Of a DNA stretch of 64,000 nt, positions 1-64,000 are shown in pieces (the stretch's first letter is position 1; each line of letters opens with the position of its first letter). The DNA is from Lysobacter sp. MMG2 (GTDB taxonomy: Bacteria; Pseudomonadota; Gammaproteobacteria; Xanthomonadales; Xanthomonadaceae): NCBI RefSeq assembly GCF_016735495.2, contig NZ_JAERQY020000001.1, forward strand, positions 1,054,001 through 1,118,000. Direction: 5' to 3'. The notes beneath the pieces were generated by a model. That model did no database searches and was not told the DNA's origin. It worked only from the letters and a program-made list of their open reading frames with translations. A program made the translations under genes and the position numbers.

Positions 1-636
1 CAGGGCGACCGCGCCGACGGTGCCGAAATACGTCGGCGCTTCCATCGTCCCGTTGTACGCCTCGCGCTTGCCCTTGGCGGCTTCCTCGCGCTGCGCCTTC
101 TCCAGCTGCTGGCGACGCTTGTCGGTGTCGAAGTAGCTGTTGGGCACGCGTTCGATCTCCGGATGCGCGTCCGCGAAGGCTTCCGCTCCGCCACCGGCGA
201 GCATCACGTGCGGGCTCTTCTCCATCACCGTGCGCGCGAGCTTGATCGGATTCTTGATTGTCGTGACGCCCGCCACGGCGCCCGCGCGGCGCGTGTGCCC
301 TTCCATGATCGAAGCGTCGAGCTCGTGCCCGCCCTTGGCGTTGAACACCGCGCCCTTGCCGGCGTTGAACTGCGGCGCGTCCTCCATCACCACGACAGCG
401 GCGGTCACCGCATCGAGCGCGGAACCGCCGCGCTGCAGCACGGCGTTGCCGGCGTCCAGCGCGCGGTTCAACGCCGCATGGTAGGCGCGGCGCTCCTCGT
501 CGCTGATCGCGTCCTTCGGCACGAAACCCGCGCCGCCGTGGATGACCAGCGCCGTCTTCGGCGTGGCGGAGGATTCGGCGGCGTGAGCGTTGAAGGTCAT
601 GGCGATGAGAGCAAGCATCGGGATGAACAGGCGCAT
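1..636 (-). CDS. iaaA: Isoaspartyl peptidase / L-asparaginase, Ntn-hydrolase (partial, 3' end outside window)
   Basis: Hydrolyses isoaspartyl dipeptides and asparagine; a plant-type (EcAIII-like) N-terminal-nucleophile hydrolase. The 212 visible residues start with a hydrophobic signal peptide (MRLFIPMLALIAMTFNAHA), so the enzyme is probably periplasmic. Family landmarks are the N-terminal ALVIHGGAG strand, the FNAGKGAV and ELDASIMEG segments, and the GTVGAVA autocleavage site, whose Thr (about residue 206) becomes the nucleophile of the beta subunit. The gene runs off the left edge just after that Thr, so the beta subunit is not seen. ATG at 636 was chosen over the internal ATGs because it keeps the whole signal peptide. 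A GCTATTCT -10-like element lies about 30 nt upstream. Confidence 0.93.
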   Translation of the reverse strand, partial: MRLFIPMLALIAMTFNAHAAESSATPKTALVIHGGAGFVPKDAISDEERRAYHAALNRALDAGNAVLQRGGSALDAVTAAVVVMEDAPQFNAGKGAVFNAKGGHELDASIMEGHTRRAGAVAGVTTIKNPIKLARTVMEKSPHVMLAGGGAEAFADAHPEIERVPNSYFDTDKRRQQLEKAQREEAAKGKREAYNGTMEAPTYFGTVGAVAL

Positions 637-840
637 GCGAGCGGAGACCGTGATCAGGGCCCTCGAGAATAGCGTCTGAGGAGGCTTTTCAGACATATCC
701 GATGGCCGCGGCTCACCGCCACCCCCGATGCTGGCAGCCTTCGCGCAACGAGTGATTTCGCCAAGCGCAGACGAACAACCCGCTCAGGTTACGGCGCATT
801 CCACGCGCGCGCCGGCCCCCACACCCAAGGAGCCCGAGTC

Positions 841-1167
841 ATGCATCCCATTCTCGTAACCTTGCTCGTCGTGGGCGCGGGCGACTACACGCCCCCACCG
901 CCGGAGGCGCCCGAATGGGCGTACTACCAATGCATGATCGAAAACTCCAGCAAGTACGCGCGCAAGACATCGCTGGCGGAAGAGGCGATCACTGCGGCTC
1001 GGGCGTCGTGCCATTCCCTGCGTGAGGAACTTCTGGCCCGCTTGTACATGGACGCCTACGAATTCCAGAATTCGGAAAGCAGCAAGCGTTCGTCGGCACA
1101 CTTGCTGCGCAGGATCGATGGCCAGCTGTACCCGTTCTTCGTCAAGGCGGCGCTCGATTCGAAGTAG
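841..1167 (+). CDS. Small hypothetical protein, possibly exported
   Basis: 108 residues, function not recognised. The start is supported by a strong Shine-Dalgarno AAGGAG at 827-832, 8 nt before the ATG. The first 14 residues are hydrophobic (MHPILVTLLVVGAG) and are followed by a proline run, which could be a short signal or anchor. The rest is polar and helical with two cysteines (about residues 31 and 57). It stands alone between the divergent iaaA and the convergent ABC permease, whose stop lies only 10 nt away. Confidence 0.6.
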   Translation: MHPILVTLLVVGAGDYTPPPPEAPEWAYYQCMIENSSKYARKTSLAEEAITAARASCHSLREELLARLYMDAYEFQNSESSKRSSAHLLRRIDGQLYPFFVKAALDSK

Positions 1168-1177
1168 TGCACAACGG

Positions 1178-2413
1178 CTACTGCTGCCGCAACGCCTCGA
1201 TCGGATCCAGCTGCGAAGCCTTGCGCGCCGGGTAATAGCCGAAGAACAGGCCGGTCATGATCGAGAACGTGGCGGCCAGCGCGATCACCTGGCCGTTGAG
1301 CGCCACCGGCAGGTCGCTGAACTTCCCGACCAGCAGCGCGCCCGCCACGCCGATGACGATGCCCAGCACGCCGCCGCCCAGCGAAAGCAACATCGCCTCG
1401 GCGAGGAACTGCCGGCGCACATCCGCCGGACCTGCACCGACCGCCATGCGCAGGCCGATCTCGCGGATTCGCTCGGTCACCGAGACCAGCATGATGTTCA
1501 TGATGCCGATGCCGCCGACGATCAACGAGATCGTCGCCACCGCGCCGAGCAGCAGCGACATCAGCCGCGTCGTCGCCGTGCGCGTGGCGACGATCTCGGA
1601 AATGTTGCGAACGTTGAAGTCGTCTTCCTCGCCCGGCTTGATGCGATGGCGCTGGCGCAGCAGGCCCTCCACTTCGCCCTGCGCGTAGGACAGGTCCTTC
1701 GCGTCGGACACGGTCAGCGCGATCTGCATCACCGCGCCCGACGGCAGGCCCATCGCGCCCATCAGGCGGCGGCGCGCGGTTTCCAGCGGCACCATCACCA
1801 CATCGTCCTGGTCCTGGCCGAACCCGCCCTGCCCCTTCGGCTTGAGCGTGCCGACCACGGTGAACGGCACGCGGCCCAGGCGGATCGTCTGACCGATGCC
1901 CGGCTCGTCGCCGAACAACGTGCGCCGCACCGTTTCGCCCAGGATCACGGTCTTGCCTGCGCTGGTGTAGTCCTGCGCATCGAAGCCCTGGCCGTTGGCG
2001 ATCACCCAACCGTTGATGTCGAAGAAGTCCGCCTGCACGCCCTGCCAGCTGGTGGAGGCGTTGTTCTCCGCGTACACCACCTGCGTGTTGCCGCGCAGCG
2101 CGCCGGCGACGTACTGCACTTCGGGGATCTCGCTGCGGATCGCGTCGACGTCGCCCTCATTGAGCGTGAAAAAGCTCGCCGAGCTCATGCGCACGCCGCC
2201 ACCGCCACGGCCCGCGCCGGGGCTGATGTCCAGGCGCTGCGAGCCCAGGCCGGAGACCATCTTGTCGATTTCCTGCTGCGTGCCCTGCCCCACCGACACC
2301 ATCACGATCACCGCCGCGATGCCGATGATCACGCCCAGCGAAGTCAGCGCGCTGCGCATCCAGTTGCCGCGCAACGCGTAGATGGCGGTGCGCAGGATGT
2401 CGGAGAAGTTCAT
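1178..2413 (-). CDS. MacB-type ABC transporter permease (FtsX domain)
   Basis: 411-residue permease of the MacB/LolCE type, working with the separate ATPase and the periplasmic adaptor encoded upstream. An N-terminal MacB_PCD part has a membrane segment near residues 20-42 (GVIIGIAAVIVMVSVG), followed by a large periplasmic domain. The C-terminal FtsX domain has three hydrophobic segments including GGIGIMNIMLVSVTERIREIG, the family's coupling region. The frame is open upstream to 2539, but ATG 2413 begins the conserved MNFSDILRTA amino terminus and the extra codons are repeat sequence. In E. coli MacB the ATPase and permease are fused; here they are separate genes divided by a 29-bp inverted repeat. 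Confidence 0.93.
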   Translation of the reverse strand: MNFSDILRTAIYALRGNWMRSALTSLGVIIGIAAVIVMVSVGQGTQQEIDKMVSGLGSQRLDISPGAGRGGGGVRMSSASFFTLNEGDVDAIRSEIPEVQYVAGALRGNTQVVYAENNASTSWQGVQADFFDINGWVIANGQGFDAQDYTSAGKTVILGETVRRTLFGDEPGIGQTIRLGRVPFTVVGTLKPKGQGGFGQDQDDVVMVPLETARRRLMGAMGLPSGAVMQIALTVSDAKDLSYAQGEVEGLLRQRHRIKPGEEDDFNVRNISEIVATRTATTRLMSLLLGAVATISLIVGGIGIMNIMLVSVTERIREIGLRMAVGAGPADVRRQFLAEAMLLSLGGGVLGIVIGVAGALLVGKFSDLPVALNGQVIALAATFSIMTGLFFGYYPARKASQLDPIEALRQQ

Positions 2414-2422
2414 GGTGTGTGG

Positions 2423-2519
2423 CCGGGATTCGTGATTCGGGATTCGGGATTCGCAAAAGCGGGGCTCAGGAGCGTCATGGCGCTTCTCCCAATCCCGAAT
2501 CCCGACTCCCGAATCCCGG
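2423..2519. repeat. 29-bp inverted repeat of GGATTCG units between ATPase and permease genes
   Basis: Left arm 2423-2451 and right arm 2491-2519 are inverted copies matching at 27 of 29 positions, each made of tandem GGGATTCG-like units, around a 39-nt loop. The right arm and part of the loop code for the carboxy terminus of the ATPase, and its stop codon lies in the loop at 2475-2477. The transcript could form a long hairpin between two genes of one operon. The unit resembles a common xanthomonad intergenic repeat. Confidence 0.85.
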
Positions 2520-3245
2520 CTCTTCATGCATCTGGCCATCGCGCATCACGTAGATGCGGTCGGCGTGCGCGGCCACGTCGGCGTCGTGGGTGATCAGCAC
2601 CACGGTGTGGTCCTCGTCGCGCAGCCGCTTGAACAACGCGAGGATCTCCTCGCCGGTCTTGCTGTCGAGCGCGCCGGTGGGTTCGTCGGCGAGCAGGATC
2701 GGCGGCCGGTTGATCAGCGCGCGCGCGATCGCCACGCGCTGCTGCTGACCGCCGGAGAGTTCGCTCGGACGATGGCCGACGCGCTCGCCCAGGCCCACCG
2801 CGACCAGCGCCTCGCGCGCACGCTCGATGCGCTCGTGCGGCGGCACGCGCGCGTAGCCCAGCGGCATCGCCACGTTGTCCAGCGCGCTCATGCGCGGCAG
2901 CAGGTTGAAGCCCTGGAAGACGAAGCCGATCTTGTCCAGACGCAGCGTCGCCAGTTCCTCGGCGTCGAGCGTGGACACGTCCACGCCGTCGCATTCGTAG
3001 CTGCCCGAGGTGGGCGTATCCAGGCAGCCGATCAGGTTCATCAGGGTCGATTTGCCCGAGCCCGACGGCCCCATGATCGCGACGAACTCGCCGCGGTCGA
3101 TGCGCAGGTCCACGTCGCGCAGCGCCTGCACTTCGGCCTCGGTGTGCGCGGAGTAGGTCTTGCACAGCGCACGGGTGAGGATGACCGGCGTCGCCGCCGG
3201 CGCGCGCGCCGTGCGCCCGATTGCGTCGTCGCGGGTCCCGCTCAT
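2475..3245 (-). CDS. MacB/LolD-type ABC transporter ATP-binding protein
   Basis: 256-residue nucleotide-binding subunit of a MacAB-like exporter. Walker A GPSGSGKST, Q-loop FVFQGFNLL, signature LSGGQQQRVAIARAL, Walker B ILLADEPTGALD and the switch His in LITHDAD are all present. Its start (ATG 3245) overlaps the stop of the upstream adaptor gene as ATGA, showing translational coupling. An N-terminal tail of about 20 residues precedes the domain, and the last 15 or so (EEPGFGSRDSGLGEAP) are encoded by the repeat element, so they are probably not conserved. Substrate cannot be told; macrolide or peptide export is the family expectation. Confidence 0.94.
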   Translation of the reverse strand: MSGTRDDAIGRTARAPAATPVILTRALCKTYSAHTEAEVQALRDVDLRIDRGEFVAIMGPSGSGKSTLMNLIGCLDTPTSGSYECDGVDVSTLDAEELATLRLDKIGFVFQGFNLLPRMSALDNVAMPLGYARVPPHERIERAREALVAVGLGERVGHRPSELSGGQQQRVAIARALINRPPILLADEPTGALDSKTGEEILALFKRLRDEDHTVVLITHDADVAAHADRIYVMRDGQMHEEPGFGSRDSGLGEAP

Positions 3246-4801
3246 TCGCGCGCCTTCTCGCCGGTGACGATCGGGTCGCCGGCCTTCAGGCCGCCGCCGG
3301 AGATCTCCGTGCTGGTGCCATCGCTGGGCCCCAGGCGCACGGTCACCGCAACGGGCTGGCCGCCGTCGAGCTTGTAGAGCTGCACGCGCTTGGCGTTGAA
3401 CAGGCCCGACAGCGTGGCGTCCCACTGCTTCTTCTGCGCGTCGTCGAGCGAAGCGCGGAAGGTGCCGAAGTCTTCCTTGAAGCGCTCGGCCATGCGCTGA
3501 CGCATCTGCGCCTGGTTGTTGCCAGAACCGGGGCCGCCCATCACCACCATGCCGCCCGGACCGCCGCGACCACCACCACCGCCACCGAACAGGCGGTTGC
3601 CGCCGCCCTGCTGCGTCGCCTGCGCCTGGCGCGCGGCCTGGCGTGCGCGGACGGCCTCGATCGCGGTGTCGAAGGCCGCCTGCTGGTCGGCGTTCAACTT
3701 CATCGCGGTGGCCGTGCGCGTCAGATCGTCCAGCATGCCCGTGCCGCCGCGCGGGCCACCGGCCTGCGGCGCCGCGCCCGGTGCGTTCTGGCCGGCATCC
3801 GCGGGCTTGTAGCGCAGCGCGGCATTGGAGACCTTCAGCACGTCGTCGCGCTGGCTGACTTCGATTTCGGCGTTGACCGTGAGGCCCGGCAGCAGCGTGC
3901 CGTCACTGTTGTCGACGGTGACGACGACGGGATAAGTCACCACGTTGTTCGTCGTCGTGGCCGACAGGCGGACCTGCTCGACGGTGCCGCGGAACTGGCG
4001 GTCCGGGAACGCATCGACGGTGAAGGAGACGTTCTGCCCGGCCTTGACCTGGCCGATGTCGGCCTCGTCCACCGCCAGTTCGATCTTCATCTTCGCCAGA
4101 TCCTCGGCGATGGTGAACAACTCCGGCGCCTGCAGGCTGGCCGCGACCGTCTGGCCGGGCTCGATGCTGCGCGTGAGCACCACGCCGTCCACCGGCGAGC
4201 GGATCACGGTGCGATCCAGGTTCACCTGCGTGGTCTGCGTGGACGCGGTCTGCTGGCGGATCGAGGCCTGCGCCGCGTTGACCTGTGCGCGGGCCTGGTC
4301 AAGCGTGGCCTTCGCCAGGTCGACATCGCTGCGCGCGACCAGCTGACGCGCGCCGAGGTCGGCCTTGCGCTTGTAGTCCAGCTCGGCGTTGAGCAGCGTC
4401 GCCTGCGCCTGGTTGAGCGAGGCGTGCGCACTGGCGATCTGCGCGTTGCCCTGGGCGATCTGTGCCTCGTAGGTCTTCGGGTCGATGCGGGCGATGATCT
4501 GGCCCTTCTTCACCTCGTCGTTGTAGTCCACCAGTACGTCGGTGACCTGACCGGACACCTGGCTGCCGACGGTGACGGTGGAGATCGCGCTGAGCGTGCC
4601 GGTGGAGGAGATCGCGACGCGGATGTCGCCGCGTTCCACCGGCACGGTGCGATAGGCCCCGGCGGAGGCTTCCGCGCCGCGCTGGCGATAGAAATAGACG
4701 CCGCCCGCCACGACGGCGAGCACCACGGCGGCGGCGATGCCATGGCGGATCCAGGGCGTGGGCTTGCGGGCGTTGCGGGACGACGGGCGGGCTGCGCTCA
4801 T
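3242..4801 (-). CDS. MacA-like periplasmic adaptor (HlyD/MFP family) with large C-terminal-half insertion
   Basis: 519-residue membrane fusion protein linking the MacB-type transporter to an outer-membrane channel. One N-terminal membrane anchor (residues about 21-38) is followed by a lipoyl/barrel-sandwich half (STGTLSAISTVTVGSQVSG), a long helical hairpin with AQAQ-rich heptads (about 110-190), the second lipoyl half (VIRSPVDGVVL) and a beta-barrel (PGLTVNAEIEV). MacA proteins are usually 370-400 residues. The excess is a roughly 145-residue insertion at about 333-478, rich in Gly and Gln, with LNADQQAAF and LDDAQKKQW segments that recall LTxxQ (Spy/CpxP-like) motifs. First gene of the operon; no outer-membrane channel gene is nearby. 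Confidence 0.92.
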   Translation of the reverse strand: MSAARPSSRNARKPTPWIRHGIAAAVVLAVVAGGVYFYRQRGAEASAGAYRTVPVERGDIRVAISSTGTLSAISTVTVGSQVSGQVTDVLVDYNDEVKKGQIIARIDPKTYEAQIAQGNAQIASAHASLNQAQATLLNAELDYKRKADLGARQLVARSDVDLAKATLDQARAQVNAAQASIRQQTASTQTTQVNLDRTVIRSPVDGVVLTRSIEPGQTVAASLQAPELFTIAEDLAKMKIELAVDEADIGQVKAGQNVSFTVDAFPDRQFRGTVEQVRLSATTTNNVVTYPVVVTVDNSDGTLLPGLTVNAEIEVSQRDDVLKVSNAALRYKPADAGQNAPGAAPQAGGPRGGTGMLDDLTRTATAMKLNADQQAAFDTAIEAVRARQAARQAQATQQGGGNRLFGGGGGGRGGPGGMVVMGGPGSGNNQAQMRQRMAERFKEDFGTFRASLDDAQKKQWDATLSGLFNAKRVQLYKLDGGQPVAVTVRLGPSDGTSTEISGGGLKAGDPIVTGEKARE

Positions 4802-4955
4802 GAGGCTCGCTTCAAGGGTTCTGCCGGCGCAAACGCACCGGGGGCGCCTGCGTTGACAACCGCGGCGCCGATTCGTTCATTGGAGGATCGTGTCACGGCC
4901 GCCACCGGCGGCCAACGTTAAGGATGCACGAACGCACGTTCGCGTCGCGGGGCGA

Positions 4956-6233
4956 TCAACGCGCGAAGCGGATCACCGCCGTCGTGCCCTGCCCCGGCGC
5001 GCTGGCCAGGCTCACCGGCCAGCCGAAGCGTTCGCCCAGGCGTCGCACGATCGACAACCCCATGCCCTTGCCGTCGCTGTCGGCCGAATCGGCGCGGAAG
5101 AACGGGTCGAACGCCTTGGCCAGGATTTCCGGCGACATGCCGATGCCGCTGTCGCGGATCACCACGCGGTCGGGCATCAGGCGGATTTCGATCTCGCCCG
5201 ATTCGGTGAACCGCACCGCGTTGCCCAGCAGGTTGCCGACCATTACCCGCAGCACGTGCGGCGGTGCGATCAGGCGCGGGGCGCCTTCGTCGTGCAGGCT
5301 CACGCTCACCGGGCGATCGCTCAGCAACGGGCGGATGCGATCCACTTCGGCGCTCACGATGTCGCGCACCTCGAACTCCTCGCTCTGCGGCGCCACGTCG
5401 GCCTCGCGCGCGAGGATGAGGAAGGCCTCGATCACCGCCTCCATGTCGCGCCCCGCCTGCTGGATGCGCGAAAGCGAACGCCGCGTGCGCGGGCTGTTCT
5501 CGTTGTCGGCCAGCATCAGATCGGTGGCGACGCGGATGACGGTGAGCGGCGTGCGCAGTTCGTGGCTGGCGTCGCGGGTGAAGTTGCGCTCGCGCTGGAC
5601 GAAATCGCCCACGCGCTGCGACAACCCGGTGAGCGCGCGCGAGAGCTTGCGCACTTCATCGCCCGCCTCGGCCGGCAGGTGCGCGGTGGCGATCGCGCTG
5701 GCATCGGGATCGCGCGGGTCCCAGTGCGCGACCTGGTTCGCCAGCCAGCTCACCGGCGTGACCATGCGCTTGGACGTGCGGTACGTCAGCCAGATCAGCA
5801 CGCCGCTGGTCACCAGCGACAGCAACAGCGAGACCAGGCCGGTGAACAACACCGACTGGTCCGCCAGCCACGCCGAGAAGATCAGGTACAAGGTGCCCTG
5901 CGGTCGGCGGTCGACGTAGACCAGCCGCCCGCTTTCCGGCAGGCGCTGCACGCCCGTGCCGGTGACGTCGCGCAGCTCGGCCGGCAGTTGCGGTTGCAGG
6001 TTGCCCGGGATCACCAGGTAGCTCGACATCGTCGAGCTGCTGGGCAGCCGATGCGTCGGGTCCTGTTCGTAGGCGCGCCAGAACGCCGCCGCCTCCTGCG
6101 CCACGCGCTGCTCCACGACCTTCTGGCGCACGACGATGCCGGTGAGCAGGATGCCCACCGTGATCACGATGCTGCCGATCAACGCCTGCGTGATGAACGC
6201 AAGTTTGATCCTGCGCGGAAGTCCGTGCGCCAT
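4956..6233 (-). CDS. Sensor histidine kinase
   Basis: 425-residue inner-membrane kinase. Membrane segments at about 14-35 and 128-150 enclose a periplasmic sensor of about 90 residues; a HAMP-like linker follows, then the dimerisation/H-box FTRDASHELRTPLTV (phospho-acceptor His near residue 222) and the HATPase with N-box VGNLLGNAVRFTE, DSGIGM and the G2 box KGMGLSIV. Its start lies 16 nt downstream of the response-regulator stop, so the pair is one operon. The MacAB-like genes follow about 150 nt further on in the same direction and may be its targets, which is inference from proximity only. Confidence 0.95.
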   Translation of the reverse strand: MAHGLPRRIKLAFITQALIGSIVITVGILLTGIVVRQKVVEQRVAQEAAAFWRAYEQDPTHRLPSSSTMSSYLVIPGNLQPQLPAELRDVTGTGVQRLPESGRLVYVDRRPQGTLYLIFSAWLADQSVLFTGLVSLLLSLVTSGVLIWLTYRTSKRMVTPVSWLANQVAHWDPRDPDASAIATAHLPAEAGDEVRKLSRALTGLSQRVGDFVQRERNFTRDASHELRTPLTVIRVATDLMLADNENSPRTRRSLSRIQQAGRDMEAVIEAFLILAREADVAPQSEEFEVRDIVSAEVDRIRPLLSDRPVSVSLHDEGAPRLIAPPHVLRVMVGNLLGNAVRFTESGEIEIRLMPDRVVIRDSGIGMSPEILAKAFDPFFRADSADSDGKGMGLSIVRRLGERFGWPVSLASAPGQGTTAVIRFAR

Positions 6234-6249
6234 GGCGTTCCCGCGCCGC

Positions 6250-6966
6250 CTACTCGGGCGGCTGCGATATGTCGGCCACGCGATAACCCGCGCTCTGCAC
6301 GGTGTGCAGCAGCTGCTTGTCGAACGGCTTGTCGATGGTCTTGCGCAGGTTGTAGAGGTGACTGCGCAGCGTGTCCGAGTCGGGCAGCCCGTTGCCCCAG
6401 ATCTCGCGTTCGATCTCCTGCCGGCTGACCACGCGCGGCGATTCGCGCATGAGGATCGTCAGCAGGCGAAGTCCGATGGGCGAGAGCTGCAACTCGCTGC
6501 CGCCGCGAGTGACGCGCAGGCTGGCCGGATCGAGCACCAGGTCGGCGACCTTCAGCACTTCGCCGCCGACCTGCCGGCGCTCGCGGCGGATCAGGGCGCG
6601 CAGGCGCGCTTCCAGTTCCTGGATCGCGAACGGCTTGGTCAGGTAATCGTCGGCCCCGGCGCCCAGTCCGGTGAGCTTCTCGTCCAGCGTGTCACGCGCG
6701 GTGAGCATCAGCACCGGCGTGGACTTGCGGGCCTCTTCGCGCAGCTTCTTGCACAGCTCCACGCCGTCCATGCGCGGGAGCATCAAGTCGAGCACGATGA
6801 CGTCGTAGTTGTTCTCCGTCGCCAGGCGATAACCGTCGAGGCCGTCGCTGGCATAGTCGACTTCGAACCCCCGGCCTTCGAGGTATTCGCCGACCATTTC
6901 CGAGATGTTGCGGTTGTCTTCGACAATGAGGACCAGGCCGCCGTCCCTTGTTCCGGTACCCTGCAT
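6250..6966 (-). CDS. OmpR/PhoB-family response regulator
   Basis: 238 residues: an N-terminal receiver (LIVEDN acidic pair, phospho-acceptor Asp in VIVLDLMLPRMDG near residue 58, conserved Lys in YLTKPF) and a C-terminal winged-helix domain (REIWGNGLPDSDTLRSHLYNLR type recognition helix). ATG 6966 was chosen over the longer frame to 7152 because GGGAGG lies 8-9 nt upstream and the receiver starts immediately. Partner of the histidine kinase directly downstream. Confidence 0.95.
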   Translation of the reverse strand: MQGTGTRDGGLVLIVEDNRNISEMVGEYLEGRGFEVDYASDGLDGYRLATENNYDVIVLDLMLPRMDGVELCKKLREEARKSTPVLMLTARDTLDEKLTGLGAGADDYLTKPFAIQELEARLRALIRRERRQVGGEVLKVADLVLDPASLRVTRGGSELQLSPIGLRLLTILMRESPRVVSRQEIEREIWGNGLPDSDTLRSHLYNLRKTIDKPFDKQLLHTVQSAGYRVADISQPPE

Positions 6967-7074
6967 GCAAAAACCCTCCCGACGCTTCAGCTTTGTGAAG
7001 GCTGCCGGGCCGCCGGTGGAGGGACCGTGAAGGCCCACCACAAAACCTGAACGAAACCCTAGCGATTCCTTCTC

Positions 7075-7416
7075 ATGCCCCTGGACCGCATCCTCCCCAT
7101 CGCCCTGCTGCTGGGCTCGAACATCTTCATGACCTTCGCCTGGTACGGGCACCTGAAGTACAAGTCCGCGCCGCTGATGCTGGCGATCTTCGCCAGCTGG
7201 GGCATCGCGTTCTTCGAGTACTGCCTGATGGTGCCCGCCAACCGGATGGGCAGCTCAGTCTACTCGGCGCCCCAGCTCAAGGGCATGCAGGAGGTCATCA
7301 CCCTGCTGGTCTTCGCGGGCTTCTCGGCCTGGTACCTGGACCAGCCGCTGAAGTGGAACCACTGGGCCGGCTTCGCGCTGATCGCGGTGGCGGCGTGGTT
7401 GATCTTTCTGGAGTGA
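7075..7416 (+). CDS. DMT-family membrane protein (DUF486)
   Basis: 113 residues with four hydrophobic segments (about 5-21, 32-51, 73-88 and 95-112), matching the small DUF486 branch of the drug/metabolite transporter superfamily. Conserved-looking features are FMTFAWYGHLK and the EYCLMVPANRMG stretch after the second membrane helix. Divergent from the response-regulator gene; its stop is followed by a repeat/hairpin element that separates it from the convergent DUF962 gene. Substrate unknown. Confidence 0.88.
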   Translation: MPLDRILPIALLLGSNIFMTFAWYGHLKYKSAPLMLAIFASWGIAFFEYCLMVPANRMGSSVYSAPQLKGMQEVITLLVFAGFSAWYLDQPLKWNHWAGFALIAVAAWLIFLE

Positions 7417-7429
7417 GGTCCGGTGTTGG

Positions 7430-7570
7430 CCTTCTCCCCTTGCGGGAGAAGGTGCCGACGGGCGGAAGAGGGCGCGCGCAGCGCGGACTTGTGCCCCCTC
7501 TCCCTGGCCGCATTCGGCGGCCTGTCCCTCTCAGCTCTGCACTCCCTTCGGTCGCCGAAAGGGGAGAGGG
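7430..7570. repeat. Composite inverted-repeat element between convergent genes
   Basis: A 9-bp hairpin CCTTCTCCC/GGGAGAAGG (7430-7452, 5-nt loop) is followed by a second, longer inverted pair CCCTCTCCC (7497-7505) with GGGAGAGGG (7562-7570), enclosing further palindromic sequence around 7506-7530. It fills the gap between the stop codons at 7416 and 7581 and could act as a bidirectional terminator. A related GCCCTCTCCCG hairpin lies downstream of dps at 49765-49790. This style of element is common in xanthomonad intergenic DNA. Confidence 0.7.
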
Positions 7571-7580
7571 AAAACAGAAA

Positions 7581-7883
7581 TCAGAACCGTATCCTCCCGC
7601 TCAAGATGTCCTTGAACATCACCCAGTCGCCGACGAACGAATAGAACGGGTGCTTGAACGTCGCCGGCCGGTTCTTCTCGAAGAAGAAGTGCCCGACCCA
7701 GGCGAAACCGTAGCCGCACACCAGCGCCGCCAGCAGCCACCACGCATTGCGCTGCACGATCGCGGTCGCCAGCAGCGCCAGCACCCCGCAACTGCCGATG
7801 AAATGCAGTCGCCGGCTGGTGCGGTGGCTGTGTTCGCTGAGGTAGAACGGGTAGAACTCGCGGAAGCTGGCGAAGCGCGACAT
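7581..7883 (-). CDS. DUF962 / Mpo1-like small membrane protein
   Basis: 100 residues. The N-terminal pattern FREFYPFYLSEHSHRTSRRLHFIG carries the conserved HxxxxxRxxHxxG of the DUF962 (YGL010w/Mpo1-like) family, followed by two membrane segments (about 31-65) and GHFFFEKNRPATFKHP near the end. The yeast relative is a 2-hydroxy fatty-acid dioxygenase; activity of this bacterial protein is unproven. ATG 7883 follows the mazG stop by 23 nt, so the two are likely co-transcribed. Confidence 0.9.
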   Translation of the reverse strand: MSRFASFREFYPFYLSEHSHRTSRRLHFIGSCGVLALLATAIVQRNAWWLLAALVCGYGFAWVGHFFFEKNRPATFKHPFYSFVGDWVMFKDILSGRIRF

Positions 7884-7906
7884 GTCGTCCTCCGTGGCCT
7901 GACCGC

Positions 7907-8743
7907 TCAGGCCTTTTCGGCGGCCTTGGCGCGATCCCAGAGGCGATCCTGCGCTTCCAGCGAAAGCCCGGCAAGCGGGGTCCCGTCGGCCTCGGCCAGC
8001 GCCTCCATCGCGCGGAAGCGGCGCTCGAACTTGAGGTTCGCCCGGCGCATCGCCGCGCCCACGTCCACCTGCGCATGACGCGCAAGGTTGGCACAGACGA
8101 ACAGCACATCGCCGATCTCGTCCTCCAGCCGGTCCCGCGCCGCGGCGTCCTGCGGATCGGCGTCCAGTGCAGCGAACTCCACCCGCACCTCGTCGATCTC
8201 CTCGTGCAGCTTGGCGATCACCGGCGTGACGTCGGGCCAGTCGAAGCCCACGCGCGCGGCGCGCTTCTGCAATTTCACCGCGCGCTGCCACTCGGGCAGG
8301 CCGCGCGCGATGCCGGCGAGCGCGGAACGGTCCTCATGGCCGCTGGCCTCGCGCTCGCGGCGCTTCTGTTCTTCCCATGCGACGGTCTGCGCGTCCGCGT
8401 CCTCGACCGACGCATCGCCGAAGACATGCGGATGCCGGCGCACCATCTTGTCGCAGATCGCCGCGACCACGTCGCCGAACGCGAATGCGCCCTGCTCGTT
8501 CGCCATCTGCGCATGGAAGACCACCTGCAGCAGCAGGTCGCCCAGTTCGTCCTTCAGATCGACCAGGTCGCCGCGGTCGATCGCGTCGGCGACTTCGTAC
8601 GCTTCCTCGATCGTGTACGGCGCGATCGTGGCGAAGTCCTGCTCCAGGTCCCACGGGCACCCGCCGTTCGGGTCGCGCAGGCGGGCCATGATGTTCAAAA
8701 GGGTATGGACATCACGGAAATCGAAGCTACTGAGTGACGTCAT
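7907..8743 (-). CDS. mazG: Nucleoside triphosphate pyrophosphohydrolase MazG
   Basis: 278 residues, two MazG domains. Hydrolyses all NTPs to NMP and PPi; a housecleaning enzyme that also modulates ppGpp-linked responses in E. coli. The N-terminal domain has LRDPNGGCPWDLEQ and the metal-binding EExxE...ELGD set (EEAYEV, KDELGDLLLQVVFHA); the second has LHEEIDEV and EDEIGDVLFVCANLARH. Length is close to E. coli MazG (263). Start ATG 8743. Confidence 0.96.
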   Translation of the reverse strand: MTSLSSFDFRDVHTLLNIMARLRDPNGGCPWDLEQDFATIAPYTIEEAYEVADAIDRGDLVDLKDELGDLLLQVVFHAQMANEQGAFAFGDVVAAICDKMVRRHPHVFGDASVEDADAQTVAWEEQKRREREASGHEDRSALAGIARGLPEWQRAVKLQKRAARVGFDWPDVTPVIAKLHEEIDEVRVEFAALDADPQDAAARDRLEDEIGDVLFVCANLARHAQVDVGAAMRRANLKFERRFRAMEALAEADGTPLAGLSLEAQDRLWDRAKAAEKA

Positions 8744-8783
8744 CGCAGTTCACGGAGTCAGGGAAGCGAACCCGAACAGTACG

Positions 8784-9062
8784 TCATCCAATGCCGTCCT
8801 GCGGTGCTGCTTTATCGGCAATGGCATGCGCCTGGGCGTCCTTCTTCTTGTCCAGCCACTCGGTGCGGAGCATCCAATACACCAAAGCCACGGACACGCC
8901 GTACCAACCGAAGAACAAGATACCGGCCAAGAGGACGAGGACTGCTTCCGCCGCCGCACGCCATCCGGACTGCTGTGCAGCCAGATGCGAGCGCCCGACA
9001 ACAAGCGTCGGTCCCAAGATGAGTATCAGCACGACAACAAGCATGATCAATGTGATGGGCAT
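8784..9062 (-). CDS. Small two-helix membrane protein, unknown function
   Basis: 92 residues with two hydrophobic segments (about 2-20 and 38-65, the second LVLLAGILFFGWYGVSVALVYWML) and a charged C-terminus (DKKKDAQ). No family recognised. It fits exactly between cysQ (stop 9079) and mazG (start 8743) on the same strand, and its residue pattern is that of a real membrane protein, but no strong ribosome site was found. Confidence 0.55.
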   Translation of the reverse strand: MPITLIMLVVVLILILGPTLVVGRSHLAAQQSGWRAAAEAVLVLLAGILFFGWYGVSVALVYWMLRTEWLDKKKDAQAHAIADKAAPQDGIG

Positions 9063-9078
9063 GGCGCGCGCAGCTGGA

Positions 9079-9876
9079 TCAGGAAGTGATCCATTCTTGC
9101 CACGGCAGCGACCGATCGCCCAACGCGACGAAGTCGCCGTTGAGGATCCGCTCGCGCTGGTTGTAGCGGAACGGTCGGCCCTGCGGATCCAGCACCGCGC
9201 CGCCCGCGCCTTCCAGCACGCACTGGCCGGCGGCGGTGTCCCATTCGCTGGTCGGGCCGAAGCGCGGATACACGTCGAGCGTGCCGTCGGCGAGCTTGCA
9301 GAACTTGAGCGACGAACCCAGCCCCAACGGCTCCGTCTCGCCCATGCGGTCGATGAAGGCCTGCGTGCGCGTGTCGCGGTGCGAACGGCTGGCGGCCACG
9401 CGCAGCGGCGCGGTCGCCGGCGCGCGGACGTGCAATGCCGATTCCTGCGTGCCTTTGCGAAGGAACGCGCCCAGCTCGGCGCCGCCGTGCCACAGCTCGC
9501 CCGTCACCGGCGCCTGCACCACGCCGAACACGGCCACGCCGTCCTCGATCAGCGCGATGTTCACCGTGAACTCACCGTTGCGCTTGACGAACTCGCGCGT
9601 GCCGTCGAGCGGATCGACCAGCCAAAGCCGCGACCACTGGCGGCGCATCGCCGTCGGCACTTCGTGCGCGGATTCCTCCGACAACACGGGAATGTCCGGC
9701 GTGATGCGCGCCAGTCCATCGACGATGCAGCGGTGCGCGGCCAGGTCGGCGGCGGTGAGCGGCGAATCGTCGTCCTTGTGCTGGACGGCGAACTCGCTGT
9801 CGTAGATGCCCAGGATCGCGGAAGCGGCGTCGTGCGCCAGCGCGATCACCTCCTCGCGCAGTGCGGCAGGAATCAT
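9079..9876 (-). CDS. cysQ: 3'(2'),5'-bisphosphate nucleotidase CysQ
   Basis: 265 residues; removes the 3' phosphate of PAP and PAPS, clearing by-products of sulfate assimilation. Inositol-monophosphatase-fold motifs: DDDSPLTAADLAAH, EESAH metal ligands, WLVDPLDGTREFVKRNGEF (the DPxDGT signature) and the C-terminal EWDTAAGQCVLEGAGG. ATG 9876 overlaps the nudE stop as ATGA; the longer frame to 9984 lies inside nudE and is not used. Confidence 0.96.
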   Translation of the reverse strand: MIPAALREEVIALAHDAASAILGIYDSEFAVQHKDDDSPLTAADLAAHRCIVDGLARITPDIPVLSEESAHEVPTAMRRQWSRLWLVDPLDGTREFVKRNGEFTVNIALIEDGVAVFGVVQAPVTGELWHGGAELGAFLRKGTQESALHVRAPATAPLRVAASRSHRDTRTQAFIDRMGETEPLGLGSSLKFCKLADGTLDVYPRFGPTSEWDTAAGQCVLEGAGGAVLDPQGRPFRYNQRERILNGDFVALGDRSLPWQEWITS

Positions 9877-10424
9877 TGCGTGTGCGTCCTCAGCCATTCG
9901 CGGGCGATGAAAAGGGCGGCGATGCTGCGGCCTTCGGAGAAGTCCTCGCGCAGGATCAGCTCGTGCAGACGATCGAGCTTCCACGGCACCACTTCGAGTT
10001 CCTCCGGCTCATCGCCCGGCAGGCGCTCGGGATAGAGATCGCGCGCCAGCACCAGGTGCGCCTGGTGGCTCATGTACGTGGGCGCCAGCGTGAGCGCGCG
10101 CAGCACCTGGATGTCGCGCGCGCCGTAGCCGGCTTCTTCCTTCAGCTCGCGGTCGGCGGCCTGGACGGGCGTCTCGCCGGCGTCGATGCGGCCTTTCACC
10201 AGGCCCAGTTCGTAACGGTGCACGCCGGCCGCGTACTCGCGCACCAGCAGCACGGTCTCATCGTCCAGCATCGGCACCACCACGACCGCGCCGTGGCCGC
10301 GTCCATGCAAGCGCTCGTAATGGCGGCGCTCGCCGTTGGCGAACTCCAGGTCGAGGCGTTCGAGCCGGTACGGTCCGGCATCGTGTTCGGTGATGCGATG
10401 GATGGTGGGCAGGCGACGCGACAT
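9873..10424 (-). CDS. nudE: Nudix hydrolase, ADP-compounds type (NudE)
   Basis: 183 residues. The Nudix box is complete (GRIDAGETPVQAADREL followed by KEEAGY: Gx5Ex7REUxEExGU). The N-terminal HYERLHGRGHGAVVVVPM and the order next to cysQ match NudE, which hydrolyses ADP-ribose, NADH and Ap3A-like compounds. Translationally coupled to cysQ. NudF-type ADP-ribose pyrophosphatase is a less likely alternative. Confidence 0.9.
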   Translation of the reverse strand: MSRRLPTIHRITEHDAGPYRLERLDLEFANGERRHYERLHGRGHGAVVVVPMLDDETVLLVREYAAGVHRYELGLVKGRIDAGETPVQAADRELKEEAGYGARDIQVLRALTLAPTYMSHQAHLVLARDLYPERLPGDEPEELEVVPWKLDRLHELILREDFSEGRSIAALFIAREWLRTHTQ

Positions 10425-10503
10425 GCGGGATTCCGGAAGGGATGCTGGCCCGCGTGGCGCTCGGCATTGGATGCCCGCGTACTGCGGCGGACATCTGGAC
10501 CTC

Positions 10504-10520
10504 GGCCCGGGCCGGCCCGG
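10504..10520. repeat. Short GC palindrome (GGCCCGGGCCGGCCC)
   Basis: In the nudE-bioA intergenic region. The same 15-mer occurs inside the perfect 20-bp palindrome at 27385-27404 upstream of gshB. Could be a chance product of high GC or a small dispersed element. Confidence 0.4.
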
Positions 10521-10528
10521 TGTGCGGG

Positions 10529-10536
10529 GCTAGAAT
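10529..10536 (+). promoter_or_regulatory. Candidate -10 element of bioA (GCTAGAAT), leaderless geometry
   Basis: GCTAGAAT ends 6 nt before the bioA ATG at 10543, so transcription would start at or next to the start codon. The same octamer type with the same 6-7 nt gap precedes queE, recQ and tsaB. No clear -35 hexamer is visible. Confidence 0.45.
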
Positions 10537-10542
10537 GGCGGG

Positions 10543-11961
10543 ATGCAGCGATTCGACAACATCATAGCGCGCGCCGACGCGGACGCCGTCGCAGACACCT
10601 GGCGCGAGCGCGACCTCGCCGTGCTCTGGCACCCGTGCACGCAGATGCGCGAACACCCCCACACCCTTCCCCTGCTCCCGATCGAACGGGGTGAAGGCGC
10701 CTGGCTGGTCGGACGCGACGGCCGTCGCTACCTCGATGCCATCAGCAGCTGGTGGACCAACCTGTTCGGCCACGCCGAGCCGCGCATCGCCGCGGCCATC
10801 GCCCGGCAGGCCACCACGCTCGAACATGTGATCCTCGCCGGCGTCTCGCACGCGCCGGCGGTGGAGCTGGCCGAGAAGCTGCTCGCCATCGCCCCGCGCG
10901 AGGCGGGCCGCGAACCGCTGGCGAAGGTGTTCTACGCCGACAACGGCTCGGCGGGCGTGGAAGTCGCGCTGAAAATGGCCTTCCACTGGTTCCGCAACCG
11001 CGGCATCGAAGGACGCACCAAGTTCATCGCGCTCGACAACGGCTATCACGGCGAAACGCTGGGCGCGCTGGCGGTCGGCGACATCCCGCTCTACCGCCGC
11101 GTGTATGCGCCGCTGCTGGCCGAAGCGCTGTTCGCGCCCTCGCCCGACGCCTACCTGTGCGAGCCGGGCGAATCGCCCGCCGATCGCGCGCAGCGCGCCG
11201 CCGATGCGCTGGCGACGCTGCTGGAACGCCATGCCGGCGAGGTCTGCGCGCTCATCATGGAGCCGCGCGTGCAGTGCGCCGGCGGAATGCGCATGCACGA
11301 TCCGCGGTACCTCAGGCGCGTGCGCGAGTTGTGCGATGCGCACGGCGTGTTCCTGATCGCCGACGAGATCGCCGTGGGTTTCGGCCGCACCGGGACGTTG
11401 TTCGCATCGGAGCAGTCGGGCGTGCAGCCGGACCTGATGTGCCTGTCGAAAGGCCTCACCGGCGGCGCGCTGCCGCTGGCGGCCGTGCTGGCGACGCAGT
11501 CCATCTACGACGGCTTCCTCGACGATTCGCGCGAGAAGGCCTTCCTGCATTCGCACAGCTACACCGGCAATCCGCTGGCGTGCGCGGCGGCGCTCGCGTC
11601 CATGTCGATCCTGGAGGAGGACGACGTGATCGCGCGCAACCGCGGAACCGCCGCGCGCATGGCCGCGTTGTCGGCGCCCTTCAGCGATCACCCGCACGTC
11701 GCCGACGTGCGCCAGGCCGGCATGATCGTCGCGTTCGAGCTGACGCAGAACGGCGACAAGCGCACGCCCTTCGATGCCGCCGCGCGCATCGGCCTGCGCG
11801 CCTACCGCGCCGCCCTGCAACGCGGCGTGCTGCTGCGTCCGCTGGGCGACGTGCTGTACTGGATGCCGCCGTACTGCGTCGACGACGACGCATTGCGCCT
11901 GCTTGCCGACACCACGCGCGCGGCCATCGACCACGCCATCGAGGAGGCCGCATGCGCCTGA
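10543..11961 (+). CDS. bioA: Adenosylmethionine--8-amino-7-oxononanoate aminotransferase
   Basis: 472 residues; PLP enzyme of biotin synthesis that makes 7,8-diaminopelargonate using SAM as amino donor. Class III aminotransferase with BioA landmarks: HPCTQM near residue 30, ISSWWTNLFGH, YADNGSAGVEVALKMAFH, LDNGYHGETLGAL, the DEI metal/PLP Asp in FLIADEIAVGFGRTG, and the PLP lysine in LSKGLTGG (about K303). About 40 residues longer than E. coli BioA. No ribosome site precedes the ATG; a -10-like element sits 6 nt before it. Overlaps rsmE by 10 nt. Confidence 0.97.
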   Translation: MQRFDNIIARADADAVADTWRERDLAVLWHPCTQMREHPHTLPLLPIERGEGAWLVGRDGRRYLDAISSWWTNLFGHAEPRIAAAIARQATTLEHVILAGVSHAPAVELAEKLLAIAPREAGREPLAKVFYADNGSAGVEVALKMAFHWFRNRGIEGRTKFIALDNGYHGETLGALAVGDIPLYRRVYAPLLAEALFAPSPDAYLCEPGESPADRAQRAADALATLLERHAGEVCALIMEPRVQCAGGMRMHDPRYLRRVRELCDAHGVFLIADEIAVGFGRTGTLFASEQSGVQPDLMCLSKGLTGGALPLAAVLATQSIYDGFLDDSREKAFLHSHSYTGNPLACAAALASMSILEEDDVIARNRGTAARMAALSAPFSDHPHVADVRQAGMIVAFELTQNGDKRTPFDAAARIGLRAYRAALQRGVLLRPLGDVLYWMPPYCVDDDALRLLADTTRAAIDHAIEEAACA

Positions 11962-12689
11962 CCCGCGTCCATGTCGACGAACCGCTGCGCGCCGGCGCGG
12001 AGATCGCCCTGCCCGAAAGCGCCGCCGCCCACCTGGGCCGCGTGCTGCGCTTGGGCGTGGGCGATGCCTGCGTGCTGTTCAATGGCGACGGCCACGACTA
12101 CGCCGCGCGCATCGTCGCGATGAGCAAGCGCGAGCTGCGCGTGGCGATCGACTCGGCCGAATCGGTGTCGCGCGAATCGTCGTTGAAGCTCGTGCTGCTG
12201 CAGGGCGTGGCGCGCGGCGAGAAGATGGACCTGATCCTGCAGAAGGCGACGGAACTGGGCGCGACCGCGTTCCATCCGCTGTGGTCGCAGCGCAGCGAAG
12301 TGAAGCTGGACGAAGCACGCGCGGAGAAGCGCCTGGCGCACTGGCGCAGCGTGGTGTCGTCGGCGTGCGAACAGAGCGGACGCGCGTTCGTGCCGGACGT
12401 CGCCGCACCGGTGTCGCTGGCGGCGGCGCTGGGGTCGCTCGAGACCGGTGGAACAAGGCTGATCCTCGATCCCGACGGCGAGTTCGCGTTCGGCACGCTG
12501 GCGTTCGATGCATCCCAGCCCGTGTACCTCGCCATCGGCCCGGAAGGCGGCTGGTCGCCGCAGGATCGCGAGCAACTGCGCGCGAGCGGATTCCATGGGC
12601 TGCGACTGGGCCCGCGCATCCTGCGCACGGAAACGGCCGGACTGGCGGCCATCGCGGCCTTGCAGGCGCGCTTCGGGGATTTCGCCTGA
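11952..12689 (+). CDS. rsmE: 16S rRNA m3U1498 methyltransferase
   Basis: 245 residues, SPOUT methyltransferase. N-terminal PUA-like part (HLGRVLRLGVGDACVLFNGDG), then the knotted SAM site: LQGVARGEKMDLILQKATELGA, SERSEVKL-type RSEVKLDEARAEKRLAHW, CEQSGR, IGPEGGWSPQDRE and LGPRILRTETAGLAAIAAL. Start ATG 11952 lies within the bioA end, with GAGGAGG 5-11 nt upstream as the ribosome site. Confidence 0.97.
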   Translation: MRLTRVHVDEPLRAGAEIALPESAAAHLGRVLRLGVGDACVLFNGDGHDYAARIVAMSKRELRVAIDSAESVSRESSLKLVLLQGVARGEKMDLILQKATELGATAFHPLWSQRSEVKLDEARAEKRLAHWRSVVSSACEQSGRAFVPDVAAPVSLAAALGSLETGGTRLILDPDGEFAFGTLAFDASQPVYLAIGPEGGWSPQDREQLRASGFHGLRLGPRILRTETAGLAAIAALQARFGDFA

Positions 12690-13101
12690 GGCATCGAAGC
12701 GGCGCCGATGCGCGCGCCGCTCCCGTTCCGCACCGCCGGGGCGAACTCCGCGCCCCGGCGATGCATCCACGCGCGGCATTCCCTGCGGGCCCGGGCGCTT
12801 CCGTCATCGCCCTGCCCCGCGCCGCGTGACGGCGACGGGTGCGGTCGCGTCCCTGCGTCGTCCTCTCCACACCCGTCGCACGGATTCGTCGAACCGACGT
12901 CCATGCGGGTCGTCTGTTCCAGCGAACGCGCGACCTTCGCAGCACAGGCCTGTGCCTTCGCGGCCGATGCGTTAAGCGCTACTGCCCTTCCCCACCCGTA
13001 TCGGCCGCAGCGGCGATGCACGTGCGGCGGACAGCCTTCGTGGCCAGGCTGCGCTCAGTCCTGCTATCCGGACAGCGCGGCGAAGCGCACGCGCACCGCT
13101 T
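12690..13101. other. Gene-free stretch between rsmE and the XRE regulator
   Basis: 412 nt with several overlapping open frames on both strands, none with a convincing ribosome site, recognisable protein character or conserved motif. Only the hairpin after rsmE stands out. Judged non-coding. Confidence 0.5.
12734..12760 (+). terminator. Hairpin downstream of rsmE
   Basis: Perfect 10-bp stem CGCCGGGGCG/CGCCCCGGCG with a 7-nt loop, 45 nt after the rsmE stop. No T-run follows, so it may be a processing or Rho-assisted end rather than an intrinsic terminator. Confidence 0.45.
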
Positions 13102-13461
13102 TCAGCCGGCCAGCAGCTCGATCACGCGCACGACGGCCTCGCGCTTGTGCCCGCTGACGCGGCGCAGGCTCTCCAACGCGCGGCTTTCGACGTCGTCGCG
13201 CGCGTAGTCCTGCATGGTCACGGCGGTGTCGAGCGCGCCCGCCTCCGGGTGCGATTCACCGCGTCCCGTCGCCAGCCACTCGAAGTACACCTGCGTCTCG
13301 CACGCGATCTGCGCCAGGTGCGCGACGCTGGGGTGCGTGCCGGCGTCGCGCTCCCACTGCGTGACGGCGCTGCGCTGCACCCCCAGCCGCCTCGCGAGTT
13401 CCGCCTGCGTGAGGCGTGCGGCGACGCGCGATCTCCGGATCCTCGAAGACATGGAGTACAT
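13102..13461 (-). CDS. XRE/Cro-family transcriptional regulator
   Basis: 119 residues. Helix-turn-helix at about 9-63: ARLTQAELARRLGVQRSAVTQW with the following HPSVAHLAQIACETQVYFEWLATGRG, typical of phage-repressor-like HTH_3 proteins. The C-terminal half is acidic and helical (SLRRVSGHKREAVVRVIELL). ATG 13461 is supported by GGAGGG 7 nt upstream; the longer frame to 13554 is not. A CTCCAG-A-CTGGAG palindrome 22 nt upstream may be its own operator. No linked target gene is obvious. Confidence 0.85.
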   Translation of the reverse strand: MYSMSSRIRRSRVAARLTQAELARRLGVQRSAVTQWERDAGTHPSVAHLAQIACETQVYFEWLATGRGESHPEAGALDTAVTMQDYARDDVESRALESLRRVSGHKREAVVRVIELLAG

Positions 13462-13469
13462 GATCGACC

Positions 13470-13495
13470 CTCCAGGTTGGCCCTCCAGACTGGAG
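13470..13495. promoter_or_regulatory. Candidate autoregulatory operator of the XRE gene
   Basis: Perfect palindrome CTCCAG-A-CTGGAG at 13483-13495 plus a further CTCCAG half-site at 13470-13475, 13 nt away in direct orientation. It lies directly upstream of the regulator start, where a repressor would block its own transcription. Confidence 0.4.
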
Positions 13496-13628
13496 ACAAC
13501 GCAAGTACTGCTGCCCGGCAGGACAGGCCCGCGAGGCCGGCAGATGAACGGCAAAGGCGGCAGAAATGCTGTCCTGGCAGCGCGGCTGACGGCATTCCGT
13601 CCAGTTCCGCTGCCCCGGTCGGAACCGC

Positions 13629-13964
13629 TTACGAAAGCCGCACGACGAGCAGCATCAGCGCCGCGAAACCGAGGAACACCGCGATCGCGACGATGGTGGC
13701 CCAGCGCGCCAGGAGCGACGTGTCGTCGTGTTGGAGCGTCGCCTCGAACGCCGTTGCGTCGACCTTGTATGCAGGCTCGTGCGCGGGATCGCGCAACACG
13801 CGGCGCGCGTCGTCGGCCTGTTCGTCGATGCAGGCGAACAGCGACCAGAACCGTGCGGCACGCGAACCTCCCTGAGCCACGTAGGTAGGAATGCCCTTGT
13901 CGCGAAGCCGCTCACGCAAGCGGTCGAGGTCGTCCGGATCGTGGAAGCGTCGGATGAATTCCAT
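13629..13964 (-). CDS. Small membrane-anchored protein, DUF2007-like N-terminus
   Basis: 111 residues. The N-terminal part (RFHDPDDLDRLRERLRDKGIPTYV) resembles the fold of DUF2007-type signal-transducing proteins, where a helix and a strand sense a small ligand; this is a weak resemblance. SLFACIDEQADDARRVL follows, and one membrane helix closes the protein (about 88-109). The frame is open to 14060, inside the NagX-like gene, but ATG 13964 after that gene's stop gives the natural amino terminus. Last gene of the Chp operon by position. Confidence 0.68.
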   Translation of the reverse strand: MEFIRRFHDPDDLDRLRERLRDKGIPTYVAQGGSRAARFWSLFACIDEQADDARRVLRDPAHEPAYKVDATAFEATLQHDDTSLLARWATIVAIAVFLGFAALMLLVVRLS

Positions 13965-13983
13965 CGCGTCGTCGAACGCCCGC

Positions 13984-15060
13984 TCAGATCTTGAAGTAGA
14001 TGCGCCGCGCATCCAGCACGCGCACCACGATCCACCACACCGCGACGAACGCCAGCGCATAGGCCAGCGATGGCACGAACGGGCCGAAGCGCGGCGTCAT
14101 CCAGCCGGCGAACGCGTGCTGGTACAGCGGATCGAGCCAGCCCAGGCCGGCCAGCGCATAGAGCATGAAGGCCGAGCCCGCGTAGGCGGCGATGGCGTTC
14201 ACGCCGAACGCGCGACCCAGCGGCGGCCAGCCGCGCAGGTCGATCAGCGAATGGAACACCGCCATCACCCAGCAGGCGATGCCGCCCGTCCACAGCACGT
14301 AGGACGGCGTCCACAGGTTCTTGTTGAGCGGTTGCCACAGCGACCATGCCAGGCCCGCGGCCATGGCGATCAAGCCTGCGATCCACAATGCGCGACGGTC
14401 GCCGCGTCGCAGCCAATCGCCCGCGCGCAGGCCCAGCAACGTCGTCGCCAATGCGCCCAGCGTGCTGACCAGGCCTTCGGGATCGTGACCGCGTCCCGTC
14501 GCCGCATCGAGCTGATAGACGTGCACGCCCAGCAGCGCGTGGTCGATGCGGCTGGCGATGTTCACGAACGGCTCCAGGCTCCCGCCCGCCGCAAGCAGCG
14601 CGCCGTAACCGAAGAGCAGCGCGCCGAATACGAGCCACTGCGTGCGCGGCCACGTGTACAGCGCGAGCACGCCCGCCGCCGCGAAGCACAGGCCGATGCG
14701 TTGCAGCACGCCCGGCACGCGGTAGTGCGCCACGTCGAATGCCCACAGCGCGCACAGGTGCAGCAGCAGACCCAGGCCGACGATGCGCGCGCCGCGCACG
14801 AGCACGGTTTTCGTCAGCGCGCTCGGGTCGTCGCCGCGTTCCACGCGCGGCATCAGCGCCAGCGCGATCGACACGCCGACGATGAACAGGAACATCGGGA
14901 AGATCAGGTCGGTCGGCGTGAAGCCGTGCCAGACGGCGTGTTCGAGTGGCGCGTAGACGTGCCCCCAGTCGCCGGGATTGTTCACCAGCAACATCGCCGC
15001 GACGGTGACGCCGCGCAGGGCGTCGACGGAGGCGTAGCGAGGCGCGGTCGCTTTGCTCAA
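13984..15060 (-). CDS. NagX-like multispanning acyltransferase (DUF5009/HGSNAT family)
   Basis: 358 residues, about 9-10 membrane segments. The N-terminus RYASVDALRGVTVAAMLLVNNPG and TPTDLIFPMFLFIVGVSIAL are signatures of the heparan-alpha-glucosaminide N-acetyltransferase-like family (NagX), and NKNLWTPSYVLWTGG is a second family block. It probably moves an acyl group to a sugar across the inner membrane. The ATG overlaps the chpC stop as ATGA, so it is translated with the pilus chemosensory operon, an odd partner. Confidence 0.9.
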   Translation of the reverse strand: MSKATAPRYASVDALRGVTVAAMLLVNNPGDWGHVYAPLEHAVWHGFTPTDLIFPMFLFIVGVSIALALMPRVERGDDPSALTKTVLVRGARIVGLGLLLHLCALWAFDVAHYRVPGVLQRIGLCFAAAGVLALYTWPRTQWLVFGALLFGYGALLAAGGSLEPFVNIASRIDHALLGVHVYQLDAATGRGHDPEGLVSTLGALATTLLGLRAGDWLRRGDRRALWIAGLIAMAAGLAWSLWQPLNKNLWTPSYVLWTGGIACWVMAVFHSLIDLRGWPPLGRAFGVNAIAAYAGSAFMLYALAGLGWLDPLYQHAFAGWMTPRFGPFVPSLAYALAFVAVWWIVVRVLDARRIYFKI

Positions 15061-15554
15061 GCCGCCTGCGCCAGCGCCAGGCCGATCTGCTCTTCGATCA
15101 CGCCCAGGTCCGGCAGGAATGCGGCGTCCTCGTTGAGCAGCACGCGCGCCTGCACGCCGTTGGGCAGCGGGTTGTGGTCGTCGACGACCATCAGCGTATC
15201 GCGCGACACCGTGACCAGGCGCGGGAAGCCCTGCGTCAGCAGCGCGAAGTACGGCGAGCGCGGATTGCCGCCCAGCGCACGCAGCACGACCACCTTGCTG
15301 CCCAGCCCGCCGCGTTCGTTGGCCAGCCCCGAGAGGCGGCCGAATGCGATCAGTGGCAGCTGCCAGCCGCGCCAGCGGATGCGGCCCAGCAACCAGTCCG
15401 GCGCATCGGCGATGGCATCCGGCTCGGCGTAGGAAAGCACTTCGGCGATGGTGGCGTTGGGCAGCAGCAGGCGCCCGCCGGCGACCTGGATGAGCACGCC
15501 GCGGATGTCGTTCTCGACGGCACCGGTGGTGTTGGCAGGATGTTCGTTCGCCAT
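15057..15554 (-). CDS. chpC: CheW-like coupling protein ChpC
   Basis: 165 residues, a single CheW domain (RGVLIQVAGGRLLLPNATIAEVLSY, WLLGRIRWRGWQLPLIAF). In Pseudomonas the second CheW of the Pil-Chp system, linking receptor PilJ to the ChpA kinase. Follows chpB by 33 nt. PilI is the other CheW protein in this operon. Confidence 0.9.
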   Translation of the reverse strand: MANEHPANTTGAVENDIRGVLIQVAGGRLLLPNATIAEVLSYAEPDAIADAPDWLLGRIRWRGWQLPLIAFGRLSGLANERGGLGSKVVVLRALGGNPRSPYFALLTQGFPRLVTVSRDTLMVVDDHNPLPNGVQARVLLNEDAAFLPDLGVIEEQIGLALAQAA

Positions 15555-15587
15555 TTTCGTAGTCCTAGGCGCGATCTCTCGCGCGGC

Positions 15588-17264
15588 TTACCGCCAACGT
15601 TCGGCCAGTCGCGCCGCCAGTTCGGCCGGCTGGCCGGACTGCGCGCCGCGTGCGATCAGCGCCGAGGCCGCGGCGGCATCGTAGCAACCGTCCGGCGCCT
15701 GACCGGCGACCAGACCGCCTGCCCACGACAGGTTCATTGCACCATCGACCTGCGCCGCATCGGCGCCGCTGAGCATCAGCACCGCCGAATCGGCGGTCGG
15801 CAGCACGGCCAGCACGTCACCGTCGCCCTCGACGAAACGCATGCCCGACTCGCTCACGGTGATGGAGATTTCCGCCGGCAGGATGTAGATCGTGCCGGCC
15901 ATCGCGAACAGGCCCGGCTCGGCCAGGCGCACCTGCAACGGCGTGGCGCGCTGCATCTGCGCGACCAGACGGTCGTAGCGGCCACCGTCCAGGCGCTGCT
16001 GGACCAGCACCGGGCGCGGGAATTCCGCCGGCAGCCCGCCGAGCAACTGGCGCACGGCATCCGGCCCGCCGATGCCGGCCAGCACCAGCACGGCACCACC
16101 GAACTGCGAAACCGGACGCTCCTCGACGAGCTCCAGCGCGGAGATGCGGCGCTCGATGTCGCCCAGGTCGCGCTGGAACTTGTGGTTCGGGTCCGCCTCG
16201 CGCGTCGCATGAGCGGCAGGCGTGTCGTCGGCGAAGGACCAGTCCGGCGCGGCCGGCGCGGCGACTTCGGCGCGCGGCGCGGCGGACAGCGTGCCCTCGC
16301 GGCTGGCGTCGAACATCAGCACCGGCGCGTCGGCGGTGACGGTCGCCAACGCTTCGGCGGCCGGCGCATCCATCGTCATCTCGACGACTTCGGGAATCGA
16401 CGTCTCCAGCACCACCGGAGTCGGCGCCGCGTCGGCGATTTCGAAATCGAAACTGGACTCGAACGGTTCGATCACCAGTTCGGCCTCGTCCACCGACATC
16501 GTCGGCGCGTCGGCGGCGAAGCTGAGTTCGACCGCCGCCAGCGACGGCGGCAGTTCGATCGCTTCGGCAACGTCGAAGCTGGCTTCGGCGGCGACTGGAT
16601 CGAACGGGTTGTGGCGGCTCTCGTGCGTGTACTGGGTCACAGGCGCGGCGGCGGCCTCGACGGCCGGCGTCGCGACTTCCACTGCCGCCACAGGCGTGGC
16701 GGCCACCGGCACGACCACCGGCTCGACAATCAGCGACGCGATTTCGATCGTCTCCACGGCCTGCGTGGCGATCTGCGGCGGCGCGGCGGACACGTCCACC
16801 ACGCGCGGCGGTTCCGCGGGCGCGGCGACTTCGACGGCCGGCGGCGCGACTTCGACCACCTGCGGCGCGACGGCCACCGGCGGTTCCGGCGGCTCCATGC
16901 CTTCGGGTTCGTGGCCCGGCGGCAGCACGTCGCCGTGGCCGTGCAGCTTGGCTGCGAGGTGGCGCACCCAGCGCGCCAGGTCCCAACCCTCGCGGGTCGC
17001 GGCCAGCGCGGCTTCTTCGTAGATCACTTCCACCGACGGGTCGGCGAGCACGGGATCGAAACGCTCGATCACGTCCTCGGTGACCGGATCCAGCGCGACC
17101 ACCACCACCTGCGGCGAGACCTGCCCGAGCGTGTCGAGCTGCAGCGTGGTCGGGTCGGCTTCCAGCACCACGTTGGCGCCTGCGTCGGCCAGCGCCGAGC
17201 GCAAGCGTTCGCAGGCAGCGCCCGGTCGCGCCAGAAGGACCGCGCGACGCGAAGACTCACTCAT
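15588..17264 (-). CDS. chpB: ChpB-like CheB homologue with degenerate catalytic residues
   Basis: 558 residues. The N-terminus (about 1-105) is receiver-like but lacks a clear phospho-acceptor ([12 protein letters not shown] where LxxxDxxMP is expected). A long Ala/Val/Pro/Glu-rich linker (about 110-365) follows, then a CheB methylesterase-like domain (about 380-558). Against CheB the catalytic Ser of GASTGG is Gly (LAGIGGPDA) and the catalytic His of TQHM is Gln (LVQQRL); only a possible Asp (QVDGAM) remains. It is therefore probably not an active methylesterase. ATG 17264 overlaps the chpA stop by 8 nt. The longer frame to 17282 adds only codons from the chpA end. Confidence 0.82.
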
Positions 17265-20200
17265 TCCGCGTGGCCCCTGCATTGATGCCGAGCAGCTCGT
17301 ACACGTTGCGGACCAGTTCCGGCTCCTGGTACGGCTTGCCGAGGTAGCGTTCCACGCCGATCTCGAACGCGCGCTGGCGGTGCTTGTCGCCGGTACGCGA
17401 CGTGATCATCACGATCGGCACGCCACGCAGGCGCGAGTCGCCCTTCATCGCGGTGGCCAGCTCGTAACCGTCCATGCGCGGCATTTCGATGTCGAGCAGC
17501 ATCAGGTCCGGCACGCGTTCGGCCATGCGTTCCAGCGCGTCGATGCCGTCCTTCGCGGTCATGACCTCGAAGTTGTGGCGCTCCAGCACGCGGCCGGTGA
17601 CCTTGCGCATCGTGACCGAGTCGTCGACCACCATGACCAGCGGCACGCGGCGCGTTTCCACCGGCGCTTCCGGCACGGCCACGAAGTCGCGCGGCAGCAG
17701 CTGCTGGCGGCGCACCAGCGGCGCGACGTCCAGGATCACCACGACGCGGCCGTCACCCATGATGGTGGCGCCGAAGATGCCCGGCACCGATGCGACCTGC
17801 GGGCCGACCGGCTTCACCACGATTTCGCGATTGCCGACCACCTGGTCGACGCACACCGCGGCGCGCAGGTCGCCCGAGCGGATCAGCAGCAGCGGCATCT
17901 GCAGGTGGCCTTCGGCCTTGGCAGTGCCATGGCCGACCAGCGCGCCCAGGTCGTGCACCGCGTAGTCCTCGCCGCCGTAGCGGTAGGTCGCGTCGACCAT
18001 GTCCAGGCGGTCGCGGGCGATGCGGCCCACGCCGCGCACCGAGGCGATCGGCACGGCGAAGGTGGTCTCGCCGATGCGCACGAACACGGCCTGCGTGACC
18101 GCCAGCGTCTGCGGCAGGCGCAGCGTGAAGGTGACGCCCTTGCCGGGTACGGAGCGGATGTCGAGCGTGCCGCCCAGCTGGCGGACTTCGCTGGCGACCA
18201 CGTCCATGCCGACGCCGCGGCCGGCCAGGCGGCTGACCGATTCGGCGGTGGAGAAGCCCGGCTCCAGGATCAGCGCGTCGATGGCGGCGTCGGACAGCGT
18301 GGCGCCTTCGGGCACCAGGCCACGCTCGATGCCGCGCTTGAGGATCGCCTCGCGGTTCAGGCCGGCGCCGTCGTCGCCGACTTCCAGCACCACTTCCGAA
18401 CCTTCGCGGCGCACCGCGATGCGGATCGTGCCTTCGTCGGACTTGCCGGCCTTCTTGCGCTTGTCCGGCGTTTCCAGACCGTGCGCGACGGCGTTGCGGA
18501 GCATGTGCTCCAGCGGCGCGGTCATGCGCTCCAGCACGTTGCGATCGAGTTCGCCCTGGGTGCCGTCGAGCTTGAGCGCGACATGCTTGCCCAGTTCGCC
18601 CGAGGCCTGGCGCACGACGCGGCGCAGGCGCGGCAGCAGGCCGTCGAACGGCACCATGCGCGTGCGCATGAGGCCTTCCTGCAGCTCCGAGCTCACGCGC
18701 GACTGTTGCAGCAGCAGCGTTTCGTACTGGCGCGTCAGGTCGTCGAGCGTGGTCTGCAGGCTGGTCTGGTCGGCGGCCGATTCGGCCAGCGCGCGCGAGA
18801 GCTGCTGCAGCGTGGAGAACTGGTCGAGTTCCAGCGGATCGAATGCCTGCTCGCCGTCGTCGCCTTCGCGCTGGTAGCGCGCGACGATCTGCGCTTCGGT
18901 TTCGATTTCCAGGCGGCGCAGCTGGTCGCGCATACGCGTGTTGGTCGCGGCCATTTCCGCGATCGCGCCACGGAAGGCGCCCAGCTGCTGTTCCAGGCGG
19001 GCGCGATAGATCGCGACTTCACCGGCGTAGTTGACGAGGCGGTCGAGCAGGTCGGCGCGGATTCGCACCTGTTCCTGCGGCGCACGCACGCCGATGTCGT
19101 CTTCGTCGCCGACCGGCTGGTCGCTGATCGGGGCCGACAGCGGCTTGAGGTCGGCGTGCGACTCGTCGGCATCCGTGTGCACCGGCTCGGCGACGACGGG
19201 CTTGGGTGCCGGCGTCGGAGCCGGCGTCGGTGCCGGCTTTGCCGGCGCAGCGGCGACCGCCGCGGCCAGGTGGCCGAGCGTGGTCTCGCCGCGGGCTCGC
19301 GCGTCGAATTCTGCGATGAGCGCTTCCGGCATGGCGATCGCGCGGCGTTCGCCGACGCGGGTGACCATCGCGTGCAGGCGGTCGAAACCGCGCTCCAGCA
19401 GCGGCACGCCATCGCGGCCGAGTTCGCAGCGGTTTTCCACCACCGCTTCCAGCAGCGATTCCATCGCGTGGCCGAGTTCGCCCACGGCCATGATGCCGGC
19501 CATGCGCGCGCCACCCTTGATGGTGTGCAGGTCGCGCTGCATGCCCACCAGCGTCTCGCGCTCGGTCGGTGCTTCGCGCAGCTGCGCGAGCAGGCCGTCG
19601 GAGTGGTCGAGCAGGTCGCTGGCTTCCTCGACGAAGATGTCGACCAGCTCCGGATCGAGTTCGCTCAGGTCCAGCGCTTCGTCCGGATCGTCGTTGCTGG
19701 CCAGCGCGTGCGCGATGAGCGCGGCCACGGCCGGCTCCTGCGCTTCGGGCGTGACCGGCGCGGCGACGGGCTCGTCCGCGGCCGGCGCTTCGGCCGAAGC
19801 GTCCTGCGCGAATTCCTCGACCTCCGGCAGCCCGTCACGGACGTCGCCGATGGCGGGCGCGTCGATGAAGGCATGGCCGACGGCCGTGGCTTCGAGCGCC
19901 GTCTGCTGTTCGCGCGCGGCGCGGTCGGCTTCGGCGTATTCGGCTTCCAGGCGCGCGTATTCGGCCTCTTCGTCCGCGATGCGTGCGGCTTCCAGGCGTT
20001 CGGCTTCCAGGCGCTCGGTGGCGATGCGCTCGGCTTCGAGCAGCTCGGCTTCGATGCGCTGCTGTTCGGCCAGCGCGGCGGCGGCTTGCGCGGCCACGCG
20101 CTGCGCTTCGGCCTCGGCCTGCGCTTCGGCTTGCGCACGCTGCGCGGCTTCGGCAGCCAGGCGTTCGGCTTCGGCCTGCTCGGCGGCGATGCGTTCGGCT

Positions 20201-23200
20201 TCGGCGTGCTCGGCGGCGAGGCGTTCGGCTTCGGCCTGCTCGGCGGCGAGGCGTTCGGCTTCGGCCTGCTCCGCAGCAAGTCGCTCGGCTTCGGCCGCTT
20301 CGGCAGCCATGCGCTCCGCTTCCAGGCGCTCGGCTTCCTGGCGCGCTTCTTCCTCGCGCTTGAGCAGGGCCAGGCGCTCGGCTTCGCGCTGCTGTTCCTC
20401 CAGCGCGAAACGTTCGGCTTCCAGGCGCTCGATTTCCACGCGCCCCGAGTTGGCACGCTCGATCGCTTCGCGTTCGGCTTCGATGCGGCGCGCTTCGGCC
20501 AGTTCGGCCTCGATGCGCTCGGCCTGCGCGGCCGGGTCGGCGAGGTAATCCGGGCCGACATCGGCAGCCAGATCGGTGAACTCGCTCAGGTCGATCGCCG
20601 AAAGCGTCGCTTCGACCTCGATCGGATCGGCCGGCATCGGCTGGCGTGCATCCGGCAGGCTGTCGCGCAGCGCACGCATGCGCTCGGCGAGGCCTTCGAA
20701 GGCGGGGATGCGCGGCGACGGGGACTTCAACGTCGCCAGCGTGCGGCGGATCGCCTCGGCAACCTCGCCCATCGCGGCCACGCCGTCGGTGCTGGCCGGC
20801 TGGCCCAGGGCCAGTAGGCGCTTGACGTACACCTCGGTCGGACCGGTGATGTCGGTGATCACCGGCACCTCGGTCATGGCGAAGGCGCCGTTGAGCGTGT
20901 GGAACGAGCGCTGCAGGCCATCGTCGGCCGGGCGCGGCTGCACCTGCGAGGCGGCCAGCCACTGCTCGATCGTGACCAGGTGACCGCTGACCTCGGCGTC
21001 GAGGATTTCCAGCAGCACCGAATCCACCGAGGCCGGCACGCCGGGTTCGGGTTCCAGCACCGGCTCGGCGTCGAGGACCGGGACGTCGTCGAAGTTGATT
21101 TCCTCGACTTCGATCGCGCCGCTGTCCAGGCCGTCGAAGCTGACGGCTTCCAGGATGATCTCTTCGGCCTCCGGCGCGATGACCGGCTCGATGACCGGCT
21201 CGATCGCCTCGACCACCGGCTCCACGGCCGCTGCGAGCTTCGGCGCGGCCGGCGTGAAGATCGTTTCGTCGCCTTCGGCCAGGCGCTCGGCATGGGCTTC
21301 CATCGCCGCCAGGTCGGCGGTGATGGCGCCTTCATTGCGCAGCGCGGCGTGCAGCTGCGGCAGTGCGGCGTAAGCGTGGCCGACCAGGCCGATCACCGCC
21401 GGGCTGGCCGGACGGGTGCCGTCGAGTACGCGGTTGAGCAGGTTCTCGATGCGCCAGCTGAACTCGCCCAGCGTCTTGGCGCCGACCAGGCGGCCGGAAC
21501 CCTTGAGCGTGTGGAACACGCGGCGGATCGGACGCAGGCGCTCGCTGTCTTCCGGCAGGGCGTGCCATTCCGGGAGCAGGTCGCCCAGGTGACGGATTTC
21601 TTCGTCGAGCTCCTCGAGGAAGACCTCGCGGATCTCGTCGTCGATGTCGTCGCTATGCTCGAAGCCGCCGGCGGTGACCTGCTGCGGCGTGCTGGCGACC
21701 GGCGCCGGCGCGGGCGTCGGTGCGGCGGTCGGCACCTGCGCGACCGGAACTTCGGCCGCGAGCGTCGCCGAGGAGAGCGCGCTGGCGTCGAACGCGGGCG
21801 CGACCGGCGTGCCAAGCGTGATCTCGTCGGTCAGCTCGAACTCCGGCACGCGCGCCAGTTCCTCGCGGCTGATCGGCGAGGTCGGCGCCATCGTGGCGGC
21901 GATGTCGAACTCCGGCAGCGGCCAGTAACGCAGCGCTTCCAGACTCTGGCGCGTGATGTCCAGGATGTGGTTGCGGTTCGGGCGCTGCTCGCGCAGCGCT
22001 TCGAGGTAGTACTCCAGGCTGGCGAGCGCGTCGGCCAGCGTGTCCAGTTGCTGGCCGTTGGGCACGCGCTTGCGGCCGATCAGCTCGACCTCGGTGTAGC
22101 GCTTCACGCCTGCGAGGTAATCGGCCGGCTGCGGCAGTTCCAGCATGCGCAGCGCACCGGCGACTTCGTCCAGCACGCGTGGGACTTCGGCCAGTTCGGC
22201 GTGATCCCAGTTGGTTTCCACGAAGGCCACGAACGCCTGGCGCGCATCGCCGAAGTTGGCGATGGCTTCGCGCACGAGCACGTCGAGCACCTTGCGTGCT
22301 TCGCCGGCGAGCAGATCGTCTTCGGCGCCGCTGTCGGGCAGGCCAAGGCGCGAGACCTGGTCGTCCAGCGAGGCGTCGACGTAAAGCAGTGCACCGGCGA
22401 CGTCGAGCAGCGCGCCCTCGTCGGCCGGACGCTTGCCGGAGACGATCTCGTGCATCGCATCGCGCTGCTGCATCACGACGGTACGGGCGACGCCCAGGCC
22501 CATCATGCCGAGCGTGTCGCTGACGCGGCCGAGCGCTTCCACCTGCGGCTTGAGCTCGGCGACGTCGGTCTGGCCGGTGCGCAGGTGCAGGTCGAGCGCG
22601 TCCTTGACGCGCAGCAGGTCTTCCTTGATCGCCGCGGCGACGGTGTCCAGCAGCGCGCGGTTGCGGCCGGAAAGCGAGCCGCGAGCGTGTTCGAGTTCGG
22701 ATTCGCTCGGCAGGTGCGCGGCGAGTTCGAAGGTGTGGCGCAGGTCGTCCAGCGCCGGATGGCGGCCGTCGCTGTGGGCGACGTGATAGAGCAGCTGGCG
22801 GGTCGGTTCGGCGGCCGGTTCGGAGCGATGAGCGCCGAAACCGTCGTCGGCCAGCATCAGGCGCGCTTCGCGCTCGACGCCGCCGAAGGCCTGGCGCAGC
22901 GCGCGCGTGGGCGGCAGCGCGCCGTCGCGCAGCGCACCGGCCACGGAGGACGCGACCCACAGCATGCGGCGCACGGGTTCCAGGATGACTTCGCCAAGCA
23001 GGCCGTCGATGGCCGCGGCGAGCTTCTCCGGCTGCGCCGGGTTGCCCTCTTCCGGCCAGGTTGCCAGCGCATCGCGCAAGGCGGTGAGGTGCGACGACGA
23101 AGCACCGCGCACCGGCGCGTTGCTCGGCAGCGCGCTGGGCAGGTTGGCCGGCAGCGGACGGTCGAGGTCCGGCGCGAACAGCACGCTTTCGTTGAGGCCC

Positions 23201-23601
23201 GCCTCGCCGCGCGTGGCGCGTAGTTCGTTGAGCAGCGGCAGCAGCACGATCGGAATATCGCGATGGCCGCCCTGCAGGCGTTCCAGGTAGTCGGGCAGCA
23301 GGACCACGCCGCGCATCAGCGCCGCGCAGGCTTCGTCGCGATCGGCGACCTTGCCCTGCTGCAGCGCGAGCGCCAGGCGCTCCATTTCCTCGGCGACCAT
23401 CGCCGGGGCATACAACTCGACCATGCGCAGCGTGCCGTGCACCTGGTGCAGTTGCTCGGCGCACTGGCGCATGCGGCCGCTGTCGGCGGGATTCTCGGCG
23501 TACGCCTCGATCTCCTGCTGGGCCAGGCGCAGGGTTTCATCCAGCTCCGGCTTGATCCAGCCGAGCGTGGTGGTGTCGATCGCCTCGCGCATCACGGTCA
23601 T
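17257..23601 (-). CDS. chpA: ChpA hybrid histidine kinase of the type IV pilus chemosensory system
   Basis: 2114-residue CheA-type kinase that controls twitching motility. It has a chain of HPt-like modules: His at about 55 (HQVHGTLRM), helical HPt-like modules without His between about 250 and 560, then His at about 694 (HTLKGSGRL), 899 (HTLNGAF) and 1357 (HTIKGGARM). A charged Glu/Ala/Arg coiled coil spans about 1000-1245. CheA dimerisation begins near 1520, the HATPase N-box NAVAHGLE is near 1700 and the G-box GRGVGMDVV near 1800; a CheW domain follows, and a C-terminal receiver has phospho-acceptor Asp in [12 protein letters not shown] (about 2034). P. aeruginosa ChpA is somewhat longer (about 2470). 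It follows pilJ by 94 nt with no pilK between. Confidence 0.95.
20161..20310. repeat. Five tandem 30-bp units within chpA
   Basis: Units begin at 20161, 20191, 20221, 20251 and 20281. The third and fourth are nearly identical and the fifth is most diverged. On the coding strand each encodes the ten-residue unit [10 protein letters not shown], part of a longer charged helix. Copy number may vary between strains. Confidence 0.9.
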
Positions 23602-23695
23602 CGCTCACCTCGCATGGATGCAAGGTGGCGCGACCTGGGGCGCCATCCGGGGCTGAAGCTGTTCATCGTGACCCGACCTTGTTCCGATCCGCCCG

Positions 23696-25717
23696 TCAGG
23701 CCGGCAGCTTGAAGTCGGCGACCGAGCGACGCAGGTCGGCGGCCAGTTGCGCCAGGTTTCCAATCGAGGCCGCCGTCTGGTTCGCACCCTGCGAGGTCTG
23801 CGCGGTAATCGACTGGATGGTGTTCATCGTCGCGGTGATGTTCGATGCCGCGCTGGACTGCTGCTGCGCCGCGCTCGAGATGCCCTGAATGAGGTTCGAC
23901 AGGTCCGACGACACCTTTTCGATCTCGCCCAGCGCGGTACCCGCGTCCTCGGCCAGTCGCGCACCGGCGACCACTTCGGAGGTCGTCTGTTCCATCGAGG
24001 ACACCGCTTCGTTGGTGTCGGACTGAATCGTCTGGACCAGCGTTTCGATTCGCTTGGTCGCGTTGGACGCGCGTTCTGCGAGTCGCTGCACTTCGTCCGC
24101 CACGACCGCGAAGCCGCGGCCCGCTTCACCGGCCGAAGCCGCCTGAATTGCCGCGTTCAGCGCCAGGATGTTCGTCTGTTCCGAGATGTCGTTGATCAGT
24201 TCCACGATCGAGCCGATTTCCTGCGACGACTCACCCAGTCGCTTGATTCGCTTCGAGGTTTCCTGGATCTGGTCGCGAATGCTGTCCATGCCCGCGATCG
24301 TCTGGCGCACCACGCCCGCGCCCTTGGTCGCGATCTGCACCGAGCGCTGCGCCACGTCCGCCGATTCGGCCGAGTTGCGCGACACCTGGTTGATCGAGGC
24401 CGCGATTTCACTGATACGGCTGGAAGCGGAGTTGATCTCCTGCGCCTGGTGCTCTGCGGCTTCGGCCAGGTGCATGGCGGTGGCCTGCGTTTCCTGCGCG
24501 CTGGCGGCGACCTGCACCGAGGTGTCGGTAATGGTCTGCACCAGGCTGCGCAGCTGTTCGACGGCGAAGTTAATCGAGTCCGCGATCGCGCCGGTCATGT
24601 CCTCGGTCACGGTCGCCTTCACGGTCAGGTCGCCTTCTGCGAGCGAACCCATTTCGTCCAGCAGGCGCATGATCGCCTCCTGGTTCCGGTCGTTGAGTTC
24701 CTTCGTGGTCAGGTAGCGCTTCTTCTGCTGGCTGTTCAGCGAGACGACCAGGAAGACGATCGCGAACAGCGCGATCAAGCCCGAGACGATGGACACCAGG
24801 ATGTGGCCGATCGGATTGGTGCTGCGCACCGAACCGAACGAGGTGAAGGCGCGGAACAGGCCCTGGCTGTCGGTCAGCAGCTTGTTGGAGCCGCCGGTGA
24901 TCGACTCGGCCGCGGCCTGCGCGGCGAACAGGTTCTGCGAGGACGACAGGATCGCGTCCAGGTCCTTCTTCATTTCCAGCCACAGCGTCTCGGCCTGGCC
25001 GAGCGCGGCGATCGCGTTGGAGTTGCCCAGCGGGGTCACGCCGAACGCGGCGTCGCCCTTGCGCAGGCCGGTCAGCACGTTGCCGAACACCGCGGCGTCG
25101 CGACCCAGCGCTTCACCGGCGAGGGCTGCACCGCTGCCGCCAGCGCGGATCTGCGTGATGCGCTCGGCCATCTTGCCCGACAGCACCACCTGGCGCAGGG
25201 CGATGTAGACCTGCGAGGACGGCGAGCCGGAAGCCGACATCGCGCGGACCAGTTCGTCCAGGCGCGCCTGCAGCTGCGGCACGCGGCTGGCGAAGCTGTC
25301 GGCGTTGCCGGCCAGGGCCAGCACGGCCTTTTCGCTGGCGACCACCTGGTCGGCGCTCTTGCCGAGCGGGCCCCAGGTTTCGGTCACGGTGCGGATCGGG
25401 CCGGAGACGCCGGCGGTGTCGCCGAAGTTGGCGTTGAGCTGCTCCACGTCCTGCACGATCGCCGAGCGGGTTTCCTTGAACGCGGCGAACGCGGCGGCGT
25501 CACCGCTCACCGCTTCCTGGCCCTGCACGGCCAGCTTCTGCGAGTTCACCTGCAGGTCCGAGGCCGAGGAGCTCGCGCCGCCCAGGCGCGCGGCCTTCCA
25601 CGTCGCGTAGCCGGTATTCAGACCGAAGATGAGCACCGATACGCCCAGCACGACCAGCCAGGTATTGACGCCAAGATTGCGGCCCTTGCCGGCAGCGCTA
25701 TCCATCACAGTGCTCAT
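23696..25717 (-). CDS. pilJ: Methyl-accepting chemotaxis protein PilJ
   Basis: 673 residues, the receptor of the Pil-Chp system. Membrane segments at about 17-38 and 308-330 bound a periplasmic ligand domain; a HAMP region follows (about 350-400), and the cytoplasmic signalling hairpin tip is [38 protein letters not shown], the MCP signature. ATG 25717 overlaps the pilI stop as ATGA and has GAGG upstream. Candidate methylation-helix glutamates exist, but no CheR is encoded here. Confidence 0.96.
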
Positions 25718-26319
25718 GGTTGAACCTCGGAAACGTTGCTGATGCGATGCGGCATTTCGGATGCCGCCTGACGGAATTCGGGCGTGCGGGCCAGCTTGTC
25801 CAAGCTGAAGATGCCCCACGTGTGCGCGTCGAGGCGGTAACCGCGTTCGACGAAGTGCGCGTAACGGCCCTGCGTCAGCGCGACGATCGCGTCGTCGCCT
25901 TCGGCTTCGGGCTCAAGTTCGATGCGGTGTTGCTCGTGGAAGCTGCGCTGGCCGTAGAGCTCGTCGATCAGCACGGCCACGTCGCCGCCGGGCTGGCGGA
26001 CGAGGAGGATGCGCTGGCTTTCGTGCACGACCGTGCGCTCGCCTTCCAGAAACTGCTTGAGGTCCACGATCGGAAGGAGGTTGCCGCGCACGTTGGCCAG
26101 GCCCAGCAGCCAGGGCTGCGCGCCCGGGACATGGGTGACCTGCGGCAGCGGCAGGATTTCCAGGACCTCGCCGAAACCGGAGGCGAGACGGCGGGCACCG
26201 ATGCGGTAACCCACGCCGCGCCACAGGCCCGGAGCGTCCAGCTGCTCGGGCAGGCCGACCACGTGCGCCAGGCTGCGGCGCTCGTAGTCCACCAGCACGT
26301 CGAAGGGCGACTGCAACAT
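25714..26319 (-). CDS. pilI: CheW-like protein PilI
   Basis: 201 residues with a CheW domain (about 45-180: [44 protein letters not shown]). Couples PilJ to ChpA. Starts 14 nt downstream of the pilH stop, with GGAG 6-7 nt before the ATG. Confidence 0.94.
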
Positions 26320-26332
26320 CGGGACTCCGGAC

Positions 26333-26698
26333 TCAGGCGCCCAGCAGGGCGTTGATGCGGGCGATCAGCTCGTCCTCGCGCGGCGGCTTGACGATGTAGT
26401 CGCGCGCGCCCTGGCGCATGCCCCAGGCCTTGTCGGTGTCCATGCCCTTGGTGCTGACGATCAGCACCGGGATGGTGCTGGTGTCGGCGTCGCGGGACAG
26501 CGCGCGCGTGGCCTGGAAGCCGTTCATGCCGGGCAGCACGACGTCCATCATCACCAGGTCGGGCTTCTCGCGCTTGCAGGTCTCGATGCCATCCTCGGCG
26601 TTGCCGGAGGCCAGCACCTGGTGGCCATTGCGCTCGAGGAGCTGGGTCAGGACGGCCGTGTCGGTCGGCGAGTCCTCGATCAGAAGAATACGTGCCAT
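26333..26698 (-). CDS. pilH: Twitching motility response regulator PilH
   Basis: 121-residue stand-alone receiver. Acidic pair in LIEDSPTD, phospho-acceptor Asp in LVMMDVVLPGMNG (about residue 52), Thr/Ser in LIVSTKG and Lys in YIVKPP. In Pseudomonas PilH opposes PilG and favours pilus retraction or dampens cAMP output. It lies 18 nt downstream of pilG. Confidence 0.95.
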   Translation of the reverse strand: MARILLIEDSPTDTAVLTQLLERNGHQVLASGNAEDGIETCKREKPDLVMMDVVLPGMNGFQATRALSRDADTSTIPVLIVSTKGMDTDKAWGMRQGARDYIVKPPREDELIARINALLGA

Positions 26699-26716
26699 TG
26701 GTGCCCTACCCCCCGG

Positions 26717-27115
26717 TCAGGCGTTTACGTGCGTGCGGATCGCGTCGAGCAGTTCTTCGCGTGTGAATGGTTTGGTGAGGTACTGCTCGGAGCCGACGAT
26801 ACGTCCGCGCGCCTTGTCGAACAGGCCGTCCTTGGAGGACAGCATGATGACCGGCGTGCCCTTGAACAGATGATTGTTCTTGATCAGCGCGCAGGTTTGA
26901 TAGCCATCCAGCCGCGGCATCATGATGTCCACGAAGATGATCTGCGGCTGTTGATCGGCGATCTTCGCCAGCGCCTCGAAGCCGTCGGTGGCGGTAACCA
27001 CCTCGCAGCCCTCGCGCTTGAGCAACGTCTCGGCGGTTCGGCGGATGGTCTTGGAATCATCGATCACCATGACCTTCAAACCGCCGAGGCTGCCGTTGCG
27101 GACCTCGTCTAGCAT
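26717..27115 (-). CDS. pilG: Twitching motility response regulator PilG
   Basis: 132-residue single receiver domain. VMVIDDSKTIRRTAE, phospho-acceptor Asp in IIFVDIMMPRLDGYQ (about 62), MLSSKDG and YLTKPFTREELL. First gene of the pilGHIJ-chpABC operon, transcribed away from gshB; its promoter should lie in the GC-rich 27116-27539 gap. Confidence 0.96.
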   Translation of the reverse strand: MLDEVRNGSLGGLKVMVIDDSKTIRRTAETLLKREGCEVVTATDGFEALAKIADQQPQIIFVDIMMPRLDGYQTCALIKNNHLFKGTPVIMLSSKDGLFDKARGRIVGSEQYLTKPFTREELLDAIRTHVNA

Positions 27116-27539
27116 TTTCGAATTCCCCCATGCGAATGCCGCCGTGTGCAGGCACTTCGCCAGCCGTCTTTATTCCAAGCCTCGCGAATGCTGTCAAGCA
27201 GCGGTTTCGAGGGGCAAGCTGAATGCGCCGCGGGGACGGCCTGGCCGGCTCCGCTTCCGGATCGTTCTCGAAGGACCGCCTGGCGGTCACGCGACGATGC
27301 TGGGCACGCGCATTGCATATACCGGAAAGGCATGACATTTCCGAGCGCCGGGGCCCCAAGCCGGGACGCCGGTTCCAAGTCTCCGGGCCGGCCCGGGCCG
27401 GCCCGCGCCGGCCGCTCCGCCCGGCCGCGCCAGGGCAGCGGAGGCGATAAGGGGACGGACCGCAGCTTTCCGCCGATGGCGCCCGGCGTGCGCGGAAGGG
27501 CCTGTTACCATCGCGACCACCCTTCCCCCAGCCACCGCC
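27116..27539. other. Divergent intergenic region pilG / gshB
   Basis: 424 nt between divergent starts, with no convincing gene on either strand. It must contain promoters for both the Pil-Chp operon and gshB. TACCAT at 27506-27511 is a possible -10 for gshB. A run of GGCC-rich palindromes (27385-27420) sits in the middle. Confidence 0.55.
27385..27404. repeat. Perfect 20-bp GC palindrome
   Basis: GGGCCGGCCCGGGCCGGCCC, self-complementary over its whole length and followed by more GGCC units to 27420. It shares a 15-mer with 10504-10520. Confidence 0.6.
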
Positions 27540-28507
<968 letters not shown>

Positions 28508-28511
<4 letters not shown>

Positions 28512-29380
28512 GCGCAGTCGTCGCGCGCCACGACGACGCGGGCAACGGCCGCGTCAGCGCCACCTTCGTCCTGTCGCTGATCGTGCACGGCATCGTGCTG
28601 CTGGGCGTGGGCTGGACGCTGGAAAAGGCGGCGCCGGTGATGCCGACGCTGGACGTGATCCTCACCCAGACCACCAGCGCGCTGACGCCGAAACAGGCGG
28701 ATTTCCTCGCCCAGGCCAACAACCAGGGCGGCGGCGAGCACGACAAGAGCACGCGCCCGCGCGAGGCGCAGTCCGGTCCCCTGCCGCAGGCCGCCACCGG
28801 CATCGCGCCGCGCACGCTGCGCGCGCAATCGCCCGCGCCACAGCCGGCGCCGCAGGCGCGCGTGGTCGCCAGCACGCGCGGCGACACCGCCACGCCTACG
28901 CCGCGCAGCACGCCCTCGCCCAGCGAGCGTCCGCTGCCGCGCGGCGAAGAAAAGATCGAGCGCGACATGCAGATGGCGCGACTGGCGGCCGAGATCCACA
29001 TGCGCTCGGAGCGCTACGCCAAGCGTCCATCGCGCAAGTTCGTCTCGGCCAGCACGCAGGAATACGTGTGGGCCGGCTACCTGCGCGAATGGGTGGACCG
29101 CGTCGAGCGCGTGGGCAACCTCAACTATCCCGATGAAGCGCGTCGCCGCCGGCTTGCAGGACAGGTGGTGATCAGCGTGGCGATCCGCCGCGACGGATCG
29201 GTCGAGCGCGCCGACATCGTGCGCAGCAGCGGCATTTCCCTGCTCGATGCCTCGGCGCTTCGCATCGCCAAGCTCGCCGAGCCTTATCCGCCGTTGCCAC
29301 GCACCGAGGAAAACCCGGACATCCTGCATGTCACGCGGACGTGGAACTTCCTGCCGGGCGGTGAGCTGGTCGACGATTGA
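28508..29380 (+). CDS. TonB-family energy transducer protein
   Basis: 290 residues. One N-terminal membrane helix (about 19-37, VLSLIVHGIVLLGVGWTL with the transmembrane His of TonB/TolA-type proteins), a Pro/Gln/Ala-rich periplasmic spacer (about 80-150), and a C-terminal TonB domain (NYPDEARRRRLAGQVVISVAIRRDGSV, about 205-285). The position after gshB is usual in xanthomonads. It may energise an outer-membrane receptor not encoded nearby. Start ATG 28508 overlaps the gshB stop; the long frame beginning at 27146 is mostly antisense or out-of-frame gshB sequence. Confidence 0.9.
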
Positions 29381-29442
29381 GCGCGGCGCGCTCGCGGCGC
29401 AGGCCCGGTGTCATCGAGCTCGCACCGGCAACTTCGCGATTA

Positions 29443-29470
29443 CGTCATCCCAGCGAAAGCTGGGATGACG
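29443..29470. repeat. CGTCATCCCAGC hairpin repeat with GAAA loop
   Basis: Perfect 12-bp stem CGTCATCCCAGC/GCTGGGATGACG closed by a GAAA tetraloop, in the convergent gap between the TonB-family gene and tsaB. Sequence of this type (TCATyCC..GGrATGA) is a frequent dispersed hairpin in xanthomonads and may end transcription or stabilise both 3' ends. Confidence 0.8.
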
Positions 29471-29531
29471 GGTAACGGAGCGGTGGCTAATGGGCGAAGA
29501 CTCGCACGAGCCAGTCGCCCGACGCCCTCAA

Positions 29532-30248
29532 CTACCGTTTCGCTTCCCGCAGCGCCTGCTGCTCGCGCAACGTCAACGCGACGTTATTGCGCAGATACGC
29601 AGGCTCGATGCGTTCGGCCGGCACCGCTTCACCGCGCGCATAGGCCTTTACGGCGAGGCGTGCGATATCCGCCGCATGCGGCAATTGCGTTGCATCGATC
29701 GATGCAAAACGACTGGAAAGACGCTGCGAAAGCGCATTCTCGGCCGCACCGAGACCGGTACCGACACCGAACCATCCGCTCTCGTCGCCGGGCACCACGA
29801 CGCTGTCGGGCGCGCCGACGCGCTCATCGCTCAACGCAAACGCATCGCCATCGCGCAGCTGGAACGCGGCCGAGTACACCTCGCCCATGCGCGCATCGAT
29901 CGCGGTGAGCACGCGGCGCGGTGCGCCGTCGCCGTCCGCATCGGCCCGCATCGCAAGCGCGGCGAGCGTGGACACTGGCACCACAGGGCGGTCCAGCGCC
30001 AGCGCGATGCCCTGCGCCAGCGCGATCGCCAGCCGCACGCCGGTGAACGCCCCGGGGCCACGGCCCACGGCGATCGCGTCGAGCTGGGAGCGCTTCACGC
30101 CGGCATCGGCCAGCAGTTCGTCTGCCCATGGGAGCGAGAGTTCAGCGTGCCGGCGCGGCGCGAGCTCGAACCGCTCGCGCACCTGGCCGTCGATCGACAA
30201 GGCGATCGACAGGGCTTCGGTAGAGGTTTCCAGGGCGAGCAGCTTCAT
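29532..30248 (-). CDS. tsaB: tRNA threonylcarbamoyladenosine biosynthesis protein TsaB
   Basis: 238 residues; scaffold partner of TsaD in t6A modification of ANN-decoding tRNAs. ASKHA-fold protein with LALETSTEALSIAL, HAELSLPWADELL, IAVGRGPGAFTGVRLAIALAQGIA and AIDARMGEVYSAAF, all TsaB landmarks. ATG 30248 overlaps the helicase stop (TGA 30245-30247). A TAGAAT -10-like element lies 7 nt before the ATG inside the helicase end, so the gene may also have its own leaderless transcript. Confidence 0.96.
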   Translation of the reverse strand: MKLLALETSTEALSIALSIDGQVRERFELAPRRHAELSLPWADELLADAGVKRSQLDAIAVGRGPGAFTGVRLAIALAQGIALALDRPVVPVSTLAALAMRADADGDGAPRRVLTAIDARMGEVYSAAFQLRDGDAFALSDERVGAPDSVVVPGDESGWFGVGTGLGAAENALSQRLSSRFASIDATQLPHAADIARLAVKAYARGEAVPAERIEPAYLRNNVALTLREQQALREAKR

Positions 30249-32380
30249 GGCGTGGATTCTAGCGGCGTGGCGGCGGTCTCCGTCGCGAAGAACGCCCCCA
30301 CGTCCTCGACGTGCCGCGTCTTGGGCAGCGGCGGCAGCGAGTTGAGGAAGACGCTGCCGTAGGTCTTGCTGGTCAGGCGCGGATCGCAGAGCACCAGCAC
30401 GCCGCGGTCGCTTTCGTTGCGGATCAGGCGGCCTGCGCCCTGCTTCAGCGCGATCACCGCCTGCGGCAGTTGCTCGTCGCGGAACGGATTGCCGCCGTTG
30501 CGGCGGATCGCGTCCAGGCGCGCTTCGAACACCGGGTCGTCCGGCGCGGCGAAAGGCAGTTTGTCGATCACCACCACGCTCAGCGCATCGCCGGCGACGT
30601 CCACGCCTTCGCGGAAACTCGCCGCGCCCAGCAGCACGCCATTGCCGGACGCGCGGAAGCGGTCCAGCAGCACCGGACGCGGCGCCTCGCCCTGCACGAA
30701 CAGCGGCCACGGACCGTCCTTGAGCAGTTCCGCCGCTTCGCGCAGGGCCCGGTGCGAGGCGAACAGCACGAAGGCACGGCCGCCCGAAGCTTCGAGCACG
30801 GGCCGGATCTTCTCCACCATGCTCTCGTTGTAGTTGCGCACGGTCGGATCGGGCAGCCCGCGCGGCATGTAGCACAGCGCCTGCGTTTCCCAGTCGAACG
30901 GACTGGGCACCAGCAGGGTGTGCGGCGGGTCTTCACCCTTGAGGTACAGGCCGAGCTTGATCGCGAAATGCTCGAAGCGACCGCCGACGGCGAGCGTGGC
31001 CGAGGTGAAGATCCACGCCGCCTGCGAACGCGCGCGGTGCTGCGCCAGCGGGCCGGCGACGTCCAGCGGCGTGCGGCTGAGGCGGAAGCCGCGCGCGGTC
31101 AGCTCGTACCAGAGCACGCTGCCGTCGTCCTTGGGCTTCTTCTTCGCGCCGGCGCCGACGTCATCGGCGCTTGCCTCCTGCGAATCGACCTCGGCGAAAT
31201 CCTCGGCGAATTCGTCCTCGTCCTGCGAGTGCGTGGAATCGTCGCGCCAGCGCTTCAACCGGCCTTCGAACTCCACCGCGCGCGCGGCGCAGGCATCGAA
31301 GCCCGGCGAGGCCGACGCGAACGGCAGCACCGCCGCATGGAACGCGCGCAGCGCATCCTCCAGCCCATCGAAGGCCTGCTCGACCGTGGGCTCTTCGGCC
31401 GCGCGGCGACGCGTGCCACGCACGGGCAGTTCGTCCATCGCGGCACGCAGCGCGCGCACGCTCTGTTCGAGTCCTCGCGCGGGATCCTGCACGGCGGCGA
31501 GCGCGGACGGCACCTGGCGGCATTCGGTCAGCGCGTCACGGGCCAGTTCGACCAGCGGACGCGCGCTCAGCGCTTCGCCGAAGAACTGCGCAGCCAGTTC
31601 CGGCAGCTGGTGGGCCTCATCGACGACGAAGGCCTGCGCACCGGGCAGGATTTCGCCGAAGCCTTCCTGCTTGAGCGCGAGATCGGCCAGCAGCAGATGG
31701 TGGTTCACGACCACCAGATCCGCCGCCTGCGCGCGCTGGCGCGCCTGCACGACGAAGCAGTCGTTGAAGAAGGGGCACTCGCTGCCCAGGCAGTTCTCCG
31801 CCGTGCTGGTGACCATCGGCAGCAGCGGCGAGTCGTCGGGCAGCGCGTCGAGTTCGGCCAGATCGCCCATGCGCGTGCGGCCCGACCAGGCGACGATGCG
31901 CTGGAACTGCGCGGCCATCTCGCGCGAAGTGAACTTGGGCTCGCCCTGCGCCTGGCGCATGCGGTAGTGGCACAGGTAATTGGCGCGACCCTTCAGCAGC
32001 GCGGTCTTCAGGCCGACGCCGAGCGCATCGCGCACGCGCGGCAGGTCGCGGTGATAGAGCTGGTCCTGCAGCGCGCGCGTGCCGGTGGAGACGATGGTCT
32101 TCTTGCCCGACAGCAATGCCGGCACGAGGTAGGCGAACGTCTTGCCGGTGCCGGTGCCGGCTTCGGCCAGCAACGTGCCGCGATGGTCGACGGCCTCGGC
32201 CACGGCCGCGGCAAGGTCCTGCTGCGCCGGCCGCGAGGCGAAGGACGGAATGTTGCGCGCGAGTTCGCCGCCTTCGGCCAGCGCTTCGCGGCTGGCCTGG
32301 GCCAGACGGCTGACCGGGCGCGCGTCGTCCGGCGCGGCGTCGCGGGTCGATTCGATGGGCGATGGCGCCTGCGCGTGCAT
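30245..32380 (-). CDS. DinG/YoaA-type ATP-dependent DNA helicase (XPD-like, Fe-S)
   Basis: 711 residues; superfamily 2 5'-3' helicase for damaged or structured DNA. Walker A GTGTGKTFAYLVPALL, DEAH box FVVDEAHQLPE, motif III TSATL and motif VI QGAGRLIRNESDRG. The iron-sulfur domain is intact with four Cys in NYLCHY, NCLGSEC and FFNDC. An acidic, Asp/Glu-rich loop (about 400-430) lies in the arch region. ATG 32380 was chosen over the longer frame (32440), whose extra residues look like leader sequence. YoaA is the closer match in layout; DinG is the alternative. Confidence 0.93.
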   Translation of the reverse strand: MHAQAPSPIESTRDAAPDDARPVSRLAQASREALAEGGELARNIPSFASRPAQQDLAAAVAEAVDHRGTLLAEAGTGTGKTFAYLVPALLSGKKTIVSTGTRALQDQLYHRDLPRVRDALGVGLKTALLKGRANYLCHYRMRQAQGEPKFTSREMAAQFQRIVAWSGRTRMGDLAELDALPDDSPLLPMVTSTAENCLGSECPFFNDCFVVQARQRAQAADLVVVNHHLLLADLALKQEGFGEILPGAQAFVVDEAHQLPELAAQFFGEALSARPLVELARDALTECRQVPSALAAVQDPARGLEQSVRALRAAMDELPVRGTRRRAAEEPTVEQAFDGLEDALRAFHAAVLPFASASPGFDACAARAVEFEGRLKRWRDDSTHSQDEDEFAEDFAEVDSQEASADDVGAGAKKKPKDDGSVLWYELTARGFRLSRTPLDVAGPLAQHRARSQAAWIFTSATLAVGGRFEHFAIKLGLYLKGEDPPHTLLVPSPFDWETQALCYMPRGLPDPTVRNYNESMVEKIRPVLEASGGRAFVLFASHRALREAAELLKDGPWPLFVQGEAPRPVLLDRFRASGNGVLLGAASFREGVDVAGDALSVVVIDKLPFAAPDDPVFEARLDAIRRNGGNPFRDEQLPQAVIALKQGAGRLIRNESDRGVLVLCDPRLTSKTYGSVFLNSLPPLPKTRHVEDVGAFFATETAATPLESTP
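30256..30261 (-). promoter_or_regulatory. Candidate -10 (TAGAAT) of tsaB
   Basis: On the minus strand GCTAGAAT ends 7 nt before the tsaB ATG (30248). Same octamer as for bioA. It lies within the last codons of the upstream helicase gene. Confidence 0.4.
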
Positions 32381-32500
32381 GAGGTCTCGACGTGGTCCCG
32401 GGGTCGCGCATCTCGCGCATGGATCGCATGCGGACGCCACCTGTCACGACACGCGCCGATCAGGAGAACTCGCGGGACGGCCAGGCCGTCGCTGCGCATA

Positions 32501-32520
32501 CGGGGCCTATTCTAGCCCCG
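32501..32520 (-). promoter_or_regulatory. GCTAGAAT element inside a CGGGGC/GCCCCG inverted repeat
   Basis: Minus-strand GCTAGAAT (TAGAAT at 32509-32514) about 130 nt upstream of the helicase start, within an inverted repeat CGGGGC (32501-32506) / GCCCCG (32515-32520). It could be the helicase promoter, a hairpin ending the upstream lipoprotein transcript, or both. Confidence 0.35.
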
Positions 32521-32544
32521 GCCTTCCGTCCGGCCCGTCGATCG

Positions 32545-33090
32545 TCAGTAACGCACGGGCGCGGCGACGGTGCAGGCGTCGCGTTCGCGGCGCGCATCGG
32601 CGACCGAGTCACCCGGAACTTCGACCGGAACCGCGCGCGCCTGCCGCACCTGGGCGATGGTTTCCCAGTGGCGGCGGCACAGCGGGCCGACCTTCGAGCC
32701 GCGCTCGATGCCCTGCCGCGCGAAGCGTTCTGCGCCGGCGAGGTCCTTTTCCAGCAGCGCTGCCTCGGCGCGCTCCTGCAGCAGCGCCGGATCGTCCGGG
32801 TTGAGCTGCAGCGCGTGGTCGAGCGCCTGCGCGGCCTGCGCGTATTGGCCGGCTTTCTCGAAGCGCTCGGCGTCCTCGCGCAGGTCGTCGACCTGCGGAT
32901 CGCGGATGGGCTGCACGTCCAGCTCGGTGCTGGCCGCGCCGCCGGATGCGCGGATCGCGGTCACCGCGGCGACGGGGTCGATGGTCGGCGCCGGCGGGGG
33001 CGGCGGCGTGGTGCTGCATGCGGCCAGGACGGCGCCGGCCAGTGCAGCGATTGCGATGCGGGGGATGCGGGGGATGCGGGGGGACATCAT
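32545..33090 (-). CDS. TPR-containing lipoprotein, unknown function
   Basis: 181 residues. Signal peptide with lipobox LAACS (Cys about residue 25), then a proline run and a helical TPR-like repeat (DDLREDAERFEKAGQYAQAAQALDHALQLNPDDPALLQERAEAAL). The last 40 residues contain two further Cys. The start overlaps the PBP1B stop by one base (TGATG), so it is coupled to mrcB; it might be a PBP1B partner in the outer membrane like LpoB, but it does not look like LpoB, so this is only a position-based idea. Confidence 0.85.
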   Translation of the reverse strand: MMSPRIPRIPRIAIAALAGAVLAACSTTPPPPPAPTIDPVAAVTAIRASGGAASTELDVQPIRDPQVDDLREDAERFEKAGQYAQAAQALDHALQLNPDDPALLQERAEAALLEKDLAGAERFARQGIERGSKVGPLCRRHWETIAQVRQARAVPVEVPGDSVADARRERDACTVAAPVRY

Positions 33091-35468
33091 CACGGGGTCT
33101 CTGGCGGCGGGGCGTCCTCGCGCGGGGCTTCTTCTTCCTTGCGGCCGATGCCGAACCAGTCGCGCCAGCCGCCGCTTTCCTCCTGCACGGGCTCCGGCGC
33201 GGGGCACGGGGCGTACGGGGGAGCGAAGCCGGCGACGAAGGCGAAGCGGCGCGCGCCGGGGCAGTCGGCGTCGGTGGTGTTGGAGGCGATCGTCCACTGC
33301 CAGTCGATGCCCTTGTTGCCCACTTCCAGCGGCGCGGTGGGCAGGCGCGAGAAGATCGCCGACCACACGCGCATCGCGCCGGTGGCGCCGTACAGGCCGG
33401 TTTCCTTGTTCTGGTCGTTGCCGACCCAGATCACGGCGAGGTGATCGCCGGTCCAGCCGGCGAACCAGCTGTCGCGGCCATCATTCGACGTGCCGGTCTT
33501 GCCGGCGGGCGACAGACGACCCAGACCGTCGCGCACGAGCTGCGTGCCGGTGCCGTTGGACACCGCCTGCTGCAGCGCGATGGTGATCAGGCGCGCGGCG
33601 ATGGCGTCGCCTTCCTGCGCCGGGGCGGGTTCCTTGTCGTAGCGGTTGAGCGCTTTCCCGTTGGCGTCGAGCACGCCGCGCACGGCGTGCAGCGGCTGGA
33701 TCTCGCCGCCGGAGGCCAGGAACTGGTACAGCTGCGCCATCGCATACGGGCTCTGGTCCACCGCGCCGAGGATCAGCGAGGGGTTCGGCGTGGATTCGAT
33801 GCCGGCCAGCGTGCGGATCAGGCTAGAGATGCGCTCCGGATCCACCTGCATGCCCACGCGCACCGTGGCCTGGTTGTAGGACATCGCCAGCGCATCGATC
33901 AGGCGCACCGTGCCGTGGCTGCGGCCGTCGGAATTGCCGGGGTTCCAGTTCTTGTTCTTGCCCAGCGCGACGGTGACGGGCGAGTCGTCCACCCAGCTGG
34001 CCAGCGAATACTTGCCCGGCTGCGCCAGCGCCAGCAGGTACACGAACGGCTTGAGCAGCGAGCCGACCGGACGCTGCGCTTCGACCGCGCGGTTGAAGCC
34101 GTGCTCGGCGACGCTGCGGCTGCCGACCACGGCGACGACGTTGCCGTTGTGCACGTCGGTCACCACCAGCCCGGTCTGCAGCGGCGGACGGCGCTTGTTG
34201 TCCAGGCTCTTGAGCGTACGCGCGACAGCGCCTTCGGCCATGGCCTGCGCTGAAGGCGACATGCCGCTCATCACGCTCAGGCCCGCGCCGGCCAGCGCAT
34301 CGGCCGGATAGTCGCGCGCCATCTGGCGGCGGATCAGGTCGATGTAGGCCGGAAAGCGGTTCGCAGCGGTGCTGCCGGGATCCTGGGTCACGCCCAGCGG
34401 AGCCTTCAGGGCGCGCTGGTATTCGGCGTCGTCGATGAGCTGCGTTTCGTGCATTTCGCCCAGGACGAAGTTGCGGCGTTCCAGTGCGCGCTCGGGATTG
34501 CGACGCGGGTCGTAGTACGACGGGCCGCGGACGATGCCGATCAGCAGCGCGATCTGTTCGGTGCTCAGATCGGCCAGGTCGCGGCCGAACCAGAACTCCG
34601 CGCCGGCGGCGACGCCGTGGATCGCCTGCGCGCCGCGCTGGCCCAGGTACACCTGGTTGAAGTACGCCTCCAGGATCGTGCCCTTGTCGTAACGGGCCTC
34701 GATCAACAGGGCGTACAGGATTTCCTTGCCCTTGCGGCTGATCGTGCGCTCGCGGCCGATGCCCAGCAGGCCGCTGCGCGCCAACTGCTGGGTCAGCGTG
34801 CTGGCGCCCTGCGTGCTGCCGGTGGCGGTCTTGAAGGCCGCGCGGATCATGCCGCTGAGGTCGATGCCGTAGTGGCTGTTGAAGTCGCGGTCTTCCACCG
34901 CCTGCAGGCCGGTGACCAGCAGCTCCGGCACTTCGCGCAGGCGCACCAGGCGGCGTTCCTCGTTCTTCTGGCCGTAGAGCGTGGCGATGCGTGCCGGGTC
35001 CAGGCGCGCGGACTTCAGTGCGCGCTTGTTCTGCGGATCACGCACCGAGGCGACCTTGCTCCCGGAGAGCACCACTTCGATGCGACGCGCCTGGACGTCG
35101 CCGTCCACGTCCTTGAAGCCGCGGCTGGACACCAGCCAGCGTCCGCCGTTGCGGGCATAGGTACCGGGCCGGGTGCCGTCGCCGGCGTGATACGCGGCCG
35201 CGTCGAGTTCGGTCTTGAGCGTGGCGGCGTCCAGGGTCTTGCCGGGCGCCAGTTCGAGCGGGCGTGCGTAGACGCGGGTCGGAATCTGCCACTTCAGCTG
35301 GCCGAAGCGCTCGCCGACTTCGTGATTCAGATACAGCGTGTAGGGGATCAGGAAACCCAGCCCCAGGCCGATCGCCGCCAGCACCCAGATGACCAGCCTC
35401 CGGCGCCACTGCGGGGCGCGCTCGTCGGCGTTGTCGTTTTCGTCTTCGTCGTACTCGATGTGGGCCAC
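33090..35468 (-). CDS. mrcB: Penicillin-binding protein 1B (bifunctional transglycosylase/transpeptidase)
   Basis: 792 residues; polymerises and cross-links peptidoglycan. Short cytoplasmic tail rich in Asp/Glu, one membrane helix (about 25-46), UB2H domain (WQIPTRVYARPLEL), GT51 domain with catalytic Glu in AVEDRDFNSHYGID and GASTLTQQLARS, and a transpeptidase domain with SLLK (SxxK), SYN (SxN) and KTGTS. The C-terminal 40 residues are Pro/Glu-rich. The start is GTG 35468; no in-frame ATG lies near. A GCTAGACT -10-like element is 39 nt upstream. Confidence 0.97.
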   Translation of the reverse strand: MAHIEYDEDENDNADERAPQWRRRLVIWVLAAIGLGLGFLIPYTLYLNHEVGERFGQLKWQIPTRVYARPLELAPGKTLDAATLKTELDAAAYHAGDGTRPGTYARNGGRWLVSSRGFKDVDGDVQARRIEVVLSGSKVASVRDPQNKRALKSARLDPARIATLYGQKNEERRLVRLREVPELLVTGLQAVEDRDFNSHYGIDLSGMIRAAFKTATGSTQGASTLTQQLARSGLLGIGRERTISRKGKEILYALLIEARYDKGTILEAYFNQVYLGQRGAQAIHGVAAGAEFWFGRDLADLSTEQIALLIGIVRGPSYYDPRRNPERALERRNFVLGEMHETQLIDDAEYQRALKAPLGVTQDPGSTAANRFPAYIDLIRRQMARDYPADALAGAGLSVMSGMSPSAQAMAEGAVARTLKSLDNKRRPPLQTGLVVTDVHNGNVVAVVGSRSVAEHGFNRAVEAQRPVGSLLKPFVYLLALAQPGKYSLASWVDDSPVTVALGKNKNWNPGNSDGRSHGTVRLIDALAMSYNQATVRVGMQVDPERISSLIRTLAGIESTPNPSLILGAVDQSPYAMAQLYQFLASGGEIQPLHAVRGVLDANGKALNRYDKEPAPAQEGDAIAARLITIALQQAVSNGTGTQLVRDGLGRLSPAGKTGTSNDGRDSWFAGWTGDHLAVIWVGNDQNKETGLYGATGAMRVWSAIFSRLPTAPLEVGNKGIDWQWTIASNTTDADCPGARRFAFVAGFAPPYAPCPAPEPVQEESGGWRDWFGIGRKEEEAPREDAPPPETP

Positions 35469-35507
35469 GGCATGGGAGAATGGCAGGGCTGTGCCCTCGT
35501 CCGGGCG

Positions 35508-35515
35508 AGTCTAGC
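35508..35515 (-). promoter_or_regulatory. Candidate -10 (GCTAGACT) of mrcB
   Basis: Minus-strand GCTAGACT upstream of the mrcB GTG, predicting a 5' UTR of about 30 nt. Same family of elements as at bioA, recQ and queE. Confidence 0.35.
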
Positions 35516-35570
35516 GCAGCCTTCCATCGCCACCCCGCGCTCAGGGTGTCCAGGGATTACTCCGAGCTGA

Positions 35571-36866
35571 ATGAAACCGGCGGCGCACAAGCGCTGGCCT
35601 GAAGGTCAAAACGTGTTCGACGAGGTTGTCTGGCAATTCAAGCGGTGGGTTCAACGCTATCGACGCCTGCTTTCCAGCCTGCGCATGCGCGGCTGGGCGG
35701 GGACGCTCGAACGCGTGCGACAGCCCAGGCCGAATGAGGCCCCCGACACAGGGCCGGCGGTAAGCATCCCGGTGCCGGCCCCCGGCACGCGCCGCATCCT
35801 CATCGTCGATGCGGTGTTTCCGGATCCCGAACGCGATTCCGGTTCCGTGCGCCTGTGCACGATGATCCGCCTGATCGGCGAAATGGGCTGGCACGTGCAT
35901 TTCCACGCCGACGAAGGACGTGCCACGCCGACGGACCTGCGCCAACTGTCCGCGCTGGGCGCAAGCGTCTGCGAAGGCGGCATCGTGCGCTGGCTGCGCG
36001 CGAATGGCGGGGCGCTGGACGCGGTGATCCTGTCGCGCGCGCCGGTCGCCGACCAGTACCGCGGCCTGGTGCGCAAGTTCGCGCCGCGCGCCCTGTTGAT
36101 CTTCGATACCGTCGACCTGCATTTCCTGCGCGAACGCCGCGGGGCAGACCTGCTCGGTGATCCCGCGCTGCAAAGGCAGGCGCAAGCGACGCTGCGTCGG
36201 GAACTCGAACTGATCGCCGCCTGCGACCTGTCGCTGGTGGTGAGCGAGGAAGAGAAGCGGATGCTTGCCGACCTGGCTCCGCGACACCGCGTCGAACTGC
36301 TCAGCAACATCCACCGCGTGCATTCCAGCGCCACGCCGTTCGAACAGCGGCGCGACCTGCTGTTCATCGGCGGCTTCTCGCACCCGCCGAACCTCGACGC
36401 CATGGTGTGGTTCACGCGCGAAGTATTGCCGCTCGTCCACCGGTCGCTGCCGGAGATCACCCTGCACGTCGTGGGCGACCTCACCCAGGCCGCCATTGCG
36501 CAACTGAGCGCCCCGCGCGTGGAGTTGCACGGACGCGTGGCCGACCTCAGCGCACTGCTCGACGGATGCCGCCTGTCGGTGGCGCCCTTGCGATTCGGCG
36601 CGGGCGTGAAGGGCAAGGTGAACACCGCGATGAGCCACGGGCTGCCCGTGGTACTCACGCCCATCGCCGCGGAAGGCATGCACGTTTCGCACGAGCGCGA
36701 CGCGATGATCGCCGGCGACGAGCGCGAGTTCGCCGACGCAATCGTCCGTGCCTACCTCGATCCGGCGCTGTGGCACAGGCTGTCGGACGGCGGCCTGCAG
36801 AATGTCGCCACGCATTTCTCCGAAGACGTTGCACGACAAACCCTAAAGAACATCCTTCCACACTGA
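35571..36866 (+). CDS. Family 4-type glycosyltransferase
   Basis: 431 residues. The N-terminal 70 residues are basic and poorly conserved; a GT-B fold follows, with RRILIVDAVFPDPERDSGS at the N-domain and, in the C-domain, FIGGFSHPPNLDAMVWF, DLSALLDGCRLSVAPLRFGAGVKGKVNTAMSHGLPVVLTP (nucleotide-sugar binding). Probably builds a surface polysaccharide. The start is uncertain: ATG 35571 has only a weak ribosome site. Its stop overlaps the next gene by one base. Confidence 0.88.
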   Translation: MKPAAHKRWPEGQNVFDEVVWQFKRWVQRYRRLLSSLRMRGWAGTLERVRQPRPNEAPDTGPAVSIPVPAPGTRRILIVDAVFPDPERDSGSVRLCTMIRLIGEMGWHVHFHADEGRATPTDLRQLSALGASVCEGGIVRWLRANGGALDAVILSRAPVADQYRGLVRKFAPRALLIFDTVDLHFLRERRGADLLGDPALQRQAQATLRRELELIAACDLSLVVSEEEKRMLADLAPRHRVELLSNIHRVHSSATPFEQRRDLLFIGGFSHPPNLDAMVWFTREVLPLVHRSLPEITLHVVGDLTQAAIAQLSAPRVELHGRVADLSALLDGCRLSVAPLRFGAGVKGKVNTAMSHGLPVVLTPIAAEGMHVSHERDAMIAGDEREFADAIVRAYLDPALWHRLSDGGLQNVATHFSEDVARQTLKNILPH

Positions 36867-37093
36867 TGCGGATCGCCCAACTCAATCGTCTCATCACGCG
36901 CCAGCCGGCCATCAAGCGCGGCCTGGTGCGCCTGGTCGCATGTTTTCCGGCGCTGGACATGTACCTGCGCCGCAGGATGCACCGCGACCATCACCAGCCC
37001 CCGGTGCTGTTGATGGAAGCGGCGCGACTTCCGGAAGAAGCCGCCGCGATCTACCGTCGCCTCAATGAACGCAAGGCCGGTCGCCGCGCATGA
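36866..37093 (+). CDS. Small basic protein coupled between glycosyltransferase genes
   Basis: 75 residues, basic (12 Arg in RLITRQPAIKRGLVRL-like N-terminus and RRRMHRDH), ending in a helix (LPEEAAAIYRRLNERKAGRRA). No family recognised. Overlap with both neighbours (TGATG at its start, ATGA at its end) argues that it is real and translated at fixed ratio with the glycosyltransferases. Possibly a small accessory or membrane-peripheral subunit. Confidence 0.7.
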   Translation: MRIAQLNRLITRQPAIKRGLVRLVACFPALDMYLRRRMHRDHHQPPVLLMEAARLPEEAAAIYRRLNERKAGRRA

Positions 37094-40059
37094 AGATCCT
37101 GGTCGACCTCCTGGGCGCTCAGACCCAGAGCCATCGGCGTGGCATCGGGCGCTACACGCGCGACCTGGTGCGCGCACTGCTCGACATCGCCGATGACCGC
37201 CACGAAATCCACTTCGCACTGAGTTCGCCACTGGATGGGCCCAGCGATGCGCTGATCGCGGAGTTCGGCGCGCGAGTACCGCCGCACCGCATCCACTGGC
37301 TGCGCCTGCCCTACGAAACGGCCGCCTACGACCCCGCCAACCAATGGCGCCGCTGTGCCGGTGCGCGCCTGATGCGTCATCAGCTGGAGGCGCTGCGTCC
37401 TGACTGGGTCCTGCATACCAGCGTCGTGGAAGGTTTCAGCGACGATGCGCTGGTGCCCGATCGACCGGTCGACGCGGTCCGCACCGCATCGGTCCTCTAT
37501 GACCTGATTCCGCTGCATGTTCCGGAACTGCTTCCCGAGGCGAAGAACCGGGACTGGTACGAAGAGCGGTTAACCTATCTCAAGCGCTCCGACCTGCTGG
37601 TGGCGATCTCGGAGTGGACACGGCGCGACGCGATCTCGCTCGTGGGCCTGGAAGAAGACCAGGCGATCTTCATCGGAACGGCGGTCGACCCGCGTTTCAC
37701 GCCGGCCGCCGCGACATCGCCCGCCGGCCCGTTGCTCAAGGCGCGCATGCAGATGCAGCGGCCTTTCGTGATGTACGCCGGCGGCTTCGACCAGCGCAAG
37801 AACGTCAACACGCTGCTCGACGCCTATGCGCGCCTGCCCGTTGCGCTGCGCGAGGGACATCAGTTGCTGCTCGCCGGGCACGTCGACCCGACCGCACTGG
37901 AGACGCTGCGTTTCGAAGGCAGGCGACTGGGATTGGGTGAGGATGACGTCCTCATCACCGGCTCGGTTTCCGACGAGGAACTCGCCTGGTTGTACGCAAG
38001 CTGCGCGCTGTTCGTATTCCCGTCGCTCATGGAAGGATTCGGCCTGCCACCGCTCGAGGCGATGGCCTGCGGCGCGCCGGTCCTGGCCAGCTCGGCGACG
38101 AGCATTCCGGAAGTCATCGGACGCGAGGACCTGCTGTTCAATCCGGATGATCCGGGCGAACTCGCGCAGCGCATGGCACGCGTGCTCAGCGATGCCGCTT
38201 TCGCAGCGGAACTGCGCGACTACGGTCCGCGCCGCGCAAGCGAGTTCGACATGAAGCGCGTCGCCGCGCGGATGCTGGCGGGCATGGAACGCAAGGGCGG
38301 CGAGCCGCCGTTGCAGGCCCGGCCGGCCGCGGAGCGCGTCGCGATCCAGACCCCGCACGGGCTGCCGTCGTGGTTGCCCGCGAGCGCGAACGCAGCGGCC
38401 GCATCGCCGCATGGCGCCCCCTCCACGAACGATCCCATCGGCCTGACCGTGCTGCGCACCGACACGATGCCCGTCGCGGCCGTCGCCGAGGCCGCGGCCG
38501 CACGGCCCTGCGTCGTCCTGCTTGGCGAGAGCCTGCGCAAGACAACGGCCGAAGACGCTCGCGCAGGTATCTACGTCGCGAGCGGCTACGCTGCTCTGGC
38601 AGCGGCCGATCGCAGCGGAATTCAGCCCGCGCTGTCGGCGTGGGCGCCGAGCCTGCGTGAGGCGGTCGCCATCGTCGCGCAGACGCCCGCGTTGGCCGAA
38701 CAGGCCCGCGCGCTGCTCGGTGATGAGGGCCACCCGCGCGTGTTCGAAGCATCCTCGCGCTGGCAGGAGGACGTCGTGCACGAGTGCGGGACGTCGGAGC
38801 GGGCGCGCGAGGCACGGCTCATCGAGGACATCATCGCCCTCCCCGGCTCGTCCACCCACGACGATCTCGCGCAGATTGCCTATGGCATCGCGGCTTCACG
38901 CGCGACGCGCGGCGAACGCTGGTTCGTCGATGTCAGCACCATCGCCGTAAACGACATCGGCACGGGCGTGCATCGTGTGGTCAGGAGCGTGCTGCGTTCG
39001 TGGCTGCAGTCGCCGCCGCCGGGCGTGCGCATCGAACCGGTCCGCTTCGACCGGGGCAGTTTCCGTTATGCGCGCGCGTACACGACGAAACTGCTGGGAC
39101 TGCCCGCGCTGGCATTGCAGGACGCCATTGCCGAACCCGCGCCGGGCGACATGTTCGTGGGTCTGGACTGGTCGCCCGAAGCGATTTCGGCCGCGCTCCC
39201 GCGCCTGCAGGACTGGCGGCGCGCAGGCGTGCGAACGGCCTTCGTCGTCAACGATTTGATGCCGATGCGGCTGCCGGAGTTTTTCCATGCGTACTCGCGC
39301 GTGGCGTTCGAACAGTGGCTCGGCCACATGTCGTCCGTGGCCGATGGCGTGGCATGCATCTCGCGCGCGACCGCGCAGGACTACCGCGCGTGGTTGCAGG
39401 AAGCGCAGCCGGCGTTCCAGTTCGGCCGGGCGCCGGACGTGGGGACGTTTGCGATGGGCGTGGATTCGCACGTGCTCGAAGGCAGCGACGGCGACCTGCG
39501 CCCCACGCTTCGCGATGCGCTGGCGAAGCGACCCACCGTGCTGATGGTGGGCACGCTGGAGCCGCGCAAACGCCACGAGGACGCACTGGACGTCGCAGAT
39601 CGCCTCTGGGCGCGCGGGCTCGACTTCAACCTGGTGGTCGCCGGCCAGCGCGGCTGGCTCACCGACGCGCTGATCGCACGCATGAAGGCGCACCCGCGCC
39701 TGGGCCAATCGTTGCACTGGCACGAAGACGTGGGCGATCGCGAACTGGGTGCGCTGTATCGCAAGAGCACGCTGCTGCTCGCCGCTTCGGCCGGCGAAGG
39801 CTATGGGCTTCCGCTGATCGAGGCCGCGCGGCACGGACTGGCGGTGGTCGCGCGGGACCTGCCGGTGTTCCGTGAAGTGATGGGCGACAGCGCGCAGTAC
39901 CTCGACCCCGATCCCGCCCTTTGGGACGAGCCGCTGACGCGAATGCTGAGCGCCCCGCTCCCGCCGGCGGCACAAAGGTCGTGGCCGAGCTGGGACGATT
40001 GCGCGAACGAACTGGCGGCGCTGTTGCGACAGGTGCGTCGCCAGGGCGCTGCGTTCTAG
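37090..40059 (+). CDS. Large glycosyltransferase with two GT4-type modules
   Basis: 989 residues. Module 1 (about 1-395): MKILVDLLGAQTQSHRRGIGRYTRDL, YAGGFDQRKNVNTLLDAY, ITGSVSDEELAWLYASCALFVFPSLMEGFGLPPLEAMACGAPV (EGFGLPPLEA donor motif). A linker region of about 210 residues without recognised domain follows. Module 2 (about 610-989): RWFVDVSTIAVNDIGTGVHRV, MVGTLEPRKRHEDALDV, LYRKSTLLLAASAGEGYGLPLIEAARHGLAVV. Fused transferases of this type add successive sugars in O-antigen or exopolysaccharide synthesis. No other polysaccharide genes lie beside it. Confidence 0.9.
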   Translation: MKILVDLLGAQTQSHRRGIGRYTRDLVRALLDIADDRHEIHFALSSPLDGPSDALIAEFGARVPPHRIHWLRLPYETAAYDPANQWRRCAGARLMRHQLEALRPDWVLHTSVVEGFSDDALVPDRPVDAVRTASVLYDLIPLHVPELLPEAKNRDWYEERLTYLKRSDLLVAISEWTRRDAISLVGLEEDQAIFIGTAVDPRFTPAAATSPAGPLLKARMQMQRPFVMYAGGFDQRKNVNTLLDAYARLPVALREGHQLLLAGHVDPTALETLRFEGRRLGLGEDDVLITGSVSDEELAWLYASCALFVFPSLMEGFGLPPLEAMACGAPVLASSATSIPEVIGREDLLFNPDDPGELAQRMARVLSDAAFAAELRDYGPRRASEFDMKRVAARMLAGMERKGGEPPLQARPAAERVAIQTPHGLPSWLPASANAAAASPHGAPSTNDPIGLTVLRTDTMPVAAVAEAAAARPCVVLLGESLRKTTAEDARAGIYVASGYAALAAADRSGIQPALSAWAPSLREAVAIVAQTPALAEQARALLGDEGHPRVFEASSRWQEDVVHECGTSERAREARLIEDIIALPGSSTHDDLAQIAYGIAASRATRGERWFVDVSTIAVNDIGTGVHRVVRSVLRSWLQSPPPGVRIEPVRFDRGSFRYARAYTTKLLGLPALALQDAIAEPAPGDMFVGLDWSPEAISAALPRLQDWRRAGVRTAFVVNDLMPMRLPEFFHAYSRVAFEQWLGHMSSVADGVACISRATAQDYRAWLQEAQPAFQFGRAPDVGTFAMGVDSHVLEGSDGDLRPTLRDALAKRPTVLMVGTLEPRKRHEDALDVADRLWARGLDFNLVVAGQRGWLTDALIARMKAHPRLGQSLHWHEDVGDRELGALYRKSTLLLAASAGEGYGLPLIEAARHGLAVVARDLPVFREVMGDSAQYLDPDPALWDEPLTRMLSAPLPPAAQRSWPSWDDCANELAALLRQVRRQGAAF

Positions 40060-40077
40060 CGCAACAAGATCGCCGAC

Positions 40078-41703
40078 TCAGTTCGCGGCCGACGCCGCAC
40101 GCAGGCGATCGGCGAACTCGCCCAGGCCGATGGCCTGCGGATCGAGTTCGCGCGCCGCGCTCAGCGCGGCCTGCGCGGCGGTCAGTTCGCCTGCGCCCAG
40201 GCGCTCGTCGCCGACGGCGATCCAACGCTGCGCCAGTCGCCTGCGCGCTTCGCGCAGCGCGGCGCTCTCACCTTCCAGCGCGGCGCGGGCGTCCAGGCAT
40301 TCACGGGCGCGGCGCAGGCGGTTGCCGCGCAATTCCTCTTCGAAACATCGGCGCGCCGCCGGCAGCAGTCGCGCCATCGCGCCACGCACGCGCGGATCCT
40401 GCGGCGCCAGCGCCTGGGCGGCACGCAGCTTGTCGAAGGCGCTCTCGCCGGGCGGTGTGAGCAGATCGCCGCGTCCTTCGGCCTGCGTGGCATCGGTCAG
40501 CAACTGGTCGACGCGACGCTTGCGCTGCGCCGAAGGCTCGCGCTGTCCGTAGCGCTGCTGCGTCTGCCGGGCCTGGGTGAGGCGCTGCTCGGCCTGGGCG
40601 ATGCCGGGCGCCTGGAGCGAAATCGCGCGCGCGTCGCGCAGCGCGGCCTCGGCTTCGTCGAAACGGAAATCGGCGGCGTAGCGTTCGCTGCGCTCGGCAT
40701 AGGCATTGGCGACGTGCAGCAGGCCACGCTCGGCGGCGCCGTCCTCGGGCATCGCGGCGAGTGCGGCGAGGTAGCCGTTCAGGGCGTCGTCGAGTCGGCC
40801 ACGACGCAGGTCAGCATCGGCCTGGGTGCGGCGCTGCTCGCCGGCTCGGGAAAGTTGCGCCAGCGCATCGGGTAGATCCACATGCCCCGCGTCGGCGGAT
40901 TGCACGCGACGGATGCGCGCGGACGCCTCGGCCAGTTCGCCGCGCGCCAGCGAAGTGCGCGCCAGTTGCAGCAGGTCGGCCAGCGTGTCCTCGCGGCCCT
41001 CCAGTGCCTCGGTGCGGTTGGGCTGCAACGCGAGCACGCGCTGGTACAGCGGCAGCGCGGTGTGCTCCGCCCCGTCCAGCTGCCCCGCCAGACGCGCGGC
41101 GGCGGCCTGCGCGAGCAGCGTGTCGATGCCGGCTTCGGCGGATTCGCGGGCACGCAGTTGCTGTTCCAGCGCTTCCACCTTCGCGCGCGGAACGGCCATC
41201 TCGCGTGCCAGGGCGATGAGCGTATGCGCCTGCGGGTACTGGCGCGCGCGGATGGCCGCTTCGGCACGCACGAGCGCGGCCGCGCCCACCTTCGCCAGCC
41301 CCTGCCGCGCCTCGTTGCGATCCGGGTCCAGCGCCAGCGCGGCCGCATACAGCTCGCGCGCACCGCGACCGTCGGGCGAGGTCAGCCGACCCTGCGCCAG
41401 CGCGCGAGCGGCATCGACCTGCAACTGCTGCGCCCGCGTTTCCGGCCAGAGCAGGTCCGACAGCGGCTGTCGCAGCACGAACAGGCCCGCGCCCACCGCG
41501 CCCAGCGCCAGCATCGCCACCAGCCATGCCCACGGCCGGTTGCGCACCACCGGCACGGCGGGCCGGCGGGATGCGGGCTGGAAATCGGCCGGATCCCACG
41601 CGCCCAGCGTCGGCTCCACGCGCCCACCCGGCGGCACCGCGCCGTCGGACGGCGCGCCGGGAATGCGGTCAGGGTTGGGGTCTCGGGGTGTCGTGGAACT
41701 CAC
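40078..41703 (-). CDS. Membrane-anchored TPR-like protein
   Basis: 541 residues, unrecognised by name. A proline-rich cytoplasmic N-terminus and a single membrane helix (about 57-77, PWAWLVAMLALGAVGAGLFVL) are followed by about 450 residues of Ala/Arg/Glu/Gln-rich helices with TPR-like spacing (LALDPDRNEARQGLAKVG, LALQPNRTEALEG, LAPQDPRVRGAM). Convergent with the GT gene, upstream of nothing co-directional except relA, whose stop lies 54 nt before its start. Could scaffold an envelope complex. Confidence 0.75.
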   Translation of the reverse strand: MSSTTPRDPNPDRIPGAPSDGAVPPGGRVEPTLGAWDPADFQPASRRPAVPVVRNRPWAWLVAMLALGAVGAGLFVLRQPLSDLLWPETRAQQLQVDAARALAQGRLTSPDGRGARELYAAALALDPDRNEARQGLAKVGAAALVRAEAAIRARQYPQAHTLIALAREMAVPRAKVEALEQQLRARESAEAGIDTLLAQAAAARLAGQLDGAEHTALPLYQRVLALQPNRTEALEGREDTLADLLQLARTSLARGELAEASARIRRVQSADAGHVDLPDALAQLSRAGEQRRTQADADLRRGRLDDALNGYLAALAAMPEDGAAERGLLHVANAYAERSERYAADFRFDEAEAALRDARAISLQAPGIAQAEQRLTQARQTQQRYGQREPSAQRKRRVDQLLTDATQAEGRGDLLTPPGESAFDKLRAAQALAPQDPRVRGAMARLLPAARRCFEEELRGNRLRRARECLDARAALEGESAALREARRRLAQRWIAVGDERLGAGELTAAQAALSAARELDPQAIGLGEFADRLRAASAAN

Positions 41704-41757
41704 CGGGCAAGGATAACGCCCGGATGGTCGCCCGTTCGTCGCGCTTTCCTCGCGCGT

Positions 41758-43920
41758 TCAGCGGCGTTGTGCGTGCTCCACGCCCGGAAGCGCAGACAGC
41801 TTCCCCAACAGCGTCGACAACTGGCCGAAATCGCCCACCCGCAGGCGCAGGCCCAGACGCACGCGTGCGCCGTTGCGCTCGGTGTCGCTGCGGATGCTGA
41901 CCACATGCGCGTTGCCCTGCGCGATCAGGTTGGTGACTTCCTTGAGCAGCCACTTGCGATCCAGCGCCAGCACTTCCACGTCCACTTCGTAACCGCTGCC
42001 CGCGCGCCCCCATTCCACCGGCAGCACGCGCTGCGGCTGCGCCGCGGCCAGGCGCTCGAACGACGCGCAGCCGGGGCGGTGCACGCTCACGCCGCGCCCG
42101 CGCGTGAGGTAGCCCACGATCGGTTCGCCCGGCAGCGGCTGGCAGCAGCGCGCCAGCTGCACCAGCAGGTTGCCCACGCCCTCGACGGTGAAGTCATTGG
42201 ACTTGCGCGGCACGCGGCGCGGCGGCGGCGGTGTGGTGACGGTCGTCGTGGCCGGTGCCGCCTGCGCGGCTTCGCGGGCGCGTTCGTGTTCCAGCAGCGC
42301 GCGGCCCACCTGGTGCGGACCGATGTCGCCCAGCGCGACCTGCACGTACACCTCGCCGTCGCTGGCCAGGTTGAACTTCTCCCGCGCAGGGGCGAGGTCC
42401 GCGCCCAGCAAGCCGAGGCGGCGCAGTTCCTTGTCGAGCAGATCCTTGCCGGCGGATTCGTTGCGCGCGCGATCGAGCTTGTGGAACCACGCGCGCACCT
42501 TGTCGCGCGAACGGCCGCTGGCGAGGAAGCCGTTGGCCGCGACCAGCCAGTCGCGGCGTGGCTCGCCGGTCTTGGCGGTCATGATCTCCACGCGATCGCC
42601 GCTGCGCAGCTTGTGGTCCAGCGGCACGATGCGCCCGTCCACCTTCGCGCCGCGGCAGCGGTGACCGACCTCGGTGTGCACGTGGTAGGCAAAATCCAGC
42701 GGCGTCGCACCGGTGGGCAGGTCGATCACCTCACCCTTGGGCGTGAGCACGTAGATGCGGTCCTCGACCAGTTCGGTGTCGAACTCGCCCGCCAGCGACG
42801 CCTCCTCGCGCCCGGCCTCGCCGCCGGCCTCCAGCAGCCGCCGCATCCAGGCGATCTTGCGATCGAACGCCGCGTCGGCGCTGTGGCTGCCCACTTCCTT
42901 GTACTTCCAGTGCGCGGCCACGCCGAGTTCGGCCTGCCGGTGCATGTCGTGCGTGCGGATCTGCACTTCCAGCGTCTTGCCTTCCGGGCCGATCACCGCG
43001 GTGTGCAGCGAGCGGTAATCGTTGCGCTTGGGCCGGGCGATGTAGTCGTCGAATTCGCTCGGAATCGGCGTCCACGTCGCGTGCACCACGCCCAGCGCGG
43101 CATAGCAGTCACCGAGGCTGTCGACCAGCACGCGCACCGCGCGCAGGTCGTAGAGTTCGCCGATCGGCACGTTCTTGCGCTGCATCTTCTTCCAGATGCT
43201 GTAGATGTGCTTCGGGCGCCCGGCGATCTCCGCCTTCAGCCCCTGCGCGGCCATCGCCCCGCGCAGCGTGCGCTTCACTTCTTCGATGTAGCGTTCGCGA
43301 TCGCCGCGCTTCTCGTCGAGCAGGCGGGCGATCTGCTGGTAGGTCTGCGGTTCCAGGTAGCGGAACGCGAGGTCCTCCAGCTCCCACTTGAGCTGCCAGA
43401 TGCCGAGCCGGTTCGCCAGCGGTGCATGGATGTCACGGGTGAGCATCGCCAGTTCGCGGCGCTCGGGCTCGGGCAGGCGTTCGGCGTGACGCATCCGCGC
43501 GAGCTGTCGCGCCAGCAGGATCGGCACCACGCGCAGGTCGCGCACGATTGCCAGCAGCAGGCGGCGCAGGCCTTCGTTGCCGGCCTGGCCGTGACGCTCC
43601 GCGTGCAGTGCCCAGACCTGCTCGGCGGCGCGCTGGCCTTCCAGCAGCGGCGCCACGCCGGGGAAATCGCGTTCGACCAGGGTCCGCAACGAAGCTTCCC
43701 AGGCCGGGTTCGCATGCAGCAACGCGGCGGCCACGGTGTCGCCGTCGGCGCCGAGCAGCGCGAGCGCGTCGAGCATGCTCGCCACGACATCGGGCGGCTC
43801 GCCGGCCCCGTTCTGCGCCGTCGCCGCGGCCTGCTGCATCGCACGGCGCAGCGTCGCGGGAATGCCCGTGCTGGCGGGATGCGCCAATGCGTCATGCGGC
43901 AGGGAAGACGGTGTTGCCAT
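41758..43920 (-). CDS. relA: GTP pyrophosphokinase RelA
   Basis: 720 residues; ribosome-associated (p)ppGpp synthetase of the stringent response. The N-terminal hydrolase domain is degenerate (no intact HD pair: LLHANPAWEASL). The synthetase domain has GRPKHIYSIWKKM, ELYDLRAVR, the monofunctional EFDD acidic motif (EFDDYIARPKRNDYRSLHT) and AELGVAAHWKYKE. TGS (IYVLTPKGEVIDLPTGATPLDFAYHVH), a zinc-finger-like CC segment (RCCQPLPGEPIVGY) and an ACT domain follow. EXDD plus the dead HD domain point to RelA and not bifunctional SpoT. ATG 43920 has no strong ribosome site. Confidence 0.96.
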   Translation of the reverse strand: MATPSSLPHDALAHPASTGIPATLRRAMQQAAATAQNGAGEPPDVVASMLDALALLGADGDTVAAALLHANPAWEASLRTLVERDFPGVAPLLEGQRAAEQVWALHAERHGQAGNEGLRRLLLAIVRDLRVVPILLARQLARMRHAERLPEPERRELAMLTRDIHAPLANRLGIWQLKWELEDLAFRYLEPQTYQQIARLLDEKRGDRERYIEEVKRTLRGAMAAQGLKAEIAGRPKHIYSIWKKMQRKNVPIGELYDLRAVRVLVDSLGDCYAALGVVHATWTPIPSEFDDYIARPKRNDYRSLHTAVIGPEGKTLEVQIRTHDMHRQAELGVAAHWKYKEVGSHSADAAFDRKIAWMRRLLEAGGEAGREEASLAGEFDTELVEDRIYVLTPKGEVIDLPTGATPLDFAYHVHTEVGHRCRGAKVDGRIVPLDHKLRSGDRVEIMTAKTGEPRRDWLVAANGFLASGRSRDKVRAWFHKLDRARNESAGKDLLDKELRRLGLLGADLAPAREKFNLASDGEVYVQVALGDIGPHQVGRALLEHERAREAAQAAPATTTVTTPPPPRRVPRKSNDFTVEGVGNLLVQLARCCQPLPGEPIVGYLTRGRGVSVHRPGCASFERLAAAQPQRVLPVEWGRAGSGYEVDVEVLALDRKWLLKEVTNLIAQGNAHVVSIRSDTERNGARVRLGLRLRVGDFGQLSTLLGKLSALPGVEHAQRR

Positions 43921-43987
43921 GGCGGTGGAACGGTAGGCGACGCGGGGACGGTCTACACTAGCCCGCATCCCCCTGGAGGAACAGCGC

Positions 43988-44494
43988 ATGACCCGCATCT
44001 CCCCGCCGATCCGCCTCCGCCTGGCCGCGCTCGCCGTGTCCGTGGCGCTGATGCCCCTGGCCACGACCGCACTGGCCCAGCAGAAGATCGAGCAGCAGAT
44101 GTCCTACGAGCAGTTCAAGGCGTCGGGCCTGGACAAGCTGTCCGCGGCGGAGCTGGCGAACCTCAATGCCTGGCTGGATGGCAAGCTCGAGGTCGAGACG
44201 GCGAAGGCGGCCGAAGTCGCCAAGCAGGAGACTTCCGATGATCGCCGCGGCCTGCTCGAGCGCGAATCACGCGACCCGGTGACGGCGGCACTCGCCGGCG
44301 GTTTCACCGGCTTCGGCAAGGGCCGCAGCTTCACGCTCGATAATGGCCAGGTGTGGCAGCAGATCGACGACGCCTCGCTCAGCGCCAAGCTGGACAAGCC
44401 GCAGGTGCGCATCACGCCGAGCCTGGTGGGCGGTGCGTGGTACCTGTCGGTGGAGGGTTACAACACCCGGGCCAAGGTGCAGCGCGTCAAGTGA
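43988..44494 (+). CDS. Exported hypothetical protein, first of a tandem paralogous pair
   Basis: 168 residues. Signal peptide cleaved after about residue 30 (MPLATTALAQQ). Mature part has MSYEQFKASGLDKLSAAELANLN and later FTLDNGQVWQQIDD and a C-terminal KVQRV. The ribosome site GGAGGA lies 7-8 nt before the ATG, and TACACT at 43953-43958 is a possible -10. The following gene is a shorter relative. Function unknown; probably periplasmic. Confidence 0.85.
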   Translation: MTRISPPIRLRLAALAVSVALMPLATTALAQQKIEQQMSYEQFKASGLDKLSAAELANLNAWLDGKLEVETAKAAEVAKQETSDDRRGLLERESRDPVTAALAGGFTGFGKGRSFTLDNGQVWQQIDDASLSAKLDKPQVRITPSLVGGAWYLSVEGYNTRAKVQRVK

Positions 44495-44541
44495 TCCGCA
44501 CCGCCTGACGTCCCTGCCCCATCGACCCGCGAGGTGAACCG

Positions 44542-45021
44542 ATGCGTTGCTCCACGCTGTTGCTTGCGATCGCGATGCTGCTGTCTGTGCCGGCCCTGGC
44601 CGCGCAGCGCGACTACGTTCCCCTCGAACAGCGCCTGAGCGCGGAAGAACTGCGCGCGACCGGGCTGGACACGCTGTCGGCGGACCAGCTCGCGCTGCTC
44701 AACCGCCTGCTCAGCCAGGAGCGCGCCGAAGCACTGCGCGCCGCCGACACGCAACGCACGCAGGACGAGGCCGGAAAGCGCCCGCCACGCACGGCGGCGC
44801 AGGCGGTCACCGCCACCGTGCCGGGCCAGGCGCGCGGCTGGACGAAAGGACAGACGCTGCTGCTCGACAACGGCCAGCGCTGGCGCGTGCTCGACGGCGG
44901 CGTGAACTTCGCACGCCCGGTGAGCGACCCGAAGGTGACCATCGCGCCGGGTTTCCTCGGCGCGTGGTACCTGCGCATGGACGACGGCACGCCGCCGATC
45001 AAGGTGCAGCGCGTCGACTGA
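44542..45021 (+). CDS. Exported hypothetical protein, second of the pair
   Basis: 159 residues with signal peptide (about 1-21, LLSVPALAAQR). Shares with the preceding gene the block LSAEELRATGLDTLSADQLALLNRLL, a glycine-then-LLLDNGQRWRVLD segment, a PG-W-Y(L/S) region and the C-terminal KVQRV(D/K). Separated from its partner by 47 nt, so probably one transcript. Convergent with hrpA, 6 nt from its stop. Confidence 0.82.
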   Translation: MRCSTLLLAIAMLLSVPALAAQRDYVPLEQRLSAEELRATGLDTLSADQLALLNRLLSQERAEALRAADTQRTQDEAGKRPPRTAAQAVTATVPGQARGWTKGQTLLLDNGQRWRVLDGGVNFARPVSDPKVTIAPGFLGAWYLRMDDGTPPIKVQRVD

Positions 45022-45027
45022 CGCGCG

Positions 45028-48000
45028 TCAGCGACGCAGCTGCGACAGCCGCTGCGCCAGTTTCTTCGGCGACACGCCGCCGCGCGTGCCCAGTTCCTGC
45101 GCGAACAGCGACACGCGCAGCTCCTCCAGATCCCAGCGCAATGCCTGCCATTCGGGAGTGTCGTCCTGGCCGGTTTCCGTGGCCGTGGCCAACGCGTCGA
45201 CGAACGGCTTGAGTTCGAGCATGCGCGCCTGGTCGCGCACCGGATCGCGCAACGCACGCTCACCGCGCAGCGCGAGTGCCTTCAGATAGCGCGGGTACTC
45301 GCGCAACGCGTCGGCCGGCACGCTGCGCAGGAATCCCGGCGGCGTCAGCGTCGCCAGGTGCGCGCGCATGTCGTCGAGGTTGCCGCTGGCCCATCCCATC
45401 AGCGGTGATTCGAGCTTGGCGCGTGCTTCGGCAACGGCGGACAGGATCGCCTCGGCCTGCTTGAGCCGCTCCATCGCATCGCCGAACAGTTGCTTGGCGA
45501 TGGCGTCGCGGTGCGAGGCGAACGTCGCGGCATCGCGGATGTCGCCCAGCGCTTCTTCCGAGGCCAGCGAGGCGAACGCACCGTCGACGAGGTCCGCGCG
45601 CAAACGATCGCCTTCCTTGAGGCCGTCCGTACGGGGCGCGGCCGCCTCGATCGAGGCGTAAAGCAGCCCCGTCTTCGGCGACACCGGCAGTTGCTTGCGC
45701 GCCTGCTTGAGCTTGTCCGCCAGCGCGATCGCGAGCAGCCGGCGCACGCCGCGCGGGTGTTCGCGCCGCGCGACGTCGCGTTCGGCGTGCACGCGCAACG
45801 ACACGCTGTCGCCATCGTCGTGCAGCGCGGGATACGCGGGCACGCCGCCGGCGCCCGCCACCGACACGGGAATCGGCGCGTCCGGGAACGTCGTCAAACC
45901 GCGTTGCGCCAGACCGTCCGCCGCCTTCGCCGCGAAGGCCGCCGCCGCGCGTTCGCCGAAGCGGGCGCGCAGATCGTCCAGGTCGCGCGACTCGGCCAGC
46001 ACGGACTTGCCGTCACGGTCGAGCAGCCGCAGATTCATGCGCAGGTGCGGCTCCAGTGCGGCCTCATCGAAATCGATCGCCGCGACCGCAACGCCGCCGA
46101 GCTTGTGCAGGAAGCGTGCGAGTTCGCCGGTGATGCTATCGGCGCCGGGCTGCGGATTGGCTTCGTGGAAGGCGCGGGCGAAATCCGGCGCCGGCACGAA
46201 GTTACGGCGGATCGTCTTCGGCAGCGTCTTGATCAGCGCGGCGGCCTTGTCCTGCACGAAGCCCGGTGCGAGCCAGCCCAGGCGCACCGCATCGAGGGCA
46301 TTGAGCAGATGCAGCGGAACGGCGAGCGTCATGCCGTCGTCGGCCGCGCCGGGCTCGAATCGGTACTTCACCGCAAGCCGCGCGTTGCCCAGCGCGAGGT
46401 ACGGCGGGAAACGCACGGCGTCGCTCTCGTCGCCGATCATCAGGTCGGCGAGCGACCATTCCAGCGCGGCCTTCTCGTTCGCGGGCAGCTTGCCGTACCA
46501 CGCATCCAGCGCCTGCGCGTTGTGCACGTGCGGAGGCAGGCGGTCGAGGTACCACTGCGTCATCCAGTCCTCGTCCACGACCAGACCGCTGCGGCGCTGC
46601 TTGGCTTCCTCGTCGCGCGCCTTCGCCAGCGTGGCGAGGTTGCGCGGCAGGAACTGTGCACGCGTGTTGATCTCGCCCATCACCAGCGCGTCGCGCGCGA
46701 AGATCGCGCGGCTTTCTTCAGGAAACAGCGCGCCGTAATGCACCGGACGCTTGGGCGCCAGCACCAGGCCGAACAGGCTGATCTGCTCGCTGCCGACCAC
46801 GCGTCCCTGCGAGCGCGACCAGCGCGGATCGTGCTGGCGACGCGAGAGCAGGTGCGAAAGCTCCGCGATGGCCCAGTCCGGTTCGATCGCGGCATTGGTC
46901 AGCGACCACACGCGCTCGGTGTCGAGCAGCGTCGCCGACAGCACCCACGGCGGTGGCTTCTTCGCCAGCGGCGAACCGGGGAAGAGCTGGAACTTGCGCC
47001 CGCGCGGGCCGTCGTACTGGCCACGATCGCCGCGCGTGCCGACCTGCGTCGGCAGACCGGCGAGCAGCGCCTTGTGGAGCGTGGCGTAGGCGGACTGGTC
47101 GAGTGCGCCTTGTTCGTTCACGGCGGCGCGCGATTCCTTCCAGTCCAACTCTTCGGCCATCAGCTTCAACTGCCGATGCAGCTCGCGCCATTCACGCATG
47201 CGCAGGAAACCGAGGAAGTGCTTCTCGCACCAGCCGCGCAGCTTCGACTGCGTGAGGTCCTCGTGCGCCGCGTTGTAGGCGTCCCACAGCTTGAGGATGC
47301 CAACGAACTCCGACTTCGCATCGGCGAACTGCGCGTGCGCGTTGTCGGCGGCGGCGCGCTGGTCGGCGGGACGCTCGCGCGGGTCCTGGATGCCCAGGAA
47401 GGACGCGATGACCAGCACCTCGCGCAGCACGCCGTGCTGGTTCGCCGCCACCAGCATGCGCGCCAGCTTCACGTCGACCGGCAGGCGCGACATCAACTTC
47501 CCGGTCGGGGTGAGCCGGCGTTCTTCATCGACGGCGCCCAGCTCGGCCAGCTGCTGCCAGCCGTCGGCGATCGCACGCGGATCGGGCGGTTCGAGGAACG
47601 GGAATTCCTCGATGCGCCCCAGGCCCAGCGAGAGCATGCGCAGGATCACGCCCGCCAGCGCGGCACGGCGGATTTCCGGATCGGTGTAGCGCGGGCGCGA
47701 TTCGAAATCGGCTTCCGAATACAACCGGAAACAGGTGCCTTCACTGATGCGTCCGCAACGGCCCTTGCGCTGGTCGGCGCTGGCCTGGCTGACCGGCTCG
47801 ATGTGCAGGCGATCGAGTTTGCCGCGCGGACTGTAGCGCTTCACGCGCGCCAGGCCCGGATCGACAACGTAGCGGATGCGCGGCACCGTCAGCGAGGTTT
47901 CCGCGACGTTGGTGGCCAGCACGATGCGGCGCTTCGGGCCGGGGTTGAACACGCGGTCCTGGTCGCGCACGGACAGGCGCGCGTACAGCGGAAGCACTTC

Positions 48001-49098
48001 GGTCTCGCGGTATTTGCGCCGCTCCAGCGACAGGTGCGCGTCGCGGATCTCGCGCTCGCCCGGGAGGAAGATCAGCACGTCGCCGCGCGGATCCTCGCGG
48101 GTGATCTCGTCGCAGGCGGCGACGATGCCGTCGTTGGTGGTGCGCTCGCCTCTCCCTTCGGCATACGTTGCAGTGGCCATCCCTGGCGCGACGCCACCGC
48201 CTTCGGAAGGCCCGGCCCGGCCATCCATGCCCGGTCGTTCGGAGGCGCGGCGTGCACTGTCGTGCCCGCCAGCTCGCGCCTCCTCACCCTCCAGCGGGCG
48301 GTAACGCACGTTCACCGGATAGCTGCGGCCTTCCACGTTCACCACCGGCGCGCCGTCGAAGTGCGCGGCAAAGCGCTCGGTGTCGATCGTCGCGGACGTC
48401 ACGATGATCTTCAGGTCCTTGCGACGTTGCAGCAGCTGCTTGAGATAGCCCAGCAGGAAATCGATGTTGAGGCTGCGCTCGTGCGCCTCGTCGATGAGGA
48501 TGGTGTCGTACTGCGAGAGCCAGCGGTCGGACTGGATCTCCGCCAGCAGGATGCCGTCGGTCATGAACTTCACCGCGGTCTGCTCGCCGACGTTCTCGGT
48601 GAAGCGAACCTGGTAGCCGACCGCGCCGCCCATCTGCGTCTGCAGTTCTTCGGCCACGCGACGGGCCACGGCGCGTGCGGCGATGCGGCGCGGCTGGGTA
48701 CAGCCGATCATGCCGGCGGCGCCGCGGCCGGCGGCCAGGCACAGCTTCGGCAGCTGGGTGGTCTTGCCCGATCCGGTCTCGCCGGCGATCACCACCACCG
48801 GGTGCGCACGAATCAACTCGACGATCTCGTCGGCCTTTGCCGCAATGGGCAGGTTGGGGTCGACGGGCGCCGCGGGCAGCGAGGCGGTGCGCGCTTCGCG
48901 CTGCGCCACCGATGCCGCCAGCGCCTGCGCGAATGCATCACGCGCGCGAGCGTCGGCGGGCTTGCCGCTCCAGCGCGACCACAGTCCGTGCAGGCGGCCA
49001 CGGTCCCGGCTCAGCGCACCATCGATGGCGCGCCGGGCCTGGCGTAACGCATTGCTGACATCGGCCTGACTAGACTCCGCCGGGTCCATAGACTTCAT
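45028..49098 (-). CDS. hrpA: ATP-dependent RNA helicase HrpA
   Basis: About 1356 residues, DEAH-box helicase implicated in mRNA processing and stalled-ribosome rescue. Walker A GETGSGKTTQLPK, DEAH in TILIDEAHERSLN, SAT motif VTSATIDTERF, motif VI QRKGRCGR, then the winged-helix/OB and the long HrpA-specific C-terminal region. An in-frame extra of about 45 residues (about 273-320) lies between the two RecA domains and is encoded by repeat-like DNA. Start is uncertain: ATG 49098 is used here; GTG 49107 and ATG 49089 are in frame, none with a strong ribosome site. Divergent from dps. Confidence 0.95.
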   Translation of the reverse strand: MKSMDPAESSQADVSNALRQARRAIDGALSRDRGRLHGLWSRWSGKPADARARDAFAQALAASVAQREARTASLPAAPVDPNLPIAAKADEIVELIRAHPVVVIAGETGSGKTTQLPKLCLAAGRGAAGMIGCTQPRRIAARAVARRVAEELQTQMGGAVGYQVRFTENVGEQTAVKFMTDGILLAEIQSDRWLSQYDTILIDEAHERSLNIDFLLGYLKQLLQRRKDLKIIVTSATIDTERFAAHFDGAPVVNVEGRSYPVNVRYRPLEGEEARAGGHDSARRASERPGMDGRAGPSEGGGVAPGMATATYAEGRGERTTNDGIVAACDEITREDPRGDVLIFLPGEREIRDAHLSLERRKYRETEVLPLYARLSVRDQDRVFNPGPKRRIVLATNVAETSLTVPRIRYVVDPGLARVKRYSPRGKLDRLHIEPVSQASADQRKGRCGRISEGTCFRLYSEADFESRPRYTDPEIRRAALAGVILRMLSLGLGRIEEFPFLEPPDPRAIADGWQQLAELGAVDEERRLTPTGKLMSRLPVDVKLARMLVAANQHGVLREVLVIASFLGIQDPRERPADQRAAADNAHAQFADAKSEFVGILKLWDAYNAAHEDLTQSKLRGWCEKHFLGFLRMREWRELHRQLKLMAEELDWKESRAAVNEQGALDQSAYATLHKALLAGLPTQVGTRGDRGQYDGPRGRKFQLFPGSPLAKKPPPWVLSATLLDTERVWSLTNAAIEPDWAIAELSHLLSRRQHDPRWSRSQGRVVGSEQISLFGLVLAPKRPVHYGALFPEESRAIFARDALVMGEINTRAQFLPRNLATLAKARDEEAKQRRSGLVVDEDWMTQWYLDRLPPHVHNAQALDAWYGKLPANEKAALEWSLADLMIGDESDAVRFPPYLALGNARLAVKYRFEPGAADDGMTLAVPLHLLNALDAVRLGWLAPGFVQDKAAALIKTLPKTIRRNFVPAPDFARAFHEANPQPGADSITGELARFLHKLGGVAVAAIDFDEAALEPHLRMNLRLLDRDGKSVLAESRDLDDLRARFGERAAAAFAAKAADGLAQRGLTTFPDAPIPVSVAGAGGVPAYPALHDDGDSVSLRVHAERDVARREHPRGVRRLLAIALADKLKQARKQLPVSPKTGLLYASIEAAAPRTDGLKEGDRLRADLVDGAFASLASEEALGDIRDAATFASHRDAIAKQLFGDAMERLKQAEAILSAVAEARAKLESPLMGWASGNLDDMRAHLATLTPPGFLRSVPADALREYPRYLKALALRGERALRDPVRDQARMLELKPFVDALATATETGQDDTPEWQALRWDLEELRVSLFAQELGTRGGVSPKKLAQRLSQLRR
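48144..48290. repeat. Repeat-like insertion inside hrpA
   Basis: A GC-rich stretch with near-repeats GGCCATCCCTGGC and GGCCATCCATGCC and the small palindrome CCTTC-G-GAAGG. In frame with hrpA it encodes a low-complexity Gly/Ala/Arg/Glu segment absent from ordinary HrpA. Resembles a dispersed intergenic element captured in a coding region; identity as a family would need other copies. Confidence 0.45.
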
Positions 49099-49186
49099 CG
49101 ATTGCACTGCCAGAAAGAATGTATTTCACGTCGCGGTCGACGCCGCCTATTGTCGCCGCAATGCCATGATCGAAGGGAGAACACCG

Positions 49187-49732
49187 ATGGCCAAAGCCAA
49201 GAACACCAAGCCCGCCAAGTCCGACAAGACCCCGCTGACGCCCACGGCCTCCAGCCAGGCGATCGACATCGGCATCACCGCCGGCGACCGCAAGAAGATC
49301 GCCGAGGGCCTGTCGCGGTTCCTGTCCGACAGCTTCACGCTTTACCTGAAGACCCACAACTTCCACTGGAACATCACCGGGCCGATGTTCAACAGCCTGC
49401 ATGTGATGTTCGAGGGCCAGTACACCGAGCAGTGGAACGCGCTGGACGAAACCGCCGAGCGCATCCGCGCCCTGGGCTTCAACGCGCCGGGCTCGTACGC
49501 CGAGTTCATCCGCCTCAGCTCCATCCCCGAGGAGCCCGGCCTGACCGAAGCGCCGGACTGGAAGGAAATGGTGCGCCAGCTCGTCGCCGGCAACGAGGCC
49601 GTGGCCCGCACCGCGCGCAAGGTCCTCAAGACCGCCGACGATGCCGGCGACGACCCGACCGTGGACCTGATGACGCAGCGCCTGCAGACCCACGAGAAGT
49701 ACGCGTGGATGCTGCGCTCGCTGCTGGAGTGA
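49187..49732 (+). CDS. dps: DNA-binding ferritin-like protein Dps
   Basis: 181 residues; 12-mer that oxidises and stores iron and binds DNA. Lys-rich N-terminal tail (AKAKNTKPAKSDK) for DNA binding, then the ferritin-like domain with LYLKTHNFHWNITGPMFNSLH and QWNALDETAERIRALG (the shared ferroxidase His, Asp and Glu). ATG 49187 has GGGAG about 8 nt upstream; the longer frame from 49166 lacks one. Confidence 0.96.
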   Translation: MAKAKNTKPAKSDKTPLTPTASSQAIDIGITAGDRKKIAEGLSRFLSDSFTLYLKTHNFHWNITGPMFNSLHVMFEGQYTEQWNALDETAERIRALGFNAPGSYAEFIRLSSIPEEPGLTEAPDWKEMVRQLVAGNEAVARTARKVLKTADDAGDDPTVDLMTQRLQTHEKYAWMLRSLLE

Positions 49733-49764
49733 TGGCGGCGCGCCGCGTTTTCAAGCGTTCCTGA

Positions 49765-49790
49765 GCCCTCTCCCGCGCACGGGAGAGGGC
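49765..49790. terminator. GCCCTCTCCCG hairpin after dps
   Basis: Perfect 11-bp stem GCCCTCTCCCG/CGGGAGAGGGC with a 4-nt loop CGCA, 33 nt after the dps stop. No T-run. It shares the CCCTCTCCC core with the element at 7497-7570, so it is both a likely transcript end and a copy of a dispersed repeat. Confidence 0.55.
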
Positions 49791-49883
49791 TTGGCGAGGG
49801 CGCAGCCGGCCTTTCGCGCCCGGATCGCGGCCCTCTCCCACCCGATTTCCCGGCCTTTTCCGAATCCCTGCGACAACGCGCCG

Positions 49884-49891
49884 GCTAAACT
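49884..49891 (+). promoter_or_regulatory. Candidate -10 of recQ (GCTAAACT), leaderless geometry
   Basis: GCTAAACT ends 6 nt before the recQ ATG at 49898, the same spacing as at bioA and queE. No ribosome site lies between. Confidence 0.4.
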
Positions 49892-49897
49892 AGGCGC

Positions 49898-51712
<1,815 letters not shown>

Positions 51713-51853
51713 GCGCTCAGGTTGGCGCCGCAGCTGCCGCTATCCAGAGTGGGCCAACCGGGCGGCCCATCGTTCATGCGTCCTCGCGCCACAGACACGG
51801 CCGGGGCCGTATAACCGCGAAAACCCGCCACGTTCAGGGTCGTGGAGGACAAC

Positions 51854-52258
51854 ATGGGACTGAACATAGAAGGTGGCTGCCTTTGCGGAGCCGTGCGCTA
51901 CCGGGCCACTGCGCCACCGGTGTCGCGCAGCATCTGCCACTGCCGGAGCTGCCGGCGCGCGAGCGGCGCACCCTCGGTCGCGTGGTCGACCTTCCATGTC
52001 AACAGCATCGTTTTCCTCAGCGGCATGCCCGTGCGCTATCGCTCATCGACCCACGTGGTGCGCACGTTCTGCGGCAACTGTGGCACGCAGCTGAGCTACC
52101 GGCACGACGACGACGTGGGCAGCATCGACATCACGACCGCCACGCTCGACGCGCCCGAGGAGTTTCCGCCGACCAAGGAAATCTGGATCGAGCACAAGCT
52201 TCCGTGGGAACGGACCAACGAGGCGATGCGGCATTACCCGCGCACGAGCACGTCGTGA
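51854..52258 (+). CDS. GFA-family (CENP-V/GFA) zinc protein, copy 1
   Basis: 134 residues. Zinc ligands in GCLCGAVRY, CHCRSCRR and CGNCGT match the glutathione-dependent formaldehyde-activating (GFA) fold. Family members bind two zincs, but most have no proven enzyme activity. ATG 51854 has GGAGGA upstream; the 51842 start would be GTG. Followed by a paralogue 19 nt away. Confidence 0.92.
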   Translation: MGLNIEGGCLCGAVRYRATAPPVSRSICHCRSCRRASGAPSVAWSTFHVNSIVFLSGMPVRYRSSTHVVRTFCGNCGTQLSYRHDDDVGSIDITTATLDAPEEFPPTKEIWIEHKLPWERTNEAMRHYPRTSTS

Positions 52259-52277
52259 TGAAACAGGGAGGCAGACG

Positions 52278-52715
52278 ATGTCGGAGCAGATGATCTTCGA
52301 CGGTGGCTGCCTCTGCGGCGCCATTCGCTACCGCGCGACCAGCGCACCGTTGCGCGGCGTGATCTGCCATTGCGGGATCTGCCGGCGCCACTCCGGTGCG
52401 CCGGCCCTGGCGTTCGTGCATTTTCCCGCCGCGGCCTTCCAGTGGCTGACTTCACCGCCGAGCTGGTACCGCTCCTCTCCACACGCCGAACGAGGCTTCT
52501 GCTCCGTGTGCGGAAGCACGGTGGGCATGCGCGAGGATGTCCTCGCCGACCGCGTGCAGGTATGCGTCGGCAGCCTCGATGCTCCATCCGCCGTACGCAT
52601 CGACGACCACGTCTGGACGAAGTCCCGCTTGCCATGGTTCGACACCACCGATGGCCTCCCCCGTTTCGCGCACAGCAGCACGGCCGTGCCCAGCCAGGCC
52701 TCGAGCACAGACTGA
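52278..52715 (+). CDS. GFA-family (CENP-V/GFA) zinc protein, copy 2
   Basis: 145 residues with GCLCGAIRY, CHCGICRRHSGAP and CSVCGS, so the zinc ligands are intact. GGGAGG lies 8 nt before the ATG. Tandem with copy 1 and similar in its first 20 residues but diverged afterwards, so the duplication is old or the two were acquired separately. Confidence 0.92.
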   Translation: MSEQMIFDGGCLCGAIRYRATSAPLRGVICHCGICRRHSGAPALAFVHFPAAAFQWLTSPPSWYRSSPHAERGFCSVCGSTVGMREDVLADRVQVCVGSLDAPSAVRIDDHVWTKSRLPWFDTTDGLPRFAHSSTAVPSQASSTD

Positions 52716-52872
52716 CGCAATGACTGCAGTGGCGCTGCGACGGAACCTCCCGCGTGGTGGGCCCGATGCCTGTTCCGCAATCGTCACATTTTCGCATCGA
52801 CAACAGCGATGCACCCAGCGAAAGTCCCGCGCGCACCGGCGACGGAACGCCCCATTCCCTCAGGCAATACCG

Positions 52873-53037
52873 ATGAATGCCCTACTGCAATCCGGAGTGC
52901 TCTTTCTCCTGCTCTTCCTGGTCTCGCTGCCGCTGCGTGCTCATCTCCCGACTTTCGTACACGTTTGCGCGGTAGCACTGGCGGTGGACCTCGTCCTCGT
53001 GCTGATTCGTCGGAGCACGCGCTCGCGCGCCTACTAA
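52873..53037 (+). CDS. Possible small membrane protein
   Basis: 54 residues, almost entirely two hydrophobic segments (LLQSGVLFLLLFLVSL and FVHVCAVALAVDLVLVLI) with an Arg-rich end. No clear ribosome site and no recognised family. Composition fits a real small membrane protein, but chance hydrophobicity is possible. Confidence 0.38.
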   Translation: MNALLQSGVLFLLLFLVSLPLRAHLPTFVHVCAVALAVDLVLVLIRRSTRSRAY

Positions 53038-53281
53038 GTCCTTTGCGGTGCGCATATCGGCTGGATCAACCACCCAAGGGTGCTGGATGGACCTCGGAGC
53101 TTCCGCATGCTGGTGCCGAATGTCGGCCGCGATTGCGGTACCCGGCGGCCGATCCCGCCTCGCCATGGCCTAGCATCATTTGCCGCCCAAGGAAAGGTGC
53201 CATCACCGCGATCGGGGCCGCAGCCACGAGGCGCGCCCGCCTTGGCTGTAGACTATCCAGTCTTTCAAAGCAGGAACCCGC

Positions 53282-53554
53282 ATGAACAAGGCACAGCTCG
53301 TCGAATCCATCGCAGAACGTTCGCAGCTCACGAAGACCCAGGCCGAAGCCGCGGTCAATGCGCTGGTCGAGTCGGTGACGCAGGCCCTGAAGCAGGGCGA
53401 GGTCGTCACGCTGGTCGGCTTCGGCACGTTCGAGGCCCGCAACCGCGCAGGCCGCACCGGCCGCAACCCGAAGACGGGCGAAGACATCGCGATTCCGGCG
53501 ACGATCGTGCCCGCGTTCAAGCCGGGCAAGGCATTCAAGGACGCGCTGAAGTAA
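53282..53554 (+). CDS. hupB: DNA-binding protein HU
   Basis: 90 residues, nucleoid-associated HU/IHF family. MNKAQLVESIAERSQLTKTQAEAAVNAL, VGFGTFEARNRAGRTGRNPKTGE (the DNA-grasping arm) and the C-terminal PAFKPGKAFKDALK match HU-beta. AGGA lies 8 nt upstream of the ATG. The assignment as HU rather than IHF rests on length and the arm sequence. Confidence 0.95.
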   Translation: MNKAQLVESIAERSQLTKTQAEAAVNALVESVTQALKQGEVVTLVGFGTFEARNRAGRTGRNPKTGEDIAIPATIVPAFKPGKAFKDALK

Positions 53555-53569
53555 TCGCATCCGTGTAGA

Positions 53570-53600
53570 ACGCGGCCGCATTTGCGGCCGCGTTTGCTTT
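53570..53600 (+). terminator. Intrinsic terminator of the HU gene
   Basis: 10-bp stem ACGCGGCCGC/GCGGCCGCGT with a 4-nt ATTT loop, then TTGCTTT. 15 nt after the stop codon. Confidence 0.85.
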
Positions 53601-53704
53601 GACAGGCGTATAGACGCGAAGCCACTGACGAGACGGCAAAGCGGATTCGCGACGCAGCGACGCCTTCCAATCCAGCATCGCAATCGTCTGATGTGGATTG
53701 TGGT

Positions 53705-53730
53705 CGTGATGGATTCGAACCATCGACCAG
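53705..53730. repeat. Left attachment-site copy (att) of the tRNA-Lys island
   Basis: 26-bp exact copy of CGTGATGGATTCGAACCATC and the following GACCAG, identical to 58190-58215 in the tRNA-Lys gene (T-arm and flank). A TGGT block also precedes both, but a GGGC present in the tRNA is missing here. Marks the left end of the island; not a functional tRNA. Confidence 0.85.
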
Positions 53731-53913
53731 TGAAATACGAACCGAAGATTCTGTTGAAGAATCAAACGGTTATGGGCAAAAGGACGACGGCAGTGCGCCC
53801 AACTGTCAGAGTTTCCAGCCCTTCCTAAGGTGGAACTATAGTGGCCTCCGCCCCCCTTGGCCGAGTCGCCTGCCAACCTTACCCGAAGCCAAAACCCGAT
53901 CCAGCACGCACAC

Positions 53914-54690
53914 TCACGCACTGGAGCAGCATGGATCGACGGGCTCATACGGCCACGAGCACTTAGTCCCTTGGACGGCCCTATTGGATCCACGGGGGCG
54001 TTGCGCCACGAGCGCACTCCCCTGCCCCCCGGAGTTGGGTGGCACGCGCGGCTGGCGCGCCGCGGATGACCAGCCGAGATCCGACAGGCGGACCTCGATC
54101 TGGGTGCGCACGACGTGCAGGCCTTCGGCCGCGTGCAGGTCGTTGAAGTCGCTGGCCTTGCGGCCATGTTCGAGGAACGCCGCCTGGCGTGCCGACTCCT
54201 CGCGAAACTGAGGCACCACCCACGCGCCGTTGACCTCCAGCGCCGCGGCGCTCGCCGCTGTCACGCCGGTGTTCGTGCGCGTGTGTGGCGCACCGCAGTG
54301 GGGGCAATCGTGCGAGTGCTGAGGGAGCACGACGCGGCCTTGGCAGCCGATGCACTTCCCGTAGATGTCGTCGTCCGCGCAGATCAGCACGCGCGCCTGC
54401 TTATAGCGCTTGTGCAGCGCGGCGGCGACCGCCCCGAGGTTGCCGGCGTCGAACGCTACGGCCACGGGAAAGCCCGTAGCCTCGTGGAGCGTCGCCGCCG
54501 TCGCATAGCCTTCCGCCACAAGCACGATCCAACTTGGTGCGCCGATCAGGTGGAAGTGCCCCTTGGTGGCCACGCCGCGCGGCCAGTATTCCTTGTCGCG
54601 CTGGCCGGGCTTCGCTGCCTTGCCGCGGATGATCTGCAGGCCGTGAATCTTGCCCGAGGCGTCGAGCATCATCGAAGCCGGCGCGATTAC
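53914..54690 (-). pseudogene. Truncated toprim/primase gene of a mobile element
   Basis: Open frame of about 260 codons (frame extends to 54753, but element-like sequence ends near 54690). Residues look like the toprim part of P4-type or DUF5906-associated primases: LDASGKIHGLQIIRGKA, LVAEGYATAATLHEATG, AFDAGNLGAV, ICADDD. A zinc-ribbon-like CIGCQGR...CPHCGAPH inside is characteristic. The start has been lost at the 54690 junction, so this is a remnant, and the last 50 residues are likely read-through. The C-terminal side abuts the left att site. Confidence 0.7.
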
Positions 54691-54844
54691 AGAGGGCCAG
54701 CGATTCAGCCCGCATGACCTCAAGCGGAAGGGTGGAACCGACACCACCGGCAACCGGGCCGAGAAGCAGGATGCCCTCGGTGTCTCCGAGGCGATGATGA
54801 AGGTCTATGACAAAAGCGTCCCGAAAGTCCGGCCGTCCGGTTGA
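54690..54844 (+). pseudogene. C-terminal fragment of a tyrosine-recombinase integrase
   Basis: About 50 codons reading FSPHDLKRKGGTDTTGNRAE, then MMKVYDKSVPKVRPSG to the stop. HDLKRKG is the HxxR-like box and the Tyr in KVYDKS the likely nucleophile position of phage-type integrases. The rest of the gene is missing; it meets the toprim fragment head to head. Confidence 0.68.
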
Positions 54845-54911
54845 GCCAGCCACGTTTACGGCGCCGCGGTCCCACCCTATCCTTTAGCTAATCACAGCCT
54901 GCCAATAACCC

Positions 54912-55850
54912 ATGCCCACTGCAGTATCGCTCTTCACCGGTTGCGGCGGATCGGACGCTGGCCTCGTGGCCGCTGGATTCGACGTGCTAATGGCTAACGA
55001 CATTCTGAGCTATGCCGCTGAGGTCTATACGGCCAACTTGCCGGAGACCGACTACAGAGTCGGTAACGTAGAGAAAATCAAGGCATTCCCGCGAGCTGAC
55101 CTCCTGGTCGGGTGCTACCCGTGCCAAGGCTATAGCCAAGGCGGAGCTCGAGAAGTTGGAAGAGACATCAATTACCTCTTTCGCGAGTTCGGTCGTGCAC
55201 TGCGACAGATCAAGCCAAAGGCCTTCATCGTCGAGAATGTTTCCGGGCTAACTCGCGAAGACAACAAGTTCCTTTTTCAAATGCAACTGAGGAACTTTCG
55301 TGCTGCTGGCTATCGAGTGACGTGGAAGCTTCTCAACGCGGCCGACTTTGGCGTTGCCCAAGAACGCCATCGAGTGATTATCGTGGGCATGCGCTCAGAT
55401 TTTGGTGACTCTTACGAGTTTCCGGAAGCGACGCATGGCCCAGGGACCACTCAGCCATATGTAACGATTCGCGAGGCTCTAGACGGCCTGCCCGAATGGC
55501 CAGCAGGCGAGTTTAACGATGAACCGTTCCATTGGTACTACATGTCCAGAAACCGGAGGCGGGACTGGGCAGAGTTATCTAAAACCATAGTCAGCCGTGC
55601 GCGTCACATGCCCCTCCACCCTCTTAGTCCCAAACTAGTCCCGGCTGGCAAAGACAAGTACGTTTTCGAAACGGACGCGCCTGCGCGCCGCTTCAGCTAC
55701 AGAGAGGCAGCTAGGCTCCAAGGGTTTGCAGGTGAAATGGCCTTCCCCGACTCGTGTGGGATGTTCACTCGATACAAGGTGGTCGGCAATGCAGTTCCGC
55801 CCCCGCTTTTCGAAGCGGTGGCGAGATCCCTGCCTCCCAACATTTGGTGA
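54912..55850 (+). CDS. DNA (cytosine-5-)-methyltransferase
   Basis: 312 residues; C5-cytosine methylation, type II-like. Motif I SLFTGCGGSDAGLVAAGFD, motif IV GCYPCQGYSQGG (catalytic Cys), motif VI VENVSGL, motif VIII VAQERHRVIIVGMR, motif IX/X with FTRYKVVGNAVPPPLFEAVA. The target-recognition region (about 165-240) is short, and its site cannot be told from sequence. It ends one base from the stop of the opposing nuclease candidate, a layout common in restriction-modification loci. Lower GC than flanking genes, consistent with transfer. Confidence 0.96.
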   Translation: MPTAVSLFTGCGGSDAGLVAAGFDVLMANDILSYAAEVYTANLPETDYRVGNVEKIKAFPRADLLVGCYPCQGYSQGGAREVGRDINYLFREFGRALRQIKPKAFIVENVSGLTREDNKFLFQMQLRNFRAAGYRVTWKLLNAADFGVAQERHRVIIVGMRSDFGDSYEFPEATHGPGTTQPYVTIREALDGLPEWPAGEFNDEPFHWYYMSRNRRRDWAELSKTIVSRARHMPLHPLSPKLVPAGKDKYVFETDAPARRFSYREAARLQGFAGEMAFPDSCGMFTRYKVVGNAVPPPLFEAVARSLPPNIW

Positions 55851-55851
55851 T

Positions 55852-56790
55852 TTAGCCCACGATCGCTCGAACCTTGTCGAGGCGCTTACGCAGCGCGGGC
55901 CGCACAATCTTTGGCGTCATCCTTTCGGCAATTAGCACTAAGCGCGCTCGATCGAAGACCATTCCTTTGCTCCGCTGCGCCGTCTCACGGAGTGATTCGT
56001 CGCCAAGCATAAAGGGAGTGGTGAATGCCTTGATGGGATTGACAATCCAAGGGGGATTAAACCACTTGCTGATCTGATGCTCGTTCGGATCGGTGATTTT
56101 CGTGTCCCAGTCATTGCCACAAGCGCATTGCCCCAACACGTAGAGGTTGCCGGCGCGCTGATCTAGAAAATCGGACCTGATGACGAAGTCTACCGTTTCG
56201 TCTTTTTCGGCCGTAGGGTCGTCAGGCAGGCCCGCCTGCGGCTGCCAGTTCCACTCGTAACCGTAATAGTTCAAGGGCGCCATGGCTGCTTTGAACCGCG
56301 TGCTCGGTGTCCGGGGAAACCCTGTGTGCAGCGCCCACGCGGCCGGACCAAAGTACGTTTTGACCAAGCCGGTTACAGCGCGTTCGAATGTTCTGGGAAG
56401 CGCTGTATTAGGACCCGTGGTGATATTCGTTGTTTGCGCTACAACCAAGCAGAACTCGTAAAACCCGGTCCCACTCGCACGATACGTTAGACGGTTTCCC
56501 GCCAGGTCGAACGGGTATGCGTCTCCCATCATTTTGATTCGACGCTTGATCTCCTGCGCGGCTTCGCCCACAAGTTCTTCCTGACGAATGTCCTGCTGCT
56601 GCCAGGCAATGCGACCTTCCTCGCTGGCCTCAATTTCTGAAAGGTCGTCGAGCTCCCCCGACACGATCTCATCCCTGGCGGCGTCGTCGACTACTGCGAA
56701 GACGCTGCGCAAGGCGGTCAACTCAATTTGATCGGCATCTCGAGCGATCCTCGGTTCACCTGGTCGCTTCTGATAGGGACTACGGGGCAT
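55852..56790 (-). CDS. Putative PD-(D/E)XK-like nuclease partner of the methyltransferase
   Basis: 312 residues, no confident family name. Central pattern: FERAVTGLVKTYFG ... HTGFPRTPSTRFKAAM, then DETVDFVIRSDF and GNLYVLGQCACGNDWDTK. An acidic helix, a buried Asp strand and a following (Q/E)xC or QxK-like strand recall PD-(D/E)XK enzymes, but the canonical Lys is not in place, so activity is uncertain. Start ATG 56790 has GGGAG about 9 nt upstream and overlaps the ParB-like gene by 11 nt. Tail-to-tail with the methyltransferase, which suggests a restriction or defence role. Confidence 0.6.
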   Translation of the reverse strand: MPRSPYQKRPGEPRIARDADQIELTALRSVFAVVDDAARDEIVSGELDDLSEIEASEEGRIAWQQQDIRQEELVGEAAQEIKRRIKMMGDAYPFDLAGNRLTYRASGTGFYEFCLVVAQTTNITTGPNTALPRTFERAVTGLVKTYFGPAAWALHTGFPRTPSTRFKAAMAPLNYYGYEWNWQPQAGLPDDPTAEKDETVDFVIRSDFLDQRAGNLYVLGQCACGNDWDTKITDPNEHQISKWFNPPWIVNPIKAFTTPFMLGDESLRETAQRSKGMVFDRARLVLIAERMTPKIVRPALRKRLDKVRAIVG

Positions 56791-57934
56791 TCTGATTTGC
56801 TCCCACCGCCGCCTCCTGCAGTTTGCGGAGGAGCGACGCACTCAAGCTCGACACGGCACTCGCTGGGCCGATTAGAGCCGCGGCAATCTCGCGCTCAATC
56901 TGAGTTTCGTCCATGCGCGACGTCATGTCTCGCAAGGCAGCCCGAACTTGCTCGATGCCCAGCCGCAACTTGTCATTGATAGGCTGAGTCGCCGCTTCGA
57001 TCTCCTCCACGGTCTTACCCTGCTCGACCATCGTCAGCGTCTCAGGGTTCACGAGCAGCGAGGCAAGCCGTCCGAGCTGCCGGGAATCATCAACCGACGA
57101 ATTGCGTCCCGTTTTTCGATCGCCAAACATGGCGCTCATGAGTACCGCGCCCTTGCGTCGACCGTCTTCAGAAAGCGGCTCCGGTGCAGTCGCGACCCCC
57201 TCCAGGCCGAGATACCGCTTCGTCGCTTCGTAGCCAAGCATCGTGTAGACCCATGAGAACGGGTAGTCGGTCACCGACCCCCGGCCGCCCCGAATACTGT
57301 CATTCGGTCGGAAATCGCCCGAGTCGATCAGCTGGCGGATCAAGTAGTAGCCTTGAAGAAGACGCTCGATAGTCTTGTGCTGGTCGCCAATCATGATGGC
57401 GATGTCCGCCACAGGGAGACCATGCTGCTCAACTACATCGGCGACCCACGCAGCCTTTGCAAAAGAATCCCAGCTGCGTGAAGCAGAAATGTGGCGCACA
57501 CCCAAATAGGAAAGCAGCCCGCGCTTCGCGTCTTCGCCTTCAAACACAATGACGGGGACCGGATCCAAGCGCGGTCGTCCATGCTTTTCCCATTCGACGC
57601 GGAACTTCTCTGCCTTGTCGTCGACCCGACGTGCTCTGTTATCGCCCGTGAGCATGAGGCATGCCGCCAGCCGGCGATTGCCTTCAGCCACAATTAGTTC
57701 ATTGCCGACCTTGCGAACAACAAGCGGCTCAGCTTCGAAATAGCCATTGACAGATAGCGAACTCAGCAGATCGTCCACGCCGAACGTGTCCACGATGTGC
57801 TCAAGCACTTCGTCTTGGCTGCGCACACGGTCGACTTTTCCGCCGAACCTCGGATTCTCGACGTCGAGTTGCAACTGCGAAAGTGCAACCTCCATCTTCT
57901 CGGGTGCCTTACCCTCGATTGCTGGGACACTCAC
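56780..57934 (-). CDS. ParB/sulfiredoxin-fold protein of unknown function
   Basis: 384 residues with GTG start 57934 (GGAGAG 7 nt upstream). N-terminal ParB/Srx-like domain (about 15-120): VALSQLQLDVENPRFGG, then SVNGYFEAEPLVVRKVGNELIVAEGNRRLAACLML, where EGNRRLAA is the family's nucleotide- or DNA-contact loop. The rest is helical (QHKTIERLLQGYYLIRQL) with a charged C-terminus. ATG 57895 is an alternative start. Likely the DNA-binding or regulatory partner of the downstream nuclease candidate; not a chromosome-partition ParB, since no ParA is present. Confidence 0.78.
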   Translation of the reverse strand: MSVPAIEGKAPEKMEVALSQLQLDVENPRFGGKVDRVRSQDEVLEHIVDTFGVDDLLSSLSVNGYFEAEPLVVRKVGNELIVAEGNRRLAACLMLTGDNRARRVDDKAEKFRVEWEKHGRPRLDPVPVIVFEGEDAKRGLLSYLGVRHISASRSWDSFAKAAWVADVVEQHGLPVADIAIMIGDQHKTIERLLQGYYLIRQLIDSGDFRPNDSIRGGRGSVTDYPFSWVYTMLGYEATKRYLGLEGVATAPEPLSEDGRRKGAVLMSAMFGDRKTGRNSSVDDSRQLGRLASLLVNPETLTMVEQGKTVEEIEAATQPINDKLRLGIEQVRAALRDMTSRMDETQIEREIAAALIGPASAVSSLSASLLRKLQEAAVGANQNAP

Positions 57935-58181
57935 TGTTCGCTCTCCGACTCTTGGATGTTTCGAGGGCGCATAAATATTGGTCTGCGGCCCTGCACAGCG
58001 CCCAACGGCGCGTTCGCGCGAGATGGCGGATCGCCGGGTACCCCATCCCCCCTGCCGCGAGAGCCGATCCGCTTCGCCGGCGACCATACCGCATAGGTGG
58101 TGTATTGTCGCGAGCCCCAGCCTATTTTACGGAGGGATTTACGGATGCTCGGCTCTTGGCTTCGCAAGTCATTGACACGTA

Positions 58182-58257
58182 TGGTGGGCCGTGATGGATT
58201 CGAACCATCGACCAGCGGATTAAAAGTCCGATGCTCTACCGACTGAGCTAACGGCCC
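58182..58257 (-). tRNA. tRNA-Lys (UUU anticodon)
   Basis: 76 nt including encoded CCA. On the minus strand: acceptor GGGCCGT/ACGGCCC, D-loop AGCTCAGTCGGTAGAGCA, anticodon loop CTTTTAA with anticodon TTT, T-loop GTTCGAATC. Located 110 nt from queC; right att site of the island lies in its 3' half and the tRNA remains intact. Confidence 0.97.
58190..58215. repeat. Right attachment-site copy within tRNA-Lys
   Basis: The 26-bp repeat identical to 53705-53730, covering the T-arm and the start of the variable region. Direct repeat spacing 4485 bp. Confidence 0.85.
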
Positions 58258-58368
58258 ACGTTTTGAAGATCGGCGCGACCGCGATGCGGCGCGCGGGCCC
58301 GACGTTGCGCCGGGGCGTGCATTCTAGCGCAGGCCGCCGTGACGGTGCAGGCGACGCGCCGGGAAGAT

Positions 58369-59067
58369 TCAGACGTAACGCGTGGGGTCGGGCACGCCGG
58401 CCGCGGTGAAGCCTTCGGCACGCAGGCGGCAGGCGTCACAGTGGCCGCAGGCGCGGCCTTCGTCGTCGGCCTGGTAGCAGGAAACGGTCTGCGCGAAATC
58501 CACGCCCAGGCGGACGCCCTCGCGCACGATGTCGGCCTTGCTCATGAACTGCAGCGGAGCGTGCACGCGCAGGCCCGCGCCCTCCACGCCGGCCTTCGTG
58601 GCCAGGTTGGCCAGCTTCTCGAACGCGTCGATGAACTCCGGCCGGCAGTCCGGATAGCCCGAATAATCCACGGCATTGACGCCGCAAAAGATGTCGTTGG
58701 CGCCGAGCACTTCGGCCCAGCCCAGCGCGATGGACAGCATGATGGTGTTGCGCGCGGGCACGTACGTGACGGGAATGGCGTCCTTCACCGCCGCCTGTCC
58801 GACCGCGTGGCCGTCGGCATCGGTGGGCACGAGGATCGATTCGTCGGTGAGCGCGGAGCCGCCGATGCTGCGCAGGTCGACGTTCACCGTCTTGTGCGCG
58901 ACGGCGCCGAGCGATGTCGCGACGCGGTCGGCAGCGTCGAGTTCGGACGTGTGGCGCTGGCCGTAGCGCACGCTCAGCGCATGCACGGCAAAGCCCTGCG
59001 CGCGGGCGATGGCGACGACGACGGCGGAGTCCATCCCGCCCGATACCAGGACGACGGCGTTCTTCAT
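58369..59067 (-). CDS. queC: 7-cyano-7-deazaguanine synthase QueC
   Basis: 232 residues; converts carboxydeazaguanine to preQ0 with ATP and ammonia. PP-loop SGGMDSAV near the start, VPARNT, and the zinc site with C-x-x-C pairs ([20 protein letters not shown]). Follows queE by 25 nt. Confidence 0.97.
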
Positions 59068-59092
59068 GGGGTTTCCTTCAATACGAACCCGC

Positions 59093-59770
59093 TCAGCGGC
59101 CGGGCTCGTCGTTCCACAGGATCTTGTGCAATTGCAGCTGGAAGCGCACCGGCAGTTTGTCGGCGACGATCCAGTCGGCCAGGTCGCTCGGCTTGATCTG
59201 AGTGAAGCTGGGCGAGAACAGCACGTCGCAGACCTCGGTCAGCCGGTGCTCGGCCACGATGCCCTTCGCCCAGTCGTAGTCCTCGCGCGAGCAGATCACG
59301 AACTTCACCTGATCGTGCGGCGTCAGCAGCGGCAGGTTGGACCACAGGTTGCGGTGCACTTCCATCGAGCCCGGCGTCTTGATGTCGAGCACGCGCGAAA
59401 CGCGCAGGTCGACGTCGGCGATGTCGATCGCTCCCGAAGTTTCCAGCGAGACCTCATAGCCGGCATCACACAGGCGCTCGAGCAATCCGATGCAGCGCTT
59501 CTGGGCGAGCGGCTCGCCGCCGGTCACGCAGACGTGGCGGGCGCCGTGCTGGGCGACCTCGGCCAGGATGTCGTCGATCTGCCGCCACTCCCCGCCGTGG
59601 AAGGCGTAGGCGGTGTCGCAGTATTGGCAGCGCAGCGGACAACCGGTCAGGCGCACGAAGACGGTCGGCCAGCCGATAGCACGGGCCTCGCCCTGCAGGG
59701 ACAGGAAGATTTCAGTGATGCGCAGCCGGTCGGGCGATGCGGCGGCCGCATCGAGGGGGACGGCGTTCAT
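59093..59770 (-). CDS. queE: 7-carboxy-7-deazaguanine synthase QueE
   Basis: 225 residues; radical SAM enzyme making the 7-deazapurine ring for queuosine. [12 protein letters not shown] (CxxxCxxC), [20 protein letters not shown] and the [17 protein letters not shown] block. Starts just after cpoB; TAAAAT sits 6 nt before its ATG. The active-site Gly-rich loops are complete. Confidence 0.96.
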
Positions 59771-59776
59771 GCCGCC

Positions 59777-59784
59777 ATTTTAGC
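59777..59784 (-). promoter_or_regulatory. Candidate -10 of queE (GCTAAAAT), leaderless geometry
   Basis: Minus-strand GCTAAAAT ends 6 nt before the ATG (59770). The sequence from the element through the start codon (GCTAAAATGGCGGC-ATG) is nearly identical to bioA (GCTAGAATGGCGGG-ATG). Confidence 0.5.
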
Positions 59785-59787
59785 GGA

Positions 59788-60591
59788 TCAGCGCAGCCGG
59801 CCGAGCTGGATCGCGTTGAGGCGGTCGCTGGCGGTGCGGGCGGCGTCGGTGCCGGGGTACTTCGTGGAGACCTCGGCGAGCGTGCGCTCGGCGGCCTCGA
59901 CCTGCTTCTGGTTGAACTGCGACAGGCCGATCTTGAGCATGGCGCCCGGGGCCTTGTCGTGGGTCGGGTAGCGGTCCAGCAGCGACTGGAACTGCACCTG
60001 CGCCATCTGGTAGTTCTGGGTGACGTAGTAGCTCTCGCCCAGCCAGTACAGCGCGTTGGGCGTGTAGGCGCCCTCGGGGTGGGTCTCGATGAAGGCCTGG
60101 AACAGGCGGGCCGATTCGACGTAGTCGCCGGCCTTCAGGGCGTTGAACGCGGCGTCGTAGGCGACGCGCTCGTCGGCGCTCTTGGCGATCGCGCCCTTGT
60201 CGCCGTAGACCGCCGGAGGGCGGTCCTTGGCGGCGGCCGACGGCGCGGCGGGCTTGCCCGCCGGCGCCGGGGCCGCGTTGGGAGCGGGCGGGACGACCGC
60301 GCCACTCTCCAACCGGTTGATGCGACCGTCCAGGTCCAGGTACTGGGCCTTGGAACTCTGCAGCAGTTGTTGATTCTGCTGCTGCAACTCCTCGACCTGC
60401 GAACGCAGGGCCTGGACCTCGTTGCGCAGCGCCGAGACCTGGTTGAGCAGGTCCACGTTGCCCTGGTTGTTAGCCGCCTGCTGTTCGAGAACAGTCACGC
60501 GGTCGGCCAGGCTGGCGCGCTGGGCGACAGCAGGCGCGGCGACCACGAAGGTCGCCGCGAATGCCATGACGAGTACGGTCTTGCGGATCAT
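59788..60591 (-). CDS. cpoB: Cell division coordinator CpoB (YbgF)
   Basis: 267 residues; periplasmic protein linking Tol-Pal to PBP1B. Signal peptide (about 1-23, AAPAVAQRA), N-terminal trimerising coiled coil (LADRVTVLEQQ ... VEELQQQNQQL), Pro/Ala linker, and C-terminal TPRs (FNALKAGDYVESARLFQAFIETHPEG, LYWLGESYYVTQNY). ATG 60591 is preferred over the TTG at 60597. PBP1B is also in this window. Confidence 0.95.
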   Translation of the reverse strand: MIRKTVLVMAFAATFVVAAPAVAQRASLADRVTVLEQQAANNQGNVDLLNQVSALRNEVQALRSQVEELQQQNQQLLQSSKAQYLDLDGRINRLESGAVVPPAPNAAPAPAGKPAAPSAAAKDRPPAVYGDKGAIAKSADERVAYDAAFNALKAGDYVESARLFQAFIETHPEGAYTPNALYWLGESYYVTQNYQMAQVQFQSLLDRYPTHDKAPGAMLKIGLSQFNQKQVEAAERTLAEVSTKYPGTDAARTASDRLNAIQLGRLR

Positions 60592-60600
60592 CGTCAACGC

Positions 60601-61110
60601 TTACTTGGCGGTGTAGACGATCTCGACGCGACGGTTCTTGGCCCAGCAGTCCTCGTTGGAGTCGGTGCAGACCGGGCGCTCTTCGCCGTAGCTGGTCACG
60701 GTGATCTGGCTGCCCGAACCACCGTTGGCCTGGATGGCCGACGACACGGCATTGCCGCGGCGCTCGCCCAGGCCCAGGTTGTATTCGCGGCTGCCGCGCT
60801 CGTCGGCGTGACCTTCGAGGGTCATACGCGAGGACGGACGGTCACGCAGGTACTTGGCATGGCAGCCGACGATGGCCTGGAACTCCGGACGCAGGGTGTC
60901 CTGGTCGAAGTCGAAGTACACCACGCGCTGGCGCAGGCAAGCGTCGGTGTCCAGATCGTTCGGGCCGTAGACGCCCGACGTGGCAGGCTGCTCGACGGGG
61001 GCCGGGGCCGGGGCGGTTTCGGTCGGAGGGGTTTCCTTGACCTTCTTGGAGCAGGCCACGGCCGCGGTGCAAAGCACGGCGGCGAGCAGGATGCGAGTCG
61101 TGTTATTCAT
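60601..61110 (-). CDS. pal: Peptidoglycan-associated lipoprotein Pal
   Basis: 169 residues; outer-membrane lipoprotein binding peptidoglycan. Lipobox AVACS (Cys about 20), Pro-rich spacer, and an OmpA-like C-terminal domain with VVYFDFDQDTL and the diaminopimelate-binding NLGLGERRGNAV and GHADERGSREYN. AGGAAG upstream of the ATG. Confidence 0.97.
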   Translation of the reverse strand: MNNTTRILLAAVLCTAAVACSKKVKETPPTETAPAPAPVEQPATSGVYGPNDLDTDACLRQRVVYFDFDQDTLRPEFQAIVGCHAKYLRDRPSSRMTLEGHADERGSREYNLGLGERRGNAVSSAIQANGGSGSQITVTSYGEERPVCTDSNEDCWAKNRRVEIVYTAK

Positions 61111-61179
61111 GGTTCTTCCTCGTCAAATCGGGGACAGTTCGGGGCGAACAGCTGTAATCAATACACCGCTATCGTCATA

Positions 61180-62496
61180 TCAACGCGGCAAACGGAACGG
61201 CCCCCAGGCGGGCTCACGCACGTCCCCATCCGCAAGCACCAGGCGCTGGCGCACCCGGGCATCGGACGAAACGGCGTAGAGCACGCCCCGGCGGCCCTCG
61301 CGCGCAGCATAAAGGATCATTGCGCCGTTAGGTGCAAAGCTGGGCGACTCGTCGAGGGAACCGGGCGAAAGTGTGCTCCAGCGCGCAGCGCCCAGCGTGC
61401 TGTCCATCAGGGCGATGCGGTAGTTGTTGCCGGCGCCCTGGGCGGTGGCGATCTTCTTGCCATCGGCCGACACGCTGGCGCTGGCGTTGTAGCTTCCCTG
61501 GAAGGTCACACGGGTGGCGCTGCCGCCGGTGGACGGAACCGAATAGATCTGCGGACGGCCACCGCGGTCAGACGTGAAGTAGATCGTGCCGCCGTCGGCA
61601 CTCCAGGTCGGTTCGGTGTCGATGGAGAAGTGGTTGGTCAGCTGCGTCAGTGCCTTGCTGCCCAGGTCCATCACATAGATCTCGGGATTGCCGCTGCGCG
61701 AGAGGGTCAGCGCCAGTCGGCGACCGTCCGGCGAGAACGACGGCGCACCGTTGATGCCCCGGTACTTGGCGACCAGCTCACGCGCACCGGTGGCGATGTT
61801 CTGGATGTAGATCGACGAGCTGCCGCCTTCGAAGCTCACGTACGCGAGGCGGTTGCCGTCCGGGCTCCACGACGGCGACAGCAGCGGCTCGGGCGAGCGC
61901 ACCACGGTCTGCGGGTTGAAGCCGTCGGAGTCGGCGACCATCAGCGCGTACTGCGCACCGCGACCGGTACCGGTGGCCGTGACGTAGGCGATGCGGGTAA
62001 AGAACGCGCCACGCACGCCGGTGATCTTCTCGTACACCGCATCCGCGATCTGGTGCGCGACGTCGCGCATCGCGTTGGCGCGAGCGGTCAGTGCGAAACC
62101 CAGCAGGCGCTGCTGCTTGGCCACGTCGAACAGCTCGTACTCCACGCGGTAGCTGCCGGCGCCGGCGTCGAGCACGCGGCCCACCACGATGTAGTCCTGG
62201 TTGAGCGCACGCCACGTCGGGTAATTGATCTCGCCGCCGCGGGTGGGCTTCTCGGTGATGTCGTTGACCGGCAGTGGGCGGAACTGGCCCGAACGCGCCA
62301 GGTCGGCGGTGACCACCTCGGCGACGTCCGTCTGCGGCGCGGCGGCACTGCCCTGGTAGGGCATGGGCACCACGACGATCGGCAAGGCCGCGGCGTTGCC
62401 GCCGACGATGTCGATCTCCAACCCTTGCTGGGCGGCGGCGGACAGGGGCAGCAGGAGGGCAAGCAGCGAGGCCAGCCAGGCGAGGGATCGTTTCAT
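61180..62496 (-). CDS. tolB: Tol-Pal periplasmic protein TolB
   Basis: 438 residues; seven-bladed propeller that binds Pal. Signal peptide ends AAAQQG (about 22). N-terminal domain followed by WD40-like blades each with a (P/A)xWSPDG or similar motif ([45 protein letters not shown]). ATG 62496 has GGAG 6-7 nt upstream; ATG 62511 and the longer frame are less likely. Confidence 0.97.
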
Positions 62497-62660
62497 CGGC
62501 ACTCCAGTCATCAATCCATTCGTTGGGCGGATCGGCGCAGGGACAATCCGTTCAGCTTTGTAATTGTTAACGCCGGCAGGTGAACGCCGGCTCAAAACTG
62601 AACCCTGCCCGCGACTCCTTCCCGGCCAGCGGGGCCGACCGGGACCCAAGCCTGGACCGC

Positions 62661-63632
62661 TCAGCGGTCCTCGGCGGTGAAGTTCAGCGTGAGATTGCGT
62701 TCGAACACCGACTCGAAGCCGGCGAAGGGCAAGGGCTGGGCCTTGAGCACGGCCGCCTCGATCGAGCGGCGACCCTGCTCATCGTAGGCGCAGGGCGATG
62801 ACACTTCCGCACTCATCACCTGCCCGCCCGGGAGTTGGCGGATCACCAGCCGACAGCGCGCGCCGACCGGCACCGTCTCCGGCCGCGTCCATTTGGCGAG
62901 GATCGCCTCTTGGAGCGCCGCGGCGTAGCGGGCCTTGAGGCCGGCGTCGGCGCCGTTGTTGCCCGGGGGCGGGCTGGCGTCGCTGGAACCGGTGCTGGGC
63001 GCGGTCTCGCTCGAGGACTGGCGGGCGCGGACGTCGGCGATCTGGCGCAGGCGCTGCTCGGCCAGATTGGCCTCGCGGGCGGCCTGTTCGCGCTTCTTGC
63101 GGATGTCGGCGAGCTTCTGCTGGCGCTCCTGGTCCTGCTGTTCGGCCAGGCGGCGCTGCTGTTCGACTTGCTGCTGGCGCTTCTGCTCGGTCAGGTCGAC
63201 CTGCTCCTGCTTGCGCTTGAGTTCCTGCGCCTTCTTTTCCTCGGCCGGCGTCGGGGTCAGCGTTTCGACCACCGCCTCCTGGTTCTCGGTGTCGGGCACC
63301 GGGATGAAGTCCTGCGCCTGCTGCTGCGGCGGCGCGACCGCATCCTGCGGCACCGGCTCCGGCAAGGGCTGCGGAAGCGGCGCGGTGTCCTCGGGTTCGG
63401 GCGGCGGCGGCACGTCTTCGATCGGCTTGGGCCGGTTGCGCAGCGTGCGCTGCATCGCCGGCGACAGAGCGTTGGCGTCGATCAACTCGGCCGAGACCGG
63501 CGAGCCGGCCACGGACACCGGCGCCGTGGCACGCGTCCAAAACAGACCGATGAACATCAGTCCGAACAGGAACACATGCAGCAGCAGCGCCCAGACGATC
63601 GCCTGCGTGGTGTCGGCGCGCGACTCGCGCAT
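62661..63632 (-). CDS. tolA: Cell envelope integrity protein TolA
   Basis: 323 residues. One N-terminal membrane helix with SHLS-like His ([21 protein letters not shown]), a long Gln/Glu/Arg helical domain II (about 130-215), and a C-terminal TonB/TolA domain ([31 protein letters not shown]). Links TolQR to Pal/TolB. The start shares one base with the tolR stop. Confidence 0.96.
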
Positions 63633-64000
63633 CAGCGACCGCCCTGGGTGGCCTGGTCGGGTTGGCTCATCAGGCCGACCTTCTTCACGTTGGCGCTCTG
63701 CAGGAGCACCAGCGCGTCCATCACCCGCTGGTAATTGGCCTTGGCGTCACCGGCCACGAACACCGCCACGTCCGGATTCTGCGAGACGATCGCGCGCACC
63801 TTGGCTTCCAGCGCCTTCGCATCGACGGCTTCGTTGCTGCCGGACTTCACCGTCAGGAAGTAATGGCCTTGCGCATCGACGCTGACGATGACCGGGTCCT
63901 TCTTCTCCTGGATCGACTTGGCGTTGGACTGCGGCAGGTCGATGTCCACGCCCAGGTTCAGCAGGGGCGCGGTGACCATGAAGATGATGAGCAGCACGAG
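63632..64000 (-). CDS. tolR: Biopolymer transport protein TolR (partial, 5' end outside window)
   Basis: 122 C-terminal residues visible; the start lies beyond the right edge. Proton-channel partner of TolQ, ExbD family: LVLLIIFMVTAPLL is the end of the membrane helix, then VDIDLPQSNAKSI and a periplasmic domain (VAVFVAGDAKANYQRVMDALVLLQSANVKKVGLMSQP). Confidence 0.95.
   Translation of the reverse strand, partial: LVLLIIFMVTAPLLNLGVDIDLPQSNAKSIQEKKDPVIVSVDAQGHYFLTVKSGSNEAVDAKALEAKVRAIVSQNPDVAVFVAGDAKANYQRVMDALVLLQSANVKKVGLMSQPDQATQGGR

Follow-up and report, generated by a model that had tools for sequence, protein, structure and literature searches.

What do a cytosine methyltransferase gene and two opposed genes, one for a nuclease-like and one for a ParB-like protein, do together in the genome of Lysobacter sp. 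MMG2? The three genes lie in a stretch of 64,000 nucleotides (hereafter the window), and the initial annotation proposed that they might form a restriction or defence module. We refer to the methyltransferase as M, to the nuclease candidate as X and to the ParB-like protein as A, and ask where the set came from, how widely it recurs and how it relates to known systems.

Three genes in an island at tRNA-Lys

The initial annotation had described a tight three-gene unit, and every element of that description was reproduced: the coordinates (Table 1), the single base between M and X (in the ORF calls, the X stop at 55852 lies one base past the M stop) and the 11-nt overlap of the A and X genes. 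The longest open reading frames would give 329 residues for X (GTG start at 56841) and 435 residues for A (start at 58087). A promoter scan found none, with 1.0 expected; a terminator scan found 3, with 2.8 expected, which is chance level.

Table 1. Features of the island and its borders (window positions)
Feature	Position	Strand	Basis
att-like repeat of tRNA-Lys 3' end, other island border	53702-53737		Direct repeat search
TOPRIM/primase fragment, mobile-element relic	53914-54753	-	Pfam Toprim_3 1.9e-8; phrog_2249 DNA primase 1.8e-58
M: C5-cytosine DNA methyltransferase	54912-55850	+	312 aa, open full-length ORF; M.HaeIII-like including target-recognition segment
X: predicted PD-(D/E)XK nuclease	55852-56790	-	312 aa from ATG 56790
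A: predicted ParB-CTPase-fold protein with HTH	56780-57934	-	384 aa from start 57934
tRNA-Lys (TTT), integration site	58182-58257	-	ARAGORN; its 3' part (58187-58222) supplies one copy of the flanking repeat

The 4.5-kb stretch that carries these genes was acquired as an island, of which the module and a mobile-element remnant are left. This conclusion follows from its low G+C content, the tRNA repeat, the absence of the island from the corresponding site and of X from the genomes of relatives in the same genus, and the occurrence of both X and A as single copies in their own genome. The flanking direct repeat is 36 nt long, 89% identical and spaced by 4485 nt, and the G+C fraction is 0.56-0.58 across 55001-58000 as against mostly 0.65-0.72 in the window. 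The primase fragment covers just positions 162-332 of the 802-position phrog_2249 profile. The tRNA-Lys/queC side aligns in all ten same-genus genomes compared, and window positions 53731-58157 have no match in the tRNA-Lys stretches (6.3-6.7 kb) of any of them; in five of the ten, an HU gene lies 0.3-2.9 kb from the tRNA. X was not found in these ten whole genomes at E values up to 0.001. Elsewhere in the window, two tandem genes (51842-52258 and 52278-52715) encode small proteins that carry GGCLCGA[VI]RYRAT close to the N terminus and presumably resemble the GFA/Mss4-like family.

Predicted properties of the three proteins

M is a complete C5 methyltransferase, just as the initial annotation had said. 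It matches the Pfam DNA_methylase family (PF00145) at 3.2e-61, and a profile of 23 module methyltransferases aligns with M.HaeIII (1dct) over the full length (E=1.1e-92), whereas M.HhaI aligns with the same profile over the catalytic parts. The window M is 60-67% identical to 18 of its 22 aligned relatives. The available part of a report on HaeIII gives S219, S224, R225, R243 and Q244 as the residues contacting the target site (PMC11879396). Reading our alignment against these positions, the equivalents of S224, R225 and R243 are kept in the window M as S212, R213 and R231, and histidines take the places of S219 and Q244. A phage P2 record names the WPhi-type M 'Modification methylase BspRI'. 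The BspRI site is GGCC. Judging from sequence, the target of M is probably GGCC or a close variant.

X has no Pfam match at E values up to 1, and no PADLOC model matched either X (E up to 1) or six scanned relatives; it does match phrog_14650, a family of unknown function, at 3.6e-59. The protein is modelled as a PD-(D/E)XK nuclease with D201, Q221 and K231 as catalytic candidates and E136 in a preceding helix. The region DETVDFVIR...GQCACGNDW, in which a PD-(D/E)XK-like pattern had initially been noticed, contains D201 and Q221, with K231 slightly beyond. Over 74 X sequences, D201 and Q221 are invariant and K231 is kept in 73; the D and Q belonged to the DNA search pattern that fetched most of these sequences, and the K lay outside it. 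Among the VIA matches listed, the top fold and active-site match of the X model is MspJI, with AspBHI lower down. X differs from these enzymes in that its Lys is displaced and significant sequence similarity is lacking: searching PDB sequences with an X profile gave an MspJI stretch as the sole relevant match, with a non-significant E=0.25.

For A, the predicted model corresponds to a ParB/Noc/KorB-type NTPase with an HTH, the ParB-CTPase fold being indicated by both Foldseek and VIA-align, which supports the ParB/Srx-type fold first proposed for this protein. At the sequence level A matches phrog_3694 (unknown function) at 1.2e-79. We considered whether A belongs to a ParABS system; the ParB-CTPase fold and the HTH are both present in the model, but neither Pfam nor the curated NCBIfam ParB profiles match at E values up to 1, and we rejected this assignment.

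Recurrence of the gene set and exchange of its modification arm

Relatives were sought via A, via profiles and via a DNA pattern representing the active site of X. A related-locus search with the single X protein confirmed none, and tblastn with the window X gave no match in named phages and one record among plasmids. The order A, X and opposed M is repeated in the annotated phages WPhi, 12474III and D14A. The DNA pattern retrieved 76 loci (10 + 29 + 37), several of them near-duplicates, of which 56 encode X by profile and 20 do not. Seven of the 56 are not evaluable for A, being truncated by the locus end or broken by an insertion; in all 49 others A lies on the same strand at most 500 nt upstream of X (47 of 47 where the upstream sequence spans 900 nt or more), which would argue against cleavage by X without an NTP or an extra subunit. 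A DNA-modification gene lies near X in all 53 loci evaluable for it. In 48 of these it is a C5 methyltransferase downstream of X (42 of 47 where the downstream sequence spans 1000 nt or more), convergent in 45 and codirectional in three, one of the latter (L078) being cut by the locus end; three of the 45 convergent genes are 0.9-1.4 kb away (L017, where X is interrupted, L024 and L086). The remaining five have a D12 methyltransferase (L037), an N6/N4 methyltransferase (L045, L073 and L084, the last assigned from a sequence motif and likeness instead of Pfam) or genes of the Dnd type (L085). The 20 non-X pattern hits served as a control, and none had a homologue of A or of the C5 methyltransferase (E up to 1e-4), which places the A-X-M gene order far above chance.

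Profile-only searches covered 369, 59, 398 and 398 genomes (partly overlapping, own genome included); the rate of the class search, which used a 7-row profile, is not comparable with that of the later profile searches. All 11 X loci found only by profile show A upstream, with a modification-type gene adjoining: C5 in five, D12 in three, N6/N4 in two (one by motif only) and a DndE-HerA fusion with an SMC-like ATPase in one. These 11 exclude a weak twelfth X match (G379, 7e-4); one of them, G1104, appears to be the same contig as L084. In the Dnd-type locus L132, the DndE-HerA-like ATPase fusion and the SMC-like ATPase (2612-6314) immediately precede A-X on the same strand, and no modifying enzyme as such was seen beside A-X. 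In L085 the pair adjoins genes for a class V aminotransferase (probably DndA-like), DndB and a PAPS-reductase-domain protein (DndC-like). On the Persicobacter psychrovividus plasmid pPP2 (L133), the A-X pair has no recognisable modification gene beside it. The A-X-M set is conserved; the neighbourhood search that the initial annotation had suggested brought out a strong co-occurrence with methyltransferases in other genomes. Among 5426 complete E. coli genomes, 139 carry the module, 103 of the WPhi type and 36 of the 12474III type.

Several individual loci show further peculiarities. In L086, a gene for a NotI-like restriction endonuclease (6757-7956; Pfam 6e-9) is directly downstream of A-X; beyond it, in opposed orientation, a 91-residue piece that weakly matches C5 methyltransferases (5e-7) extends to the locus end. 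On pPP2 the pair is surrounded by genes that are mostly short and share one strand, an arrangement reminiscent of a cassette array. Incomplete M genes stand beside open A and X genes in L057 (3234-3536) and L125 (5827-6495), which could amount to a natural test of the need for M, unless these are assembly errors. The pPP2 pair and these two loci speak against a strict link of A-X to a modification gene. In four E. coli records (NZ_CP173544.1, NZ_CP193883.1, NZ_CP048915.1 and NZ_CP123036.1), either IS elements sit inside the WPhi-type module or at its border, or the X annotation is split in two, and the methyltransferase is still annotated; these cases fit a loss of the nuclease before M.

Co-divergence was assessed from pairwise identities in 24 non-redundant triples out of 40, including the window and the three annotated phages. 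The identities of A and X correlate with r=0.94, as against 0.33-0.35 for X or A with M. WPhi and 12474III provide the extreme case, with 97.8% identity in M, 22.5% in X and 32.5% in A; indeed, in the 16 cross-type matches listed between the two types in E. coli, the 93.3% identical DNA spans query positions 2234-3171, which is the M gene minus one base. The window X is 23-26% identical to X of L084, L037 and L045 as against 14-21% to most others, and the HTH of the window A (IGDQHKTIERL) resembles that of L084 and L037 (LGDNHNTVRRL). The window A-X is thus nearest to pairs with N6/N4 and D12 partners, with its M 61-67% identical to core M; this placement is based on pairwise identities and the likeness of the HTH, not on a tree. 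Given the tight coupling of A with X and the weak coupling with M, the mismatch between WPhi and 12474III and the kinship of the window pair, A-X appears to move as a single unit beside which modification arms are swapped. The partners include C5, N6/N4 and D12 methyltransferases as well as Dnd genes, and M is just one of several.

The constancy of A and its tight coupling to X also bear on how X is controlled. Small C proteins time expression in some type II systems, and A might similarly be a KorB-like, NTP-switched repressor that times the expression of X, with X alone being the restriction enzyme. We regard this as unlikely, since A is much larger than a C protein (going by the general size of the latter), is missing from none of the 49 pattern-found and 11 profile-found loci, and is coupled to X as tightly as one would expect for partners of a complex, a tightness to which gene linkage could contribute.

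If A does act together with X, what would recognise the target? The HTH of A was considered as a reader of the M target and found unsupported, because the recognition helices of WPhi and 12474III differ while M is 98% identical; the HTH does not vary along with M, which argues against its reading the M site. Alternatively, target recognition might be supplied by the modification arm, with A-X recruited to or complexed with it and A serving as an NTP-driven switch, a logic known from Dnd, BREX and type I rather than type II systems. The association of A-X pairs from different branches with nearly identical M, the independence of the HTH and the pairs adjoining Dnd-type genes (L085 and L132) all speak for such an arrangement. 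Yet a single M would then have to bind very different A-X pairs (X 22% identical), and an unsystematic look through the ORF tables of the collected loci revealed no M-A or M-X fusion, and we likewise regard this arrangement as unlikely.

The phage loci provide a different kind of evidence. In 12474III (L004) the set is flanked by the annotated portal gene on one side and the annotated replication gene A on the other; in WPhi (L002) gene A is annotated on one side and the record ends at the set; portal homologues were found in 16 loci. According to the available part of the study by Vassallo et al. (2022, PMC9519451), this position in P2-like phages is a defence hotspot, occupied by tin and old. 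The phage relatives fit the hotspot, whereas the window copy sits in a tRNA island instead. The frequency of the set in P2-like prophages, together with the ParB fold of A and the NCBI name of the Persicobacter A ('ParB/RepB/Spo0J family partition protein'), could also mean that these are phage or plasmid accessory genes with a non-defence role, such as DNA partition or host takeover, M being an anti-restriction device. We find this very improbable: the P2 position holds defence genes (PMC9519451), the set also occurs in chromosomes, and the tRNA island that carries it retains no more of a phage than a relic, the nuclease residues are conserved, and parA was not found by name or by Pfam among those neighbours that were annotated or Pfam-scanned.

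A probable restriction module and its relation to known systems

Open genes, conserved gene order, predicted folds, candidate catalytic residues, A-X co-divergence, the association with modification genes and the P2 hotspot together lead us to consider it likely, with a probability of about 0.68, that A-X-M is a mobile defence module of the restriction-modification type, in which M marks self DNA, A and X constitute a two-subunit restriction arm and the modification arms are interchangeable. We infer that M would C5-methylate a short site (GGCC or a close variant) and so mark and protect self DNA. A, a predicted NTP-binding and DNA-binding protein of ParB fold, would load on DNA and, in a complex with X, bring the latter to unmarked DNA or license it there, and X, the predicted PD-(D/E)XK nuclease, would cut DNA without the mark. 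The same A-X pair would work with other arms, be they other C5, N6/N4 or D12 adenine methyltransferases or Dnd genes. Of the original proposal, the restriction or defence role stands as the best reading, with no known non-defence family found for the partners; M, for its part, is only one of several modification partners of A-X. The further suggestions, that A might stand in for a specificity subunit, steer the nuclease or sense unmethylated sites, keep the rank of hypotheses.

The opposite logic, in which modification activates A-X, deserves consideration because of the fold match of X. MspJI, the leading match, is a modification-dependent enzyme, as is AspBHI. SspE couples a ParB/Srx-fold NTPase to a nuclease. 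GmrSD likewise couples the two, as stated in the available parts of two papers (PMC12373910, PMC10952713). By analogy with type IV or SspE-like systems, A-X could act only on marked or damaged DNA, or be an abortive-infection effector that modified host DNA keeps inactive. However, the partner marks are chemically unlike (5mC, those of amino-methyltransferases and Dnd), which would be hard for one direct reader, and a 5mC-dependent nuclease next to a chromosomal M would cut the host; we therefore hold activation by modification to be quite unlikely.

As for the established families, the restriction-modification reading brings A-X-M close in plan to type II systems of the M.HaeIII/BspRI group: M aligns with M.HaeIII including the target segment, and a methyltransferase adjoins a predicted nuclease with an endonuclease fold and catalytic residues. 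The difference is that the restriction side here comprises two genes, one of them of ParB fold. GmrSD/SspE systems share the coupling of a ParB/Srx-superfamily protein to a nuclease, but A has a ParB/KorB N-domain with an HTH and an EGNRR motif, where the available part of PMC10952713 gives (I/V)DGQQR for the GmrSD type; X is modelled as PD-(D/E)XK rather than HNH, and a separate modification gene lies beside the pair. Neither A nor X matches any Pfam family at E values up to 1, DUF262 and HNH/DUF1524 included, and membership was rejected. PD-Lambda-5 (Vassallo et al. 2022, PMC9519451) is matched by A through the PADLOC PD-Lambda-5_A models (best 1.4e-13), but only with the N-terminal part (up to about 200 positions) of profiles that are mostly 420-590 positions long; as X has no PADLOC match at all, this assignment was rejected as well. 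Dnd phosphorothioation systems with accessory nucleases resemble those loci in which A-X adjoins Dnd-type genes, but X and A are not the described DndFGH, and the available part of PMC10853773 does not mention a ParB-nuclease pair. Druantia and DISARM were also rejected: DruM and DrmMII match M just as a C5 methyltransferase, and the other three large island proteins have no Dru or Drm match. No description of A-X-M was found in the literature searched, which comprised CC-licensed papers, with REBASE and most subscription papers outside its scope. We provisionally conclude that A-X-M is an apparently undescribed restriction-modification variant.

A broader and more tentative idea, which we think somewhat doubtful, is that of a general restriction engine: a ParB-type, NTP-switched sliding clamp might deliver a PD-(D/E)XK nuclease, with the distinction between self and non-self coming from any modification arm (5mC, N6/N4, D12 6mA or phosphorothioate). 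If true, the clamp-delivered nuclease would form a separate class of restriction and connect the ParB clamp with DNA immunity.

The module connects a nuclease and exchangeable DNA-modification genes with the nucleotide-switch fold of ParB, which is familiar mainly from chromosome partition. Its nearly identical methyltransferases accompanied by very different nuclease pairs would, if the reading is confirmed, amount to a natural experiment. If confirmed, the restriction-modification reading would add a restriction architecture in which X and A lack Pfam matches and the PADLOC match is partial, and it would provide a function for genes that are annotated as hypothetical or ParB-domain in the E. 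coli genomes carrying the module.
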